DNA from: Dolichospermum flos-aquae CCAP 1403/13F
GTDB taxonomy: Bacteria > Cyanobacteriota > Cyanobacteriia > Cyanobacteriales > Nostocaceae
DNA: 64,000 nucleotides
Assembly: GCF_012516395.1 (NCBI RefSeq)
Contig: NZ_CP051206.1
Location: forward strand, 3,144,501 to 3,208,500
Direction of reading: 5' to 3'
This document shows positions 1-64,000 of the stretch, one piece after another. Position 1 is the stretch's first letter. Each line of letters opens with the position of its first letter. A program made the translations under genes and the position numbers. The notes beneath the pieces were generated by a model. That model did no database searches, had not been told where the DNA came from, and worked only from the letters and a program-made list of their open reading frames with translations.

Positions 1-2
1 AC

Positions 3-476
3 AAACTGGTACACATGAGACGGAAGATTGGTTATATTTTCCAAGCTCATAATTTATTGGGTTTTTTAACTGCTCGGCAAAATGTGCAAATGGCTGTGGA
101 ATTAAATAATAATATTTCCCAATCAACAGCTATTTCCCAATCAGAAGATATGCTGGCATCTGTAGGTTTACAAGAACGGGTTAACTACTATCCAGATAAT
201 TTATCTGGTGGACAAAAACAAAGAATAGCGATCGCTCGCGCTTTAGTTAATCATCCTCCTTTAGTATTAGCAGATGAACCAACAGCCGCATTAGATAAAC
301 AATCAGGACGTGATGTAGTCGAAATCATGCAGCGTTTGGCTAAAGATCAGGGAACTGCTATCTTATTAGTAACCCACGATAACCGGATTTTAGATATCGC
401 TGATCGCATTGTCGAAATGGAAGATGGTCTTCTGACCCGTGATGCTCAAAATGTTGCTTCTAATCACAACTCCTAA
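3..476 (+). CDS. devA: ABC transporter ATP-binding protein, DevA-like (5' end outside window)
   Basis: This is the C-terminal 157 residues of an ABC ATPase; the frame is open to the left edge, so the ATG at 15 is internal. Visible in order are the Q-loop (FQAHNLL), the signature LSGGQKQR, Walker B with LVLADEPTAALD, and the H-loop LLVTHD. The FQAHNLLGFLTA stretch and overall pattern match DevA, the ATPase of DevBCA-type exporters, which with TolC export glycolipids for the heterocyst envelope. Walker A and the partner genes devB and devC would lie upstream. Nostocales carry several devBCA paralogues, so heterocyst function is inferred, and a general MacB-type exporter ATPase is the alternative. 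Confidence 0.75.
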   Translation, partial: KLVHMRRKIGYIFQAHNLLGFLTARQNVQMAVELNNNISQSTAISQSEDMLASVGLQERVNYYPDNLSGGQKQRIAIARALVNHPPLVLADEPTAALDKQSGRDVVEIMQRLAKDQGTAILLVTHDNRILDIADRIVEMEDGLLTRDAQNVASNHNS

Positions 477-576
477 TTTTGATGATCCGTCTTCTTCAAT
501 ACAAGTGATGTATTCCAAACCAAAATTTTTTTCCAGTTTGAATTTCTCGGTATTTATTGGTAATTTCAAGTTGTGA

Positions 577-894
577 TTATTTCTGAATAGCGTCTGCATG
601 ATGTGAATTTGCTGTCCTACTGTTTTTTGTCAGAGGGGTTTGACGGCTAGTTCTAAATGTCACATTCACGCCTTCATTTGATTGTTCTAGTACTAGCAAC
701 GCGGTAGGTTTAGCCTTTTGATCCCAGTGCATATAAACAATCCTACCTTGAATAGTCGGTTGCCAGGTATCATCATCTTCCTTGGGTCTAAGGTATGTTT
801 CTATACAATTCATAATTTCACTAATTGTAGAAGAAGTAGCTTGAGTTGGCAACTTCATTAATCGAATTTGCGCTCTAAACAGCACCCGTTTCAC
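577..894 (-). CDS. hypothetical protein, possibly 5'-decayed
   Basis: I do not recognise the family. From the GTG at 894 it gives 105 residues with a soluble, mixed composition and no membrane segment. The same frame stays open upstream to a stop near 1036 and encodes protein-like sequence (for example EIDETFDIEYETGV) but contains no ATG, GTG or TTG. Either a real start lies in another frame and a frameshift has occurred, or the GTG at 894 is used and the upstream match is chance. It ends convergently about 100 bp beyond the DevA-like gene. Confidence 0.4.
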   Translation of the reverse strand: MKRVLFRAQIRLMKLPTQATSSTISEIMNCIETYLRPKEDDDTWQPTIQGRIVYMHWDQKAKPTALLVLEQSNEGVNVTFRTSRQTPLTKNSRTANSHHADAIQK

Positions 895-1362
895 AATGTT
901 GGGTGCTACACCAGTTTCATACTCAATATCGAAAGTTTCATCTATTTCCTTACCAGTATTACTAGCAATTCCTATAGATCCTTGGTTAGTTTGTTCCCTA
1001 TTCCCTGCGATAAAGTGACTTGCATAGCTTTTTTATTGATCTTCTATCACCTAAAATTAATGTCATCGTTTCCTAATGGTTATGCAGTCTAGCTGGAGGA
1101 GAAAGCTATATACATCAGTGTTTTTGGCAATTCCCATAGTAATTTTATATATAAAATTACTATATTCAATATCAGGAATCCATAAGCTAAGACTATACCA
1201 TTTTTATATTTTCTTTGTTATTTTGTATTCAACTGAACAGTTATTCAACACAAAGCCAGTTTTAATAAAAATTAGTTCAACTACTTTACCGTTCTTCAAG
1301 TTCAGTCCAAATTGCCACATTCTCCAGTTTCTATCAATCTCATCTACATAGGATTTACAATA
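895..1362. other. intergenic stretch with a perfect palindrome
   Basis: There is no convincing gene here. It holds the start-less upstream extension of the 577-894 frame (to about 1036), AT-rich sequence, and a 28-bp perfect palindrome at 1136-1163. Short open frames on the plus strand have no recognisable protein character. Confidence 0.5.
1136..1163. repeat. 28-bp perfect palindrome
   Basis: The sequence reads ATAGTAATTTTATA followed directly by its exact reverse complement, so it can fold with no loop. It lies about 200 bp upstream of the nitrogenase C-domain gene. It could be a dimeric operator or a cruciform; no run of T follows, which argues against a simple terminator. Confidence 0.6.
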
Positions 1363-1701
1363 ATGCTAAAAACAAATAGTGAACCGATGATTCTCTCCAG
1401 TTTTGTCAACCCTATCGAAGAAAACCATTCAGTTAAAAATAAGTTTGATTTATTGCAAAAAATCCGTCAACGTCTAGACGACATTGAAATTGATAATCGT
1501 CGAGTTGCTAGATTAATTGCTAAAGTAATTCCTGCCCAATGTCCCTTTGAGCGTGATATCGTGGTTTTTGGACGAACAATTGCTCACATTCCACCTATGT
1601 GCAAACTAAACCCACTGTATGATCAGTTTGTCGGCTTGCGTTTTCGCGCATTATGTTATTTAGTAGATAAGTGTGGAGAAGACATCCAATCTTATTGTTA
1701 A
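1363..1701 (+). CDS. Mo-dependent nitrogenase C-terminal domain family protein
   Basis: A 112-residue protein carrying the cyanobacterial family motif IPAQCPFERD, then FGRTIAHIPPMCKLNP, and ending with FRALCYLVDKCGEDIQSYC. This matches the family named Mo-dependent nitrogenase C-terminal (PF06967 as I recall it), small stand-alone proteins common in cyanobacteria whose role is not established. Conserved cysteines sit in the CPFE, MCKLNP, LCYL and DKCGED segments. I chose the ATG at 1363 (MLKTNSE) because residues encoded upstream of it from an earlier ATG do not resemble the family. The cupin gene follows 9 bp downstream, so the two are probably co-transcribed. Confidence 0.75.
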   Translation: MLKTNSEPMILSSFVNPIEENHSVKNKFDLLQKIRQRLDDIEIDNRRVARLIAKVIPAQCPFERDIVVFGRTIAHIPPMCKLNPLYDQFVGLRFRALCYLVDKCGEDIQSYC

Positions 1702-1710
1702 ATACAACTC

Positions 1711-1983
1711 ATGGAAATTAAAGTCGTACATCAACCAAATCTTGAACATCTCAAGGAGTTAGATGTATTCAACTGGCCAATTTGGGAAAAGGAAATATCT
1801 CAATTTTCCTGGGCTTACGATGATCAAGAAACTTGCTACTTTTTATCAGGTAATGTTGTTGTCACTCCTGATGGAGGACAAGCGGTAAAAATGGGTAAGG
1901 GAGACTTAGTAACTTTTCCCGCTGGGATGTCTTGTAAATGGGAAATTACCAGCGACGTAAAAAAACATTATTGCTTTGATTAA
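1711..1983 (+). CDS. cupin domain protein (EutQ/DUF861-like)
   Basis: A 90-residue single-domain cupin. It has the pattern of the small DUF861 family: SWAYDDQETCYFLSGNVVVTPDGG (residues about 34-56), followed by GKGDLVTFPAGMSCKWEI. The usual metal-binding histidines of cupin motif 1 are absent and the Glu in QETCYF is kept, as is common in this family. The substrate is unknown. It starts 9 bp after the nitrogenase C-domain gene and is probably translated from the same mRNA. Confidence 0.75.
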   Translation: MEIKVVHQPNLEHLKELDVFNWPIWEKEISQFSWAYDDQETCYFLSGNVVVTPDGGQAVKMGKGDLVTFPAGMSCKWEITSDVKKHYCFD

Positions 1984-2045
1984 TATTTTTGCAATCTCAA
2001 TAACCAATATCTGAAGATGTGAATTAGATGTTATTTAGAGGTTGG

Positions 2046-2633
2046 CTATGAAACTATTGATCCCAAAATATCATCTACAACTAAATTAATTTCGGGGAAT
2101 GCTTGAATTGACATTTTTTCTCCTCGACTTAGTTTTTGAATGTCGCTATAACCATTTTCGCTAGGGTAGCGATAAACAATAATCACTTGTTCATAAATAT
2201 CAACTAACCAAACTTCAGTAATACCACTACTAGCATAGAGAGGAATTTTTACGTCTCTATCATATTCTAGACTGCTATCTGCAACTTCAATTAATAAGAA
2301 GATATCTTGGGGTTGAGGGTGTCCAGATTCATAAAAATCTGCACGGGGTTGTAGTAATGCAATATCTGGTTCAGGTTCAGATAAGTTGTTTAAGATAATC
2401 GGATTTTGTACCCTAACAATCACTTTCATTCCCAGAATATTGCTAAATAAGCGATTAATTCTGTCAACACAAGCTGCGTGTCTTCTACCAATTGGTGACA
2501 TTTCTATAATTTCTCCATTAATTAGTTCTACCTTATCATTTTCTGAAAAAATACCGACTTCGCTCATTTGATGGTATTGAGAAACATTGAGACGAAAGGT
2601 GTTAAGGCGTGGTTTTGCTAATTGTAGAGTCAT
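2046..2633 (-). CDS. Uma2 family endonuclease (DUF820)
   Basis: A 195-residue protein of the large cyanobacterial Uma2 family, which has a PD-(D/E)XK fold. Visible landmarks are ELINGEIIEMSPIGRRHAA near residue 37, SEPEPDIALLQPR (acidic active-site residue) around residue 85, and LLIEVADSSLEYDRDVK then YASSGITEVWLVD. The family occurs in dozens of paralogues per cyanobacterial genome and its biological role is unproven. The gene stands alone, reading away from the cupin gene, and is separated from the Nudix gene by a palindromic repeat. Confidence 0.85.
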   Translation of the reverse strand: MTLQLAKPRLNTFRLNVSQYHQMSEVGIFSENDKVELINGEIIEMSPIGRRHAACVDRINRLFSNILGMKVIVRVQNPIILNNLSEPEPDIALLQPRADFYESGHPQPQDIFLLIEVADSSLEYDRDVKIPLYASSGITEVWLVDIYEQVIIVYRYPSENGYSDIQKLSRGEKMSIQAFPEINLVVDDILGSIVS

Positions 2634-2687
2634 AATTAACTTCCTGTATTTACCTTTAGTTTTAATATAGCAATCTTGAGTGATTAA

Positions 2688-2751
2688 GATCCCCGACTTC
2701 TCAACTTAATTTATTATTTAGTGACAAGATAAAAAAAGAAGTCGGGGATCT
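2688..2751. repeat. GATCCCC palindrome family, copy 1 (long loop)
   Basis: The arms AGATCCCCGACTTCT (2688-2702) and AGAAGTCGGGGATCT (2737-2751) are perfect 15-bp inverted repeats around a 34-bp AT-rich loop. The right arm begins 5 bp after the stop codon of the Nudix gene on the minus strand, so the hairpin could end that transcript. Related copies lie at 12515, 37375 and 43783. Confidence 0.8.
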
Positions 2752-2755
2752 AGGT

Positions 2756-3187
2756 TTACAAATAATCAAAAAAGACTTCGGGAACTAATCTTAATTCACC
2801 AGATTTGAATCGAGAAATATCTATCCACAATGCGCGATGTTGACGTTCTGGTGTTTCCGCAAAAGTTAAACTTTCAATTTGATAAAACTGGGAATCAGCA
2901 AAGTCGCATTCATAAAGTTGAATGATTTCATGTCCTTGTCTACCGTCAAAGGTAAATAAGTTCTCAATACAACTTAGATAGCGAATATTTGTTAATTCGG
3001 CTTGAATTTCTTCTTGAAATTCTCTAGCTAAGGCTATGCGGCTAGTTTCGCCAAATTCTACGCCACCACCTAAAGCCCGGTAGAATATTGATTGTTTTTT
3101 AGGATCGAATCCTTCAGAAACAAATATTCGATTACCATCTCGAATTAGGGCTAAAACAATTACCCGAATTTGACCTTCTTTATTCAT
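2756..3187 (-). CDS. Nudix hydrolase
   Basis: A 143-residue protein with a complete Nudix box, GGVEFGETSRIALAREFQEE, that fits G-x5-E-x7-REUXEE. The box binds the metal that hydrolyses nucleoside diphosphates linked to another moiety. The substrate cannot be deduced. The stop codon is 5 bp from an inverted repeat that may be its terminator, and the start is 8 bp downstream of the stop of the DUF3531 gene, so the two probably form an operon together with the TPR gene further upstream. Confidence 0.85.
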   Translation of the reverse strand: MNKEGQIRVIVLALIRDGNRIFVSEGFDPKKQSIFYRALGGGVEFGETSRIALAREFQEEIQAELTNIRYLSCIENLFTFDGRQGHEIIQLYECDFADSQFYQIESLTFAETPERQHRALWIDISRFKSGELRLVPEVFFDYL

Positions 3188-3195
3188 GATGACAA

Positions 3196-3648
3196 TTAAT
3201 TATCGTAAATTGAAGAGGGACGACTTTCGCTATCTTCTGTAGGCCAATCTGAATTTTCGCCACCAATGTATAGTTCTTCAATGGTGACGTATTCTTCAGT
3301 TAGTTGGGTGAGGGCGTTGATCAGAATGTCTAATGCGATCGCATCACTTGTACCTAAATCAAACCAACAACGTCCCCATTCTCCTTCATATTCAAATTCA
3401 CCCATGTTGTGCATCAAAGCCATTAAGCTTTTATCATAGCCTCTTGCATCATAGTCCATGTAGCTGATATCAAGTCCTGTATCTTGGATTTGCAGATTTT
3501 CCGCATTAAATCCTCCCAATTTACCTAGATAAAACCAGGAATTGAATACTTCTTCTACATATTGTTTTTCCCGTTGGGAGGGAACATTGCTAAACTTCAA
3601 CCAAATCCAAGTATCAAAAGGATTAAACTCGCGGAATTGAATTTCCAT
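3196..3648 (-). CDS. DUF3531 family protein
   Basis: A 150-residue cyanobacteria/plastid-type conserved protein of unknown function. I recognise the family by MEIQFREFNPFDTWIWLKF at the N terminus and by FNSWFYLGKLGGFNAENL and DISYMDYDARGYD further on. The start was placed at the ATG at 3648 because the 14 residues encoded upstream do not fit the family. The C-terminal tail (ENSDWPTEDSESRPSS) is polar. It lies between the TPR gene and the Nudix gene with short gaps, on the same strand. Confidence 0.75.
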   Translation of the reverse strand: MEIQFREFNPFDTWIWLKFSNVPSQREKQYVEEVFNSWFYLGKLGGFNAENLQIQDTGLDISYMDYDARGYDKSLMALMHNMGEFEYEGEWGRCWFDLGTSDAIALDILINALTQLTEEYVTIEELYIGGENSDWPTEDSESRPSSIYDN

Positions 3649-3693
3649 TTTTGTAATGGGTAAAACTAGAATTTTGTAACAACTGACCACTGA

Positions 3694-4617
3694 CTACTGA
3701 CCACTGACAGCCTGATTGCGTTCATATTCAATTTGTTTAACTAAGTTAGCAGGAAGTTGAGACTTTTTGGCTAATGCTTTATCAAAATGAATTATTGCTT
3801 CCTTGATTAAATCCTGACTTTTTTCTTTTTTTCCTTTTTCATGGAGAATTTGGGCTTTGAGATAGTAAATTTCTGGGTTGTCAGCAGTTGTTTTTAAGGC
3901 GCGGTTGACATAATCTAAAGCCTGGGAATGTTGTTTTAAATCTCGATATGCTAAAGCAATACCTCTATCTACTAAATAACCAGGTGCTGCATTTTTTTCC
4001 AATCGGTTAATTGCATCATCTGGACTAGTAAAAGGTAAATTCACAGCTAACATTAAATCCATATAGCCGCGAATTAAGTTTAACTCTGGATCACTAGCAG
4101 AAATCTCTTCGGCTCTGTCAAGATATGTATAGACTTTCCGCAACCGACTAAAAGCGAGGGGCGCACCATTTACAGTTCCTTCCCGCTTTAAAATTACCGC
4201 CCCCTCTAAAAAATGACCAACCGCAGTGTATAAATTACCACGTAATGGGTCACTAGCGATGAGATTTTGTCCAGTTTCCAGGGTTTTTCGGCTGTATTTT
4301 TCTAAATTAGTTTGATCTTGATTTTGATATGCTAAAGAAGCCTGAAGGGCGTAAATTAAAGGTTCATTGGGTTCGCTAGAGACGGCTTGTTGTAAAGCAT
4401 CTTTGGCTGCTGGGTAATTTCCTTGCTGAAAAATAGCATTAAAAACAGCTTCCGTGCGATCGCCAATTTTATGAGGTTCACGAGAGCGAAATGGATCACC
4501 CGCAAAGGATGGATTTACTAAAATATTTAAAAGGATGGAAGTAGTTACAGTCACCTTTAAAAATGGAGCAAATCGCCAAAATATCCTAAATTGAGGCATT
4601 AAAACCTGTTTAAACAT
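3694..4617 (-). CDS. secreted tetratricopeptide-repeat protein (Sll0314-like)
   Basis: A 307-residue protein. The N terminus has basic residues followed by a hydrophobic stretch (FLKVTVTTSILLNILVNPSFAG, about 20-40) that looks like a signal peptide with cleavage near AG-DPF. The remainder is helical repeats, with clear TPR units around FNAIFQQGNYPAAKDALQQA and YVNRALKTTADNPEIYYLKA. It probably mediates protein contacts in the periplasm or thylakoid lumen. It heads a minus-strand run with DUF3531 and Nudix. The last few residues overlap a tract of simple repeats of the type CTGACCACTGA, so the C terminus may be variable. Confidence 0.75.
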   Translation of the reverse strand: MFKQVLMPQFRIFWRFAPFLKVTVTTSILLNILVNPSFAGDPFRSREPHKIGDRTEAVFNAIFQQGNYPAAKDALQQAVSSEPNEPLIYALQASLAYQNQDQTNLEKYSRKTLETGQNLIASDPLRGNLYTAVGHFLEGAVILKREGTVNGAPLAFSRLRKVYTYLDRAEEISASDPELNLIRGYMDLMLAVNLPFTSPDDAINRLEKNAAPGYLVDRGIALAYRDLKQHSQALDYVNRALKTTADNPEIYYLKAQILHEKGKKEKSQDLIKEAIIHFDKALAKKSQLPANLVKQIEYERNQAVSGQ

Positions 4618-4737
4618 GATAACCCTCAGAATAATTACAGTTGAAATTGTTGTGTCTATTACCTAAAATGCAAAAATAGTGAATATAAATTACGTCTATT
4701 TCCATCAAAATTTTTCATAACTTGGTAATCTTCACAA

Positions 4738-5418
<681 letters not shown>

Positions 5419-5444
5419 TTCTAAATTAATCGTAAGAGTAATTG

Positions 5445-5473
5445 AACGCAGATGAACGCAGATGAACACAGAT
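5445..5473. repeat. AACGCAGATG tandem repeat
   Basis: Two and a half copies of AACGCAGATG, followed by GGATGAATT further along. The same repeat-plus-GGATGAATT arrangement recurs at about 17171 and 23999, always between genes. Confidence 0.7.
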
Positions 5474-5637
5474 AAGGAGGGATGAATTCATGGATTTGAT
5501 GATGTTATGTAGCTTCACATAAAATTAGGTATGAAATTCCCAAATTGAACCTTTAAAACTCTTTCCTTTGCGTGAGACTGAAATTCATACCCTTAATCAG
5601 TAACGCCAAAATAACTTAAAAAAATTAATTTTAACCA

Positions 5638-6393
5638 ATGAATTTAGAATCTTTACCTATAACTAGTTTGCCAGAAATGGGGGAAATATGGCAAAAAACT
5701 CTGAATTGGCAACCAACAAATTGGGAAGAAAACCAATTTCAACAGCTTTATCAATTAATCTTGGCAGGAAATCGTCAACTTAACTTAACTCGCATTACTG
5801 AACCTGAAGAATTTTGGGAAAAACATCTTTGGGATTCTTTGCGAGGAATTGCACCTAAACAAGTATTTATTCCCGGTATTGAAAAGGGTAAGCGGATAAT
5901 TGATATTGGTACGGGTGCAGGTTTTCCTGGTATCCCAATTTCTCTAGTTTTTCCTAATTCTCAAGTTACGCTTTTAGACTCTACAGGGAAGAAAATTAGT
6001 TTTATTGAGACAATTTTATCAGCACTTGCTCTGAATAATGCCAAAACTTTATTGGGGAGAGCCGAAGAAGTTGGTCAGCAAATTCAACACAGACAACAGT
6101 ATGATCTAGCTGTAATTAGGGCTGTGGGTAATGTTTCTGCTTGTGCTGAATATTCTTTACCTTTAGTAAAAAAAGGCGGTTTAGCGGTAATTTATCGCGG
6201 TACTTGGACTCAAGCCGAAAATGAAAGTTTAGAAATTGCTGTTACCCAATTAGGTGGGGTAATTGAACTAATTGAAGAATTTTCTACTCCCTTGAGTAAT
6301 AGTATTCGTCATTGTCTTTATTTACGAAAAGTAGCAAACACACCAATTAGTTTTCCCCGTGCGGTTGGTATACCCAGTCAAAAACCAATTTAA
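5638..6393 (+). CDS. rsmG: 16S rRNA (guanine527-N7)-methyltransferase RsmG
   Basis: A 251-residue RsmG/GidB. The SAM-binding motif is IIDIGTGAGFPGIPISLVFP around residues 89-108, followed by LLDSTGKKISFIE. The family-specific LNLTRITEPEEFWEKHLWDSL is at residues 49-69 and RAVGNVSACAEY lies in the C-terminal half. The enzyme methylates G527 of 16S rRNA. The tail after CLYLRK (about 18 residues) exceeds bacterial RsmG and is typical of cyanobacterial copies. It is monocistronic or leads into ribF about 100 bp downstream. Confidence 0.92.
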   Translation: MNLESLPITSLPEMGEIWQKTLNWQPTNWEENQFQQLYQLILAGNRQLNLTRITEPEEFWEKHLWDSLRGIAPKQVFIPGIEKGKRIIDIGTGAGFPGIPISLVFPNSQVTLLDSTGKKISFIETILSALALNNAKTLLGRAEEVGQQIQHRQQYDLAVIRAVGNVSACAEYSLPLVKKGGLAVIYRGTWTQAENESLEIAVTQLGGVIELIEEFSTPLSNSIRHCLYLRKVANTPISFPRAVGIPSQKPI

Positions 6394-6496
6394 TCACCTG
6401 ATTTCTCGATTTTAGATTAGATTGGTGATTAGATATCTAACAGCGCGAGAGCGTCAACGCTGATAGCGAAAACAAACCTAAAATCCCAAAATCCAA

Positions 6497-7495
6497 GTGT
6501 TAAATTTGTCTCAAAATGGGTGTTCTGTATGGGTTGCTTCTGCAACAGAAGAACTGCTGACACCAACTGCTGTTGCTCTTGGCAAATTTGATGGTGTTCA
6601 TCTTGGTCATCAAAGAGTGATTCAGCCAGTATTGCAGTCAGCACGGGGTGAGGAGAATTCAGTCCGCCCGTACTCAACCGTTGTCACATTTGATCCCCAT
6701 CCCCAGGAGTTTTTTACAGGACTTCCCCGTGATTTGTTAACACCACTGGATGAAAAAGTTGCACAATTGCGATCGCTTGGGGTGGAACAATTGGTATTAT
6801 TACCTTTTGATAGAGAACTATCTGCCCTTTCCCCTGAAGAATTTGTAGATAAAATCCTCGTTCAACAACTGCAATGTCAACAAATTAGCGTTGGACAAGA
6901 CTTTTGTTTTGGTAAAAAGCGCATGGGTACTGCTCAAGATTTGCAAATACTCGCGGCGAAATATAATATACCCGTGACCATAGTTCCTATAAAAACTGAT
7001 ATGGAAAACTTTTCCGCAGCAGATGATACTCGCATTAGTACCTCATTAATCCGGGAAAGTTTGGAAGTCGGTGATATTCAAAAAGCAAATCGTCTTTTGG
7101 GAAGACCTTACAGCCTTACAGGTATAGTAGTAACAGGTCAAAAATTAGGGATAACTATCGGCTTTCCTACCGCCAATATTCAACTACCAAAAGATAAATT
7201 TTTACCTCGTCATGGTGTTTATGCTGTGGAGGTTATTATTGATAACGAAACTCCAAACAACTCTCCCACTCAACATTTTGGAGTCATGAATATTGGCAAT
7301 CGTCCCACAGTTAATGGTATAGATACTAGCGTAGAAGTACATTTATTAAATTGGTCTGGTGATTTGTATGGTAAAAATTTGCTGGTACAACTAATAAAAT
7401 TTTTGCGTCCCGAACAGAAATTTACCTCCTTAGAAGCGCTGAAAAACCAAATTCAACTTGATTGTACAGCAGCTCAAGAAATTTTTAATTCTTAA
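6497..7495 (+). CDS. ribF: bifunctional riboflavin kinase / FAD synthetase
   Basis: A 332-residue RibF. The N-terminal nucleotidyltransferase domain has VALGKFDGVHLGHQRVI with the (H/T)xGH-type motif, and RISTSLIRESLEVGDI closes it. The C-terminal riboflavin kinase domain has GFPTANIQLPKDKFLPRHGVYAV and GVMNIGNRPTVNG. Together they convert riboflavin to FMN and FAD in the cytosol. The start is the GTG at 6497, the only start codon after an in-frame stop at 6479; there is no strong Shine-Dalgarno. A palindromic repeat lies 63 bp after the stop. Confidence 0.92.
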   Translation: MLNLSQNGCSVWVASATEELLTPTAVALGKFDGVHLGHQRVIQPVLQSARGEENSVRPYSTVVTFDPHPQEFFTGLPRDLLTPLDEKVAQLRSLGVEQLVLLPFDRELSALSPEEFVDKILVQQLQCQQISVGQDFCFGKKRMGTAQDLQILAAKYNIPVTIVPIKTDMENFSAADDTRISTSLIRESLEVGDIQKANRLLGRPYSLTGIVVTGQKLGITIGFPTANIQLPKDKFLPRHGVYAVEVIIDNETPNNSPTQHFGVMNIGNRPTVNGIDTSVEVHLLNWSGDLYGKNLLVQLIKFLRPEQKFTSLEALKNQIQLDCTAAQEIFNS

Positions 7496-7557
7496 TGATG
7501 GGGGGATTTTCAATGTTAATCTAAACATTACAGCGATTTTTAGGTAACTACTTCTGT

Positions 7558-7595
7558 AATATGAAATATCATGGGAGGTGTAACTTCCCAAAAAG
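7558..7595. repeat. GGGAGG palindrome, left copy
   Basis: A 38-bp sequence that matches 34 of 38 bases of the element at 10790-10827. It contains the imperfect hairpin GGGAGGTGTAACTTCCC followed by AAAAAG. It lies between ribF and the ATPase gene. The pair brackets the ATPase, nuclease-like and MoxR genes. Confidence 0.75.
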
Positions 7596-7648
7596 TATTT
7601 CTATTATGGTACATTTGTTATGTAAGCATAAAAAAGTCACATTTACCT

Positions 7649-9085
7649 ATGCAAAAAATTATCATCGAAAACTTCGGTCCAATTCAATATGCAGAAATTG
7701 AAGTTAAGAAAATATTAGTTTTGATTGGTGAACAAGCTAGTGGTAAAAGCACTATTGCTAAATTGATTTATTTTTTCAAGACCATACACGAGGATTTATT
7801 CAGTCAAATTTATCAGGATAAACGTAAATTCCTGAATATTGATAATGATATTTTATCTCCTATCCGACAAAAATTTTATAAATTTTTTGGACCTACCAAT
7901 CACTTAGGTAATTGTAAAATAGTGTTTTATTATAGTTTAGAAAAAGATAAATATATAAAATTAACCTTACAAAGAAATAAAGAAATGGAAATTATATATA
8001 ATAACCTTGTAGATGAGAATTTTAAAAATTCTGCAAGCGCTATTAAACTGAGACTTAGACAGGAATATTTAAATTATAATAGTATTCAATCATTAATTAA
8101 TGAAGAAGAAAAAATAAAATATGCTCAACAGCTTTATAACCTGTTGGACGAATTATTTGAAAGTAAACAAAGGGATTCATTATTTATAATTGCAGGAAGA
8201 AGTGCAACAGTAGGTTATTCTTATCTATTTGAAAAGTATGTATTGGCAAATATTCAAAGTAATTTAGAAAAGAATATTTCAGCTTCTAATTATGAACGTA
8301 ATGTACAAAAAATTGATGAAATTTTAATGCTGGAATTTATGAAAAAAGTCATAAAAAACAGGGATATCTTTAATAAATTTGGAAATATAGAAGAATTGAC
8401 TTTTGGTAGAAACATAACAACAGAAAGAAGAAGAAAATTATCTCTTCTCATACATAAAATTAATGAAATATTAAAAGGTAAATATTATATTGATCCTTAT
8501 GGTAATGAAAAAATCAGATTAGATAATGAAGCTAATGATTATGTTTATCTCTCTAATACTTCGTCAGGACAACAAGAATCTATAAGAATTTTACAAGATA
8601 TTTTTCTGAATATTCTTGATAATACAAAAGTATTAAGAATATTGGAAGAACCAGAAGCTCATTTATTCCCTGTTGCTCAAAAGCAACTAATTGAATTATT
8701 GGCTTTAATGGTAAATCAAAATGATGATAACCAACTAATTATCACCACCCATAGTCCCTATGTTCTCACAGTTTTTAATAATTTACTCTTCGCAAATAGA
8801 GTAGTTGAAAAAAATCCGTCAACAGAATCAGAGGTAGCACAAATAATTCCCCAAGATTCCTGGTTAAGTGCTAAAGATTTTTCTGCTTATTCTTTGGGAA
8901 ATCAATCTGTTAGTGATAGCTTGCGTGGCGACGTAGGAGCAATGGATACTAGTTATTGCGAATCTATTTTTAATCAAGAAAAAGGTACTATTCAACAAAA
9001 TTATTTAGATACGGTTTCCGAAATTTTGGGTGGTGATTTTCAAGCTTTGTACAGTATTCACGCTAAAACTTTCAAAAGAAAATGA
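7649..9085 (+). CDS. AAA/ABC-type ATPase (SMC/OLD-like), candidate defence protein
   Basis: A 478-residue ATPase of the ABC/SMC class. It has Walker A GEQASGKST at 27-35 after the typical FGPIQYAEIEVK start, an ABC signature SSGQQE at 305-310, Walker B with LEEPEAHLFP from 332, and the switch histidine TTHSPYVLT (H368). Only about 100 residues follow, so there is no C-terminal TOPRIM nuclease as in OLD proteins. The ATG at 7649 was chosen because it begins the conserved strand; an ATG at 7571 lies inside the palindromic repeat. The stop overlaps the next start (ATGA), implying translational coupling. Codon use is markedly AT-rich, hinting at transfer. ATPase sensors of this class occur in Septu, PARIS and retron systems. 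Confidence 0.8.
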   Translation: MQKIIIENFGPIQYAEIEVKKILVLIGEQASGKSTIAKLIYFFKTIHEDLFSQIYQDKRKFLNIDNDILSPIRQKFYKFFGPTNHLGNCKIVFYYSLEKDKYIKLTLQRNKEMEIIYNNLVDENFKNSASAIKLRLRQEYLNYNSIQSLINEEEKIKYAQQLYNLLDELFESKQRDSLFIIAGRSATVGYSYLFEKYVLANIQSNLEKNISASNYERNVQKIDEILMLEFMKKVIKNRDIFNKFGNIEELTFGRNITTERRRKLSLLIHKINEILKGKYYIDPYGNEKIRLDNEANDYVYLSNTSSGQQESIRILQDIFLNILDNTKVLRILEEPEAHLFPVAQKQLIELLALMVNQNDDNQLIITTHSPYVLTVFNNLLFANRVVEKNPSTESEVAQIIPQDSWLSAKDFSAYSLGNQSVSDSLRGDVGAMDTSYCESIFNQEKGTIQQNYLDTVSEILGGDFQALYSIHAKTFKRK

Positions 9086-9672
9086 GTAAATTTGAGGATA
9101 TTAAAGAACTTCTATCAACTGCTTTTGATAATTTTTCCGATGTTCTGGAAATTGAAATCAGATCTGAATTTTCCATCATAGACTATCAAGGACAGTCTTT
9201 TATTATTATCAATATAAATTCAGATGACAACACATTTACTATTAAACTAAATGGTGTTGATACTGTTAAAAATGGTTTTGATATCACTAAATTATTTAAT
9301 GTAATTAATGCTAAAGTAGTTGGTTTTATTCCTATTGATGGAAAAAAAGGACTTTTAGGATTTGGTGATTCTCATTGCGATTTTGTATTTTTTGATGAGA
9401 ATGATTTTTGTTTTGTAGAGTTCAAATTGGATGCAACAAGTTTAAGAAAAGTAGATAAAAACCGCGACAAAGCTATTAACCAACTCACTAATACTATTGA
9501 TTTATTTGATAATAAATTAGTTAGAAACTATGCAGGTTTAAATTTAGAAGCTTATGTTTGTACTCCTGAATTTTACCCAAGATTTAATTCAAGCTGGATA
9601 GCATTTGCGAAAGATTTTTTAGAAGAGTATGGTTTTGAACTTTTTGAAACAAATAATAAAATCTGTGAATGA
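9082..9672 (+). CDS. PD-(D/E)XK nuclease-like partner of the ATPase
   Basis: A 196-residue protein I cannot place in a named family. Residues 94-115 read FGDSHCDFVFF then FVEFK, giving a D100 ... E113-x-K115 arrangement on neighbouring predicted strands; a helix with NRDKAINQL (Q134) follows. This is the order of the PD-(D/E)XK core (D, ExK, Q). It starts within the stop codon of the ATPase gene (overlap 4 bp) and is as AT-rich as that gene. I infer that it is the effector nuclease of a two-gene defence module. It lacks the HNH motif of PtuB and does not resemble DUF4435. The function is unproven. Confidence 0.65.
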   Translation: MSKFEDIKELLSTAFDNFSDVLEIEIRSEFSIIDYQGQSFIIININSDDNTFTIKLNGVDTVKNGFDITKLFNVINAKVVGFIPIDGKKGLLGFGDSHCDFVFFDENDFCFVEFKLDATSLRKVDKNRDKAINQLTNTIDLFDNKLVRNYAGLNLEAYVCTPEFYPRFNSSWIAFAKDFLEEYGFELFETNNKICE

Positions 9673-9719
9673 ATAATATATTTAAAAGTAAAAACCATCT
9701 CAAAAAATTTGTTTTTTGA

Positions 9720-9854
9720 CTTTCCTCTCCTTGCGTCGGTGGTTTAGCAACTCCAGAAATCTTTAATTCTTATGCTGGATTAAGCTTGTTACGTGGGAAT
9801 ACTGTAGAAAAGGCTAAACTATTAAACAAGTTTTTAGTCAAAACTCAGAAGTAA
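9720..9854 (+). pseudogene. 3' remnant of an unidentified gene
   Basis: An open frame of 44 codons without a start encodes protein-like sequence including GGLATPEIFNSYAGLSLL and ending KAKLLNKFLVKTQK before a TAA. A TGA at 9717 precedes it. It looks like the surviving end of a gene whose body was lost, perhaps when the ATPase/nuclease pair entered. I do not recognise the family. Confidence 0.45.
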
Positions 9855-9882
9855 GCCTTCTCCATTTCCCCCCAGGTACTGC

Positions 9883-10791
9883 ATGAGAGAAAAAATTGAC
9901 GCTTTAACACAAAATTTGGCTCGTACCATTGTTGGTAAACATGAAGCCATCCGCTTAGTCATAGTAGCTTTACTTGGTGGTGGTCATGCTTTATTAGAAG
10001 ATGTCCCCGGTGTCGGTAAAACCCTCTTAGCCAAATCTCTAGCTCGTTCTGTAGATGGTAAATTTCAACGGTTACAATGTACCCCTGACTTACTCCCCAC
10101 AGACATCACCGGCACAAATATTTGGAATCCTAAAACTGGGGAATTTACATTTCTACAAGGTCCTGTATTTGCTAACGTCCTCCTAGCGGACGAAATTAAC
10201 CGGGCTACACCCCGTACCCAGTCAGCTTTGCTGGAAGTGATGGAAGAACATCAGGTAACAGTTGATGGTGTTTCTCGTCTAGTTCCTCAGCCATTCTTTG
10301 TGATTGCTACCCAAAACCCCATTGAGTACCAAGGGACGTTTCCCCTCCCAGAAGCTCAAATGGACCGGTTTATGCTGTCTTTAAGTTTAGGCTATCCTTC
10401 TGAATCAGAAGAAATGCAAATGCTGCAAAATCTGCAAGCAGGTTTAAAAGTGGCTGATTTACAGCCTTGTATTACTTTAGAAGAAGTCCAAGCATTACGC
10501 CAAGCTTGTTCCCAAGTCACGGTAGAAGCATCTTTGCAACAATACATTTTGGAATTGGTGCGAACTACTAGACAGGATGAAGAAATCACTCTTGGTGTGA
10601 GTCCTCGTGGTACTGTGGCGTTACAAAAAGCTTCCCAAGCACTGGCTTTTATTTTAGGTAGAGAATATGCTCTTCCCGATGATGTCAAGTTTCTCGCACC
10701 GCACGTTCTTTGTCATCGTCTGATTCCTAGAGGGGGAAGAAATCCTAAAACTATAGTTGAACGGTTATTGCGATCTGTGCCTATCCCTTAA
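9883..10791 (+). CDS. MoxR family AAA+ ATPase
   Basis: A 302-residue MoxR ATPase. Walker A is EDVPGVGKTLLAKSLA around residues 39-54, Walker B NVLLADEINRATPRTQSALLEVMEE, sensor 1 VIATQNPIEYQGTFPLPEAQMDRF, and sensor 2 near GVSPRG. MoxR proteins act as chaperones that help metal-cofactor or complex assembly, usually beside genes for von Willebrand factor A or DUF58 proteins; neither is seen here. The palindromic repeat at 10790 overlaps its stop codon. Whether it belongs with the upstream ATPase/nuclease pair is unclear; its base composition is closer to the housekeeping genes. Confidence 0.9.
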   Translation: MREKIDALTQNLARTIVGKHEAIRLVIVALLGGGHALLEDVPGVGKTLLAKSLARSVDGKFQRLQCTPDLLPTDITGTNIWNPKTGEFTFLQGPVFANVLLADEINRATPRTQSALLEVMEEHQVTVDGVSRLVPQPFFVIATQNPIEYQGTFPLPEAQMDRFMLSLSLGYPSESEEMQMLQNLQAGLKVADLQPCITLEEVQALRQACSQVTVEASLQQYILELVRTTRQDEEITLGVSPRGTVALQKASQALAFILGREYALPDDVKFLAPHVLCHRLIPRGGRNPKTIVERLLRSVPIP

Positions 10792-10827
10792 TATAAAATA
10801 TCATGGGAGGTATATCCTCCCAAAAAG
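10790..10827. repeat. GGGAGG palindrome, right copy (possible terminator)
   Basis: Matches the 7558-7595 element at 34 of 38 positions. The hairpin is GGGAGG-TATAT-CCTCCC (perfect 6-bp stem), followed by AAAAAGCGG and a T-rich run. It overlaps the MoxR stop codon, so it may serve as its terminator. Confidence 0.75.
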
Positions 10828-11237
10828 CGGATTTTTTCGGGTTTTTTATGTCAATTTTGGAAAAGAACATCTTTTCTCTTATTTTTGATTATTAAAACTT
10901 ATAACTTGTCTGATAAAAACAACAAAAACTTATAGTTGCATCTTGATTGAAGAACTAAGAAGTCCTGATTTTGCCTTTTGCCACTTTTTCAGCAAACCCT
11001 AAGAGGTTGTTTGAAAAGTATTATATGAAACCCATAATCTCCAAAAACCTAACCCCCCTTCCCCCCTTCCCTACAAGGGAATGGGGTTTTTAAAGCCTCT
11101 CCCCTGGTAGGGGAGAGGTTTGGAGAGGGGTCTGTTTCCACATTAAAAACTTTTAAAACATCCTCTAAGTAACAAATTGGTTTATGCTGTAAATAGTGAA
11201 AGTTTAAGAAATATTAAGTTCTCCTCCTCGTATAATC
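10792..11237. other. intergenic stretch with palindrome and MITE
   Basis: This 446-bp gap has no gene. It contains the GGGAGG palindrome at its left end, AT-rich sequence, and a complete 163-bp MITE at 11003-11165, described separately. The last 70 bp before the PTPS-like gene are AT-rich and presumably hold its promoter. Confidence 0.6.
11003..11165. mobile_element. MITE, GAGG-type family, copy 1
   Basis: A 163-bp non-coding element. Its ends are GAGGTTGTTTGAAAAGT (left) and the near-complement ACTTTTAAAACATCCTC (right), flanked by a 3-bp direct repeat TAA (11000-11002 and 11166-11168). Inside is a GC-rich hairpin of the CCCCTTCC/GGGGAGAGG kind. Ends beginning GAG with a TNA duplication are what I associate with the IS5 family (IS1031 group), so it may be moved in trans by such a transposase. 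A second copy lies at 26764 and a lone end at 40992. Confidence 0.75.
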
Positions 11238-12506
11238 ATGCAATGTATTGTTAATCGCCGCGATCAGTTTTCAGCAGTTGGTCGGTATTGGTTCCCAGAA
11301 CTGAGTCAAATTGAGAATTTAGAAAAATTTGGTGCCTACTCAAAATTTCCCGGACACGGACACAACTATGTCTTGTTCATTTCCATGATTGGGGAATTAG
11401 ATGAGTATGGTATGGTGCTGAACCTGTCTGATGTCAAGCACGTCATCAAAGAGGAAGTTACCAGTCAACTAGATTTTTCCTATCTGAATGATGTGTGGAC
11501 AGAATTTCAACAAACTCTCCCCACAACGGAAAATATGGCGCGAGTGATTTGGGAACGTTTAGCACCCCATTTACCTTTGGTGCGCGTCCAGTTATTTGAA
11601 CATCCTCAACTTTGGGCTGATTATCAGGGAGAGGGAGAAAAAGCTAATTTGACTATCAGGACTCATTTTAGTGCTGCTCATCGCCTAGCACCCAACCTCA
11701 GTGTTGATAAATATGGTAGGTGTACTCAGACTCATGGTCATAATTATCATCTAGAGGTGACTGTGGAAGGGGAAATAGACTCCCGTACTGGCATGATTGT
11801 GGATGTAGCTGCTTTAAATCGAGTGGTGGAAGATTATGTGGTGAGAATATTTGATCACTCTTGTGTGAATGAAGATATTCCTTATTTTGCCGATATTGTC
11901 CCCACTACAGAGAATATTTCCCGTTACATTCATGGTCTTTTAGAATCACCCATTGATGAATTGGGAGTGAAACTAGCCAACATTAAACTGTTTGAAAGTC
12001 ATCAACTTTGGGCAGATTATCCGGGTAAAGATAGGTCAGGCTATCTGAGTATTAGCACTCACTTTAGCTCTGCTCATAGATTGGCACACCCTGATTTGAG
12101 TTTGGCAAAAAACACGGAAATTTATGGTAAATGCGCCCGTGTAAATGGACATGGACATAATTATCAGTTGGAAGTAACGATAATTGGGGAAATTGATTCC
12201 TCTACGGGTATGGTTATTGATTTGGGAGCTTTAAATCAGATAATTACAGATTACGTGATTGAGCCATTTGATCATACTTTCTTAAATAAGGATGTTGCTT
12301 TCTTTAATCAAGTTGTGCCAACTGCGGAAAATATTGCTCTTTATATTAGTAATACTTTGCGATCGCCTATTCAAGAATTAGGTGCAACTCTTTACAAAGT
12401 TAAACTGGTGGAAAGTCCCAATAACGCTTGCGAAATCTATGCGGCTGATTCTGAATCAATATCTGTTAATGCAGCAGTAAGTCAACCAGTATTGGCAATA
12501 GTTTAA
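11238..12506 (+). CDS. three-domain 6-pyruvoyl-tetrahydropterin synthase / QueD-like protein
   Basis: A 422-residue protein made of three tandem PTPS/QueD domains (about 1-128, 137-262, 270-395). Domain 2 has zinc ligands H148, H166 and H168, Cys162 and Asp206-His207. Domain 3 has H280, H305 and H307, Cys299 and Asp345-His346. Domain 1 keeps H40 and H42 but lacks the first zinc histidine (SAVGRY instead of FSAAHR), the cysteine, and the later histidine (LDFSYLN instead of LDHxxLN), so it is probably non-catalytic. The family makes 6-carboxy- or 6-pyruvoyl-tetrahydropterin for queuosine or pterin synthesis. Usual length is 120-170 residues. The start ATG at 11238 opens the first domain directly. 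Confidence 0.85.
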   Translation: MQCIVNRRDQFSAVGRYWFPELSQIENLEKFGAYSKFPGHGHNYVLFISMIGELDEYGMVLNLSDVKHVIKEEVTSQLDFSYLNDVWTEFQQTLPTTENMARVIWERLAPHLPLVRVQLFEHPQLWADYQGEGEKANLTIRTHFSAAHRLAPNLSVDKYGRCTQTHGHNYHLEVTVEGEIDSRTGMIVDVAALNRVVEDYVVRIFDHSCVNEDIPYFADIVPTTENISRYIHGLLESPIDELGVKLANIKLFESHQLWADYPGKDRSGYLSISTHFSSAHRLAHPDLSLAKNTEIYGKCARVNGHGHNYQLEVTIIGEIDSSTGMVIDLGALNQIITDYVIEPFDHTFLNKDVAFFNQVVPTAENIALYISNTLRSPIQELGATLYKVKLVESPNNACEIYAADSESISVNAAVSQPVLAIV

Positions 12507-12514
12507 ACCCATCT

Positions 12515-12547
12515 AGATCCCCTAATTCTCAAAGAAGTTGGGGATCT
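12515..12547. repeat. GATCCCC palindrome family, copy 2
   Basis: AGATCCCC-TAATTCT...AGAAGTTG-GGGATCT with a short loop, beginning 9 bp after the stop of the PTPS-like gene. The arms carry a few compensating or mismatched bases relative to the copies at 2688, 37375 and 43783. Position suggests a terminator or REP-like site. Confidence 0.75.
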
Positions 12548-12682
12548 ATATTCCTAACTATTAAATATTTTCCAAAACAAACCTAGTAATAACCTTTTTT
12601 ACCACTATGGATTTATTTACCCCCATTGTCCCTAACGCCCATCGCATCTCAGCCACAGGAAAAAAGTTGTGACAGAATGCTG

Positions 12683-13057
12683 TCAGTCATCTAATTTAAG
12701 CTTATTTGCTAATTTTTTATCTAACGTCACTAACTCAAGTCCATGATGCTTGGTAGTTGCAGCAATAATAGAATCAGGCAATTTTGTTTTGTGAGTATAT
12801 CTAAAGCTGATAGTCTCATTTTCAATTGCTGGTGTGATCGTTAAATATGTCATACGACTTAATAAAAATACAACAGATTCTTTTTCTGTTGGTGTTATAG
12901 ACGGAAAACTCAATAACTCCATAGGAGTTATTGCACTATAAGCACATTCACCAATTTGAATTTGCTTGTCTTTTAATATCTCCAACACTATTGGATCGCG
13001 TTGCAGCAAACCAATCACTATATTTGTATCTAATAAATACTTAATCCCATTCATCAC
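12683..13057 (-). CDS. vapC: PIN-domain toxin VapC
   Basis: A 124-residue PIN-domain ribonuclease. The acidic active-site residues are visible in KYLLDTNIVIGLL (first Asp), ITPMELLSFP (Glu), KLPDSIIAATTKHH (second Asp) and LELVTLDKKL (last Asp). VapC toxins cut tRNA or rRNA when not bound by antitoxin. The start overlaps the end of the antitoxin gene by 17 bp, the normal arrangement for a vapBC operon. Two ATGs occur back to back (13057, 13054). Confidence 0.88.
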   Translation of the reverse strand: MMNGIKYLLDTNIVIGLLQRDPIVLEILKDKQIQIGECAYSAITPMELLSFPSITPTEKESVVFLLSRMTYLTITPAIENETISFRYTHKTKLPDSIIAATTKHHGLELVTLDKKLANKLKLDD

Positions 13058-13292
13058 GTAATGCTCTTTGTAACTTTAATGGATCTTGATTTTTAAAAGT
13101 TGGAAATTCAGGCAAATCATTAACTAGATCAACTAATAATTGAGATGATTTTACAGTGAGCGGTGTCGAACTGTGTTTTTGTCGCTCCTCCAACAACATT
13201 TTTTCGATAGCTTTCTGTACTAATAGCTGCATATCAGGCATTTCCAAAAGTTGATTACCCAACTCATCAGGTAACTCGATTTTAACTTGCAT
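13041..13292 (-). CDS. vapB: VapB-type antitoxin of the VapC at 12683-13057
   Basis: An 83-residue small protein, MQVKIELPDELGNQL..., with an N-terminal strand-helix pattern typical of DNA-binding antitoxins and a charged C-terminal tail ending LQRALRDEWD. I placed the start at 13292, where AAGGAGGA precedes the ATG at the right distance; an upstream ATG would add 15 hydrophobic residues not seen in such proteins. It is expected to neutralise the downstream VapC and autoregulate the operon. Confidence 0.8.
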   Translation of the reverse strand: MQVKIELPDELGNQLLEMPDMQLLVQKAIEKMLLEERQKHSSTPLTVKSSQLLVDLVNDLPEFPTFKNQDPLKLQRALRDEWD

Positions 13293-13417
13293 AAAATCCT
13301 CCTTAGATTTCCCAAAGATTAACAATAATAGAATCAATAGTTGGTGTTATGTTTGCCATAAATCTATTCATGAGAAATAGAAAAAACCAACAGGATCAAA
13401 AATTTTATATTTTAATT

Positions 13418-13741
13418 TTAATCTGATTCATAATGATAACGAGCTTGTAAAAAATAAACTTTACTTTCTGTGACTTTATAAACTAAACGATGTTCTAAAT
13501 CAATGCGTCGTGACCAAGTATCAGGAGCAATATATTTAAGAGGTTCAGGTTTACCTAAGCCCGTAAACGGTTGACCATCAAGAATATCAGCTACTAAATC
13601 TAATATCTTATCCCCTTTTTTGCGGTCATGATTATACCACCAAGCCAAATCTGCTTTAAAATCAGGACTGAAAATAGGAAAATAACCAGATAATTTTGGC
13701 TCTTCATCATGAGTATCTGGCTTTTTTTTCTTACTACTCAA
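13418..13741 (-). CDS. yoeB: YoeB/Txe family mRNA interferase toxin
   Basis: A 107-residue RelE-superfamily toxin. The YoeB active-site pattern is present: EPLKY, then WSRRIDLEHRLVYKV (arginine), and the C-terminal RYHY (histidine-tyrosine). YoeB cleaves mRNA at the ribosome. It carries about 22 extra N-terminal residues (MSSKKKKPDTHDEEP...) relative to the usual 84; the real start may be an internal codon, or the lysine-rich extension may be genuine. It overlaps the antitoxin gene by 8 bp. Confidence 0.88.
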   Translation of the reverse strand: MSSKKKKPDTHDEEPKLSGYFPIFSPDFKADLAWWYNHDRKKGDKILDLVADILDGQPFTGLGKPEPLKYIAPDTWSRRIDLEHRLVYKVTESKVYFLQARYHYESD

Positions 13742-14015
13742 TTCCTAACTCCTCTTTTAATTCAGCTAATGTTTGAGGAGTTTCTATTGTTGTTTCAGCC
13801 CATTCTAAAGCCCGAAATAACCGTTTAGCATTTTCAGGTGATTTTAATAAATAAACAGACTCTAATAAACTGGAAAGTTCATCTTCGGCAATTAACGCCA
13901 CATTTTTCTGATTACGACGTTTAATTACTATAATTTCCCGTTGGTCACACACCTGATCTAAAATAGTTGCTAAATTTAACCTTGCTTGAGAGTAAGTAGT
14001 TTCTTTGCTTAACAT
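13734..14015 (-). CDS. yefM: YefM/Phd family antitoxin
   Basis: A 93-residue antitoxin beginning MLSKETTYSQARLNLATILDQV, with REIIVIKRRNQKNVALIAEDEL. This is the Phd/YefM DNA-binding fold. The acidic C-terminal part (EWAETTIETPQTLAELKEELGIE) should wrap the YoeB toxin. Two TGTACA boxes lie 18-36 bp upstream of its start and fit the known YefM operator core, so the operon is probably autorepressed. Confidence 0.88.
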   Translation of the reverse strand: MLSKETTYSQARLNLATILDQVCDQREIIVIKRRNQKNVALIAEDELSSLLESVYLLKSPENAKRLFRALEWAETTIETPQTLAELKEELGIE

Positions 14016-14032
14016 TCTCTTTTTTTAGAAGT

Positions 14033-14051
14033 TGTACAACTATATTGTACA
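14033..14051. promoter_or_regulatory. putative YefM-YoeB operator (two TGTACA boxes)
   Basis: TGTACA at 14033-14038 (within GTTGTACAAC) and again at 14046-14051, 13 bp apart centre to centre, just upstream of yefM on the minus strand. TGTACA is the established core of YefM operators in other bacteria. The two boxes here are seen directly; binding is inferred. Confidence 0.65.
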
Positions 14052-14113
14052 GCATAGGAACTCAAAGCTGGGCAATTAGATCATTTCTTGGTTAGTAAAA
14101 ATACATTCTATAC

Positions 14114-14182
14114 TTAAAAGGTATTTTTTTGATAATTAGTAACAAACTCAGACATTACACAGGTATCAATTAGATAGATCAT
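14114..14182 (-). pseudogene. truncated VapC (PIN domain) remnant
   Basis: The ATG at 14182 overlaps the antitoxin stop (ATGA style) and encodes only 22 residues, MIYLIDTCVMSEFVTNYQ..., ending at a TAA. This is the N-terminal strand of a PIN toxin with the first catalytic Asp; the other acidic residues are missing and no continuation is visible in other frames. The toxin of this locus is dead. Confidence 0.7.
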
Positions 14183-14409
14183 AGTTCAAAATTTCTGCCT
14201 GTGTCTTGATCACGTTCAAACAATGAGGCGATATCATCTTCGGCAAATTCCTCATCTATAAAACGTAATCGCTCAAATAAAGGCAGTTCTTTTTTTTGTT
14301 GCTGCAAGTAATTGGATAATATTTTAATGACTGCTTCCTGTGCATTTTCATAGTGACTGACTGCGATAATTTCATTAATTAGTTCATCATCTATTGTGAT
14401 AATGGTCAT
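14179..14409 (-). CDS. orphan VapB-type antitoxin
   Basis: A 76-residue protein beginning MTIITIDDELINEIIAVSHY, with the strand-turn-helix of VapB antitoxins (DUF2191-like) and a C-terminal segment LFERLRFIDEEFAEDD that would bind a toxin. The start at 14409 is preferred because GGAG lies 9 bases upstream; the ATG at 14433 would put that ribosome site inside the gene. Its toxin partner at 14114-14182 is truncated, so it may survive as an antidote to related toxins or be decaying. Confidence 0.72.
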   Translation of the reverse strand: MTIITIDDELINEIIAVSHYENAQEAVIKILSNYLQQQKKELPLFERLRFIDEEFAEDDIASLFERDQDTGRNFEL

Positions 14410-14441
14410 TGTTTTATTCTCCGTTATTTTCATAATGCTAA

Positions 14442-15419
14442 TTATCGGTTAAACAAATGCCGACGACCGGCTAAACTGCGTAAATAGCGATAAATTAACC
14501 AAGCTAAAAGTCCTAAACCAAAATTGAATAATAGTTCTTGGACTATAAACCAGAAAATTTTCGGATCAAACCAAAGTTCCCACCGCAAAGGACTAATTTT
14601 TCGGGCTAGAATCAATAATCCAAATAGAGAATTTCCGCCTAGTGATAGGATTAATAATACTAAACCCCTTTGCCAAGTGCGGGCGGAGGATGTATGTCCA
14701 GAAATTAACACTAAAGGATGTTTTCTCTGGAGTTTTCGCAGTAGTTGTTCCCATCGCCAAAACATCCATAATAGTAAAGGAAATAACCCATAAATGAGCA
14801 AATTTGTGGGCTGCGAAAACCTCACAGAAATAGATAAAATATTGACTAAAGCATGAAAGCAAACAGAATTTAACCAAGCGATAAAAATTAAATCCCGATC
14901 TCGATTCAACCTTCTACTAGCAGAAATATATATCCCTAAAGCGTACCCCCAAGGAGCAGAAAACATCGCATGAACTGGAGTACCAATAATGCGGTCTAGA
15001 ATTGAAGATGTGCCGTGAGATAAATAAATCCAGGTTTCTTCCGCTGTGAAACCTAAAGCTACGGCTATGGTAAATAAAAAAACTGTAGTAGCTCGGAGAT
15101 GATACTGACGTTGTAAATAGCAAATGGGCAGAATAACTGCTACTAATTTACAACCTTCTTCAATGGGAGCGATCGCTAATATTTGCCGAAAAACGACACC
15201 AGAAAAATGACGCTGGATCTGTTGCCAGTCTAAAACCCAGTTAGCTACATTTTCCATAGCCCATTCCAAGCCCAGAGCAGCAAAACCAGAGATAGCGCCA
15301 ATAATGAACAAAATCAATAAATTTAACCACGGTGGGGCAGCAGGAGTTCTGCGGTAGTAAAACCACAAAAACAACAGGGGGGGGATAACTGCCCACAGCA
15401 CTACATATAAATTAGCCAC
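14442..15419 (-). CDS. PrsW family intramembrane metalloprotease
   Basis: A 325-residue polytopic membrane protein with about eight hydrophobic segments. The PrsW hallmarks are present: APIEEGCK in the third region, FTAEETWIY, HAMFSAPWGYALG, and FHALVN, which supply the Glu and His metal ligands. PrsW cleaves anti-sigma factors in Bacillus; the cyanobacterial target is not known. The C-terminal 120 residues add further membrane helices beyond the core. It overlaps the methyltransferase remnant by 8 bp at its 5' end. Confidence 0.82.
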   Translation of the reverse strand: MANLYVVLWAVIPPLLFLWFYYRRTPAAPPWLNLLILFIIGAISGFAALGLEWAMENVANWVLDWQQIQRHFSGVVFRQILAIAPIEEGCKLVAVILPICYLQRQYHLRATTVFLFTIAVALGFTAEETWIYLSHGTSSILDRIIGTPVHAMFSAPWGYALGIYISASRRLNRDRDLIFIAWLNSVCFHALVNILSISVRFSQPTNLLIYGLFPLLLWMFWRWEQLLRKLQRKHPLVLISGHTSSARTWQRGLVLLILSLGGNSLFGLLILARKISPLRWELWFDPKIFWFIVQELLFNFGLGLLAWLIYRYLRSLAGRRHLFNR

Positions 15420-15816
15420 TCACCTGAGCAATGATAGTACGGTAACGAGGACTATTGCTAGTAATAGTAGGAGCTTGTAAACCTGCCCCAATTAGGGCTT
15501 GTTCAATGTCCAAACTAAAATATTCATCTAAATAAGGTTCGGTACTTTTAAGCAACGTCAAAATATAAGTTGGCATTTTTTTGTAATTTTCCGATTTAGG
15601 ATTCATGTCCGTAGATTCAGCTTGATCATGTACCCAGTTGATTTGGGCAAGACGACGTTGTTTAGTCCGATAGTTAGCTACAGCTAGAAGGTAAGGAGAT
15701 AAGTCTAAACCAGTAATTTTGGCTTGGGGATATACTGCCTGTAAGACGAAGGTACTTAATACCACTGGACATCCTAAGTCTAATATATCTTGCGCTTGGT
15801 GAGAAATCTGTGCAAT
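15412..15816 (-). pseudogene. class I SAM-dependent methyltransferase, truncated and internally deleted
   Basis: The frame has no ATG; it opens after a TGA at 15819 with IAQISHQAQDILDLGC, the start of a methyltransferase core. The glycine-rich motif I is degenerate (GCPVV where a G-x-G is expected), motif II LDLSPYLLAVANYR is intact, then the sequence jumps from HDQAEST directly to DMNPKSENYKKMP. From memory of the family, about 45 residues containing motifs IV-V are missing at that point. The end, RYRTIIAQVSG, is normal. A GTG at 15765 could start a 117-residue product, but it would lack the active site. Confidence 0.65.
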
Positions 15817-15907
15817 TCATTTTTGTCTTTGACACTCTTTTTAACTTATGACATATTTACCAGATTTGAGGCTATATTTAGTGAATCTGGCATTTTCTCA
15901 ATTTATG

Positions 15908-17041
15908 CTAATTTTGAATTCTCAGGGTTTGGGCTGTAAGATAAACTTTTGTCCATTCACCTAGAACTTGATGGGTTTTCAGTTGTAGTTCTTGGGCTAT
16001 GACTTCTATGGAGTTACCTGCTTTGCGGAGGTTGAGGATTTGTTGTCCTATGGGAGTGATTTTTTCTGGAAGTTGTTGCCATTGGGTTTCTGTTAGCCCT
16101 AAATTATGTTCTTCTAGGGAAATGGACAACCAGTGATCAATTAGTTCTGGTTGGCCTTTAATGGCAAAGACTCGCACGGCATGATAACTGAGTTTTTCTC
16201 GCAGCCGATATACTTCTTTAATGGGTTTGTTGAGTTGTTTGGCAATTTCTTCTTGGGATTTGCCTTGCAGATATAAGCGCAACCAATCTACTGCTTGTTG
16301 TCCAATATTTTCTAATAAGTATTGTTCAAATTCTTGCTGTACAAGTTGACGGTTAGCTTGTTGTTCTTCTAGGTGTTGGGTTTCTTGATATTGAGCGATC
16401 GCTTGATTATCAACTAAGCTAATCGGATTGTCGTTATTTTCTGTGAGAATTTCCTCAGAAACAAGTTTCACTAATTCGCTAGTAGGTACTTGTGTTAAGC
16501 CTCCTCTCTGGATTTTTCGCAGGTAGTTAACAAAGCGGTACATTAATATTGGTTGATTCCGAACTGGACGTAAACAATATTCTTCTATGCTGGCAAATAG
16601 TAACGTATCCCGCAATCTTTTGTCCGTTGTTAATGCGGTAATGTGAGTCATTTGTTGTTGGATATATGAGTCACTTTGCATCAGTTCTTGGAGGACTTCT
16701 TGCAGCACATCAATAACACTTCGTTGGCGATCGCGGCTGAGAGATATCCACGTCTGAATTTTGTTTCTTACCGCCACTACACTACTCAAGCGGCTAATGA
16801 GTTGACGATAAGCCTTTTCTCTGCTCATACCTAAATAGCGTTTGTGCAGAATTCGCCACCGATATTCCATTGCTTGTTTAGCAATTTCTAGTTCTTTGGG
16901 GTTAAGTAGATCAAACCGTGCTAAATCCACTCCCAAAAGCCAATTAAGAATACTTTGTCTAGTAACCTGACTTTGTTCTGGACATTCTGTAATTAGTCGC
17001 TGTTGCCAATATTGAGCTAAATTTACCCCATTTTGTGTCAT
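15908..17041 (-). CDS. HetZ-related protein (type 2)
   Basis: A 377-residue cytosolic protein. The N-terminal half is helical (MTQNGVNLAQYWQQRL..., then RYLGMSREKAYRQLISRL). The C-terminal half has two helix-turn-helix-like segments, GKSQEEIAKQLNKPIKEVYRLREKLSYHAVR and AGNSIEVIAQELQLKTHQVLGEWTK, the pattern shared with HetZ. HetZ controls early heterocyst differentiation and binds DNA; this relative is conserved in many cyanobacteria, including non-heterocystous ones, so its role may be general. It is transcribed alone, divergent from nothing nearby. Confidence 0.7.
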   Translation of the reverse strand: MTQNGVNLAQYWQQRLITECPEQSQVTRQSILNWLLGVDLARFDLLNPKELEIAKQAMEYRWRILHKRYLGMSREKAYRQLISRLSSVVAVRNKIQTWISLSRDRQRSVIDVLQEVLQELMQSDSYIQQQMTHITALTTDKRLRDTLLFASIEEYCLRPVRNQPILMYRFVNYLRKIQRGGLTQVPTSELVKLVSEEILTENNDNPISLVDNQAIAQYQETQHLEEQQANRQLVQQEFEQYLLENIGQQAVDWLRLYLQGKSQEEIAKQLNKPIKEVYRLREKLSYHAVRVFAIKGQPELIDHWLSISLEEHNLGLTETQWQQLPEKITPIGQQILNLRKAGNSIEVIAQELQLKTHQVLGEWTKVYLTAQTLRIQN

Positions 17042-17346
17042 AGCAACATTGCGCTCCTTGAAATTAGATTTAGCGATTTAGTAGCAGGTAATAACTCCTA
17101 ATTGATTCGTTCAATAGACCGTAATATCAAATTAAGATGAAGCTACATTGAATAATATTTCAAGAATAATTAACCGCAGATAAACGCAGATTAAGACGGA
17201 TGAATTAATAAATTTGATGTAAAGATTCAGCCGTTATGGGATTACGAACATAATAATATTGTGGACTATTGATGCAAGTTGCTATTTAGGGAAAGAGGGA
17301 ATAGGGGTTTATTACCTATTACCCATTGCCCACCTAATAGATGAAA
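17042..17346. other. intergenic stretch with GCAGAT repeats
   Basis: No gene seen. Contains ACCGCAGATAAACGCAGAT at about 17172-17190 followed by GGATGAATT, a family also at 5445 and 23999, and a tract TATTACCTATTACCCATTGCCC near 17311, a simple repeat type seen between many genes of this genome group. Confidence 0.5.
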
Positions 17347-17694
17347 TTAGATCCTAGCAGCACCGATAATGGGATTTTCCACAGATTCTCGATACTGTTG
17401 AACGTCTGCTGTATAAGCAATTGGCAATACAGCTTCTACGTTTTCATGGGGACGAGCAATAATTACCCAGGATTCGAGAGTACCACCATGAACTTTTTCT
17501 ACAGCATCCACACCGGCTGCCATAGCGGCTTTAACTTCGGAAACATCACCACGAATATTGACGGTAAAGCGAGCGCTCCCAACTCTGATATAACCAACGA
17601 GGGTAACTCGACCGGCTTTTACCATTGCGTCTGCTGCTGCAAGAACGGCGGGAAAACCCTTAGTTTCTAATGATCCAACTGCCTGTGATGACAT
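17347..17694 (-). CDS. ccmK4: carboxysome shell protein CcmK4
   Basis: A 115-residue BMC-domain hexamer protein: [25 protein letters not shown], pore region [17 protein letters not shown], and [17 protein letters not shown]. The satellite ccmK3-ccmK4 locus is separate from the main ccm operon in beta-cyanobacteria, and its products form minor, environment-responsive facets that tune shell permeability. A CAGGAGA ribosome site precedes the ATG. It lies 89 bp downstream of ccmK3 on the same strand. Confidence 0.92.
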
Positions 17695-17783
17695 TTTTAA
17701 TCTCCTGTTTTGAATATAAAGTTATCGGTTGCTACAAGTTAATTTTTATGAAGAAATGCTTCAATTTTTCATAGCGAACTTAC

Positions 17784-18095
17784 TTAGAAAATACGGAAAG
17801 GTTCAGATTTGGAGGTGAAGTGGATAGGTAAGACTGTTTCCACATTTTCCGGGGGGTTGGGAATAATGTAGTGGGTAATAACCTCACCGCCATAAACTTC
17901 TTCACCAGCAACAATTCCAGCGGCTACGGCTGTTTGCACTTCCGCAACGTGGCCTCTGACAGCAACTATCATGCGACCACTTTCCGCGATACCGTAATAA
18001 ACAATCGTGACACTAGCAGCTTTGACCATTGCGTCTGCTGATGCTAAAACCGCAGGAAAACCTAATGTTTCAATTGCGCCAACTGCCATTGGCAT
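17784..18095 (-). CDS. ccmK3: carboxysome shell protein CcmK3
   Basis: A 103-residue BMC protein. The core VGAIETLGFPAVLASADAMVKAA is normal, but the pore loop is YYGIAESGRMIV instead of the YIRxGSARFT of CcmK4. CcmK3 proteins have this altered loop, do not form homohexamers, and assemble with CcmK4 (established for Synechocystis and Synechococcus). It is the first gene of the pair, so expression of the two is probably coupled. Confidence 0.92.
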   Translation of the reverse strand: MPMAVGAIETLGFPAVLASADAMVKAASVTIVYYGIAESGRMIVAVRGHVAEVQTAVAAGIVAGEEVYGGEVITHYIIPNPPENVETVLPIHFTSKSEPFRIF

Positions 18096-18239
18096 GGCTT
18101 AAATCTCCTACTATCGGGATAATTGATTCCTATTTTACGTGGATTGTGTCCCTATTTTAATTTTTGCGGAAATTTTCTTTTTTAATTGGTGACTGGGTAT
18201 TAGCTAAGGGACTTGCAAGAAATAAATTATCTCAATAAA

Positions 18240-18268
18240 CGAACCACAGAGGCACAGAGAACACAGAG
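18240..18268. repeat. CACAGAGGCACAGAG tandem repeat
   Basis: AACCACAGAGGCACAGAGAACACAGAG, a short repeat upstream of the hydrolase gene. The same motif recurs at about 33427 and, inverted, at about 33568 and 49362, always in intergenic DNA. Confidence 0.7.
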
Positions 18269-18349
18269 AGAGAATTTTTGCGTCAGTTTTGGGACATTTT
18301 TTTATTTGGGAGTCCCTAAGGTGATCCGCACTGATGTAAACTGGAGTTT

Positions 18350-19237
18350 ATGTTTCCAAGTTTTCTTCCTGCCGCAGTTGGGCAACTCACAGAACCAACA
18401 TCCATCGCTTTGGCTCAAAATATCCAAAGTCAGGCGATTATTACTTATGCCGCCAATGAACCCATTAATACCACTTATGTCCAACAAGGTCATGGTGGTA
18501 CACCGATTTTATTAATTCATGGTTTTGATAGTTCGGTGCTAGAATACCGCCGACTTTTGCCTTTACTAGCTGAAAAAAATGCAGTTTGGGCTGTGGATTT
18601 ATTGGGATTTGGTTTTACAGATAGATTACCGGGGATTGCTTACAGTTCGGTCACGATTAAAAACCATCTCTACTCATTTTGGCAAACCCTGATTAACCAA
18701 CCTGTGATTTTGGTGGGTGCGTCTATGGGTGGGGCTGCGGCTATAGATTTTACCCTCACTTACCCAGAGGCGGTAAAACAACTGGTATTAATAGATAGTG
18801 CGGGTTTGAAAGGTAATTCCCCATTAAGTAAATATATATTTCCACCTTTGGATTATTGGGCGACGGAATTTTTGCGAAATCCCAAAGTGCGGAAGAGCAT
18901 TTGTCGAACTGCATATAAAAACCCCAATCTTATCTCCGAGGATGCTTTGTGCTGTGGAGAATTACACTTACAAATGCCTAATTGGACTCAAGCCTTAATT
19001 GCCTTTACCAAAAGTGGCGGTTATGGTGCTTTTAAATTTCCCCAACTTGCCAAAATTGAGCAACCAACTTTAATTTTGTGGGGCGATAGTGATAAAATTT
19101 TGGGAACTGGGGACGCTCCCAAATTTGCCAAGGCTATTCCCCAAAGTCAGCTAACTTGGATTAAAGATTGTGGTCATATTCCTCACTTGGAACAATCACA
19201 AATTGTCGCCCAACATATATTAGAATTTGTGAATTAA
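18350..19237 (+). CDS. alpha/beta hydrolase
   Basis: A 295-residue alpha/beta-hydrolase. The oxyanion motif LLIHGFDSS is at 55-62, the nucleophile elbow GASMGG puts Ser125 at the active site, and Asp246 (WGDSDKILG) with His276 (CGHIPHLE) complete the triad. The substrate is not deducible. The first about 30 residues (FPSFLPAAVGQLTEP...) are unusual and may be a degenerate leader; a start further in is possible. It stands alone before the restriction-modification gene. Confidence 0.85.
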   Translation: MFPSFLPAAVGQLTEPTSIALAQNIQSQAIITYAANEPINTTYVQQGHGGTPILLIHGFDSSVLEYRRLLPLLAEKNAVWAVDLLGFGFTDRLPGIAYSSVTIKNHLYSFWQTLINQPVILVGASMGGAAAIDFTLTYPEAVKQLVLIDSAGLKGNSPLSKYIFPPLDYWATEFLRNPKVRKSICRTAYKNPNLISEDALCCGELHLQMPNWTQALIAFTKSGGYGAFKFPQLAKIEQPTLILWGDSDKILGTGDAPKFAKAIPQSQLTWIKDCGHIPHLEQSQIVAQHILEFVN

Positions 19238-19319
19238 AGGAGGGTTGAATATATACAGCCATTATTTTCCCAACCTAATATAATTAAATATCAATTAGGA
19301 GCAATACACAGTAAAAAAG

Positions 19320-22300
19320 ATGGATAAAACAAAAATCAAATCTCTTATTTCTCATTTAGGATTTATAGAACAAGAATCGGATATTTTTCAACAAAATTAC
19401 CGTAAAATATATACTAACCACAAAAATTATGTAATTAAAATTAATTTAACCACTGAGAAAATTGATTATGGGGATAAAATTAAAGTAGAAGACGAAACTA
19501 CCTCTAATTTTAGTCAACCTGAGAATTTCGTTGTTTTAGAATGTGTGAATAGACTGTTAGAAAAAGGTTATGAACCTAAACATTTAATATTAGAACGTAA
19601 ATTTCCTTTAGGACGAACTGGTAAAAGTGGAAAATCAGATATTTCTGTTTTTGATAGAGAAGAAAAGTCTTTAATTATCATTGAGTGTAAAACCTGGGGT
19701 AAAGAATATGAAAAAGAAAAGAATCGGATGATAGAAAATGGTGGACAACTATTTTCTTATTTACAACAAGATAAAAATACTCGCTTTTTATGTTTGTATA
19801 CCTCACAAATTCATGATGGTGGTTTACTTGTATATGAGAATTCAATTATCCAAATTAAGGATAGAGAAGAAACTTTAAGATTATTAACAGAAAGTAAGGA
19901 AGAGATAAAAAGCTATAAAGAAGCCAAAACAGCAGAAGAATTATATACAGCTTGGAAAGAAAATTTTAACTGCTATTTTGCACCTAATGGAATTTTTGAT
20001 CCAGAAGTGCAAGCTTATAATCCTGAATATATACCCATTAAGAAAAAAGATTTACAACCCTTTACTGAAGGAGAAGGACGTAAATTATTTAATCAATTTG
20101 AAGAAATCTTACGTCATAATAATATTAGCGATAAATCAAATGCTTTCAACCGCATTTTATCCTTAATTTTATGTAAGATTGTTGATGAACAAAAAAATGA
20201 TAATGATATTACCGATTTTCAAATTATTGAAGGTAAAGATACTCCTGAACAGATACAGGAAAGGTTACAGAAATTATATGCTAAAGGAATGAGAGAATTT
20301 CTGAAAGAAGAAATTGTTTATTATTCTGAGGAATATATTGATACATTAGTTAGTAATTTCCCTATACAAACGACTCAAGAAAGACTTAAACAAATATTAC
20401 GGGAATTAAAATTTTATAGTAATAATGAATTTGCTTTTAAAGAAGTTCACAATGAGAAATTATTTTTGGAAAATGCTAAAGTATTAAATGAAATTATTAC
20501 TTTATTGCAATATAAAAAGTTTAGATATTTTTATAATGATAACAATGACTTAAAATATCAAAAACAATATTTAGGGGATTTCTTTGAACAATTATTAGAT
20601 GCAGGTTATAAACAATCTGAAGGACAGTTTTTTACACCTTTACCTATTGCTAAGTTTATCGTTAAATCCCTGCCTTTGCGAGAAATCATTGAAGCTAAAT
20701 TAAATCAAGAAAGAGTAGATTTTTTACCTTATTTAATTGACTACGCTTGTGGTAGTGGTCATTTTTTAGTAGAAGCGATTGAAGAAATACAAAATATTAT
20801 TGATACAATTAAACCTGAATTTACTAAAGATATTAATAGATATATTAAACAATATCAAGAATCATCAGATTGGGCTGAAAAATTCATTTTTGGAATTGAA
20901 AAAGATTATCGTTTAGCTCGTACTGCAAAAGTAGCTTGTTTTATGAATGGAGACGGACAAGCTAATATTTTCTTCGGAGATGGTTTAGAAGATTATAATG
21001 AAAGAGAGCGTCAACTTGCTGATAGCTATGATGTTGTTATTGCCAATCCTCCTTATTCAATTCATGGATTTAAACCCCATGCTTTAAAATTAAAAGATAA
21101 ATATACACTTTTTGAATCTTTAACCGATAGTTCATCAGAAATTGAAGCTTTATTTATCGAAAGAACTGCTCAATTATTACAAACAGGAGGAAAAACAGGA
21201 ATTATTTTACCGAGTTCTCTTTTAAGTAATACGGGCATTTATGCTCGTGCTAGAGAGATTATCTTACAAAATTTTCTGATTAAAGCTATAGTTGAATTGA
21301 GCGGACAACCAAAAACCTTTATGGCAACAGGAACAAAGACTATAATTTTATTTATGGAAAAGCGAGAGTCTCGCTGGAAACAGGATTATAATTTTGTTGC
21401 AGAAGATTATATTATTAATAACCGAGAACGTCCCCATGATTTTACAGATACCAAAGCTCTATTTAGAAGTTATGTTGACTATCTAGGATTAGATTTTGAT
21501 GATTATAAAACTTTTGTCAGTCGTAATGCTAATGATGGAATAAAAGCTACAGACTGGTATCAAGATTACCGTCACTGGTTTGAAAACGAACCCAGCTTTA
21601 AAAATTTACATAAACGAAGAGATTTTAAAATCTTAACACAAGAGGAACAAGAACAGAGAATTGAAAGATTGTTTTATGAAATAGTATTACCTATTGAGAA
21701 AGATAAATTTTATTATTATTTATTAAGTTATAATCAAGAATTGATCCAGATAAAATCTGGAGATAAAAATCAAGCTCGTGCTTTTTTAGGATATGAATTT
21801 AAAGAAGGAAGACAGGCAGGAATGGAACTTGATAGAGATCAAAAAGGTAATCATAAAACTTTATTATATGATGAAATAGAACAATTTAATCCTGAAAAAG
21901 TAAATTACTATATTTATCAATCTTTTTTAGACAATTTGGAAAGTCCTGTTGATGCTGTTAAGGATTATGTTTCCATCGTTGATTTAGTTGATTGTATTGA
22001 TTTTAAAAGAGTTACGTTTGAAAAACAAATACAATTTATAGAAAAACCTACACTTAAAATTAAATCAAAATATAAACTTGTTACATTTTTGAGTATAGCT
22101 ACTCTTGAATATGGTAGTGCTTTACCTGAAAATCAGAGAATACAAGGTCAATATCCAGTAATGGGTTCTAATGGTATTGTGGGTTATCATAATGAATATT
22201 TGATTCAATCTCCTGCTATCATTTTAGGACGTAAAGGTTCTGCGGGAAAAGTTAATTATATCGGGGAAAACTGTTTTCCTATTGATACTACATTTTATGT

Positions 22301-23129
22301 TAATCTTAAAAGCGAAGATACTTTACCTAAATACTTTTATTACTTACTAAATTCTATTAATTTACAAAGTTTAGTAGCAGGTATAGGAGTTCCAGGACTT
22401 AATAGAAATTTGGTTTATAATATTAAATTACCTTTAACTCCCAAAGAAGTACAAGAACAAATTATTCAAGAAATTGAAGTCTTAGAAATTAGAGAACAAG
22501 AACTAAGAAATAATATTGAGGAATTACAAACAAATATCCAAGAAATATTAAATCATTCCTTTAATACTGCACCCAAAATAAAACTATCTCAAGCAGCATC
22601 TTTAGAAAGAGGTCGTTTTAGTCATCGTCCTAGAAATGCACCCCATTTATATCAAGATGGTACATATCCTTTTATTCAAACAGGAGATGTAGCTAAGGTC
22701 AAGGGAAGAAATATTATCTATTCTCAAACATTAAATGAGGAAGGATTAAAAGTTAGTAAAATATTTGAACCTGAAACTATTTTAATTACAATTGCTGCTA
22801 ATATTGGTAGTACAGCGATTTTAACTTATTCAGCTTGTTTTCCTGATAGTATTGTCAGTATTAAACCTAACGAACAAATGAATATTGATTACTTGGAATA
22901 TTATTTAAGAACTCAACAACAATACTTAAATGATATTGCACCTCAAAAAGCACAAAAGAATATTAATTTAGAAATACTTCGTCCTTTATTGGTTGCTTGT
23001 CCTGAAAAAAATGAACAAGATAGAATTATTAACGAAGTGTTAGATATGGAGAAATATATCCAAAATTATGAACAAGAAATTCAAACTATTCCACAACAAA
23101 AAGAAGCAATATTACAAAAATATTTATAA
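19320..23129 (+). CDS. single-chain restriction-modification enzyme (nuclease, N6-adenine methyltransferase and specificity domains)
   Basis: A 1269-residue fusion. The N-terminal part has a PD-(D/E)XK nuclease of the HsdR-N kind, D107 (SGKSDISVFD) with E122-C-K124 (IIIECKTWGKE). The middle is an HsdM-like N6-adenine methyltransferase: motif I DYACGSGHFLVEA (474-486) and catalytic NPPYS (576-580). The C-terminal third has two HsdS-type target-recognition domains (about 905-1060 and 1080-1250) separated by a helical REQELRNNIEELQTN spacer. This is the layout of type IIG / type I-like RMS enzymes that need no partner. It is AT-rich (accessory origin likely) and is followed by a MITE. Confidence 0.85.
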   Translation: MDKTKIKSLISHLGFIEQESDIFQQNYRKIYTNHKNYVIKINLTTEKIDYGDKIKVEDETTSNFSQPENFVVLECVNRLLEKGYEPKHLILERKFPLGRTGKSGKSDISVFDREEKSLIIIECKTWGKEYEKEKNRMIENGGQLFSYLQQDKNTRFLCLYTSQIHDGGLLVYENSIIQIKDREETLRLLTESKEEIKSYKEAKTAEELYTAWKENFNCYFAPNGIFDPEVQAYNPEYIPIKKKDLQPFTEGEGRKLFNQFEEILRHNNISDKSNAFNRILSLILCKIVDEQKNDNDITDFQIIEGKDTPEQIQERLQKLYAKGMREFLKEEIVYYSEEYIDTLVSNFPIQTTQERLKQILRELKFYSNNEFAFKEVHNEKLFLENAKVLNEIITLLQYKKFRYFYNDNNDLKYQKQYLGDFFEQLLDAGYKQSEGQFFTPLPIAKFIVKSLPLREIIEAKLNQERVDFLPYLIDYACGSGHFLVEAIEEIQNIIDTIKPEFTKDINRYIKQYQESSDWAEKFIFGIEKDYRLARTAKVACFMNGDGQANIFFGDGLEDYNERERQLADSYDVVIANPPYSIHGFKPHALKLKDKYTLFESLTDSSSEIEALFIERTAQLLQTGGKTGIILPSSLLSNTGIYARAREIILQNFLIKAIVELSGQPKTFMATGTKTIILFMEKRESRWKQDYNFVAEDYIINNRERPHDFTDTKALFRSYVDYLGLDFDDYKTFVSRNANDGIKATDWYQDYRHWFENEPSFKNLHKRRDFKILTQEEQEQRIERLFYEIVLPIEKDKFYYYLLSYNQELIQIKSGDKNQARAFLGYEFKEGRQAGMELDRDQKGNHKTLLYDEIEQFNPEKVNYYIYQSFLDNLESPVDAVKDYVSIVDLVDCIDFKRVTFEKQIQFIEKPTLKIKSKYKLVTFLSIATLEYGSALPENQRIQGQYPVMGSNGIVGYHNEYLIQSPAIILGRKGSAGKVNYIGENCFPIDTTFYVNLKSEDTLPKYFYYLLNSINLQSLVAGIGVPGLNRNLVYNIKLPLTPKEVQEQIIQEIEVLEIREQELRNNIEELQTNIQEILNHSFNTAPKIKLSQAASLERGRFSHRPRNAPHLYQDGTYPFIQTGDVAKVKGRNIIYSQTLNEEGLKVSKIFEPETILITIAANIGSTAILTYSACFPDSIVSIKPNEQMNIDYLEYYLRTQQQYLNDIAPQKAQKNINLEILRPLLVACPEKNEQDRIINEVLDMEKYIQNYEQEIQTIPQQKEAILQKYL

Positions 23130-23158
23130 AAATCAAGCTAACTACTAGAAGTCAGTAG

Positions 23159-23284
23159 CAGGGCAAGCGCATCTTATTTTTAGAATGCTTACTGGACAAA
23201 GGTTTTGACGATTGTTAAGTTTTGTAACTAAAAGTTAAAACCCTTGCTGGGCATGGATTACAGAATTTAGGTGCGTTTGCCCTG
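23159..23284. mobile_element. 126-bp MITE with 10-bp target duplication
   Basis: The left end CAGGGCAAGCGCATCT and right end AGGTGCGTTTGCCCTG are imperfect inverted repeats. The element is flanked by the perfect direct repeat AAGTCAGTAG (23149-23158 and 23285-23294). It has no coding capacity. A 10-bp duplication and such ends would fit mobilisation by an IS4-like transposase, which is inference. Confidence 0.75.
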
Positions 23285-23375
23285 AAGTCAGTAGTCAGCT
23301 TTATAACAGTAACTCCCAAACTTGCATTTAATAATCTAGAGATTGATCAAACATTCTGATTCCTGAATCCTGATT

Positions 23376-23888
23376 TTAATCATACAACCAAGTATTTTTG
23401 GAAAAATCCTCACTGTCTTGATTGGGTTTTTCTTGAAGTCGTTCTATTGACCTATGAGATTTTTTGTATTGAATGGATTTGGAAATTTGACTAGCTTGTT
23501 GACTAAGTTGTAAATGAGGTTGTTGACTAGGTTGGTTTAAAACCTTGATTTCTTCTAGCAACTGAGAGTTAGAATCTGCTAGTTGTAAAGCGGTTTGTTT
23601 TGTTTCGTAAAGTTCATTTGTCAAACGTTCTACCAATGCTTCTTTTTCTGAAAAAGCTGTTTGTAAATCACTAATTTGCTTGATTAAAGTAGATTCTTTT
23701 TGTTTTAATGTAGAAATTGCTTCTTGCAATTCTTTAATATTGGCTTCTAGTTCTAACTGATTATTATCCGTTTGTACTTGGGTTTCTAATACTGCTTCAG
23801 CCGAAATTTCAATTACAGGTTCACCTTGTAGGGGTGTAAATTTTGTGGTTTCTTCTTGTATTAAGTTAGAAAGATTTTTTTTAGGCAT
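23376..23888 (-). CDS. coiled-coil hypothetical protein
   Basis: A 170-residue protein from the ATG at 23888 (MPKKNLSNLIQEE); an upstream start would add 29 residues of poor quality. Residues about 50-125 form a continuous coiled coil (LEANIKELQEAISTLKQKES... LVERLTNELYET). The N terminus resembles that of small cyanobacterial proteins thought to bind DNA or the cell-division apparatus, but I cannot assign a family. The C-terminal tail is Ser/Gln rich. Confidence 0.6.
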   Translation of the reverse strand: MPKKNLSNLIQEETTKFTPLQGEPVIEISAEAVLETQVQTDNNQLELEANIKELQEAISTLKQKESTLIKQISDLQTAFSEKEALVERLTNELYETKQTALQLADSNSQLLEEIKVLNQPSQQPHLQLSQQASQISKSIQYKKSHRSIERLQEKPNQDSEDFSKNTWLYD

Positions 23889-23998
23889 TACTTTATCAAC
23901 TCCAATTACGCCGTCATTATTTAAGTATACGTCTTGAAGTGACAACAAAATCTTATATTCCCAATTTCTTTGCAAAATCAGATTTCAAGAATTATTGA

Positions 23999-24030
23999 CC
24001 GCAGATAAACGCAGATAACCGCAGATAAAT
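23999..24030. repeat. ACCGCAGATAA tandem repeat
   Basis: Three copies of a CGCAGATAA-type unit followed by ACGGATGAATT, matching the repeats at 5445 and 17172. Located between two divergent genes. Confidence 0.7.
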
Positions 24031-24103
24031 ACGGATGAATTATTGATATTAGTGCAGATAATAGATAAAATTAAGATGTTTAATTACCTATCCTTTTTCT
24101 GTT

Positions 24104-24475
24104 TTGGCTACTATATCTTGTCCTCGTTGTCATCAAATTATTGATAGTCAAGCAATTACTTGTCCTCAGTGTCGGCTATTGCTGAAAGCTTATGGACATC
24201 CTGGTATTCCTTTGCACCGCGCTCAAGGAAATGATCATCTATGCGACAGTTGTAGCTATCATTTTGATCATACCTGTAACTTTCCTCAATATCCCTATGC
24301 TCAAGATTGTACTCTCTATCAAAATATAGAAGAAAGTGAATTAGAATCGCAAAAGCAAAATTCTAATTATAACTTGAGTACAAGGGTTAATAATTGGATA
24401 AAACGCCATCAAACTTTGTTATTAATACTAACTTTGTTATTAGTTTGTTTATTAATAACCTTGTTCAACTCTTGA
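24104..24475 (+). CDS. zinc-ribbon membrane protein
   Basis: A 123-residue protein. The N terminus has CPRC and CPQC pairs (residues 6-9 and 20-23) forming a zinc ribbon. A second cysteine cluster LCDSCSYHFDHTC with a later DC follows. The C-terminal LLLILTLLLVCLLITLF (about 104-120) is a membrane anchor. The start is taken as the TTG at 24104 because the frame has no ATG before the zinc motif; this is weak. The role is unknown. Confidence 0.7.
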   Translation: MATISCPRCHQIIDSQAITCPQCRLLLKAYGHPGIPLHRAQGNDHLCDSCSYHFDHTCNFPQYPYAQDCTLYQNIEESELESQKQNSNYNLSTRVNNWIKRHQTLLLILTLLLVCLLITLFNS

Positions 24476-24500
24476 TATAACAGAATCACGAAAACTGCCC

Positions 24501-26471
24501 TTAAACTTTGTTTACTTCTAAGTTTTCTGGCATAATTTCCCCAGTTGATGAAATCTCTTCCGCAAATATTTCTAAATCAAACCAAAAAGTAGTACCAATA
24601 CCAACTTCACTCACCAAATTAACTTGACTATGATGTCTGTCCATAATGTTTCTGACAATTGATAAACCTAAACCTGTTCCTTCTAGAGTATGAACTCTAT
24701 TTTCTACACGAAAGAATCGGTCAAAAATTGCCTGTTGATCTTCTGGTGCGATACCAATTCCTGTATCACTAATTTCAATTCTCACTTTACCAGAATGATG
24801 CTGAGAATGAGAATTAGCATCTAGTTGATAAGCACGGATAACTACCTTACCACCAGCTAGACTGAATTTAAGAGAATTACCAATTAAATTCCCAAAAACT
24901 TGCAGTAACAAGTCATAATTTCCTAGAACAAAAGGTAAATCATGAGTCAGTTCCTGGCACAGTTCAATACCTTTATCTTTAGCATTAAGCTGATAAGTCC
25001 GTAATGTCTGTTCTATGGCTTGTGGTAAATCTACTTTATCAAAGGTGTAACTTCGACCTGATTCAAGTTTTGATAAATCTAAAACGTCATTAACTAAACG
25101 GGTGAGTCTATCAGTTTCATTATTAACTGTTTGCAGAAATTCTTTGCGTTCATCAATCCCTAGATCTTCACCATAATCATGTAGGGTTTCAATATAGGTT
25201 TTAATGTTAAATAAAGGTGTACGTAATTCGTGAGAAATGTTGCTGATAAATTGGCTTTTTGCTTCATTTAGTTCTACCTCCCGGCTAATATCTTGGACGG
25301 TGATAGCTATGCCTTTAATACTTTCTCGTTGCAGGTTGAGAACTGTGGTTAAAACAATGCGAATTGTGCGTTGAGTAGGTTGTTTGAGGAGGATACGAAA
25401 TTCGGCACTTTCACATTCACCTGCTGCCATTTCATACAAAGTCCGGGATATTTCCATTTGGACACTATGGGGTAAGTGATGCAGGATATTACTACCAACC
25501 ACATCCACTCCTTCCCAAGCAAAAATCCGTCTGGCGGTGGGATTGACTAATATTACTTGCATATTATTATCAATCAAGACTGCACCATCAGCAATGGTGG
25601 AAACTAAGGTTTCTAATTTAGCTTTTTCGGCAGTTAATTCTTCAATATTTTGTTCTTCATAACGTTCTAGCCGTTCTGCCATTTCATTAAAGCTGAAAAT
25701 TAGTTCTCCTAGTTCACCACCTAGAGGTATATCTATCCGTTGTTTAAAGTTTCCAGCCGCAATTTGTTTAACACCTACTAGTAATTCTTTAATAGGTTTA
25801 GTAATAGTTAAAGCATTAATTACTCCTGCTAAAATCACCATAACCCAAATTGTGATAAAAACGGCAATGGTAACATCACGGGTGAAATTAGTGGATATGA
25901 CTGCGGTTTTATTAGGGTCAATACCAACTGCTAACACACCTAAATATTTGTTATCTACTATTAAAGGCACAAATACATCGGTAACTGTACCATCGGGGGT
26001 GTTATGCTGCCTAACCATTGGCTGATTTTGATTACCAGGATAATCTTCTGGTAGTTGGATATGGCGCTTAATAGTGAGGGAGTTTTCTACCTCTGGTTCC
26101 CAAAAAGGAAGACCAAAAAACATTTGCCCAGTTTCATCAGCGTATAACATATAACGCACGCTAGAAGTGGCACTGAAAAAACGTTGAGAAAATTGGGCAA
26201 CTTCAGTTAAATTGTGATCAGCAATTAGGGGGGCTACATTTGCGGCCAGGAGTAATCCTAAATCACGACCAAAGCGGGTATCATTGAGACGTGCATCTTG
26301 CTGAATTGTGTTTACAGCCCAGAAGGTCAAACCACTCATGACCAAGGAAACCATGAGGGTGGCGACGGCTAGGAGTTTGGTCTGAAGGGTAAACTCTGAC
26401 CACCAATTGGCGAGTGCTTTTGATGCACCAGAGGCGAATTCATCTCGGAAATTTGTAAAAAGAGCCAGCAT
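24501..26471 (-). CDS. nblS: sensor histidine kinase NblS (DspA/Hik33)
   Basis: A 656-residue membrane kinase. Transmembrane segments lie at about 31-53 and 200-222 around a periplasmic sensor region. HAMP follows (NALTITKPIKELLVGVKQIAAGNF), then a PAS domain (LVSTIADGAVLIDNN, 289-400), phospho-acceptor H414 in ISHELRTPLFNIK, and the ATP-binding motifs DTGIGIAPEDQ and GTGLGLSIV. NblS/Hik33 controls phycobilisome degradation and the high-light and stress responses through RpaB in cyanobacteria. It is essential in several species. Length and architecture match. Confidence 0.92.
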   Translation of the reverse strand: MLALFTNFRDEFASGASKALANWWSEFTLQTKLLAVATLMVSLVMSGLTFWAVNTIQQDARLNDTRFGRDLGLLLAANVAPLIADHNLTEVAQFSQRFFSATSSVRYMLYADETGQMFFGLPFWEPEVENSLTIKRHIQLPEDYPGNQNQPMVRQHNTPDGTVTDVFVPLIVDNKYLGVLAVGIDPNKTAVISTNFTRDVTIAVFITIWVMVILAGVINALTITKPIKELLVGVKQIAAGNFKQRIDIPLGGELGELIFSFNEMAERLERYEEQNIEELTAEKAKLETLVSTIADGAVLIDNNMQVILVNPTARRIFAWEGVDVVGSNILHHLPHSVQMEISRTLYEMAAGECESAEFRILLKQPTQRTIRIVLTTVLNLQRESIKGIAITVQDISREVELNEAKSQFISNISHELRTPLFNIKTYIETLHDYGEDLGIDERKEFLQTVNNETDRLTRLVNDVLDLSKLESGRSYTFDKVDLPQAIEQTLRTYQLNAKDKGIELCQELTHDLPFVLGNYDLLLQVFGNLIGNSLKFSLAGGKVVIRAYQLDANSHSQHHSGKVRIEISDTGIGIAPEDQQAIFDRFFRVENRVHTLEGTGLGLSIVRNIMDRHHSQVNLVSEVGIGTTFWFDLEIFAEEISSTGEIMPENLEVNKV

Positions 26472-26988
26472 CTTAAAATACGGTTGTTAGTAGTTCGTTG
26501 TTTTCTATCCCAAAAACTAAAAATTGCCAGTTAATTTTCCAAACGTGCTAGGAATTGGCAGGAGGGACAGGGGACAGAGGAAAGAATATAGTTGATCTTT
26601 TACCTCTTCTTTTCTAATTTAACTATGTTTTTGGAGTAATCGTAAAAACTTAGTTGCAAGAGAGGTAATGTAATGGGACTATTACAATGTAAAATACGTA
26701 ATCATCTAGAATCGAAAATTGAGAATATTTCAACTTTCTAGGGTTAACAAACATTCTCACTCAGAGGGTGTTTGAAAAGTTATGGTTGATGTATCAAATA
26801 TTTTTTACCCCACCCTAACCCTCCCCTTGTAAAGGGGAGGGAACTGGATTTTTATTGTTTCCCCCCTTTACAAGGGGAAAGGGGGGTAGCAATGTGATGA
26901 AAATTACGGAATACCACTTTTCAAACATCCTCTCAGTCAATTATCCCCAAAATACTGATAACGTAATTAAATTTTTCCTATTCTATCT
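26472..26988. other. intergenic stretch with MITE copy 2
   Basis: 517 bp between divergent genes. It holds AT-rich DNA with short repeats and a complete MITE at 26764-26932. The nblS promoter should lie near 26480-26700 and the cytochrome gene promoter after 26935. No gene is visible. Confidence 0.55.
26764..26932. mobile_element. MITE, GAGG-type family, copy 2
   Basis: A 169-bp element with left end GAGGGTGTTTGAAAAGT and right end ACTTTTCAAACATCCTC, flanked by TCA at 26761-26763 and 26933-26935. The interior contains a strong hairpin, CCCTCCCCTTGTAAAGGGGAGGG, plus CCCCCTTTACAAGGGG. The ends match the 11003 copy, and both duplications fit TNA. Confidence 0.8.
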
Positions 26989-27582
26989 ATGAATTCTCCG
27001 GAAACACCACGTAAATCACCCACCCAAGCAATAGGGGCAAAAATTTTCCACTATTGTAATTTCATCAGCTTATTTATTATGATCACCAGTGGATTGCAAA
27101 TTTATAATGCTAATCCTGTTTTTGGCGGCCGTGGTGGATTATATATTTTCCCCCTGTTTACTTTAGGTGGTTGGTTGGCTGGAGGTAGACATTGGCATTT
27201 TGCAGCCATGTGGCTATTTTCTCTGAATCTTTTCTGCTATGGAATTTATATTTTCGTTACCCAACGCTGGAAAAATAGATTTGTTAGCGAAAAAGATATC
27301 AAGGCATTACAAAAAAGTCAAAATCACCAACGTTTAAATTATGCTTGGCATCGAATTATTTATACAGCAATCATTCCTATTTTATTACTGGCAATATTTA
27401 CAGGCATAGGAATGTACAAACCTGCTCAATTTTATTGGATAGTTGATATTTTTGGCAGTTGGCAAGCATTAAGAATTGTCCACTTTGCTGCTGTACCAAC
27501 AGTGGTAATATTTGTCTGGCTTCATTGGAAGTTAGGGCAGAAGGTAGGGGGAAATCCCCTGACAAAATCTATATTTTTGTAA
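26989..27582 (+). CDS. cytochrome b/b561-type membrane protein
   Basis: A 197-residue protein with four predicted membrane helices (about 24-45, 78-105, 125-150, 165-190). Haem-ligand-type histidines occur in KIFHYCNF near the start, GGRHWHFAAM, WHRIIYT, and LRIVHFAAVP; HWKLG follows. It is probably the quinone-linked haem partner that passes electrons to the molybdopterin protein encoded 25 bp downstream, similar in principle to YedZ with YedY. It lies downstream of the MITE, divergent from nblS. Confidence 0.78.
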   Translation: MNSPETPRKSPTQAIGAKIFHYCNFISLFIMITSGLQIYNANPVFGGRGGLYIFPLFTLGGWLAGGRHWHFAAMWLFSLNLFCYGIYIFVTQRWKNRFVSEKDIKALQKSQNHQRLNYAWHRIIYTAIIPILLLAIFTGIGMYKPAQFYWIVDIFGSWQALRIVHFAAVPTVVIFVWLHWKLGQKVGGNPLTKSIFL

Positions 27583-27607
27583 AAAATAGCAGGATTTAGG
27601 CATCAAA

Positions 27608-28315
27608 ATGAATAATCATGAATTTACCCGAAGAAGGTTTTTACAACTTTCTGGTTTATCGAGTATGAGTTTATTACTTGGTGGTTGTGGTACACCTATA
27701 TTTGCAGATTTAGTAGGGAAACTTTCTGCACCTCTCAATCAGAAATTTGAAGAATTAATATTTCAGCCTCAAAAGCCAGTTCCAGAATTTCTACCTAATC
27801 AAATTGAACCAAATAAGTTAATAATTAATAGTTTTAAATCTACACCAGTTATTGATCTAGCAAAATATCGTTTAATTGTAGATGGTGAAGTAAATCATCC
27901 GCTGAGTTTGAGTATGGCAGATATTCAAGCCTTACCCCTTACTTCTATGATTATTCGTCATGTTTGTGTAGAAGGCTGGGCGGCAATTGTGCAATGGGGT
28001 GGCATTCGTTTGCGGGAAATTATCGCCCTTTCTCAACCTAAATCCTCGGTTAAATATGCCTATTTTAAATCAGCAGATGGTTATTATGAAAGTTGGGATA
28101 TAGCTTCAGCTTTACACCCACAAACCCTATTAGCTTATCAAAAAAATGGTGCAGCTTTGCCTGTGGAAAATGGTGCGCCTTTGCGGTTAGCTTCACCCAT
28201 TAAACTTGGCTATAAACAAAGTAAATGGGTGACACGAGTTACTCTCACCAGTGAGTTATCAACTGTTAAAGGTTATTGGGAGGATTTGGGTTATGAATGG
28301 TTTGCAGGATTGTAA
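27608..28315 (+). CDS. Tat-exported molybdopterin-dependent oxidoreductase (sulfite-oxidase/YedY-like)
   Basis: A 235-residue protein. It has a twin-arginine signal (TRRRFLQLSG, residues 7-16) followed by LLLGGCG, so it may also be lipidated at Cys27. The Moco-binding domain follows; the molybdenum ligand is Cys120 in IIRHVCVEGWAAIVQWGG. PLRLASPIKLGYKQSKWV near the end is typical of the sulfite oxidase fold. It would reduce or oxidise a periplasmic substrate, using the cytochrome encoded just upstream. YedY repairs oxidised methionine; whether this protein does so is unknown. Confidence 0.82.
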   Translation: MNNHEFTRRRFLQLSGLSSMSLLLGGCGTPIFADLVGKLSAPLNQKFEELIFQPQKPVPEFLPNQIEPNKLIINSFKSTPVIDLAKYRLIVDGEVNHPLSLSMADIQALPLTSMIIRHVCVEGWAAIVQWGGIRLREIIALSQPKSSVKYAYFKSADGYYESWDIASALHPQTLLAYQKNGAALPVENGAPLRLASPIKLGYKQSKWVTRVTLTSELSTVKGYWEDLGYEWFAGL

Positions 28316-28335
28316 ATAAAGTAGGAGTCAGGAGT

Positions 28336-28397
28336 CAGGAGTATGGCTAACGCCACGCTTCGCTATCAGGAGTATGGCTAACGCCACGCTTCGCTAT
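28336..28397. repeat. 31-bp tandem duplication
   Basis: Two identical copies of a 31-bp unit beginning CAGGAGTATGGCTAACGCC and ending TTCGCTAT, at 28336-28366 and 28367-28397, preceded by TCAGGAG heptamers. Intergenic, between convergent genes. Confidence 0.85.
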
Positions 28398-28441
28398 CAG
28401 GAATCAGGAGAAAGAAAATTATCTAATTACCACTGACAACT

Positions 28442-28514
28442 GTACGGGCGAAGCATTTGGAGAACTATTTTTGGCAATGACCGATAATTTATCTTCCAAA
28501 TGCTTCGCCCCTAC
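28442..28514. mobile_element. 73-bp MITE, copy A (8-bp target duplication)
   Basis: Ends GTACGGGCGAAGCATTTGGA and TCCAAATGCTTCGCCCCTAC are near-perfect inverted repeats. The flanks are the perfect 8-bp direct repeat TGACAACT (28434-28441 and 28515-28522). The reverse complement of this element recurs at 55749-55821 with identical length. It lies 12 bp from the stop of the minus-strand gene at 28527. Confidence 0.85.
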
Positions 28515-28526
28515 TGACAACTGACC

Positions 28527-29777
28527 TTATTTTTTCACTAAAATATAGGCATTTGTATATTCAGGTAATTTTTGAATGTATTGCTCAAAAGCTCTTTCAC
28601 TGGTGAAAGTTCCTGCTAAAAAATCAAGTTGATAAAGATTAGGTAAAAATGCTCCACCTGTATCGGCAATTACGCCCATTTTTAAACGTTTCTGTCCACT
28701 CTGATTATCTTCAATGACAATTATTCTTCCTAAACCAATATTGAGAACATCCCCAGCAAATGTTACTCCTGGTTTAATGGATATTTTGGCATCTATTTTA
28801 TATCCATAGCCTTTAATTGCATCAACTTCTTTAAAATACCAATAACGTGTTTGTGCAGTTGCTTTTAAGCCCCGAATATAGGACATTCCATTATTTCTAT
28901 CTACGTTTAAAAACTCTTTAGTTCCATCTGTAAAATTAACTAATACTGTTCCCTGCATGAGTGCTGCTTCTAAACCACTGCGAGTTAAATAAGCAATGGG
29001 TTTAACTTTACCAAATTCTTTACCTCCAGGTTCATAAATACCTGATAAAACATCTTGTTTTGTATATTGAGTGTAAAATTTTTCTTGGCTTACTTCTTCG
29101 TTAATAGCGTAGATTGGCGTATTATATGTAGAAGTTTTTTGTCGAGAACCGGGATGAATAAAAGCTGCATATTTAGTAATTCTTAATTGTTTCTGCTGCG
29201 GATTTTCTGGGTTATGAGCAGACCATTTAATTACGCGAAAATTGGCGTTAATAAAGTTAGGATTTTGTAACCGAGTTGTTCGCTTATTAGAAATGTCTTC
29301 TTCTAAGACGACAATCATAAAATCTAATGTTTTCAGAATATCTTTAACGGTAACTCCTTGAGTTACTAAGATGCCTGTGCGTTGAATATCGGGATCTTCT
29401 TGAGAGTATTTCTGAAAATATTGTCTAGTATTTGTGAGTACGGTTAACAAATCAGCTTGATTAAAATTTATGGGATTATTTGGTAATTTCCCTATTTTTA
29501 ATACTTGATTAGAATTAACACTATATTGATATTTTCGCCATTCATTGATGACTGAATAAAATGTGGATCTTTCATTACTTTTGGATTTTATATTAGATAT
29601 TTTTTGCGGAGATATATCATGAGTAAATCCTTTAGTTGGAGAATTTACTATTTGGGATAATGATAAATTTTTAACAATCTGTTGTTGTTGAATTGGCTGT
29701 TTATTAAGAAAACTCACTACTAATAAGCTAGTAATAAATGCTGTGACTTTTAATTTTTGATTAAAGAGGATACGCAT
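28527..29777 (-). CDS. secreted protein with MltA/3D-like C-terminal domain
   Basis: A 416-residue protein with an N-terminal hydrophobic stretch (VTAFITSLLVVSFL, about 11-24) that looks like a signal. The middle (residues about 90-190) is a helical region with TRQYFQKYSQEDP. The C-terminal part has YEPGGKEFGKVKPIAYLTRSGLEAAL and IADTGGAFLPNLYQLDFLAGTF, the DTGGA motif of 3D/MltA lytic transglycosylase-like domains. It probably acts on or senses the cell wall. Whether the catalytic Asp is functional cannot be judged. Confidence 0.6.
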   Translation of the reverse strand: MRILFNQKLKVTAFITSLLVVSFLNKQPIQQQQIVKNLSLSQIVNSPTKGFTHDISPQKISNIKSKSNERSTFYSVINEWRKYQYSVNSNQVLKIGKLPNNPINFNQADLLTVLTNTRQYFQKYSQEDPDIQRTGILVTQGVTVKDILKTLDFMIVVLEEDISNKRTTRLQNPNFINANFRVIKWSAHNPENPQQKQLRITKYAAFIHPGSRQKTSTYNTPIYAINEEVSQEKFYTQYTKQDVLSGIYEPGGKEFGKVKPIAYLTRSGLEAALMQGTVLVNFTDGTKEFLNVDRNNGMSYIRGLKATAQTRYWYFKEVDAIKGYGYKIDAKISIKPGVTFAGDVLNIGLGRIIVIEDNQSGQKRLKMGVIADTGGAFLPNLYQLDFLAGTFTSERAFEQYIQKLPEYTNAYILVKK

Positions 29778-29861
29778 AATTCATGAAAATAAACAATGAT
29801 TACCCCCCATTTTAGCATTCTCAGAATTATTGACAATGGGAAATCTGCCCAATTAAGATGA

Positions 29862-30686
29862 TTAATCATTCATTTCTTTTAAGGTAGCTAATGCTGAAGG
29901 TGATAAACGACTAAGATACCGGAATATCCAATATTTAACTATAGTGTCTAAAATTACAGGAAATGTGGCAATAAACATAAATATATAATTTCTACTCGCG
30001 GGTAAACCTAAGTGTTCTGCAAATTCTTCCAGAATTATTTCCCAGCCATGTGGTGAGTGAAAGCCTACAAATACATCTGTAGATAAGATAATTAAAAAAG
30101 CTTTAGCACTATCGCTTAAACCATAAACAATTTGATCTACAAAGTGTTGAAGAGAAATAATATCTTTGGCACTAAAAACAATTACTAATGCAAAGGTAAT
30201 TAATGCTATAATGTCTGCAAATATATTACTAATAGCGTTAGCACTTTTATCTCGAAATTTTGCTGCTAGTTCTAGGGCTTTTTCTTTTATCTTGGATTCT
30301 ACATTTTCTGGGGAATTTTTCCATTCTGAATCCAGAAGACTTTTAAACTTTAATTCTGCTCTAAATATTTTTAATTCATCAAAAGCTTCTTTCTCCATTT
30401 CCTGATTGAGAAAAATCAGGTGAGAGTTTTCAGTTCTCATCTTCTCTACTAAGGGAAGGATAAATATCCGCTTAGATAGTTGATGAGTGAGAAGGGGAAC
30501 AATAATTAGCAGTAATAAGAATTTGACAGCTATAGTTGTCCGCTGTCTGGATATTTGATATTTTTTAATAAATTCTTGATCTGTATTCGGAGATATATCA
30601 CTAAAAATTTTTTTGAAAGTTCTACCGATTGATCTAGGAAATATGCCAGTTTTTAAGAATGTAAATGGTTGTGATGGTTTTTTCAC
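29862..30686 (-). CDS. proton extrusion protein, PxcA/CemA-like (short form)
   Basis: A 274-residue membrane protein. The C-terminal half carries the CemA signature, STDVFVGFHSPHGWEIIL then FPVILDTIVKYWIFRYLSRLSPS. Hydrophobic segments lie at about 55-67, 155-172, 192-206 and 230-250. CemA and cyanobacterial PxcA promote light-driven proton exchange at the inner envelope or plasma membrane. At 274 residues it is shorter than PxcA (over 400), more like the second homologue called PxcL. It is single and divergent from nothing nearby. Confidence 0.8.
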   Translation of the reverse strand: MKKPSQPFTFLKTGIFPRSIGRTFKKIFSDISPNTDQEFIKKYQISRQRTTIAVKFLLLLIIVPLLTHQLSKRIFILPLVEKMRTENSHLIFLNQEMEKEAFDELKIFRAELKFKSLLDSEWKNSPENVESKIKEKALELAAKFRDKSANAISNIFADIIALITFALVIVFSAKDIISLQHFVDQIVYGLSDSAKAFLIILSTDVFVGFHSPHGWEIILEEFAEHLGLPASRNYIFMFIATFPVILDTIVKYWIFRYLSRLSPSALATLKEMND

Positions 30687-31095
30687 GATTAGATAAATCT
30701 AGTTTGAGATGAGATGTAGTCATCATAGCAATTCTTCCCTGATTGGAATCAACCTGATCATCCTACCTAGGAAGTTACAATTTGAGTTTGTTATTAAATA
30801 GGGGGTGCTGAAAAAGTTGTCTGTGAGGGCTAGGAGTCAGGAGTCAGGAGGAAGAATTAGAAGAAGAGAAGAATAGTATTGAATCTGGTCAAGTGATAGG
30901 TTTTTGCTGATTTCAACCCTTATTCCTTGCACCTGATTCACCTTTTTTACCTTCAAACTCTTGATATATCTCAGTTCTAGGTTTATTCAGCAGCCCCTAA
31001 ATAACACTACTAGATGTTTTATACTCTCCAGTTTGCAAATGCAAGCTGGAGTTATACAGCATTGAATTTAATTACCTGATATTTTCGGATAGTGC
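30687..31095. other. intergenic stretch containing a MITE
   Basis: A 409-bp gap. It contains a 197-bp element at 30801-30997 and TCAGGAG heptamer repeats at about 30836-30855 inside that element. No coding sequence is seen. Confidence 0.55.
30801..30997. mobile_element. 197-bp MITE with 6-bp target duplication
   Basis: The left end GGGGGTGCTGAAAAAG and right end TTTATTCAGCAGCCCC are imperfect inverted repeats, flanked on both sides by TAAATA (30795-30800 and 30998-31003). It has no coding capacity and contains heptamer repeats that may have expanded after insertion. The transposase source is not determined. Confidence 0.7.
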
Positions 31096-33273
31096 TTACT
31101 CACTATCTCCAATATCACGTTTAGGTGGACGCTTGTAAGTAAAAGTAAAACTCTCTCCACTAGCTATGACCTTTCGCATTTCCTCATACATAGGATAACT
31201 ACCAACACCGCTTAAATTAGCCCAACCTCGCGCCCTGGTTAAAGCCACAAATAACTGGTTGCGGAAATTCACATCATTTTCATTCCGCGCTACATTATCA
31301 AAACCCACCACATAAACCATATCCGCTTCATGTCCTTTAGCGCGAGTAATCCGTGATACCGTTACACCACCTTCGTGCCAAAATTTATCAGGATCATGAT
31401 TGGGATATTGGGGAACTAAATCATTTAACTTTAAAGCTGTAGGGATATAAACATCAATGTCATATTCCATTAAAAAGCCAGCTATCTGGGTTTCTAATTC
31501 CATTGCTTCATAGGTAGATCCTAAAATTACTACTAAAATATCTCGGCTGGGGTTAAGTCCGTCATGGACAATATTGTGCATAATTTTCTCAGCCAAAGCC
31601 TTCATTTCTTCCTGACGAGAACCATAAGTTTCAAATTCTAATACAGGTTTTCCCCAGATTTCTGATATGGGATTTGGTGAGTTTTCTGGCGGACGGCGCA
31701 ATGTAATTTGTCTACCAGAAATAAATTTACTATCGCCGACAACTTCATAACCAATTTCCTTCCATGCTTTTTGATTTGTGAGTCCTGTCAGCATTCCTTC
31801 TGGACGTAACAAACCCATACCAATAGCGTGAGCAGATGTGAGAATTTGACCTGGTGTACGATAGCAACGGCGCATAATTTCTGATTTTTTAATGCCACCT
31901 TTATAGCTACCAGTTACCGCCTTATTAAGATTAGTATCTATCCCAAATAATTCTGGTGCGGTAGGAATTTTTAAACTATCTAAACTTTGAGCTTCGTCAT
32001 AAGCCCAAATCAAGCGTTTTTGTTCTGGGTGTTCAGAATCAGCAGGTCGTAAAGATTGATAAGCTAACCAATAAATAGCTTGTTTGTCCTGATATTTTAA
32101 ATCATCTTCGGCTACTAAATCTTGACCTTCATCAATTAAGATGGCATCAAACATTGGTTCAATAGTAATTTCTTCCAATAGCCGTTTACTTAAATCTATT
32201 AAACCTCGATTTGGCTGTCTTTCATTGGTGTTTTGTACAGTTCCTGGTCTTTTACCATGATGTTCACAAATAATGCGATATAAACCTGGTTGTTCCTTTG
32301 CTCCCCAAGCATGAAACACTTGTAATTTAGAGTTTGTTTTTGGGTCATAGTGCATTTCACCACAACTAAAACGCTTTATTCATTGGTCGAGTAAACCAAT
32401 CATTAAATCATATAAAGAACGGGTAAAAAATACTAAAGCAATATCCCAATCTGGATGTTTCAGGTGCATATGTGCGGCTTTTTGACATAGTAAAACAGTT
32501 TTTCCTGAGCCGGCAATACCGCGAATGCGCTGAGGACCGGGGGGAATTTCTTTACCAATATGTTCTTGTTGTAAATCAATCTCATAGAGTTTTTCTCGTA
32601 AACTATCAATGACATTAGAACGGGTTTTCCCAGTGGTATTGACTTGATTTCGGGGAGGTTTCCGCAATACAGGTGTACCGCCTATCACTGATAATAATAA
32701 TTCCCAATTTTTAGCTTCTAAATCTGCTCCAGGAATGACAATATTAGCTTGTTGAATTTGTTCAATTAAAGCAACTTTTCCTAATTGGTCTTGAAATATA
32801 ATTGGCGGAATATCTGGTAATTGGTCAAAGCCTTTTTGCTGCCATTGTTCTGTGGTAATTTGCGGTAATGCAACTATGGCTCTACCATTAACTTTTCGCC
32901 AAAGTGCTGTTTCTCTATCACTATATGATATTAATGTTCGCAGTTGATGTTCTGCTTGTTGGTAGGGATTTATTTCTGTGGTGTCAGTATTTTGCAACTG
33001 CCATTGTTGACCATTAATAGCGGCAATTTGGTCAATATTTATAGATTTGACTTCAATTACAACTACACCAAATTCTCTATCAACTATTAAGATATCCGGC
33101 TCTTTTCTAATTTCTCCAGCTTTGGAAAAAATGGGATAACGCCAATACCCAATGCAGTTTCTATCAGCAAAGGTACTACGGAAAGCGTCCCAAACCTTCT
33201 GTTCTCCGTCTTGATTTTTGATTGCTTCGGTGGTGATAAACTTGCTACCCTGTTCTTCTATGCCAACAGCCAT
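31096..33273 (-). pseudogene. NERD-domain UvrD-like helicase, interrupted by one in-frame TGA
   Basis: A 725-codon frame with a single stop at 32380-32382. The N-terminal 297 residues hold a NERD nuclease-related domain (EPDILIVDREFGVVVIEVKSI, residues about 58-78) and end with Walker A, GIAGSGKTVLLCQKA. After the TGA the same frame continues IKRFSCGEMHYDPKT... with the remaining SF1 helicase motifs: FDAILIDEGQDL (Walker B), CYRTPGQILTSAH, VSRITRAKGHEADMVYVV, and FVALTRARGWANL. The codon before the stop is Gln and Ile follows, so the stop probably replaced a Trp codon (TGG to TGA). The helicase is split between motif I and the rest, so neither piece should work unless the stop is read through. 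Confidence 0.8.
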
Positions 33274-33606
33274 TTTCTTTACCCGTCTAAAATGGTTACG
33301 TATTTTAAGTTACCATTACTAATGGGCTTTAAACCAGTGAGAATATACTGATATGTAATTGTATAATCAGTATGCTATGTATGTGTATATAGTTATATGT
33401 GGTTAGTTAAGTAGTTAATTTTTAACGAACCACAGAGGCACAGAGGGCGCAGAGGTAAATAAAGAAGAGATGTGAATACTGATCTTAAGTATTGTTGAGT
33501 CGGGTTAAGTTTGTTTGTTTTTTGAAGTATAAAAGTCAACAATTACATTTTGCAAGCTCCTACTCTCTGCGACTCTGCGCCTCTGCGTGAAAAAAAATTC
33601 ATCCTT
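33274..33606. other. intergenic stretch with inverted CAGAGG repeats
   Basis: No gene. AACCACAGAGGCACAGAGGGCGCAGAGG at about 33426-33453 faces CTCTGCGACTCTGCGCCTCTGCG at about 33566-33588, so the region can fold into a large imperfect hairpin. It separates the dnaE-N 3' end from the helicase start. Confidence 0.6.
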
Positions 33607-36234
33607 TCATTCAGCAACACCCACCTGTAATAAATCCAAACCTTGGGCAAAAATCTCATCAATTGGTAACATTTGCCCGGCTTCAGTCATGAATTTATGG
33701 TCTTTTGTAGCGCGAATAATTGCCCCATTTTCTAACAAATATTCATAAACTTCTTGCTGTCCCCGATTATGCCATTGGGCAATTGATTGAGTATAAAGCA
33801 TTCCATTACTATCAATAGTATAGACTTTACATTCAATTTGTTTTTCAACAATTTCCCCAATCTCTAAAAAACCATATTCAACAGTTAAAATTTCTGTGTC
33901 ATAACTTAAACAGTATTCGGCAAACTTCAACATATCCCCAAATAAATGTTCAGAAACTTGGGGTATTACACCATTTTTTGCCGAACCATCAATAAAATTT
34001 TGCTTTTGTTTCTCCATTTCTGATACTTTCTTTTTACCCATAGCCCGACGCAGTAAATCAGCTTGTCCTAAGCTATAACCAGCCATATCTTGAGCAATTT
34101 TCATAATTTGCTCTTGATAAACCATGATTCCGTAGGTTTCATTTAAGATTGGTTCTAAAATTTGAGTATCATATTCAATTTCTTCTCGTCCATGTTTACG
34201 ATTAATAAATTTAGGAATTAATCCTGCATCTAATGGTCCTGGGCGATAAAGTGCTAAAATGGAAGAAATATCTTCAATGTTTGAAGGTTTTAAATCTCGG
34301 ACTATCTGTTTCATTCCTGAAGATTCTAATTGAAATATCCCTTCTAAATCACCTGCTTCTAATAATGAATAAGCTTTAGCAACGTCTTTTGGTAAGTTAG
34401 TATGATCACCTTTAGCTAATATTTTTTGTGCTTTTCTTTCCTGTCCGGTAATTTCATCAGGATCAATTCGATATCCTTTACTTTGTTCAATTAAATCAAT
34501 GGTTTTTTGAATTAGGGTTAAGTTCCGCAAACCCAAAAAGTCCATTTTTAATAATCCCAATGATTCCAAATCTTCCATGAAATATTGAGTAATTACAGAA
34601 CCATCATTATTTCGTTGTAGAGGAACAAGTTCATCTAATGGTTCTGCGGAAATAACGACACCAGCAGCATGAACCCCGAAGGTTTTGTTAGTTCCTTCAA
34701 TTCGCATGGCCATGTCAATCCAGCGCCGTACAGTGGGATCATTATCATATTTGGCTTTAAATTCTGGTTCGGGAGTTTCATCGGAAATCATCACTTTCAG
34801 TTTTGTGGGTTTACCCCGAACTACAGGAATCATTTTCGCCATTTTGTCAGAATCCCCATAGGGAATGTCTAACACTCTAGCGACATCTTTTAACACTGCT
34901 TTTGATGTCAGACGGTTAAAAGTGATGATTTGGGCAACTCTATCAACACCATATTTATTAGTTACATAATCAATGACTTGATCTCGTTTATCAATGCAGA
35001 AATCTGTATCAATATCCGGCATTGATTTGCGTTCAGGATTGAGAAATCTTTCAAATAATAAGCCATGATGTACGGGGTCAATATTCGTAATTTTCATGGC
35101 ATAAGCTACTAAAGAACCTGCCGCAGAACCCCGTCCTGGACCGACGGGAATATTATTATCTCGCGCAAATTTGATGTAGTCCCACACTACTAAAAAGTAG
35201 GTGGAAAATCCCATTTGTTGAATCATTTTTAATTCATATTCCAATCTTTCTTTATAGACTGGATCTACTTCGTTGCGAGATTTGCGTTTTAATCTTTCTA
35301 AAAGTCCGTCCCAAGCAACTTCTTCTGCATAGGTATCTGCTGTATGTCCTGAAGGTATTTGGGGTGTGGGAATTTGGGGATCACCCATGATGTGATAAGG
35401 TTCAACTTTATCAGCAATTTCTTCTGTGGTGGCTATGGCTTCAGCAATGACATCATCGGGTAAATGGTCACGGAATAACTGGCGCATTTCCTCTGATGAT
35501 TTGAGGTATTCTGTGCCGCTATATCGCATTCTTTTATCTTCGCTGATGAGTTTGCCGGTTTGAATACATAGCAAGGCATCATGGGATTCTACATCAAAAC
35601 AAGAAATAAAATGGGAGTCATTTGTAGCAATAAATTTAATCCCTAATTCTCTGGCAATTTTAACAATTTCTACATTCACAATCCGGTCTTCTTGTGAACC
35701 ATGATCTTGAATTTCTAAATAAAAATCTTCTCCAAATACATCTTTATACCATTTGGCAACTTTTCTGGCTGCATCTGGCCGATTACTCAAAATTGCTTGG
35801 GGAATTTCTCCCCCTAAACAAGCGCTAGTAACTATTAAACCTTCACGATATTGTTTGAGTAAATCTTTGTTAATACAAGGACGGGAAAAAATGCCTTTAC
35901 CTTGTACTCCTTGAAGATGGGAAATTGTGGTGATTTTAACTAGGTTTTTATAGCCTTGGGTGTTTTTTGCTAATACGACTTGATGATATTTGGGACGGCG
36001 TTCTTGTTTGTCAATATCACCATTTAGGATATACATTTCGTTGCCAATTATTGGCTTTATAGTCTTACTGCGGCAGATTTTAATGAGTTCAACTGCCCCA
36101 TACATGACACCATGATCTGTGAGGGCGATCGCTTTCATTCCTAATGCGATCGCTCGATCTACCAATTCTGGTAGTTGACTAGCACCATCAAGCAAGCTGT
36201 AATCACTGTGAATATGTAAAGGAACAAATGACAT
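33607..36234 (-). CDS. dnaE-N: DNA polymerase III alpha subunit, N-terminal half fused to split intein N-part
   Basis: An 875-residue protein: 774 residues of DnaE followed by a 101-residue intein half. The PHP domain starts at [15 protein letters not shown], polymerase motifs include [15 protein letters not shown] and [20 protein letters not shown] (catalytic Asp residues), and the extein ends FAEY. The C-terminal DnaE half is encoded elsewhere with its own intein C-part, and the two proteins trans-splice to give the replicative polymerase, as established for cyanobacterial DnaE. The start ATG at 36234 follows directly from [12 protein letters not shown]. Confidence 0.95.
33610..33912 (-). 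other. DnaE split intein, N-terminal half
   Basis: Residues 775-875 of DnaE-N. Cys1 ([14 protein letters not shown]) is the splicing nucleophile, and the block B region [13 protein letters not shown] carries the conserved His. The sequence closely follows the Npu DnaE intein in pattern. It ends ...[10 protein letters not shown]. The complementary half must lie outside this window. Confidence 0.93.
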
Positions 36235-36371
36235 ATTAGTCTTTGGTAAAATAAGGGGATTTTAAATTAACAGTTTTTAGTTAATATCTTGTGCTGGGAA
36301 GGGAGTAATTAACCGGGTATGATATATGTGGAGTCAAGTAAGCGATCGCTTTTTTAACTATTCTTCTAGTT

Positions 36372-36872
36372 TCAAATTGGTCTTTTCATAATACAGGTAA
36401 CTTCACCATAACCAGGATTACCAGTTAAACCTTGTAAATTATTATGCTCTATATCTTCGTCTTGACCTAGCTTACTTGTCCATTTACCATCAGGTAATTG
36501 TCTAGCAACGTGGGTTGGTGTTTTATTGGAATTAACGTATATTGCTATTTTTTGAAATCCTGGTTCTAAAGTATCATCTTCACAGACTTCATAACCAAGA
36601 GTTTGAAATGCTTGCTCAAAAGCGTTAATGGTCTCCTCTCTAGGAACATCTGGAGGCCAGTATTCTTCATTTTGAGCATCTGGCCACCACCAATTTTGAT
36701 CGTCTTCTGCTGCCCAAGCAACACAATTGTAATCTGTTGTATCTGGGCTTGTAAGCTTGTATCCGTGGATGACTAGGTTAGGAAAATCTCGTTCAATAAA
36801 TGTTTTTACATAGTTAACCCAGGCGTTATTACTTACCAATTGTAGCCCCTTTGCTTTCCCCATTCGAGCCAT
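36372..36872 (-). CDS. conserved hypothetical protein with YNCVAWAAEDDQNWWWP motif (DUF7689-like)
   Basis: A 166-residue protein. The signature is DYNCVAWAAEDDQNWWWPDA followed by YWPPDVPREETINAFEQAF, then THVARQLPDGKWTSKLGQ near the end. The cysteine and the histidine in THVARQ could form an NlpC-like catalytic pair, which is inference. It overlaps the upstream gene by 40 bp if it starts at 36872; a TTG start near 36837 (giving LVSNNAWVNYV...) would nearly remove the overlap and is equally plausible. Homologues I recall occur beside the same neighbour. Confidence 0.65.
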   Translation of the reverse strand: MARMGKAKGLQLVSNNAWVNYVKTFIERDFPNLVIHGYKLTSPDTTDYNCVAWAAEDDQNWWWPDAQNEEYWPPDVPREETINAFEQAFQTLGYEVCEDDTLEPGFQKIAIYVNSNKTPTHVARQLPDGKWTSKLGQDEDIEHNNLQGLTGNPGYGEVTCIMKRPI

Positions 36873-37174
36873 GCTTTAGTCATTTTTTCTGTATTTCCTC
36901 TGTACTCTGGAGGTACAGGATCTTCTCTGGAAATAGATTTTAATGCCCAAAACCAGCGTCCAGATTTCTTTTCAAGCTCTCTTAGCAGTAGAGGTATGAC
37001 GACTTCACCCATGCCTATAATTTGTTGATAGGCAGGGTGCATACACATTTGGTTAGTTGATGATATACCACGATTTTCTTCCCGCCATTGATTGGCAAGT
37101 GTGATGAAAGTTGCTTCTATTTCTGCCTGTCTGGAGGCGGTTTGTAGTTTTTCCATATTGCTGCTACTGTACAT
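36833..37174 (-). CDS. conserved hypothetical protein, partner of the gene at 36372
   Basis: A 113-residue protein with LANQWREENRGISSTNQMCMHP (about 27-48), IIGMGEVVIPLLLRELEKKSGRWFWALKSI, and a C-terminal TKAWLEWGKQRGYNW. The last segments suggest a HEAT-like helical hairpin. It is transcribed first in a two-gene unit with the DUF7689-like gene and the 3' end overlaps the latter. A toxin/immunity or effector/inhibitor relationship is possible but unsupported. Confidence 0.65.
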   Translation of the reverse strand: MYSSSNMEKLQTASRQAEIEATFITLANQWREENRGISSTNQMCMHPAYQQIIGMGEVVIPLLLRELEKKSGRWFWALKSISREDPVPPEYRGNTEKMTKAWLEWGKQRGYNW

Positions 37175-37374
37175 GATTTAATTTTAGGATATATGGGGTT
37201 ACTATAGATTACTAAACCTATCGCTTTATGGTGATTCCGATTTTCTATTTACTCGTACTGCATAAACAATAGCAGCTTTGACATCTTTTGTGCCAAGATG
37301 TATAGTATAAAATTTTCACACCGATAACTGTTAGCTTGTACAGTTTTTAGCTAAAACATTATATACCACAAACA

Positions 37375-37407
37375 AGATCCCCGACTTCTCTAAGAAGTTG
37401 GGGATCT
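37375..37407. repeat. GATCCCC palindrome family, copy 3
   Basis: AGATCCCCGACTTCT-CTA-AGAAGTTGGGGATCT; 15-bp arms with one G-T position and a 3-bp loop, 24 bp after the stop of the minus-strand gene at 37432. Confidence 0.8.
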
Positions 37408-37431
37408 GAAACTCTCTGAAACTCTCGAAAA

Positions 37432-37890
37432 CTATACTTCAACAATTCTAGGTTCTGAATTTTTGTGACAACACTTGTTGACAAAATAACTAGCTAAATC
37501 CAATAATTCCAAATTATCAATATCAAGATCAATATCACTTACTAACACATCTTTCACAGCCGATATTTTGTCATTTTCTCTAGAGATTCTCAAACATTCT
37601 TCTAAATCTACTGCTAAATCAAACAATGATGTATCTCCCACATAATTTCTGATTTTGATAGCCGCATCATCATCACTAACTAAAAAGTCTTTAATAGAAT
37701 CAAATAAAGGATTAGATATTTCATCATCTCCCCAGGTTTCTAGCCAATCACCTTCCACATCTTCGACATAAATATGAACAAAATTTAGTCCATAATTTAA
37801 CCAATCTTGCTGCATATTCCGGGCTGCTGCTAACGCTTCTGTCAGGTTTTCGAGTTGAGCGCTATTATTAGTCTGTTGTTGGTTAACCAT
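37432..37890 (-). CDS. hypothetical protein
   Basis: A 152-residue acidic soluble protein of no family known to me. It has a Gln-rich start (MVNQQQTNNSAQ), a helix LENLTEALAAARNMQQDWLNY, and an Asp-rich second half (DIDLDIDNLELLDLASYF). The C terminus has two cysteines (KCCHKN). It lies between two other unknown genes on the same strand and is followed by a palindrome that could end transcription. Confidence 0.6.
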   Translation of the reverse strand: MVNQQQTNNSAQLENLTEALAAARNMQQDWLNYGLNFVHIYVEDVEGDWLETWGDDEISNPLFDSIKDFLVSDDDAAIKIRNYVGDTSLFDLAVDLEECLRISRENDKISAVKDVLVSDIDLDIDNLELLDLASYFVNKCCHKNSEPRIVEV

Positions 37891-37956
37891 AAATGGTATT
37901 TTCAGCGGATTAATGATGTTAGCTAGGACACAGATTTCGATTTCAATATTCGGGAA

Positions 37957-38649
37957 TCAGGAGAAATTCATATACTTCCCTTCCGCAAGATGATCACTGT
38001 TATACAGTGCAACATTGACTAGCTGATGAATAAAATCATTGTCTTGGGGATTGTAACTGAGAAATAATCCTCTTTCTATTTCCCACAATTGCAGTGAATT
38101 TTGCCACTTTTGATACTTGGTGTTATGAAATTCTTCACTGACACTGGTAACTTGAATACAGAGTGGTTTATTTTGGTGATTGCTAACTATCAGGTCTGTT
38201 GCCATAGAAAGGTCAGCTATATAACGCCGCCAAAAATCCCCTTCTCGATGAACAACATCCTGAGCTATATATTTAATGATATCACTATCAGCCTGATTAA
38301 ATTCCCCCGCCATCATTTTTTTCTTCCAAATATAAAATTTGGTGTCTGTGGCGTTTATCCATTTAGGAAATAGACAACTGTACCAATATCTTTCATTGGC
38401 GGTCATTTGCTCAAACTGGAGTTTTTGGTCTTCCTCTGAAGGTAAAGATTTAATTGCTAACCAAACCTTAGAGTCCGTAATTACTTCTAATAAAAAAGCG
38501 ACAACGATGGGTTTGGATATCAGTGAACCAAGCTTGATATGTTTAATCCAACGGTTGATATCTCTTAATTTTATCGTGAGACTTGGATCTATTTCAGCGG
38601 CTTGCTCGATTAGTAAATTTAGTTTATCCTTAATTTCTCTGGCTTGCAA
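37957..38649 (-). CDS. hypothetical protein with possible restriction-endonuclease-like core
   Basis: A 230-residue protein. The N-terminal half is helical (KLRDINRWIKHIKLGSLISKP). Residues about 150-165, TDLIVSNHQNKPLCIQVTS, show an Asp followed by a short loop and QVT, which could be a degenerate PD-(D/E)XK core (QxT in place of ExK). After it comes FHNTKYQKWQNSLQLWEIERGLFLSY. Similar proteins are, as I recall, scattered in cyanobacteria without a known role. Catalytic activity is doubtful. Confidence 0.55.
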   Translation of the reverse strand: MQAREIKDKLNLLIEQAAEIDPSLTIKLRDINRWIKHIKLGSLISKPIVVAFLLEVITDSKVWLAIKSLPSEEDQKLQFEQMTANERYWYSCLFPKWINATDTKFYIWKKKMMAGEFNQADSDIIKYIAQDVVHREGDFWRRYIADLSMATDLIVSNHQNKPLCIQVTSVSEEFHNTKYQKWQNSLQLWEIERGLFLSYNPQDNDFIHQLVNVALYNSDHLAEGKYMNFS

Positions 38650-38894
38650 ACTATACCCTATTGTAAAACACTAACACAGCATCTAAAGAGTGATATCCTA
38701 CTAAATCGGTAAATAAGGTTGTTAAAAACATGATCATTATTTTATCTTAGGGTGTACTGAATAATTTAGCATTAACTAATTGTCGGACTAGAGTAGGACT
38801 AGTTGAGCAGATCAGTAAATAATCTTTACACTCAGCACAACTTCGTTAAAAATAGTTTTCAGTCACAATATCATTATCATTTGCATCCATCATT

Positions 38895-40865
38895 ATGTCT
38901 CAACCAACCATAGAATCCATCTTACAGGAAAAGCGGCTATTTCCGCCTAGCAGTGAATTTTCGGAAAATGCCCAGATCAAAAGTTTAGCAGATTATCAGC
39001 GACTTTACGACAAAGCCAAAGCAGATCCTCAACAATTTTGGGCAGAATTGGCGGAAACTGAGTTACACTGGTTTCAAAAATGGGACACTGTCCTAGATTG
39101 GCAACCACCTTTTGCTAAGTGGTTTGTCAACGGTAAGATTAATATTTCTTACAATTGTCTTGACAGACATCTCACTACTTGGCGGAAAAATAAAGCGGCG
39201 TTGATTTGGGAAGGAGAACCGGGAGATTCACGGACTCTGACTTATGCCCAATTGCATCGGGAAGTGTGCCAGTTTGCAAATGTATTAAAGCAACTAGGAG
39301 CAAAAAAAGGCGATCGCATTGGGATTTATATGCCGATGATTCCCGAAGCTGCCATTGCTATGTTAGCCTGTGCGAGAATTGGCGCACCTCATAGCGTTGT
39401 TTTCGGTGGTTTTAGTGCTGAAGCTTTGCGCGATCGCTTGAATGATGCCGAAGCTAAGTTAGTAATCACAGCGGATGGTGGTTGGCGCAAGGATGCAATT
39501 GTACCCCTCAAAGAACAGGTGGATAAAGCTTTAGAGAATAATGCAGTTCCCAGCATTACAGATGTGCTAGTTGTCAAACGCACAAATCAAACAACACAGA
39601 TGGCAGCAGGACGTGACCATTGGTGGCACGATTTACAACAAGGCGTTTCTGCTGATTGTCCCGCTGAACCTATGGACAGCGAAGATATGTTGTTTGTTCT
39701 CTACACTTCCGGTAGTACAGGCAAACCGAAAGGAGTAGTCCACACCACAGGCGGTTATAACTTATACAGCCATATTACTACCAAATGGATTTTTGATCTT
39801 CAAGATACTGATGTATATTGGTGTACTGCCGATGTCGGTTGGATTACGGGACATAGCTATATAGTTTATGGACCCCTTTCCAACGGGGCAACCACTCTCA
39901 TGTATGAAGGTGCGCCCCGTGCTTCTAATCCTGGTTGCTTCTGGGATGTCATTGAGAAATACGGTGTTAATATTTTTTATACTGCACCAACGGCAATTCG
40001 CGCCTTTATCAAAATGGGTGAACACCATCCTAACAAACGTAATCTTTCTTCTCTGCGATTACTGGGAAGCGTGGGTGAACCCATTAACCCCGAAGCTTGG
40101 ATGTGGTATCACAAAGTTATCGGTGGTGAACGTTGTCCAATTGTGGATACTTGGTGGCAAACGGAGACAGGTGGGATTATGATTACACCTCTACCTGGGG
40201 CAATTTCCACTAAACCAGGTTCAGCCACTCTCCCCTTCCCTGGTATTATTGCGGATGTGGTGGATTTAGACGGGAATTCTGTCCCTGATAATGAAGGTGG
40301 TTATTTAGCAATTCGTCATCCTTGGCCGGGAATGATGCGGACTGTGTACGGTGATCCTGATCGTTTCCGGCGGACTTACTGGGAACATATTCCGCCCACA
40401 AATGGTAATTATACGTATTTTGCTGGTGATGGGGCGAGAAAGGATGAGGACGGCTATTTCTGGGTCATGGGGCGCGTGGATGATGTTCTGAATGTCTCTG
40501 GACACCGCTTGGGGACGATGGAAGTAGAATCTGCCCTAGTGTCTCATCCGGCGGTGGCTGAGGCTGCGGTGGTGGGTAAACCGGATGATTTGAAGGGTGA
40601 GGAAGTTGTGGCTTTTGTGACTTTGGAAGGGACTTATCAAGCCAGTGAGGAGTTGAGTAAGGAACTGAAAAAGCACGTTGTCAATGAGATTGGAGCGATC
40701 GCTCGTCCTGGTGAAATCAGGTTTACTGATGCTTTACCGAAAACCCGTTCTGGGAAGATTATGCGGCGTTTATTGCGGAATTTGGCATCAGGACAGGAAA
40801 TATCGGGGGATACTTCGACTTTGGAAGATCGCAGTGTGTTGGATAAGTTACGGGAAGGGAATTAA
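38895..40865 (+). CDS. acs: acetyl-CoA synthetase
   Basis: A 656-residue AMP-forming acetyl-CoA ligase. The ATP/AMP motif [19 protein letters not shown] is in the middle, WWQTETGG follows, and the adenylate core reads [24 protein letters not shown]. The conserved catalytic and acetylatable Lys is in [13 protein letters not shown] near the end. It converts acetate to acetyl-CoA in the cytosol. The length and start ([19 protein letters not shown]) match the family. It is monocistronic, with a possible terminator hairpin 40 bp after the stop. Confidence 0.95.
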
Positions 40866-40903
40866 TTTAGGTTAGTTTTTCAACACTGTGTAAAATCTGT
40901 ATG

Positions 40904-40925
40904 GGGTGGGCAAAATTGCCTACCC
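40904..40925 (+). terminator. possible acs terminator hairpin
   Basis: GGGTGGGCAA-AA-TTGCCTACCC, a 10-bp stem with one mismatch and a 2-bp loop, 39 bp after the acs stop. The downstream sequence is T/A-rich but lacks a long T run, so efficiency is uncertain. Confidence 0.5.
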
Positions 40926-40991
40926 TATATTATGATTTGTTTACCATCTATTCACAGCGTATATTGAGAGAGATTTTTTACCAACTGTCGG

Positions 40992-41008
40992 ACTTTTCAA
41001 ACACCCTC
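40992..41008. repeat. lone GAGG-family MITE end
   Basis: ACTTTTCAAACACCCTC followed by TAA matches the right end of the MITEs at 11003 and 26764, including the TNA target position. No clear left end is visible at the expected distance (which would fall at the acs stop), so it is probably a decayed copy. Confidence 0.6.
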
Positions 41009-41256
41009 TAATTATACATAGTTGAATTTACTACAAAAGGGAAATTTCTTCTCCCGATTTCTTACTCGAATCTAGTTTTTGCGTCATCTGTCATATTCTA
41101 TGATACTGCGTGTTCCTCGCTGACTTGATTTTTTTCTCCTACCCCTACTTATTGAGCCGATACTTTCCAACTGACAACTGACAACTAAACTAATCGCCAT
41201 TCACGGCTAGAAAGTGCTAAAATTAGCATTTCAGTGTTGGAAGTTGTGAAGGCGGG

Positions 41257-41262
41257 TATAAT
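41257..41262 (+). promoter_or_regulatory. putative -10 box of the rpsP operon
   Basis: A perfect TATAAT, 69 bp before the rpsP start. The -35 region is weak (TTGGAA at 41237-41242 with a 14-bp spacer). It is the best promoter candidate in this gap. Confidence 0.4.
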
Positions 41263-41330
41263 GTCCCCATCACTTCCTTATCAATCAGTTACAAACTCAC
41301 TCACTAGGAACAGGAGAAACAGTTCTCAAC

Positions 41331-41591
41331 ATGATCAAATTGCGTTTAAAAAGATTTGGCAAAAAGCGCGAAGCAAGTTACCGGATTGTTGCTATTAACA
41401 ATCTTGCCCGTCGTGACGGTCGCCCCCTAGAAGAACTAGGATTTTATAACCCCAGAACTGATGAAGTAAAATTAAACATTCCTGGTATCATTAAGCGTCT
41501 ACAACAAGGCGCTCAACCTACCGATACAGTTCGTAGTATCCTCGTAAAAGCTAACGTTTTTGAACAGGTCAGTGCAACAGCCGCATCATAG
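41331..41591 (+). CDS. rpsP: 30S ribosomal protein S16
   Basis: An 86-residue S16: [46 protein letters not shown], and [15 protein letters not shown]-like end. It binds 16S rRNA in the small subunit. GGAGAAACAG precedes the ATG. It heads the conserved rpsP-khpA run, with phoH further downstream. Confidence 0.97.
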
Positions 41592-41598
41592 TCTTGAG

Positions 41599-41985
41599 AT
41601 GAAATCCCTAGCCACCAGTCCCAATTATGTTGGGCTGGTAGAGTTTCTTGTGCAGCCGTTTTTAGAATCTCCAGAATCTTTAAGCGTTGATTGTGAAATG
41701 TCTCAAACCCTCAAGCGGGCTTGGGTTCGCATTGCTTTTAATAGCACAGATAAAGAAAAAGTGTTTGGTCGAGGGGGACGAAATATCCAGGCAATTCGCA
41801 CTGTAATTGCCGCAGCAGCCGAACTAGCTGGGCAATCAGTATACCTGGATATTTATGGCAACAGTTCCCAAAGTCGGGAAAGTGTGTCTTTTGATGAAGA
41901 ACAGGAAGAGCGGATACTACCACCCAAGTCGAAAGAACGAGAGAACAATATTCCCAAACCTGTTGTTAAACCACGTTTACGCTAG
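41599..41985 (+). CDS. khpA: KH-domain RNA-binding protein KhpA
   Basis: A 128-residue single KH-domain protein starting at the ATG at 41599 (MKSLATSPNYVGLVEFLVQPFLESPESL). The KH loop is FGRGGRNIQAIRTVIAAAA with the G-x-x-G pattern. The last about 40 residues (EEQEERILPPKSKERE...) are a charged cyanobacterial extension beyond the roughly 75-residue core. It starts 7 bp after rpsP, which is the usual gene order, and binds RNA, probably with KhpB in other bacteria. Confidence 0.9.
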   Translation: MKSLATSPNYVGLVEFLVQPFLESPESLSVDCEMSQTLKRAWVRIAFNSTDKEKVFGRGGRNIQAIRTVIAAAAELAGQSVYLDIYGNSSQSRESVSFDEEQEERILPPKSKERENNIPKPVVKPRLR

Positions 41986-42341
41986 TACCGCAGGGCGGAA
42001 TTAAAAATTAAAAATTAAAAATTGAAAAAGCAAATTACAAAAGCTTTTTAGTGGTTTTTAATAATTAGTGATTTTTGCCGCACTCTCCTAGTTAGTTTAA
42101 ATGGTTGGTAACAGATTTAATTCTGGGAAAGATGGAGAGAGGGGACAACAGCATTGTCAAATCTTGGCGAATAATTCCGTTTTTATGGCGGATTTACCAG
42201 CCAAGAATTAACAAATGTTGTCAGCCCATTTCCCAATCATACAAATACTAATTAACAGAAAATTATAGAATTTTCAATTTACATTTAATCGGAAAATATT
42301 AATTTTGTTAACAACTACTTTTTACCCAATTCAGCAATAAT
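41986..42341. other. intergenic stretch between khpA and phoH
   Basis: No gene. It begins with TTAAAAATTAAAAATTAAAA, a short AT-rich tandem repeat found after many genes, then AT-rich DNA. A second instance of such a tract is just before 51072. A promoter for phoH may lie in the last 60 bp. Confidence 0.5.
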
Positions 42342-43295
42342 ATGGCAGATGATTCCATAATTCAACTGCCTAGTATGTCCAGTGCGATCGCTCTAGCTGG
42401 ATATGGTGAGGCAAATATCAAGTTATTATGCCAACAAACAGGAGCTAACTTAGTTCTGCGGGGACAAGAATTATTAATTTCGGGAACACCTAAACAGGTA
42501 GAATTAGTAAAGCGATTAGTGCGATCGCTAGAAAATTTGTGGAGTAAAGGTAATCATATCTCTAGTGCTGATATTCTCACAGCCCGTCAAGCCCTGGACA
42601 CAAATACAGAAGACCAATTACAAGACCTACAGCGCGATATCCTCGCCAAAACTCGCCGAGGTTTTGAAATTCGCGCTAAAACCTTTCACCAGCGCCAATA
42701 TATAGACGCACTTCGCAGACGGGATTTAACCTTTTGTATCGGTCCTGCGGGAACAGGAAAAACCTATCTCGCGGTAGTTATCGCCGTTCAAGCCCTACTC
42801 AGTAATCAATTTGAACGGCTGATTTTAACCCGTCCCGCAGTGGAAGCAGGGGAAAAACTCGGCTTTTTACCAGGAGACTTACAGCAAAAAGTCAATCCCT
42901 ATTTACGTCCTCTTTATGATGCCATTAATGAATTCATAGATCCCGAAAAAGTCCCCAATTTAATTGAACGGGAAATCATCGAAGTCGCACCACTAGCTTA
43001 TATGCGAGGACGAACATTAAATAACGCCTTTATCATCGTTGACGAAGCTCAAAATACCACACCGGCGCAAATGAAAATGGTTTTAACCCGATTGGGTTTT
43101 AACTCCCGCATGGTGATTACAGGTGATGTTACCCAAACTGATTTACCACATTATCAAAAATCAGGTTTAGATGTAGCTTTGCAAATTCTCAGAAACGTGG
43201 AAGGAATTGCGATTTGCGAATTTTCCCAAAAAGATGTGGTGCGTCATCCTTTAGTGCAACGAATTGTTGCTGCTTATGAGAAATACGAAACGTAG
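42342..43295 (+). CDS. phoH: PhoH-like ATPase
   Basis: A 317-residue PhoH family protein. The N-terminal part (about 15-70, LAGYGEANIKLLCQQTGANLVLRG) is the KH-like domain of this subfamily. Walker A is GPAGTGKTYLAV (131-142), followed by LILTRPAVEAGEKLGFLPGDL, Walker B FIIVDEAQNTTPAQMKM, and MVITGDVTQTDLP. PhoH-type ATPases are linked to RNA metabolism, and the ybeZ-like position near khpA is typical. Function in cyanobacteria is not proven. Confidence 0.93.
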   Translation: MADDSIIQLPSMSSAIALAGYGEANIKLLCQQTGANLVLRGQELLISGTPKQVELVKRLVRSLENLWSKGNHISSADILTARQALDTNTEDQLQDLQRDILAKTRRGFEIRAKTFHQRQYIDALRRRDLTFCIGPAGTGKTYLAVVIAVQALLSNQFERLILTRPAVEAGEKLGFLPGDLQQKVNPYLRPLYDAINEFIDPEKVPNLIEREIIEVAPLAYMRGRTLNNAFIIVDEAQNTTPAQMKMVLTRLGFNSRMVITGDVTQTDLPHYQKSGLDVALQILRNVEGIAICEFSQKDVVRHPLVQRIVAAYEKYET

Positions 43296-43354
43296 TACAT
43301 TTAAATTGGTCATAAATCTGAAATGAAACACTAACAACTAAACAATCAACAAAT

Positions 43355-43762
43355 ATGACAACAACATTGAAAGAATTTTTAGAATCTTGTGAAACCTTGG
43401 GAACTTTACGCCTAATTGTCACCAGTAGCGCCGCTGTTTTAGAAGCTAGAGGAAAAATAGAAAAGCTATATTACGCCGAATTACCAAAAGGTAAATATGC
43501 GAATATGCACACCGAAGGCTTTGAATTTCATTTGAATATGGATATGATTCAACAAGTGAAATTTGAAACAGGTGAAGCTAAAAGAGGGAATTTTACAACC
43601 TATGCAATTCGGTTTTTAGATGCAGAAGAAAAACCTGCATTAAGCCTCTTTTTGCAATGGGGTAAACCAGGAGAATACGAACCAGGACAAGTAGAAGCTT
43701 GGCAAATTTTAAAAGAAAAGTATGGGGAAATTTGGCAACCTTTAGCCCTAGAAACCTTATAA
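43355..43762 (+). CDS. ChuX/HutX family heme-carrier-like protein
   Basis: A 135-residue protein: TLRLIVTSSAAVLEARGKIEKLYYAELPKGKYANMHTEGFEFHL (about 16-60) and FLQWGKPGEYEPGQVEAW. This is one repeat of the HutX/ChuX/HugZ-like heme-binding fold as annotated in cyanobacteria. Heme binding is known for ChuX; the cyanobacterial protein has no clear heme-uptake neighbours, so the role is uncertain. A GATCCCC palindrome follows 20 bp after its stop. Confidence 0.7.
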   Translation: MTTTLKEFLESCETLGTLRLIVTSSAAVLEARGKIEKLYYAELPKGKYANMHTEGFEFHLNMDMIQQVKFETGEAKRGNFTTYAIRFLDAEEKPALSLFLQWGKPGEYEPGQVEAWQILKEKYGEIWQPLALETL

Positions 43763-43782
43763 TTTTGAAATCCCTAGATCCT

Positions 43783-43815
43783 AGATCCCCGACTTCTCAA
43801 AGAAGTCGGGGATCT
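43783..43815. repeat. GATCCCC palindrome family, copy 4
   Basis: AGATCCCCGACTTCT-CAA-AGAAGTCGGGGATCT, 15-bp perfect arms with a 3-bp loop, 20 bp after the stop of the gene at 43355-43762. This is the cleanest copy of the family. Confidence 0.85.
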
Positions 43816-43836
43816 AAACTAAATAAATGTTATTAA

Positions 43837-44622
43837 TTGTTGAATATGGTGATAAAAATAATTATTAGCTTTTGCTTAATGCTTTTTTTGTTCTTAGGAA
43901 ATAATGAAGCCCAGGCTGGAGAATTAGCAGAACATTTAGCCAAATTCCCCCAATGGGAAAAATTAACATCAGTCAAACCAGCCAAAGGAGATTTAGTTTA
44001 CCCTGAATGGATGTCTGGGACTTGGAAAGTTACCAGCACATTAGTAGATTTAGCCGCACCTTTAGCACCGGATATAGTTACACCAGGCTTTGAAGGTAAT
44101 CGTAGTCAATTAAATCAACCAATTAGTTTTTTAGTTAAATTCATAAAAGTTAAACCAACTAATTCGGGGTTAAAAATTTTTGCTAACTTCCAAAAGCAAG
44201 CATCAATATTAGTTGCAGATAGAGAATTTAATAGTTTAAACCTATCCAGAGCTTATTTAGGGAATGAGGCTGTTTTATCATCCAAAGTAGATCCTCAATC
44301 TCCCAATCGTCAAATTACATTTTTGCGGGGTGAACGGCAATTAATTTCTATTATCAGCGATCGCGCCACAGAAACAACAGCAGATGATCAATTCATTACT
44401 TCTGAAGTTTTCCAACAATTATTTAAAGGCAGTTCTCGTCCATATTTGAATACTGTAGAATCAACTACCGCTTATCAAAAGCTTTCTCCGTCATCTCCAG
44501 CCATTACCGCAGATCAAGTAACCGCTGTCTACCTTTCCCCCCAAGATCCTGATTATTTTACCGCAGGTTCTCGACCAGTGGCTTTATATCGGTATCGGCT
44601 AGAATTTTTTCCCCCATGCTGA
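43837..44622 (+). CDS. DUF6816 family exported protein
   Basis: A 261-residue protein with an N-terminal signal (IIISFCLMLFLFLGNNEAQAG, cleavage near AQA-GE). The body has FPQWEKLTSVKPAKGDLVYPEWMSGTW and LAAPLAPDIVTPGFEGNRSQ, the pattern of the cyanobacterial/plant DUF6816 family, which may be located in the thylakoid lumen. Function is unknown. It could start at 43837 or at the second ATG (43846). Confidence 0.72.
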   Translation: MLNMVIKIIISFCLMLFLFLGNNEAQAGELAEHLAKFPQWEKLTSVKPAKGDLVYPEWMSGTWKVTSTLVDLAAPLAPDIVTPGFEGNRSQLNQPISFLVKFIKVKPTNSGLKIFANFQKQASILVADREFNSLNLSRAYLGNEAVLSSKVDPQSPNRQITFLRGERQLISIISDRATETTADDQFITSEVFQQLFKGSSRPYLNTVESTTAYQKLSPSSPAITADQVTAVYLSPQDPDYFTAGSRPVALYRYRLEFFPPC

Positions 44623-44737
44623 ACTTCTAACCCGCTTGTACTCTCTACAAAAAAAATGGAGAACTAATCGTGTAAATCTCGGAAACTACTTTGGAGTAAA
44701 GGATTCAGACCTTACCAAAAATATTTTCTCCAACCCC

Positions 44738-44766
44738 TTGCCAAACCCAGAGACTACTGCTATTAT
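44738..44766 (+). promoter_or_regulatory. sigma-70-type promoter of tRNA-Tyr
   Basis: TTGCCA (44738-44743), a 17-bp spacer, and TATTAT (44761-44766), 22 bp before the tRNA. The spacing is optimal for a housekeeping sigma factor. Confidence 0.6.
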
Positions 44767-44787
44767 AGTTAAGCGTGGGACACAAAC

Positions 44788-44870
44788 GGGTCGATGTCCG
44801 AGTGGTTAATGGAGACGGACTGTAAATCCGTTGGTTTACGCCTACGCTGGTTCAAATCCAGCTCGGCCCA
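44788..44870 (+). tRNA. tRNA-Tyr (GUA)
   Basis: An 83-nt class II tRNA. The acceptor GGGTCGA pairs with TCGGCCC (one G-T), the anticodon arm is ACGGA-CTGTAAA-TCCGT, a long variable arm follows, the T-arm reads CTGGTTCAAATCCAG, and the discriminator base is A. CCA is not encoded. Confidence 0.95.
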
Positions 44871-44953
44871 TATCCTACAGACGCTAAGAATTATAAATGC
44901 TGTACTATAAACAAATGTACAGCATTGTAAATCTTATTTTTGGTTTCTATTTT

Positions 44954-45025
44954 GCCCGTGTGGCTCAGTGGTAGAGCACACCCTTGGTAAGGGTGAGGTC
45001 ACGAGTTCAATCCTCGTCACGGGCT
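44954..45025 (+). tRNA. tRNA-Thr (GGU)
   Basis: A 72-nt tRNA. Acceptor GCCCGTG pairs with CACGGGC, the anticodon arm is CACCC-TTGGTAA-GGGTG, the T-arm ACGAGTTCAATCCTCGT, and the discriminator base is T. It lies 83 bp after tRNA-Tyr and is probably co-transcribed. Confidence 0.95.
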
Positions 45026-45315
45026 TTTTAAAAGCATTTACAAACAAGTGGTTTAACGCAAGTTGAACCACTTTTGTTTTTTAGCTTCATTTTTATCAAA
45101 TAACTACTTGGGCTATTTTTGCCTAAATTTATAAAAGCAGATTAATGTTAAACAGCATTAATACAAGTTAAATAACGAAAATTAGCTTAGTCTATTAGCT
45201 AACAGAAATCTCCGTGATATTTTGTTATAAATAATTTTGCAAGTTGATCTTATATTATCAGCGCGTAAACATTCCCAGGGTGTTATCTGCCATAGACACC
45301 ATTTTGAGGAAATAT

Positions 45316-45579
45316 ATGCGCTATCAACCCTATGGGAAAAAACGTAATTTTTCCGTCATACCTGCTGTAAGATTTGTCAGCGTTACGTTTTTTTTTGGAA
45401 CTTTAATATTTTGTGGTTTCTCTACAGGTTCGTTCATGATCTCATATCTTATATCCAGCTTAAACATTATTCAAACTACCTCAATTCCTGGTACTAAAGA
45501 CAAGGAAAAGTGTGAGTCAAAAAATGAAGTTTGGCGAGATAATAAATGTTGGGATTATGAGCATAATCCCTCATTTTAA
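45316..45579 (+). CDS. small membrane hypothetical protein
   Basis: An 87-residue protein from the ATG at 45316, preceded by GAGGA at a good distance. One hydrophobic segment spans about residues 20-50 (FVSVTFFFGTLIFCGFSTGSFMISYLI). The C terminus has two cysteines around a KCESKNEVWRDNKCWDY loop, which may form a disulphide outside the membrane. It ends 6 bp from the convergent gene at 45586. No known family. Confidence 0.55.
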   Translation: MRYQPYGKKRNFSVIPAVRFVSVTFFFGTLIFCGFSTGSFMISYLISSLNIIQTTSIPGTKDKEKCESKNEVWRDNKCWDYEHNPSF

Positions 45580-45585
45580 ATGATT

Positions 45586-46092
45586 TCAATGGCTACTTTT
45601 CTTTGTGGGAGAAGTTACTGCTGCTGGTTTGGCAATTTCTTCCTTATAAAAGCGAACTACCTTCAGCACATAATCAGCAGTAAAGCCTTTCTCACAGCCT
45701 GTATAGCTACCAGTCATCCACCAACAAGCGACACCACGCACAGCACTATTTTCGTTGTTATTAGTAGCTACAAATTGCTTATTTAATTCTCGGTTGGTGA
45801 TACAAGAAATAACTTGACGGGCTACTTTGGGATCATTTTCAAACTGAGTTGGTGTTAATTCTTTCTTCAAACAAGTTTTTGACCAACCTTTAAGAGTTTC
45901 TGGTTTAACTTGCCATGCGCTGTAATATCCATCATTGCGCTTTTTTGTATGGGGTGCAGCTAGTCGCAAAGCTTCTACCATTGCTGCAACTTGGGTATCA
46001 GAAACAGGCTGTTTTGCCTGTGCTAAGGACGGTAAAAATCCTAAGCTGATAATAATACCGCTAAATATGAATGCTATCGGGTTTTTGTTCAT
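45586..46092 (-). CDS. exported hypothetical protein
   Basis: A 168-residue protein with a signal peptide (IAFIFSGIIISLGFLPSLAQAK, cleavage after AQA). The mature part has four cysteines (KTCLKK, ISCITN, VACWWM, TGCEKG) that could form two disulphides. Function is unknown; cyanobacterial in character. Confidence 0.65.
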   Translation of the reverse strand: MNKNPIAFIFSGIIISLGFLPSLAQAKQPVSDTQVAAMVEALRLAAPHTKKRNDGYYSAWQVKPETLKGWSKTCLKKELTPTQFENDPKVARQVISCITNRELNKQFVATNNNENSAVRGVACWWMTGSYTGCEKGFTADYVLKVVRFYKEEIAKPAAVTSPTKKSSH

Positions 46093-46244
46093 GATTTTAA
46101 AATTATTGAAAATGTCAAGATTTAGGAATGTGAATTAAATCAAGTACAATTTTAAATTTATGTAATCTAATGTTGGGTTGCGCTGTGGCTTTACCCAACC
46201 TACAAAAAATTGTAAGTTAATCACGTTATTTAGCATACTATAAT

Positions 46245-47600
46245 TTAATAAGCAACTAAATCTTCAATAGCACTGGCTTGATTTGGTAATGCGGCTGTTA
46301 AAACCTCACTTCCTGATTCTGTAACTAATACATCATCTTCAATGCGAATTCCCCGCACATCTGAAAATTGTGCTAATCGTTCCCAATTGACTAAATATTG
46401 ATATTGAGAACGAGTTTTTGGATCATTTAAAATTGCAGGAACTTGATAAAATCCTGGTTCAATTGTCACTAACATTCCTGCACGCAAGGGACGATTTAAC
46501 CGTAAATAACTTAAACCAAAACGACTACTTCGGCTTCTTCCTTGATCATAGCCGGCAATGTCTCCCAAATCTTCCATATCATGAACATCTAAACCTAAAA
46601 GATGCCCAATTCCGTGGGGAAAAAATAAAGCATGAAGATCCATTTTTACTAAATCTTCTGGTTTACCTCGTAAAATTCCTAAATCTACCAAACCTTGAGC
46701 AATTACAGTTGCTGCTAACAGATGAATATCTGAATATTCTACCCCAGGGGCTAGGTTTTGAATACAAGCATCATGGGCGGCTAAAACAATATCATAAATG
46801 TCTCTTTGGGTAGATGAAAACTTCCCAGAAACAGGCCAAGTGCGGGTAATATCCGCAGCCCAACCTGTCTGGGTTTCCGCGCCCACGTCAGCTAAAAGTA
46901 AATCCCCTGGTTGTAGAGAGTGGTAATAATGATTATTGTGTAAAACTTCACCATGAACTGTCACAATACTATTGTAAGCAGTGGTCATATTTTCACCCAT
47001 AATTACTACTTCCATTGTGGCACGGACTTCGGCTTCGAGTTTAGCTGAAGGTGTTGCCGCCATTCCGGCTTTGTGGGCTGTTACACTCACTGCCGCAGCT
47101 TTACGTAATTCTACCAAGGCGGCTGCGTCGTGGGTAAGTCGCAGGGAAACAATGGCTTTTGCTAATTCTAAATCAATTCCTGACAGTGGATTTTTTGGTA
47201 AAATCCGGCGATTTAAAAGTTGGGTTTGCTGTGTCCAAGTAGTTGCATCTTGTACAGGAAGAGTCGCCACATTTTCTAAATAATTTCCTAATTCTGCCAT
47301 GGTTTTGGCTTCATCCGCACCTATTTTGGCAGCAATTTCTTCTCGGCTGGGGGTTTCTCCATGCCACAGGGCGCTACTGGGGTGGGGGTCATCTATAAAT
47401 AGTTGTAGCTTGCCACTTTCTAGGCGAATGGCGGCGTTTTCGAGGGGAATTCCAGCGAAATAGAGGAAATGGCTGTTAGCACGGTGGGGGAAGGTATTGG
47501 CTGGGAAGTTGCGGGGACTGCTACCACCAGACCAAAGAATGGCGGGAAAGCCTATGATTTCTGCTAGTTTTTGGCGACGGTGACGGAGGGTGGTTTGCAT
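46245..47600 (-). CDS. pepP: Xaa-Pro aminopeptidase (aminopeptidase P)
   Basis: A 451-residue M24B peptidase. The metal ligands are visible: LLLADVGAETQTGWAADITRTWPV (two Asp), FPHGIGHLLGLDVHD (His), VTIEPGFY (Glu) and GIRIEDDVLV (Glu). The N-terminal creatinase-like domain includes FLYFAGIPLENAAI. It removes N-terminal residues before proline in the cytosol. Length fits PepP. Confidence 0.9.
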   Translation of the reverse strand: MQTTLRHRRQKLAEIIGFPAILWSGGSSPRNFPANTFPHRANSHFLYFAGIPLENAAIRLESGKLQLFIDDPHPSSALWHGETPSREEIAAKIGADEAKTMAELGNYLENVATLPVQDATTWTQQTQLLNRRILPKNPLSGIDLELAKAIVSLRLTHDAAALVELRKAAAVSVTAHKAGMAATPSAKLEAEVRATMEVVIMGENMTTAYNSIVTVHGEVLHNNHYYHSLQPGDLLLADVGAETQTGWAADITRTWPVSGKFSSTQRDIYDIVLAAHDACIQNLAPGVEYSDIHLLAATVIAQGLVDLGILRGKPEDLVKMDLHALFFPHGIGHLLGLDVHDMEDLGDIAGYDQGRSRSSRFGLSYLRLNRPLRAGMLVTIEPGFYQVPAILNDPKTRSQYQYLVNWERLAQFSDVRGIRIEDDVLVTESGSEVLTAALPNQASAIEDLVAY

Positions 47601-47674
47601 GGGAAATCTAGATTAAGGTTTCGCGCAAAGGCGCTAAGGAGCAAAGGCGCAAAGGAAGAAGGAGTTTAAGGGTG

Positions 47675-48580
47675 TCAATTATCTATGTTTTTCTTTTCTG
47701 CTATTCTCAATTTAGCAGAACGGGAACGGGGGTTTTGTTTTATTTCTTCTTCTGTGGCAATTATGGGTTTTTTTGTCAATATCCTCAATAATGGCGAATT
47801 TCTCAAACCATGTTTAACTGGTCTGTCTTCTAAGCTGTGAAAGCTGATTATTGCGATTCTTCCTTCAGGAATAAGGGCGTTTGGGGCTTTTTCTATGAGG
47901 GTTTCTAGGACTTTTAATTCGTCGTTGACAGCAATTCGTAAGGCTTGAAAAACACGAGTTGCGGGGTGAATTCTCCCATGTCGATATTTAGGGGGGACGG
48001 AGTATGCGATCGCATTTGCTAATTCTGTAGTAGTATCAAATGGGCGTTTCTCAACTATTCTTCTGGCTATTCTTCTCGAAAGTCTCTCTTCACCATATTT
48101 AAAGAATATATCTGCTAATTCTTTTTCGTCCCATTCATTTATAATATCTCCAGCGGTGAGGGATTGTTGTTGGTTCATTCGCATATCTAAGTTTGCGGTA
48201 TTTCTAAAACTAAAACCTCGTTCTGGATGATCTAAATGATAGGAACTTACTCCCAAATCTGCTAAAATTCCATCATAACTATTTTCGATAAATTGGTAAT
48301 TGGCAAAGTTGCTATGAATAAAATTAACTCTATCCCCAAACTCTGATAAATTCTCTTTTGCGGCTTTTAAAGCATCCTCATCTTGGTCAACACAAGTTAC
48401 TTTTACATCTTCAGCAGTTTCTAATATTAAGCGACTGTGACCACCACCACCAACGGTTAAATCTAAATAATTTCCACCAGGTTGGATATTTAAACCTGTA
48501 ATCACTTCTTGACTGAGAACGGGAATATGGGAAAATGTAACTTCTTCTAAATCTAGGGGTGTTTGTGAATCTGATTTCAT
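47675..48580 (-). CDS. rsmH: 16S rRNA (cytosine1402-N4)-methyltransferase RsmH
   Basis: A 301-residue RsmH/MraW. It has [13 protein letters not shown], the SAM motif [39 protein letters not shown], and [18 protein letters not shown] placed the start at 48580 ([14 protein letters not shown]); an upstream ATG at 48613 adds 11 poor residues. It methylates C1402 of 16S rRNA. Unlike many bacteria, no division and cell-wall genes follow. Confidence 0.93.
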
Positions 48581-48602
48581 TATTAAATTATTGAGAGTAA
48601 AA

Positions 48603-48833
48603 TTAAGAAGCAAGTTTGGCGTTTATAAAACTGAAGATTTTTTCTAATTCTAATAAACCTGCTAGTTCTGGTTTTTCATCAGCATTTAGCAAATTTTCTT
48701 TATTCTTTTCTAAGAGTTCTTCTAAACGAATCTGTAACTCTTCAGTAAAGGAAAAAGGACGAAATTGATCTGAAAGATTCAGGTTTATTCCATTTGGTAG
48801 CCAAGATGAGGGTTGTTTCATTAATTCTTTCAT
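48603..48833 (-). CDS. small hypothetical protein, antitoxin-like
   Basis: A 76-residue acidic protein from the ATG at 48833, which follows AAGGAG by 7 bases. The helical [29 protein letters not shown] segment resembles short cyanobacterial proteins that usually precede an HNH nuclease or PIN gene; here rsmH follows instead, 22 bp downstream. It may be a solitary antitoxin-like remnant. Confidence 0.55.
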
Positions 48834-48891
48834 GGATATCTCCTTGATTGACAATTTTGGTTAACTAAGTTTAGATAATACTTTTGGTTTA

Positions 48892-49323
48892 TTAAAATGT
48901 AACTGCTTTTTGCTTTTCAATGACAGGATTAAAATCAATTTCTTTCCAATCTTTAAATAATTCAGCAATTTGTTCGGGTGTTGTAAAATTATCTGTGAAA
49001 TATTCAAATTTGCCAAAATTAAGATTGAGAAAAAAACTCAAAAAACTACAATGATCTTTTGCACCAAAACCAAGTAGACAATCAACACGCAAATTATCTA
49101 TACTTGTTCCATATTCATGAATAATATCACAGATTTTTTCAATTTTACTAGAATATTTATGACATAATTCTAATAATTCAAAAGGATTTTTACCGATTTC
49201 ACAAAATAACTCTATTGCTTGATAGGTTAAATTTGTAGGACGATATTTAAAATCAACTAATGATTGACAAATATCTAAGGCTTCAACGAACTTTTGTTCC
49301 TGGTATTTTTGCAGATAATTCAT
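48892..49323 (-). CDS. hypothetical protein
   Basis: A 143-residue soluble protein of unknown family. It has repeated aromatic and cysteine residues (ALDICQSLVDFKYRP, ELFCEIGKNPFELLELC, LRVDCLLGFGAKDHC). It is on the same strand as the small gene at 48603, 58 bp upstream of it. I cannot assign a function. Confidence 0.55.
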   Translation of the reverse strand: MNYLQKYQEQKFVEALDICQSLVDFKYRPTNLTYQAIELFCEIGKNPFELLELCHKYSSKIEKICDIIHEYGTSIDNLRVDCLLGFGAKDHCSFLSFFLNLNFGKFEYFTDNFTTPEQIAELFKDWKEIDFNPVIEKQKAVTF

Positions 49324-49775
49324 AATTTAATCATATCCATTCAAAAACTCCGTTTCTCTTCCTCCGTGCCTCTGCGCCTCTGCGTGAGCTAAGATTTAAC
49401 CATAGATATTAATTAGAGTAATTATAAATTAAATCTATCTTAACTACCAGCAAAATCACCAAGACCTTGATACAATTTTAGTTTAGTCATCCAAACCGCG
49501 AAGATTTCTCCCCATTCCCACACCCCCCAGGTACATGAAAAAAATCCAGATTCTCAATCCCTGATATATCAAGCTTCCCTATAATAATTGAAGTAGCGGC
49601 ACAAAATAAAACATCAAGTCCAAAACCGACTCTGCTATTCTCTCTCCAACGTCACCCTGTAGAGATAATCTAGAAATTATCCCTATAAGCTAAATTTTGG
49701 CAGACAATAACAATCGCAGCAGGTTAATCTTAGCGGGTCAATTTACAACATCCACAACGGGAGAACAGCAAATCT
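49324..49775. other. intergenic stretch upstream of ndhH
   Basis: 452 bp between divergent genes. It contains CCTCCGTGCCTCTGCGCCTCTGCG at about 49361-49384, an inverted form of the CAGAGG repeats, and AT-rich leader DNA. The ndhH promoter should be in the last 250 bp; I see no strong consensus box. Confidence 0.5.
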
Positions 49776-50960
49776 ATGAGTAGAATAGAAACCCGCACCG
49801 AACCAATGGTGCTAAATATGGGACCTCACCACCCATCAATGCACGGGGTTTTGCGACTAATTATGACCTTAGACGGTGAAGATGTCGTTGACTGTGAACC
49901 AGTCATAGGCTACCTACACCGGGGAATGGAGAAAATTGCCGAAAACCGTTCGACAATCATGTACGTTCCCTACGTCAGCCGTTGGGACTACGCTGCGGGG
50001 ATGTTTAATGAGGCGGTGACAGTCAACGCACCAGAAAAATTAGCAGGTATCACCGTACCCAAACGCGCCAGCTATATCCGCGTGATTATGCTGGAACTAA
50101 ACCGCATTGCTAACCACCTATTATGGTTTGGTCCGTTCCTCGCTGACGTGGGCGCGCAAACACCCTTTTTCTACCAATTCCGAGAACGGGAAATGATTTA
50201 TGATCTGTGGGAAGCTGCAACTGGCTACCGCATGGTAAATCACAACTACTTCCGCGTGGGTGGTGTTGCTGCTGATTTACCCTATGGTTGGGTAGATAAG
50301 TGTTTAGATTTCTGCGACTATTTTATCCCTAAAGTTGATGAATATGAACGTTTAGTTACCAATAACCCCATTTTCCGCCGCCGCATTGAGGGTTTGGGAA
50401 CTATTACCCGTGAAGAAGCGATTAACTGGGGACTTTCTGGACCAATGTTACGCGCTTCTGGGGTGAAATGGGATTTACGGAAAGTTGACCACTACGAATC
50501 TTACGACGATTTCGATTGGGATGTCCAGTGGGAAACCGTTGGTGATTGTCTTGCCCGTTACATGGTACGGATGCGAGAAATGCGCGAATCTGTAAAAATC
50601 ATTCGTCAAGCCATTGCTGGCTTACCCGGTGGTCCCTACGAAAACCTGGAAGCAAAACGGATAATGGCTGGGAAAAAATCTGAATGGGATGCTTTTGATT
50701 ATCAGTTTGTTGCTAAAAAAGTTTCTCCTACTTTCAAAGTTCCCCAAGGTGAAATTTACTCCCGCGTTGAAAGTGGAAAAGGAGAATTGGGAATTTATTT
50801 AGTAGGTGATAATAATGTTTTCCCTTGGCGCTGGAAAATCCGCGCCGCAGATTTCAACAATTTGCAAATTCTTCCTCATTTACTGCGGGGAATGAAGGTT
50901 GCGGATATCGTTGTTATTCTTGGTAGTATTGACGTAATTATGGGTTCTGTTGATAGATAA
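49776..50960 (+). CDS. ndhH: NAD(P)H-quinone oxidoreductase subunit H
   Basis: A 394-residue NDH-1 49-kDa-type subunit. Diagnostic segments are [54 protein letters not shown], and [35 protein letters not shown] at the end. It is part of the thylakoid NDH-1 complex for cyclic electron flow and respiration, lining the quinone pocket. Transcribed alone here. Confidence 0.97.
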
Positions 50961-51006
50961 TCAATCTTGATACTCCAGGAATTAAATGTGTATCTTCTGG
51001 AATCCT

Positions 51007-51036
51007 TGTAGAGATGTTCCATGGAACGTCTCTACA
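51007..51036. repeat. TGTAGAGAC palindrome, copy 1
   Basis: TGTAGAGATGTTCCA followed by TGGAACGTCTCTACA, a 30-bp palindrome with one mismatch, 46 bp after ndhH. A related copy lies at 58498. The position suggests a terminator-like or REP-like role. Confidence 0.7.
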
Positions 51037-51071
51037 TTATTGACCACCTAATGTCTAATTGTTTTTAATTT

Positions 51072-51725
51072 TTAATTTTTAATTGTTGCAGGTTGAATCT
51101 GATTTTGGAATAAAGGACGGACAATTAAATATCCAGCCGCAAAACCAGTTAGCATAATGAATATAATAGTAATTACTAGCCATAACCCATTTAATCCTTT
51201 TGTCTGAGACTGAGGATTAGGAGAATAACGGACCTTCTTTTCTTCTATCAATACTTTTTCTGATACTGGAAAATTAACATCTTTTGTTGGTGTAACAGAC
51301 TCCTGACGACCGTTTTGGGGAGGTGTAGCTTTTATTACTGCTTTTCGACGAGGGGTAGTAGGCTGTTGTCCTGGAGGTGCTGTTGTCACGGTTGGCTTAT
51401 TTGTATATCTCACCTCCTGATGATTACGGGGTGTAGGTTGAGGTAGATATTCTTCTTCGTTATGAGGACACGGTGGTGCGGGAGGGCTGGGTGCTGAAGT
51501 CTCAACTAATTTTTTTAGTTCTAAGCAAGATTCAATAACTTTAGTTATTTCTTGACGCAGTTGTTGATTTTCCTGGGATAATTTTTGATTATGACTAGTA
51601 ACTACATTTAGTTTAGATTGTACTGCTTGTAACTCCGCTGTCAATTCTCGGTAAACCCAAAGGGGAACAGAGGGAGGGTAGTTGTTAGGTGGTTGACTAT
51701 AATTAGATCCTGTAGTTGTTTCCAT
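51072..51725 (-). CDS. coiled-coil membrane-anchored hypothetical protein
   Basis: A 217-residue protein. A coiled coil runs from about residue 25 to 75 (ELTAELQAVQSKLNVV... LRQEITKVIESCLELKKLVE). A long Pro/Thr-rich linker follows, and one C-terminal membrane helix (GLWLVITIIFIMLTGFAAGYLIV, about 183-206). The topology suggests a cytoplasmic coiled coil anchored at its end. The family is unknown to me. Confidence 0.6.
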   Translation of the reverse strand: METTTGSNYSQPPNNYPPSVPLWVYRELTAELQAVQSKLNVVTSHNQKLSQENQQLRQEITKVIESCLELKKLVETSAPSPPAPPCPHNEEEYLPQPTPRNHQEVRYTNKPTVTTAPPGQQPTTPRRKAVIKATPPQNGRQESVTPTKDVNFPVSEKVLIEEKKVRYSPNPQSQTKGLNGLWLVITIIFIMLTGFAAGYLIVRPLFQNQIQPATIKN

Positions 51726-51922
51726 GGATATTTTAGTATCAAAATACAGTAGTTAGAGTAAGGATAATCAGGAGCAGAATATAGTTATTGATGAAATTAT
51801 GCCCAAAAATAAGGGAAAAATGCCCGTAACTATTTTTCTGCGTATTTCTGGGATTAAATAATTAAGCCTATCAGTATAGTAACTAATTATATGTGATTAA
51901 TACAACTTTTTAAAAAATTGGT

Positions 51923-52741
51923 TTATTTGATCAATAATGGGAAAAAGTGGCCTACTGGTCCTTGTCCTTTGCCAATATCTAGAGAATAGGTAAGAGCATT
52001 TGTAACATATTCTTTTGCGGCTTGTACTGCTGTCCAGAGGTCTTTACCTAAAGCTAGGTTAGCAGCAATGGCCGCTGATAAAGTACAACCTGTGCCATGA
52101 GTATTTTTTGTCTCTACCTGTTTCGTTCTCAAAATCTGCAATTTTTCTCCATTAAACCAAACATCAACACCCCGCAAATTTCCAGACATTCCTCCACCCT
52201 TGACTAAAACAGCCTTTACTCCCAATTCCCTGTGCATAATTGCCGCTGCTGCTTGCATATCTACTAAAGAAGTAATTTCTAACCCGCTTAAAATCTGCGC
52301 TTCATAGCGATTTGGAGTAATAATAGATGCTAAGGGAATCAGAGTATTCCGTAAAGTTTGCACGGCATCATCATCAATTAATTGCGCTCCTGTGCGTGAT
52401 ACCATCACAGGATCAACTACTAAATTATTAATTTTATAAGCTGCTATTTGCTGGGCTACAGCCAAGATAATTTCTTGGTTAAGTAACATTCCCGTTTTTG
52501 CAGATTGTACGCCAATGTCCTCTACAACCGCCTGAATTTGGGCGACAACAGCATCGGATGCGATCGCATCAACCCTGCTGACTCCTACAGTATTTTGGGC
52601 TGTAATGCAGGTAATAGCACTTGTTCCGTGGACGCAGTGAAAAGCAAAAGTCCGTAAATCGGTTTGAATTCCCGCACCCCCACCACTATCAGAACCGGCA
52701 ATTGTTAAAGCAACAGGGACGAAAGTTTTGTTTGTTGTCAT
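51923..52741 (-). CDS. thiD: hydroxymethylpyrimidine/phosphomethylpyrimidine kinase
   Basis: A 272-residue ribokinase-family kinase. Typical segments are LTIAGSDSGGGAGIQTDLRTF (substrate loop), VDPVMVSRTGAQLIDDDA, TPNRYEAQIL, and KNTHGTGCTLSAAIAANLA (anion hole and catalytic Asp region). It makes HMP-PP for thiamine synthesis. It lies 30 bp downstream of purT on the same strand and may be co-transcribed. No TPP riboswitch is visible upstream. Confidence 0.93.
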   Translation of the reverse strand: MTTNKTFVPVALTIAGSDSGGGAGIQTDLRTFAFHCVHGTSAITCITAQNTVGVSRVDAIASDAVVAQIQAVVEDIGVQSAKTGMLLNQEIILAVAQQIAAYKINNLVVDPVMVSRTGAQLIDDDAVQTLRNTLIPLASIITPNRYEAQILSGLEITSLVDMQAAAAIMHRELGVKAVLVKGGGMSGNLRGVDVWFNGEKLQILRTKQVETKNTHGTGCTLSAAIAANLALGKDLWTAVQAAKEYVTNALTYSLDIGKGQGPVGHFFPLLIK

Positions 52742-52771
52742 GATATAGTTTCAATATTAAAAATAAATATA

Positions 52772-53941
52772 TCAATTTATTTTCACCTGACTAGCTGCTT
52801 TTGTAGCCTTTTCTCTAGCTTCGGAAATATCCCCACCTTTTGCTAAAGCTACCCCCATACGACGATAAGGATGAGCCGTAGGTTTACCAAATAACTTAAT
52901 ATCTACATCTTTTTCGGCTAAAGCTTCAGCTACACCAGTAAAAGTAATAGAATCAGACTTTTCGGCAGCTAAAATTACCGCACTTGCTGAAAATCCTAAC
53001 TGTTCAATATGGGGAATTGGTAAACCTAAAATGGCTCGGAGATGTAATTCAAATTCATTCAAATTCTGAGAAATTAATGTCACCATTCCTGTATCATGGG
53101 GTCGAGGAGACAGTTCCGAAAAAATCACCTCATCTTTAGTAATGAAAAACTCAACACCAAAAATTCCCGCACCACCTAAAGCATCAGTAACTTTTTTGGC
53201 AATTTCTTGAGATGCTAAAATTTTATCTTCAGAAATAGCTGCGGGTTGCCAAGATTCTTGATAATCTCCTCTTTCTTGACGGTGGCCAATGGGATTACAA
53301 AAAATTGTGGGTGCGTTCCATTGTTTAATTGTCAGTAAAGTAATTTCAATTTCAAAATTAATGAATTCTTCAACAATTACCTTTTGGCTATCACCACGAG
53401 AATTAGAAATGGCATAATTCCAAGCTTTTGCGACTTCGCTGCTGTCATTAACTACAGATTGACCTTTTCCAGAAGATGACATCACAGGTTTTACAACATT
53501 AGGAAAACCAATTTCTTCGGAAATGATAATTAATTCTTCTAAAGTAACTGCATAACCATATTTAGCAGTTCTAATTCCTAATTCTTGATGTGCTAATTCT
53601 CTAATTCTGTCGCGGTTCATCGTGTAGTTAGTCGCCGCTGCTGTGGGAATAACTGTAATTCCTCTTTGCTCAAATTCTTGTAATTTTTCAGTTCTAATTG
53701 CTTCAATTTCAGGAATAATAAAATCGGGCTGATGTTTATTTACGACTGCTTCTAAATCATCAGCACTCAGCATAGAGATAACTTCTGCACAATCAGCCAC
53801 CTGCATCGCCGGAGCATCAGCATATCTGTCCACAGCAATGATATAATTGCCTAAACGTTGAGCAGCAATTACAAATTCTTTTCCTAGTTCACCTGAACCA
53901 AGCAGCATTAATTTTTGGGGTAGTTTTAGTGCCTTAATCAT
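52772..53941 (-). CDS. purT: formate-dependent phosphoribosylglycinamide formyltransferase
   Basis: A 389-residue ATP-grasp enzyme. MLLGSGELGKEFVIAAQRLG is the N-terminal pre-ATP-grasp fold; FPNVVKPVMSSSGKGQSVV contains the ATP-binding Lys and glycine loop, FGVEFFI and FSELSPRPHDTGMVT complete the site, and the GLP segment precedes IPHIEQLGFSASAVIL. It adds formate to GAR in purine synthesis using ATP. It is the first gene of the purT-thiD pair. Confidence 0.93.
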   Translation of the reverse strand: MIKALKLPQKLMLLGSGELGKEFVIAAQRLGNYIIAVDRYADAPAMQVADCAEVISMLSADDLEAVVNKHQPDFIIPEIEAIRTEKLQEFEQRGITVIPTAAATNYTMNRDRIRELAHQELGIRTAKYGYAVTLEELIIISEEIGFPNVVKPVMSSSGKGQSVVNDSSEVAKAWNYAISNSRGDSQKVIVEEFINFEIEITLLTIKQWNAPTIFCNPIGHRQERGDYQESWQPAAISEDKILASQEIAKKVTDALGGAGIFGVEFFITKDEVIFSELSPRPHDTGMVTLISQNLNEFELHLRAILGLPIPHIEQLGFSASAVILAAEKSDSITFTGVAEALAEKDVDIKLFGKPTAHPYRRMGVALAKGGDISEAREKATKAASQVKIN

Positions 53942-54079
53942 GAATTAGATAATTTTTTATAGGTAGATGGGGTATATTCTACATTATTTTGCCTGTATTT
54001 TGATAAACAACTGTTCCTAAAGCAACTCCTTCCCCTCCTGCTCATACTCCTGAACTATTAACTACACTTAACTAAAATA

Positions 54080-54559
54080 ATGACCGAAAATATTGATAAC
54101 TCCACCCATTTAACACAAAAATGGTTAGCCGAAATTCAGTCTCTGACACAACAGATGACGAAATTTCAGCGTGAACGAGATGAAGCTTGGGAAAGTTCGC
54201 AAAAATGGCGACAACTTTATAATACCGAAGCAGAGCAACGACGTGCAGATACGAAAATGCACCAGGAAGCCATAGCATCTGTAAAAGCTGAAGAACAAAA
54301 ATTTTTAGGTGTCAATACTGAAATAGGTACTGACAGCACCACAGCTATTCAGCAACAAATTGCCCAATTTAATTCTATAGAAGAGTTACAAACTCAATTA
54401 GTAGAAGTTATTCAAGAACGTGATTATTTATTACAAGCTTTGAAACTAGAGCAAGAAAATCACGCTCAAACCCGCAAAGGTCTGACTACAGCCTTAGGGG
54501 ATGCTATTGATAGTCTGGCACGTTCCAGGGCAGATAGGAAGGATGCAGAGGTCTTATGA
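54080..54559 (+). CDS. coiled-coil hypothetical protein
   Basis: A 159-residue, mostly helical protein. It shows MTENIDNSTHLTQKWLAEIQSLTQQM at the start, QRERDEAWESSQKWRQLYNTEAEQRRADT in the middle, and EVIQERDYLLQALKLEQ towards the end. No membrane segment is seen. It may be a structural or cell-shape protein, but there is no family match I can name. It starts 138 bp from the divergent purT. Confidence 0.6.
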   Translation: MTENIDNSTHLTQKWLAEIQSLTQQMTKFQRERDEAWESSQKWRQLYNTEAEQRRADTKMHQEAIASVKAEEQKFLGVNTEIGTDSTTAIQQQIAQFNSIEELQTQLVEVIQERDYLLQALKLEQENHAQTRKGLTTALGDAIDSLARSRADRKDAEVL

Positions 54560-55126
54560 AAGTTTTTCCAGAAAACCATAGGATTTAGTTGACACTCTCC
54601 GGTCTAAAGACGCGGAGATTCTATAGAGAGTTTCAGTCTATATCCCTCAGTTATCCCAGTTTCAGGCAGGGTTCCTTAAATATTTGGGTTCTTGCCCTGA
54701 TTTCGTTTGCCCTGGCGGGCGAAATCATATCTGACAAGCGTAACTTTCCGAGAGTCCCTCGGTAGCTTTTTATGTCTTTAGTGACAATTTAATTGTATCA
54801 CGAATATGGATGAAAATTTGAAATTATTTCAAATTTTCAAATTAACGTCAATGCAGGATAAAGGAAAGCCTCTAGCCTTCATCCCTTGTCTAAAGCCCAA
54901 ATGTGGCTTCCTGAGTCAGCCACATTTTCAAGGGTTTTCGGCGTTCTTCCTTATAAAGAGAAAGCTGACGGACTTGAAAAGATAACTCTACAATTGGAGT
55001 GAGAAGGGGGAGTGATTAGCAATAGCAGTTTATATACAAATCAAAGCATCTATTTAAGATATAACCTTTATAAACAGGCTAATTATCTTACGACTATTTC
55101 CATCCTGAATCCAGTAGGTTTTATAT
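54560..55126. other. structured non-coding block, possible IS200/IS605-type remnant
   Basis: 567 bp with no gene. It starts with GTTGACACTCTCCGGTCTAA then GACGCGGAG, a hairpin followed by ATTCTATAGAGAG, which resembles right ends of IS200/IS605 (TnpB-carrying) elements in cyanobacteria. Further on are GCCCTGGCGGGC (54709-54720) and a perfect 10-bp hairpin AAATGTGGCT...AGCCACATTT (54899-54928). No transposase is present. Confidence 0.35.
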
Positions 55127-55738
55127 ATGAATAACCAACAAAGAACTAACGGTATTTCTGCCGGTGCGGTAGCAGCTATTTCCGCAGCCGTAATAGCAGT
55201 AAGCGGTGGTGTGGCTTGGTTTTCTGGACAGACTCCAGAGACTCCCACACCTACCAATTCTTCGCAAACTATTAAGCAGCCAGTCAAGCAATCAACAACC
55301 CAACAAGGTAATGAACAGACTGCTAGTATATATTGGCTCAGATCCCAGGAAAATCGGCTGGATTTAGTTCCCCAACCTGTTAAAGTTGCAGCTACCCAAC
55401 CCAACCAAGTTTTAGAGGCAGCATTTAAAACCTTATTAGCAGGTCCAGGTGAAGGCACAGATTCTACTACTATTCCCCAGGGGACTCAACTATTGGGACT
55501 AAAAGCCGAAAACAATGATATTCATGTGAATTTATCCGCAAACTTCACCACTGGCGGAGGTAGCACTTCTATGATGGGGCGTGTGGGACAAGTTGTATAT
55601 ACTGCTACTAGTTTAAACCCTAAAGCCAAGGTATATATTGAAGTCAATGGGAAACCCTTAGAGGTTTTAGGGGGTGAAGGTGTGGAATTACAACAACCAC
55701 TTACCCGCGAAAGTTTTCAGAAAAATTATCCGCTTTAG
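55127..55738 (+). CDS. GerMN domain protein
   Basis: A 203-residue protein with an N-terminal membrane segment (GAVAAISAAVIAVSGGVAWF, about 13-32), a Thr/Pro/Gln-rich linker, and a GerMN domain: ASIYWLRSQENRLDLVPQPVKV, VLEAAFKTLLAGPG, and VNLSANFTTGGGSTSMMGRVGQVVYTA. GerMN proteins are extracytoplasmic and associated with the cell wall. A 73-bp MITE starts 10 bp after the stop codon. Confidence 0.82.
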   Translation: MNNQQRTNGISAGAVAAISAAVIAVSGGVAWFSGQTPETPTPTNSSQTIKQPVKQSTTQQGNEQTASIYWLRSQENRLDLVPQPVKVAATQPNQVLEAAFKTLLAGPGEGTDSTTIPQGTQLLGLKAENNDIHVNLSANFTTGGGSTSMMGRVGQVVYTATSLNPKAKVYIEVNGKPLEVLGGEGVELQQPLTRESFQKNYPL

Positions 55739-55748
55739 TCAGTTGTTA

Positions 55749-55821
55749 GTAGGGGCGAAGCATTTGGAAGATAAATTATCGGTCATTGCAAAAAACAGTT
55801 CTCCAAATGCTTCGCCCGTAC
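55749..55821. mobile_element. 73-bp MITE, copy B
   Basis: The reverse complement of this element matches the one at 28442-28514 along its full length with only a few differences. Flanks AGTTGTTA and AGTTGTCT share 6 of 8 positions, consistent with an aged 8-bp duplication. It lies between the GerMN gene and accB, both of which end at it. Confidence 0.82.
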
Positions 55822-55828
55822 AGTTGTC

Positions 55829-56353
55829 TTAATCAGGGTTAATTCTCATTAAAGGCTGACCATATTCTACGGGTTCGCCATTTTGAACTAAAATTTCCAT
55901 TACCTGTCCAGAGACTTCGGCTTCAATTTCGTTCATCAACTTCATTGCTTCAATTATACAGACACTTTGACCAGCTTTAACGCGATCGCCTACTTCCACG
56001 AACGCTGCTTCTCCTGGGGCTGGGGAGCGGTAAAATGTCCCTACCATTGGTGATGGGACTTCAACCAATTTTTGATTAATTGGTGAAGAAGAATGAGGAG
56101 GTTGTGCTAATGAATTATCAACAACTTTATTGATTACACCCCCCTCAGACATTGAACTTGGTAAGGCTGTAGATAGCAACTGGGTTACACTGGCACTCCC
56201 TACAGCACTAACCGTTCCTTGGGCATTATTGCTAAAACTGACAGCTTTTCGGACTGTTAGCTCAAATTCATTATTTTTGAGAGTAACTTCCGCAATATCT
56301 GTTTGGGCAATAGTTACTAATAGCTGACGGATTTCATTAAAGTCTAATGTCAC
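55829..56353 (-). CDS. accB: acetyl-CoA carboxylase biotin carboxyl carrier protein
   Basis: A 174-residue BCCP. The biotinylated Lys138 is in [18 protein letters not shown], preceded by [23 protein letters not shown]. The N-terminal part ([31 protein letters not shown]) is typical, and a Ser/Pro-rich linker connects them. It carries CO2 to acetyl-CoA in fatty acid synthesis. It follows efp by 173 bp on the same strand, a common pairing. Confidence 0.95.
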
Positions 56354-56526
56354 AATTATTTTACCTCCACCTAACTGTTAAATTAAAATTCTAATTAAGG
56401 CAGGGATTTAATCCCTCTATAAAAAAGGGATTGAAATCATTAGCACCAACTTGAGATTTTGGACTTCGCTCAGTTGAACGATTTTATGCCTGACTATTCC
56501 CAGTTGGTATCAAAAAAATAGGAAAA

Positions 56527-57084
56527 TTATTCCCTGCCTAAATACTTATCTTCCCTAGTATCAATTTTTATGCGTTCCCCTTGGGCAATAAACAAAGGAA
56601 CCATGATAGTTGCACCAGTTTCGAGAATTGCGGGTTTAGTACCACCTGTGGCAGTATCACCTTTAACACCAGGATCTGTTTGCACAATTTCCAAAACTAC
56701 AGAATTAGGTAGTTCTACTTCTAGAACTTGTTCGCCCCAGCGAATCACGTTAACTTCCATACCTTCCTTTAGGTACTTGACGCGATCGCCAATTTGTGCT
56801 GAAGTTAATCTACCTTCCTCATAAGTTTCCATATCCATAAAGATAAACTCATCGCCTTCTTTATAGGTATGTTGCATCGTCACTTTTTCCAAAGTCGCTT
56901 GAGGAACGCTTTCCCCAGCCCGAAAAGTTTTCTCTAACTGTTTCCCAGTTTGAACACTTTTTAATGTTGTCCGTACGAAGGCAGAACCCTTGCCTGGCTT
57001 AACGTGAAGAAAATCTATCACGCGCCAAACCGAACCATCTAATACAATTGAAACACCAGGTCGAAAGTCGTTACTAGAGATCAT
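56527..57084 (-). CDS. efp: elongation factor P
   Basis: A 185-residue [28 protein letters not shown], then the tip loop [16 protein letters not shown] with Lys32 at the position modified in other bacteria, and the C-terminal [25 protein letters not shown]. It helps ribosomes pass polyproline. The modification enzyme in this organism is unknown. It heads the efp-accB pair. Confidence 0.95.
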
Positions 57085-57220
57085 GAAACTTTCAAATTTT
57101 GCAAGACAATCGGCATTTATTGTACCCTTCCCGCGCCATAAGTTGTTAGTTGTTAATTGTCAGTGGTCAGTGGTCAGTTGTCAGGAAAGAAGCAACAGGT
57201 AATAGGCAAAATTAATATTT

Positions 57221-57296
57221 CTTCCCCTGCCTCCCCTGCTTCCCCTACTTCCCCTACTTCCCCTACTTCCCACTTCCCCTGCCTCTCTGCCCCCCA
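57221..57296. repeat. CTTCCCCTA 9-bp tandem repeat in a pyrimidine tract
   Basis: TTCCCCTAC repeated three to four times within a CT-only tract (CTTCCCCTGCCTCCCCTGC...). It is intergenic between efp and the cyclophilin gene. Nearby at 57157-57180 is GTCAGTGGTCAGTGGTCAGT, another simple repeat. Confidence 0.75.
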
Positions 57297-57369
57297 GTCC
57301 CGCAATATGGGAAGATAATCAATGAATTACTTCCAGTCAACACTTTGATGCTGAAGAAAGGGAAATTTC

Positions 57370-58476
57370 ATGTTGAACTTATTTAAGTCCTGGGTGAAGA
57401 ACAGCCTAAAGGTAATATTGCTATTAACAATATTTTTAGGCACAGGTACGGCTGGGTGGACTCCCACTAGTAACGCTGGACTACCAGCGGGAAACGCAAT
57501 TACTGACGGGAAGGCTCTGTTACGCTATGCACTGCCGATAGATAATCAACCTGTACGTAAACTACAAGCTAGTTTAGAAGACATTTCTAACCAACTGCGG
57601 GCAAATAAACGATGGGGTGCAGTTAATAATGACCTCAAGCAAGCATTGCGGATACTCGATAAACCTTCCCAAATATTAGCAAGCGTTCCGGAAGAACGCC
57701 AACCTCAAGCCCAAGCTTGGATGACTGAATTGAAATCTGGCATCATAGAACTGCAAGAACTTGTTAAAACTAAACAAAAAGAACCCATTCTTGATGGCAG
57801 AGCTAAATTACTGAATCTTGTTAGTTTGTTAGAAGAATCAATGGTGACGAAATTCCCCTTTGAAGTTCCGGCTGAATACAGTAACTTACCCCAACTCAAA
57901 GGACGAGCTAGGATTGCTTTTAAAACCAATAAAGGCGATCTTACTGTAGTTGTAGATGGCTACAGCGCCCCTGTGACTGCTGGTAACTTTGTAGATTTGG
58001 TCCAACGAGGTTTTTATAATGGTTTAGAATTCACCCGTTCGGAAGAATCTTACTTTCTCCAAACCGGAGATCCTGTAGGTAAGGAAGCCGGTTTTATTGA
58101 TCCTCAAACTGGCAAATACCGGGCTGTTCCCTTAGAAATTTTAGTCGCAGGTGAAAAAGAACCAACCTATGGCACTACTCTCGAAGAAGCTGGGCGTTAT
58201 TTAGATATGCCGGTTTTACCTTTTTCTTCTTTTGGTGCTTTAGTGATGGCCCGGCCAGAAAATGAAGTTAATGGTGGTTCTTCCCAGGTTTTTTTCTTTT
58301 TGTTTGAACCAGAACTTACTCCAGCGGGACGGAATCTTTTAGATGGTCGTTATGCTGTTTTTGGTTATCTGACTGAAGGTAGAGAGATTTTAGATAAACT
58401 TAAAGCTGGTGACAAAATTGAATCAGCAACCGTTGTTCAAGGCATAGAAAATTTACTTCAGCCTCAAGCAACCTAA
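57370..58476 (+). CDS. lumenal cyclophilin-type peptidyl-prolyl isomerase (TLP40-like)
   Basis: A 368-residue protein with an N-terminal signal (LKVILLLTIFLGTGTAGW, about 13-30). Residues 50-165 form the helical TLP40-type regulatory region (LRYALPIDNQPVRKLQASLEDISNQLR). The cyclophilin domain includes FKTNKGDLTVVVDGYSAPVTAGNFVDLVQRGFYNGLEF and PVLPFSSFGALVMARPENE with SSQVFFFLFEP. TLP40 in plants is a thylakoid lumen phosphatase regulator and PPIase. A palindrome follows 19 bp after its stop, then tRNA-Ser. Confidence 0.88.
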   Translation: MLNLFKSWVKNSLKVILLLTIFLGTGTAGWTPTSNAGLPAGNAITDGKALLRYALPIDNQPVRKLQASLEDISNQLRANKRWGAVNNDLKQALRILDKPSQILASVPEERQPQAQAWMTELKSGIIELQELVKTKQKEPILDGRAKLLNLVSLLEESMVTKFPFEVPAEYSNLPQLKGRARIAFKTNKGDLTVVVDGYSAPVTAGNFVDLVQRGFYNGLEFTRSEESYFLQTGDPVGKEAGFIDPQTGKYRAVPLEILVAGEKEPTYGTTLEEAGRYLDMPVLPFSSFGALVMARPENEVNGGSSQVFFFLFEPELTPAGRNLLDGRYAVFGYLTEGREILDKLKAGDKIESATVVQGIENLLQPQAT

Positions 58477-58495
58477 TCAGAAATTAAAATCGAAA

Positions 58496-58523
58496 TGTAG
58501 GGACGTTTAATCAAACGTCTCTA
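58496..58523. repeat. TGTAGAGAC palindrome, copy 2
   Basis: TAGGGACGTTTAATCAAACGTCTCTA, an imperfect palindrome related to the 51007 copy, 19 bp after the cyclophilin stop, followed by TTTTCCC. It may serve as its terminator. Confidence 0.65.
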
Positions 58524-58537
58524 TTTTCCCAAAAAAA

Positions 58538-58622
58538 CGGAGAGGGGGAGATTCGAACTCCCGGAAGCTTTCACTTCACCTGATTTCAAGTCAGGCGCAA
58601 TCGACCACTCTGCCACCTCTCC
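58538..58622 (-). tRNA. tRNA-Ser (UGA)
   Basis: An 85-nt class II tRNA on the minus strand. Acceptor GGAGAGG pairs with CCTCTCC, the anticodon arm is CCTGA-CTTGAAA-TCAGG (anticodon TGA), a long variable arm follows, and the T-arm reads GGGAGTTCGAATCTCCC. The discriminator is G. Confidence 0.95.
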
Positions 58623-58680
58623 AAATTATTTGCCAGGATTGTGGAATACAAAAACTGACAAATAACATCATAACCTATAA

Positions 58681-59610
58681 TTACAAAATTTGCACTACTG
58701 AAACTGAAGAATCATAAAAAACTTCCTCAGTAGCAATTTGGAAGTCTTTACCCACCCAAACCAGAGCAGCTTTTGTTACTACACCCCCCTCCAAAGAAAC
58801 TAGAGAAAAATTCCGTAATTTCACACCATCTTGCTGAATAATCCGGGGGACAGTGGCAGCATTTAAGTAAATAGTTCCTTCTGGACTTCTAAATACAGCC
58901 TTCCTTTGCAGCTTTTTAGTATGGCGCAGAGTTCGGTGCATATGACCAAAAGCGACTAAAGAAACAGTTTTCTTCAGGTTGAGACTTTGAGAAATTGCTG
59001 ACGCTAAATCAGGATCACCAAAATCACCGCCAATGGGATGCCAATCTTTGCCACAAGGGTCCTCAGCGCGATCGCCTAAACCACTCGGTCCATTGTGTCC
59101 TAGAAAAATAATATGATCACAAGTAACACTTTTTACTACTTTGACGATTTTATCTGCGGACTCCTCCAAACTAGAGACACCATACCGTTCTTGACACATT
59201 TGGGCAAATCTCCATTCCGGTCCTCCCCAGGTAAAAGGACGACCACCCACCACAGTTAAATTCCAAGCCGGAAAATCCAACTTACCATAACCAACTTGGG
59301 CAGATCCCAATAAATCTAATTGTTCCTGTACCCAGTCTTCCTTGGTGCGGTCATAAGGACATTTTTTGCGTCCCCATTCAGTGGCCGAGTACCAGGCATC
59401 GTGATTGCCCATTACCGCTGCTTTGGGAAGATCCAGGGAAGCGATCGCTTTTACCACTTCCACTGACTCATTCCCGAAATCTCCGACAAACAGCACTAAG
59501 TCCACACCCAGGTGCTTGAGTGCTATGCCGTCTTCCACTTCCCATTGGTCGTGAACATCGCCAATTACAGCAATTTTGATAGGTTTTGATGGAGTTTTCT
59601 GACTGGTCAT
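58681..59610 (-). CDS. metallophosphoesterase (TIGR04168 family)
   Basis: A 309-residue calcineurin-like phosphoesterase. Metal-binding motifs are visible in order: IAVIGDVHDQW, FVGDFGNES, VMGNHDAWYS, IIFLGHNGPSGLG, and LVAFGHMHRTL. The cyanobacteria/plant TIGR04168 subfamily has no established substrate. It starts near a region of unclear structured repeats and ends 58 bp from tRNA-Ser. Confidence 0.88.
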   Translation of the reverse strand: MTSQKTPSKPIKIAVIGDVHDQWEVEDGIALKHLGVDLVLFVGDFGNESVEVVKAIASLDLPKAAVMGNHDAWYSATEWGRKKCPYDRTKEDWVQEQLDLLGSAQVGYGKLDFPAWNLTVVGGRPFTWGGPEWRFAQMCQERYGVSSLEESADKIVKVVKSVTCDHIIFLGHNGPSGLGDRAEDPCGKDWHPIGGDFGDPDLASAISQSLNLKKTVSLVAFGHMHRTLRHTKKLQRKAVFRSPEGTIYLNAATVPRIIQQDGVKLRNFSLVSLEGGVVTKAALVWVGKDFQIATEEVFYDSSVSVVQIL

Positions 59611-60277
59611 GCCACTTTAAAAAGCCGTATATCTCCAGGATTTGACACTTTCATGGCTAAAGCCACTGAGATTTTGCGGACAGATTTAGATGAAGGGTTT
59701 AGCCCAATCCAATCTCGCTGCGACCGCCAAACGCCGCCTAGACGCTCAAAACAACTGCCAATCAAGGTGTCGAAATTGCGCTTACTTTTATTGTTTTCAG
59801 TGTTTTCAGAATCCATGACTAAGCCAAGACTCGGTACGCTCCACACCCTGCCATTACTCGCTCTTTCTTGTCAATACTGCCGTTAGGACTTGAACCTAAC
59901 CGTTGTTTCATAGGAGCCGGGATTTCTCCGTACTAGGATGCTTGAACACATAGATGTTTTTTGTTCTTACTCACAATTTGATTCTAACATACCACAGGGA
60001 TTAAAATCCCTCGTGTCGCTTATATCTCAGGGAGCCAAGCCGCGCTCGTTTTACGCTTACCGGATGCTCTTATAAAAAACCAATACGATTAAAATCGCCG
60101 GAGTCGCTTGCCTCTCAGAGCTAAAGCCGCGCTCGTTTGCCACTTACCGCGAGGTTTTATGAAACTCTACCGGATTTGGACATAAATTGCTAGGATCAAT
60201 CCCTCACTATTTTTGGTAAAAACTACTATAATTAAATTCACAAGGTAATAATTTGTAATTAAAAGCAGTTTTTAATT
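59611..60277. other. intergenic stretch with structured repeats of unknown nature
   Basis: 667 bp. It contains small frames on both strands without family character (about 59611-59886), a T-arm-like stem-loop GTTAGGACTTGAACCTAAC at 59882-59900, and two related 80-bp units at 59998-60163. The last 40 bp before nadA are AT-rich. I cannot assign any of this to a known gene; decayed IS200/IS605 DNA is one possibility. Confidence 0.4.
59998..60163. repeat. two related units of about 80 bp, each starting with a small palindrome
   Basis: Unit 1 (59998-60078) begins GGGATTAAAATCCC and unit 2 (60086-60163) begins CGATTAAAATCG. Both then contain GTCGCTT, CTCAG, GCCGCGCTCGTTT, CTTACCG and TTATAA or TTTATGAAA in the same order, roughly two thirds identical. 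This looks like a duplicated structured element, perhaps ends of a non-autonomous transposon or an RNA. Confidence 0.6.
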
Positions 60278-61243
60278 GTGTTTACAACTACACTTACTCA
60301 ACCAAAATCAGGTAATCTACCATTAGATTTATTTGCTGCTATTGCGGATCTGAAAACAGAACTCAACGCCGTGATCTTAGCCCACTACTATCAAGATCCC
60401 GATATTCAAGATATTGCCGACTTTATTGGTGATTCCTTACAATTAGCTAGAGCAGCAGCCAATACGAAAGCAGATGTAATTGTCTTTGCTGGTGTTCACT
60501 TCATGGCCGAAACCGCCAAAATCCTCAACCCTGATAAATTGGTGTTGTTACCAGATATCAATGCAGGTTGTTCTTTAGCAGATAGTTGTCCTCCTCAAGA
60601 ATTTGCGGAGTTCAAAGACGCACACCCAAATCATTTAGTTATTTCCTATATTAATTGCTCTGCCGAAATCAAGGCCATGAGCGATATTATCTGTACCAGT
60701 TCCAACGCTGTGAAAATTGTTCAGCAAATACCCCAAGAACAGCCGATTATTTTTGCCCCAGATCGGAACTTGGGACGGTATGTGATGGAACAAACCGGAC
60801 GGGAAATGCTGTTATGGCAAGGTAGCTGTATTGTCCATGAGACCTTTTCGGAAAAGAAAATAGTCCAGTTAAAAATTACACATCCTCACGCGGAAGCGAT
60901 CGCCCACCCCGAATGTGAAACCAGCGTATTGCGTCACGCCAGCTTTATTGGCTCTACAGCCGCCTTACTTAGTTATTGTCAAACCAGCCCTAGCCAGGAA
61001 TTTATCGTGGCTACAGAGCCGGGAATCATTCACCAGATGCAAAAATTAGCACCTGACAAACACTTTATTCCCGCACCCCCGCAAAGTGATTGTAACTGTA
61101 ACGAATGTCCATTTATGCGACTAAACACTTTAGAAAAACTGTATTTAGCCATGAAAAATCGCACCCCAGAAATTACCTTACCAGAAGAACTCCGCACAGC
61201 AGCACTAGGACCAATGCAACGGATGTTAGAAATGAGTGTGTAG
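60278..61243 (+). CDS. nadA: quinolinate synthase A
   Basis: A 321-residue Nad[27 protein letters not shown] is the conserved start; [11 protein letters not shown] supplies the first cluster cysteine region, [20 protein letters not shown] the second, and [12 protein letters not shown] the third, for the 4Fe-4S cluster. It condenses iminoaspartate with DHAP in NAD synthesis. The start is the GTG at 60278 ([12 protein letters not shown]). Confidence 0.94.
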
Positions 61244-61262
61244 TTGAAGTTAAAAATTTAAC

Positions 61263-62153
61263 TTACGATTTACCCTTTTCCGCTGCCTTCTGGGCTGCTT
61301 CACTAAACTTTTTATACAACTTAGTTCTAATCCGTGCTTCTTGATAGCGGCTGTGACTAGGTGACACCTGACTCATTAAATCAGAAGCCCGTTGCCAATT
61401 AGCAGCTAATTCCAACCACTGAGTTGAAGTTATTGCTGTTTTACCAGCCGTAGTAGCTTGGTTAGCTAGTCGCACAGAGGCTACAAATGGATCATCAGAT
61501 GGAATAGAAAAACTTTGGCTAGGAGGACGATTCAACAATTGTGGTGGACTTTGGTTTGCTGTTTGGGAAGATTGAGAACCTGTGAATGGTGAGAGATCTT
61601 TCAGCGGATTACCTAACCAAGAATCTAGCAGCCAAGCTAGTAAAATTACTGAAGATAAACCAGAAACCCCGATCACTAAAGTTTTGATCGAAATTTTCCC
61701 TTGATCTGGATTCTTGAGTAAAGATTGGGGTTTCGCTAAAATAGGTTTTCTTGATTTGGTATCAGCTTCAGTTAAATCTGGAATTAACCACTTAAACAAA
61801 TTTGGTTGGGATACTGTAATTTCCTGTGACCATAATAATTGGTTATCAGTATCACGGTGAATTTCCTCTAACCACAGCAATTGTTCTTCTTTAACAATGC
61901 GACTATTGATGTTAACTCGGCGAATGTGACGTGGTGCAAGCGAGTCCAAAATTTGTTGAATTTTTGGCACTAAGGTAGATTGCTCCAGTTGCTCTACCGT
62001 AGCTGCTTCGCACAAAAGTTGTAAAACACCATTCACAAAAACTGCTCTAGTTCTGACACTAGACATAACTAGCCTTTCATTCAAGACTTGAATAATTGCC
62101 GCAACGCTACCCTGATGAGCTTGCCAAGCGATATCATTTATCCGATCTACCAT
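61263..62153 (-). CDS. conserved cyanobacterial membrane protein of unknown function
   Basis: A 296-residue protein. The N-terminal half is soluble and conserved in pattern (MVDRINDIAWQAHQGSVAAIIQVLN, then RTRAVFVNGVLQLLCEAATVEQLEQS and PRHIRRVNINSRIVKEEQLLWLEEI). One membrane helix follows (TLVIGVSGLSSVILLAWLL, about 158-176), then a Ser/Pro/Gln-rich linker and a C-terminal helical region WLELAANWQRASDLMSQVSPSHSRYQEAR. It is convergent with nadA (20 bp apart). Function is unknown. Confidence 0.65.
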   Translation of the reverse strand: MVDRINDIAWQAHQGSVAAIIQVLNERLVMSSVRTRAVFVNGVLQLLCEAATVEQLEQSTLVPKIQQILDSLAPRHIRRVNINSRIVKEEQLLWLEEIHRDTDNQLLWSQEITVSQPNLFKWLIPDLTEADTKSRKPILAKPQSLLKNPDQGKISIKTLVIGVSGLSSVILLAWLLDSWLGNPLKDLSPFTGSQSSQTANQSPPQLLNRPPSQSFSIPSDDPFVASVRLANQATTAGKTAITSTQWLELAANWQRASDLMSQVSPSHSRYQEARIRTKLYKKFSEAAQKAAEKGKS

Positions 62154-63268
62154 TTGATATTTAGTGATAGCTCTTACACCCTGACCTGTGAAATAACATA
62201 ACCCAAGTTGCTAGTTATCTAATTTTAGGCAGGGAAAAAGGTAATTGGTAACTACTTTTGCCTTTTTGCCTATTCTCTCTTCCCTTTTACCTCTTGCCTT
62301 TTTCCAACTAGCAATTTAAATATACATTCAATTTGCATATATCAATGTAAATTTGACCAACTCTATATTCTATTTGCTCAAGTGCAAATTGCCACATTTG
62401 ATATCCTGCTAGGGATAAATGTAATCCATCTGTAGTTAATTCAGAATGCAAGTTACCATTAATATACGTAATTTAACTTATCGTTGTTTTGTTCCTTGTG
62501 CGTATTCACTACTTTTTCTGATGACAGCGTTAACTAAGTGAATTCAGGAAGATTTCGATTTCTGTCTATTTTGCTAGTTCACAATATTTAATATTATTAA
62601 GCAATACAACGCTATTAAATCCTATTAATCGTTAAAAATATTCTCCCGTCAGGATTAATCAACACTAAAATTTGGGATTATTGAATTTATACAGCTTGCT
62701 GTATAAGCTTTACAGCTTTTTACATATTCATTTGTAACATCATTTTTTAATGTCTTATCCCTTGATGAGCCACTAAATTTTGAGTCTCATACTTTTGGTA
62801 GATGACAATTATGAATGGTTTGTGATGTAAGTTGTAAGGAAAATTAATAAATAATTATATCAGCATCAATTTTTGTTCATAAGAAAATAGAAGTAAACCG
62901 CTAGAAAGTCTACTGAATAAGGTTAAAATAGCATATTCTTTTTTTTTTATAAATATGTTTATTTATACCTACTTATGAAAATATTTTACTATTAACACAA
63001 ATGAAAAATACGTAATTTTATTGCGTGATTGTAGTAACATGACTATGTGCAGCAAAGTAAGTAAGCCGTGAAATGCTTGCTACATAAGGGTTATGCTCGT
63101 AGTTTAAAAGTTAGATTTGCAGAATTATTGAGTCTGTTTGCTATTTATAGTCTGGATTAGACATATAAAGATTTATCGAAACCAAAGTAGATCAATTCCG
63201 GGGATGTAGAATAACCTTGCAAAAAGTGCTAAGATTTATCCGAAGTCTTTAATGTTTCCTTTTATAAC
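62154..63268. other. 1.1-kb AT-rich intergenic region
   Basis: A long gap containing an SGNH-hydrolase remnant at 62308-62460 on the minus strand and otherwise AT-rich sequence with no coding frame I can support. The part just upstream of 63269 may hold a long leader or regulatory sequence for the small gene there. Confidence 0.5.
62308..62460 (-). pseudogene. SGNH/GDSL hydrolase C-terminal remnant
   Basis: On the minus strand the frame reads NGNLHSELTTDGLHLSLAGYQMWQFALEQIE to a stop at 62308. DGLHLSLAGY is the block V Asp-x-x-His of SGNH hydrolases. An in-frame stop lies a few codons upstream and the rest of the gene is missing, so this is a 5'-deleted relic. Confidence 0.7.
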
Positions 63269-63463
63269 GTGGCTAGAGCTAGTACAGCAATCGGTGTATC
63301 TCCCATCATTAAGGAGATTGTGCAAAAACAGGCACATTCAACTCGCTTAACTTTAAAAGAAGTTATTCTCATGGGAATGTTGGCAATTGATAAGTTAGAT
63401 GACCAAAATTGTCAAGAATTGGCAGATCAAGTTCATCAAATGCAGGTTAATGGTGAAATCTAA
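63269..63463 (+). CDS. small hypothetical protein
   Basis: A 64-residue protein from the GTG at 63269 (MARASTAIGVSPIIKEIVQKQAHSTRLTLKEVILMGMLAIDKL). The pattern of a short strand then two helices is compatible with a ribbon-helix-helix DNA-binding protein, which is only a guess. It follows 1.1 kb of AT-rich DNA. Confidence 0.5.
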   Translation: MARASTAIGVSPIIKEIVQKQAHSTRLTLKEVILMGMLAIDKLDDQNCQELADQVHQMQVNGEI

Positions 63464-63670
63464 AACTGCTGGCAAGAGTCTAAAATTCAAAGTCTCAAGC
63501 CTCCAGTTCTCAAGCTAAAGTTAGTTGCAAGGGTAGTTGTGTGATTTATCAAATTTCTACTCTTGACTAAAAAAATAGCAACTTCCCATTCAGTAATTCT
63601 CAATCAGTTCAAAATCTAACTTGTAGTATTGCTAAAAATTAGTAATAAGTTGCGTTATGTTAGAAACAAT

Positions 63671-63698
63671 AAGGGGGATCTAGTTTTAGATCCCCTTT
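63671..63698. terminator. terminator-like hairpin
   Basis: AAGGGGGATCTA-GTTT-TAGATCCCCTTT, a strong stem with one unpaired G, 25 bp beyond the stop of the minus-strand cyclase gene and 200 bp after the small gene. The arms resemble the GATCCCC palindromes. Confidence 0.65.
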
Positions 63699-63722
63699 AT
63701 TTGTTCAGAAGTGCATAGAAAT

Positions 63723-64000
63723 TTAAAATAATGCCATTATCCCAGCGGGAGAACCAGAACCTCCGCTCAACCTGAGAATCCCAATGATTAAGGTAGTACC
63801 TTGGGGTGGTAACTGATCTAAATTGGTGAGATTTTCGATCACAATTAGCGATCGCTCCAGCAGCAAACGATTAATAGTAAAATTGGTATCCTGCCCAGAA
63901 TCTACACCGTGAGTATCAATGCCCACTCCGGTAATTCGCCTATGTGTAATTAAAAACTCAGTTGCATCATAGCTAAAACCGGGAAAGTGCATTTTGCCAT
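63723..64000 (-). CDS. cyclase family protein, C-terminal part (5' end outside window)
   Basis: The frame is open to the right edge, so the ATG at 63992 is internal. The visible 92 residues match the end of cyclase/kynurenine-formamidase-type metal-dependent hydrolases: GKMHFPGFSYDATEFLITHRRITGVGIDTHGVDSGQD, then NRLLLERSLIVIENLTNLDQLPPQGTTLIIGILRLSGGSGSPAGIMAL. The Asp in GIDTHGVD and the Glu in IENL are the usual conserved acidic residues. The substrate is unknown. Confidence 0.8.
   Translation of the reverse strand, partial: GKMHFPGFSYDATEFLITHRRITGVGIDTHGVDSGQDTNFTINRLLLERSLIVIENLTNLDQLPPQGTTLIIGILRLSGGSGSPAGIMALF

What the first reader, a model, noticed from the sequence alone, without database searches (positions are those of the whole stretch)
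7649..9672. Two-gene ATPase plus PD-(D/E)XK-like nuclease unit, a candidate defence system
An ABC/SMC-type ATPase (Walker A GEQASGKST, signature SSGQQE, LEEPEAHLFP, TTHSPYV) without a TOPRIM domain is coupled by an ATGA overlap to a 196-residue protein with a D...ExK...Q arrangement (D100, E113, K115, Q134). Both are AT-rich compared with ribF and moxR around them. Septu uses an HNH partner, Gabija a UvrD partner and PARIS a DUF4435 partner; this effector resembles none of them. I infer an abortive-infection-like sensor/effector pair.
Basis: partly seen in the sequence, partly recalled or inferred. Interest (0 to 1): 0.72.

Follow-up and report, generated by a model that had tools for sequence, protein, structure and literature searches.

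The report
Two-gene ATPase-nuclease phage defence pair
A cyanobacterium carries a two-gene unit, an ATPase switch and a small nuclease, that looks like a kind already shown elsewhere to stop phages by shutting down the infected cell; the middle of its ATPase appears to have been swapped between related strains like a cassette.

Summary
In detail: an OLD-type ABC ATPase (A, 7649-9085, 478 aa) overlaps by ATGA a 196-aa protein (B, 9082-9672). In one sequence the D/ExK/Q pattern means little (16 of 47 ORFs match a loose version), but D86, E113, K115 and Q134 are invariant in 22 diverse relatives and D100 is kept in 20. B is probably a PD-(D/E)XK nuclease; the fold search alone was not significant. 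The claim that it resembles no known system is wrong: PADLOC holds both genes as candidate PDC-M29, and published WonAB (OLD-ABC ATPase plus PD-(D/E)xK nuclease, abortive infection) has the same layout. It is a new member of a known kind, beside ribF and/or moxR in 13 genomes of its family. Unexpected: ATPase residues ~50-300, between Walker A and the ABC signature, have another history than the rest. Window versus G006: dS 0.80 there, 0.13 in the ATPase C-part; versus G421: 0.41 there, 0.63-0.86 in C-part, B, ribF and moxR. An AU test rejects a shared tree. I read this as exchange of a sensor cassette; that role is inferred.

The parts
7649..9085 (+). Gene A: OLD-type ABC ATPase, 478 aa, putative sensor/switch
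   Evidence: AAA_15 6.8e-28; PDC-M29A 1.2e-31, AriA model 1.6e-42, PD-T4-4_A 2e-17; alignment A3
7727..7753 (+). Walker A (GEQASGKST, K33)
   Evidence: G32 and K33 invariant in 24 sequences
7799..8518 (+). ATPase residues 51-290: variable insert region with its own phylogeny; putative exchangeable sensor cassette
   Evidence: dS contrasts, AU test
8561..8578 (+). ABC signature SSGQQE (305-310)
   Evidence: kept in many but not all of the 24 ATPases aligned
8642..8662 (+). Walker B LEEPEAH, E334
   Evidence: E334 and E336 invariant in 24 sequences
8744..8761 (+). H-loop TTHSPY, H368
   Evidence: T366, T367, H368, S369, Y371 invariant in 24 sequences
8906..9082 (+). ATPase C-terminal extension (residues 420-478, NYLDTVSEILGGDF); putative docking surface for B
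   Evidence: extends beyond the AAA domain and is alignable in A3; docking inferred from the WonAB model described in PMC12137116
9082..9672 (+). Gene B: 196-aa PD-(D/E)XK-like nuclease, putative effector
   Evidence: PDC-M29B 2.2e-9; alignments A1, A2, A4; hhalign to viral-contig partners 94.4%, E 9.1e-8
9082..9306 (+). B N-terminal extension (about residues 1-75), predicted small beta-barrel, without counterpart in the 140-150 aa relatives
   Evidence: alignments, model (pLDDT 53-89 by blocks here), weak Tudor/SH3-like Foldseek matches
9337..9483 (+). B putative active site: D86, D100, E113-x-K115, Q134
9746..9772 (+). 27-base relic copy of the ribF 3' end between B and moxR, trace of a local rearrangement
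   Evidence: 88.9% over 27 bases; 20-23 base copies in the other 4 genomes tested with this gene order

Best explanation
This is a chromosomal WonAB-type anti-phage pair of Dolichospermum and relatives. A, an OLD-type ABC ATPase without a TOPRIM nuclease, dimerises on ATP, probably holds the small nuclease B through its C-terminal extension, and senses infection with the long insert region between Walker A and the ABC signature. On sensing, B (PD-(D/E)XK active site D86/D100/E113-K115/Q134) is activated and cuts a nucleic acid, so that the cell stops before the phage is assembled. In this lineage the insert region is exchanged between alleles by homologous recombination through the conserved ends of the gene, which would change what is sensed while core and effector stay. 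Shown here: pairing, motifs, active-site conservation, homology of B to other ATPase-coupled proteins of this type, different history of the insert. Inferred: defence, dimerisation, docking, sensing by the insert, activation, and the substrate (DNA or RNA).
For: PADLOC profile matches for both genes. In 15 of 15 intact copies A and B overlap by 4 bases. Search from the ATPase side: 18 of 217 family genomes match the insert region; 15 of them also have a B match, G523 has a sibling ATPase with its own B-like gene, G077 a shortened A without B, and G561 no such ATPase in the stretch read. Among viral contigs, 18 of 76 ATPase ORFs of 330 aa or more have a B-like gene next, 21 an EFKEG-type partner, 10 HNH, 1 UvrD, 26 other or none. 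In an ATPase tree of 96 tips, 46 of the 48 tips with a B-like partner fall in one 52-tip clade with the window (support 0.87). Active-site residues conserved. WonAB with the same layout protects by abortive infection, and ATPase-motif and nuclease variants abolish it (PMC12137116 sections 7 and 8). Spacing is similar: window K33, R184, E334, H368 against WonA K34, R182, E300, H333. Insert exchange.
Against: No phage experiment exists for this pair. WonA and WonB sequences were not at hand, so direct homology was not tested. Foldseek gave no PDB match with E below 0.001 and many of the rows shown are not nucleases; BFVD likewise. B has no Pfam match. D100 is replaced in 2 of 22 relatives. The locus sits beside ribF-moxR rather than in an obvious defence island. 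G077 keeps a shortened A without B. Half-gene controls, ribF and moxR included, also show some conflict, and B's halves disagree with each other. Two sibling families do not show a clear insert pattern.
Confidence: 0.75

Rival explanations
1. A two-gene toxin-antitoxin-like addiction unit: A restrains B, and loss of the unit is punished; phage defence is not its main role.
For: A nuclease-like protein with an adjacent partner; decayed copies in several genomes; WonA ATPase mutants lose WonB in the published system.
Against: The antitoxin would be a 478-aa ABC ATPase. Related pairs lie on viral contigs, and the best studied one is a defence system. In L019 (the same place as L192) an ORF with most of B survives the loss of most of A, which is hard if B alone kills.
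Confidence: 0.1
2. A PARIS variant: the ATPase is AriA and B replaces AriB.
For: Best PADLOC hit of A is an AriA model, 1.6e-42.
Against: That AriA model has nearly the length of Pfam AAA_15 (373 against 374) and looks generic (inference). B matches no AriB model among the PADLOC families listed and no DUF4435; its relatives form a separate D/ExK/Q family.
Confidence: 0.04
3. A DNA-repair or chromosome-maintenance ATPase-nuclease pair, RecF/Rad50-like, with a housekeeping role beside ribF-moxR.
For: Syntenic across genera of the family; ABC/SMC-type ATPase.
Against: Patchy: 18 of 217 family genomes have a B match. Four of 16 genus genomes have ribF and moxR within 1 kb with no pair between. 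Several copies are broken. Relatives are carried on viral contigs.
Confidence: 0.06

Closest known systems
WonAB (V. cholerae WASA-1 prophage; PMC12137116)
   Same: OLD-type ABC ATPase without TOPRIM, followed by a small PD-(D/E)xK nuclease; Walker, R, E and H positions at similar spacing; C-terminal ATPase extension
   Different: Window B has an N-terminal extension (K115 against K71 in WonB); E334 lies further from R184 than E300 from R182, so a longer second insert; chromosomal beside ribF-moxR, not on a prophage; untested
PDC-M29 (PADLOC-DB candidate)
   Same: Both proteins match the profiles (1.2e-31 and 2.2e-9). The same genome has a closer PDC-M29 pair with a broken B (L074)
   Different: B is distant: 35.7 bits, against 220-247 bits for the eight best PDC-M29B matches in the phylum sample
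PD-T4-4 (E. coli)
   Same: ATPase matches over most of its length (2e-17); ATPase plus PD-(D/E)XK layout (passages of PMC10952713)
   Different: Window B does not match PD-T4-4_B
Septu, Gabija, PARIS, OLD
   Same: ATPase models of the first three and Old match A
   Different: Their partners are HNH, UvrD or DUF4435 (the last recalled), or the ATPase carries TOPRIM; none of these is found in the window pair

Membership tests
WonAB / OLD-ABC ATPase + Novel REase | ABC ATPase motifs and no TOPRIM | tested here: met
   Walker A, signature, Walker B, H-loop present, no TOPRIM match; Q-loop and D-loop were not examined
WonAB / OLD-ABC ATPase + Novel REase | Small PD-(D/E)xK nuclease encoded directly downstream, active-site residues conserved | tested here: met
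   the fold itself is only weakly supported
WonAB / OLD-ABC ATPase + Novel REase | C-terminal ATPase extension that docks the nuclease | tested here: inconclusive
   extension present; docking not modelled
WonAB / OLD-ABC ATPase + Novel REase | Direct sequence homology to WonA and WonB | not tested
   WonAB sequences not at hand
WonAB / OLD-ABC ATPase + Novel REase | Both genes needed; abortive infection | not testable with these tools
   needs phage challenge
PDC-M29 | Adjacent matches to PDC-M29A and PDC-M29B | tested here: met
   PADLOC's own cut-offs are not shown by the tool, and B scores only 35.7 bits
PD-T4-4 | PD-T4-4_B partner | tested here: not met
   no match of window B up to E 1; 2 of 22 members of alignment A2 match weakly, best 0.0063
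PARIS | AriB (DUF4435) partner | tested here: not met
   no such match of B
Septu | HNH partner PtuB | tested here: not met
   no such match of B
Gabija / OLD | TOPRIM in the ATPase protein; UvrD partner for Gabija | tested here: not met
   no such match of A or B

The most novel reading that the evidence does not exclude
Residues ~50-300 of the ATPase are an exchangeable specificity cassette: natural strains swap this putative phage-sensing module by recombination in the conserved arms (Walker A side; signature to C-terminus), much as type I restriction systems swap target-recognition domains (recalled), while the nuclease effector stays. This would point to the unknown sensor of WonAB-type systems.
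Probability: 0.4. Interest if true: 0.65.

Novelty: new member of a known kind. Interest (0 to 1): 0.42.

Why it matters
What the ATPase sensor of WonAB recognises is unknown, and its authors obtained no escape mutants. A natural series of alleles that differ mainly in one segment would let the sensor be mapped: swap the segment and ask whether phage range follows. Otherwise the pair adds a cyanobacterial branch, with an extra N-terminal domain on the nuclease, to a known kind of system.

Tried and rejected
Single-sequence fold of B failed (pLDDT 40.7); the 24-sequence alignment gave pLDDT 77.7 and pTM 0.71. Foldseek against PDB: 789 matches with E up to 10, none up to 0.001; the best is VC1899 (1xmx, E 9e-3, TM 0.20). 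Among the 50 rows shown are enzymes I recall as PD-(D/E)XK (BspD6I subunits, FokI, arenavirus cap-snatching endonucleases, Can2) and Tudor/SH3-like barrels, the latter fitting the N-terminal extension, but also many unrelated proteins. BFVD gave nothing useful. No relative of B on plasmids at E 1e-5; none in viral contigs from the close alignment or from the L096 partner; the viral relatives were reached through the ATPase (the best 80 of 126). No PDB sequence match for the B profile up to E 5; A matches one OLD-family structure weakly (6p74, 6.5e-4). NCBIfam and PHROGs list Shiga-toxin A-subunit models for B at E 0.07-0.09 and 12-13.5 bits, against cut-offs of 730 and 650 for the two NCBIfam models: rejected as chance. 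PARIS, Septu and Gabija membership rejected on the partner gene. The idea that low GC shows recent acquisition was dropped: the pair is syntenic across genera. Insert exchange as a general trait of sibling families was not supported: no clear pattern in 7 PDC-M29 loci or in two pairs of shorter systems. Positive selection not shown: median dN over median dS is 0.37 in the insert and 0.10, 0.14 and 0.27 in ATPase N-part, C-part and B (78 pairs of 13 genomes). The figure 36 of 39 cyanobacterial ATPases with a B-like neighbour is not used as evidence of co-occurrence, because most of those loci were fetched around B matches and some genomes are held twice; its three misses are L021 and L074 (B broken) and L095 (a 307-aa partner that the profile does not match).

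Full report
1. What is there. A matches Pfam AAA_15 at 6.8e-28 and no TOPRIM model; B matches no Pfam family. Motifs of A: Walker A 27-35 with K33, R184 in IAGRS, SSGQQE 305-310, E334, H368. GC is 27.3% (A) and 27.1% (B) against 39.4% (ribF) and 43.5% (moxR). The genome is a 5.2-Mb assembly; the closest named B match is in a Dolichospermum (93%). That its family is the Nostocaceae is recalled.

2. Is the nuclease call sound? From one sequence, no: a loose D-ExK-Q pattern occurs in 16 of 47 ORFs of 130 aa or more in the window. From relatives, yes. In 13 close B proteins the region is nearly invariant. In 22 diverse B proteins (16 to 79% identity to the window), chosen for length and non-redundancy from the loci, D86, C99, E113, K115, Q134 and P166 are invariant and D100 is kept in all but two. 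In 24 that include 16 from viral contigs, D86, D100, E113, K115, Q134 and P166 are invariant; those 16 were picked by eye, so this second result is partly selected. The layout (D, then D, then E-x-K, then Q) is that of PD-(D/E)XK enzymes (recalled). Of 17 Pfam families that single members match at chance-level E-values the best is HSDR_N (0.0057), and Shedu SduA_C is listed at 0.12; PADLOC lists HEC-02B (0.0017) and Cas4 (0.016) once each, beside unrelated ones. Profile-profile comparison of 13 close B proteins with 17 partners, 16 from viral contigs and one from a fecal phage record, gives 94.4% and E 9.1e-8 over residues 76-192; against the EFKEG-type partners only 8.3%. The AlphaFold2 model (24 sequences, mean pLDDT 77.7, pTM 0.71) has an N-terminal small beta-barrel and a mixed alpha/beta core. 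Foldseek found no PDB match up to E 0.001; weak rows include PD-(D/E)XK enzymes, Tudor/SH3-like barrels and unrelated proteins. The fold is therefore likely, not proven.

3. Pairing and distribution. In the window and 14 other genomes with intact copies (15 of 15), A and B overlap by four bases. In the family, 18 of 217 genomes have a B match; with the PDC-M29B profile, 26 of 386 genomes of the phylum sample do, sibling families included. From the ATPase side, 18 of 217 genomes match the insert region: 15 of these have a B match; G523 has a sibling ATPase with a B-like gene behind it; G077 has, in the order ribF-moxR-A, a shortened A (396 aa) without B; in G561 no related ATPase was found in the 6.5 kb read. 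Broken or partial copies: G014 keeps part of B and no A was found in the 8 kb read, G029 is in pieces, G420 has lost most of A, G569 keeps fragments, G360 has a B with three stops. The window's genome has further related ATPase pairs: L074 (PDC-M29, B broken), L094, and L095 with a 307-aa partner. Among the 80 viral loci kept (best of 126), 76 ATPase ORFs of 330 aa or more had as neighbour a B-like gene (18), an EFKEG-type protein (21), HNH (10), UvrD (1), other or none (26); HNH and UvrD were called by rough patterns. In a FastTree of 96 ATPases, rooted at midpoint, 46 of the 48 with a B-like partner lie in one 52-tip clade with the window (support 0.87). Partner type thus largely follows ATPase phylogeny.

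4. Locus history. Two gene orders occur among the 13 intact copies of the family. ribF-AB-moxR: G000, G005, G006, G007, G010, and G009, where moxR is about 17 kb away on the same contig. ribF-moxR-AB: G011, G119, G421, G422, G539, G559 (moxR in pieces), and G002, where ribF is not in the stretch read. In G004, G012, G013 and G015 ribF and moxR lie within 1 kb of each other without the pair. In five of five genomes of the first order that were tested (G009 was not), the B-moxR spacer carries a 20-27 base copy of the genome's own ribF 3' end (no control on the other order), so the pair may have come to lie between the two genes through a local duplication. The outgroup copies G268 and G270 show neither ribF nor moxR within the 10 kb read. 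The pair is therefore long resident and repeatedly lost, not a recent arrival.

5. The unexpected result. ATPase residues 51-290 do not share the history of the rest. Pairwise dS (NG86), given as insert / ATPase C-part / B / ribF: window-G006 0.80 / 0.13 / 0.40 / 0.51; window-G009 0.86 / 0.20 / 0.21 / 0.28; window-G421 0.41 / 0.68 / 0.63 / 0.86. Without ribF: G009-G007 0.04 / 0.20 / 0.28; G009-G005 0.71 / 0.21 / 0.04. The first 50 codons give 0.20, 0.32, 0.46, 0.11 and 0.11 for these five pairs, so for window-G421 they are close to the insert (a short stretch). Window-G006 also shows the reverse: ATPase ends more alike than ribF, as if homogenised. Window and G421 are each other's nearest in the insert tree (ultrafast bootstrap 100), while in the core+B tree G421 joins G422 (100) and the window joins G009 and G005 (99) (13 copies plus 2 outgroups). 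Insert data on the core, B and core+B trees lose 464, 533 and 532 log-likelihood units (AU p at most 6.7e-8); core data on the insert tree lose 258, B data 427. Core and B also disagree, more mildly: core data on the B tree lose 38 (AU 0.002), B data on the core tree 84. In 30-codon windows the borders lie about codons 45-60 and 300-316, beyond Walker A and at the ABC signature. Controls: splitting single genes in halves also gives conflict, but less: ribF 8 and 23, moxR 43 and 18, ATPase C-part 33 and 28, insert 41 and 22, B 106 and 37 (shorter stretches, and for ribF and moxR partly other genomes, so not strictly comparable). Recombination is thus common at this locus, B included, and the insert is the extreme case. 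Median dN over median dS is 0.37 in the insert, 0.10 and 0.14 in the ATPase ends, 0.27 in B: looser, with no sign of positive selection on average. Sibling families show no clear pattern (7 PDC-M29 loci and two pairs).

6. How it works. WonAB (Nat Microbiol 2025, PMC12137116; passages, sections 7 and 8 read in full) is an OLD-type ABC ATPase plus a PD-(D/E)xK nuclease. [quoted passage not shown] A second paper summarises this and leaves the trigger open (PMC12409358, passages). The window pair has the same parts at similar spacing, and a C-terminal ATPase extension. I infer the same sensor-switch-effector logic. The substrate is open: WonAB does not simply degrade DNA, and Septu, whose PtuA model also matches A (4.4e-11), is reported to cut tRNA-Tyr (PMC13096335, abstract start in a listing only), so RNA cleavage is possible.

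7. Known or new. PADLOC lists both genes as PDC-M29; no held paper uses that name in its main text, and WonAB appears in two held papers. Krishnan et al. 2020, which predicted such operons, is not held and is known to me only through. One search (listing only) showed no paper on exchange of the ATPase insert, which is a weak negative. Verdict: a new member of a known kind, with a lineage-specific N-terminal domain on B and an unusual pattern of exchange in A.

Noticed in passing
window 19320-23129 (+): AT-rich 1269-aa type IIG restriction-methyltransferase fusion (PADLOC REase_MTase_IIG 1.4e-287).
   Followed up: partly
window 31096-33273 (-): NERD nuclease-related domain and UvrD-like helicase in two neighbouring ORFs that match consecutive parts of one PADLOC helicase model; looks like one gene split in two.
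   Followed up: no
window 12683-14015 (-): Two toxin-antitoxin-like pairs close to the finding: a PIN-domain protein with a small neighbour that has no Pfam match, and YoeB with Phd/YefM.
   Followed up: no
window 33607-36234 (-): DnaE N-terminal part ending in an intein-like stretch (Intein_splicing 1.7e-4, below its cut-off), as in the split DnaE intein of cyanobacteria (recalled).
   Followed up: no
L074:5207-5846 (own genome 2.25 Mb): A PDC-M29 pair in the same genome whose nuclease gene is interrupted.
   Followed up: no
L184:4914-4986: In G015 a moxR fragment (75% identical) lies between ribF and the full moxR, hinting at an old tandem duplication at this locus.
   Followed up: no
L097:497-2555: A 4.5-kb E. 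coli plasmid carries a distant AAA ATPase followed by a 210-aa protein with a C-D...D-x-K pattern.
   Followed up: no
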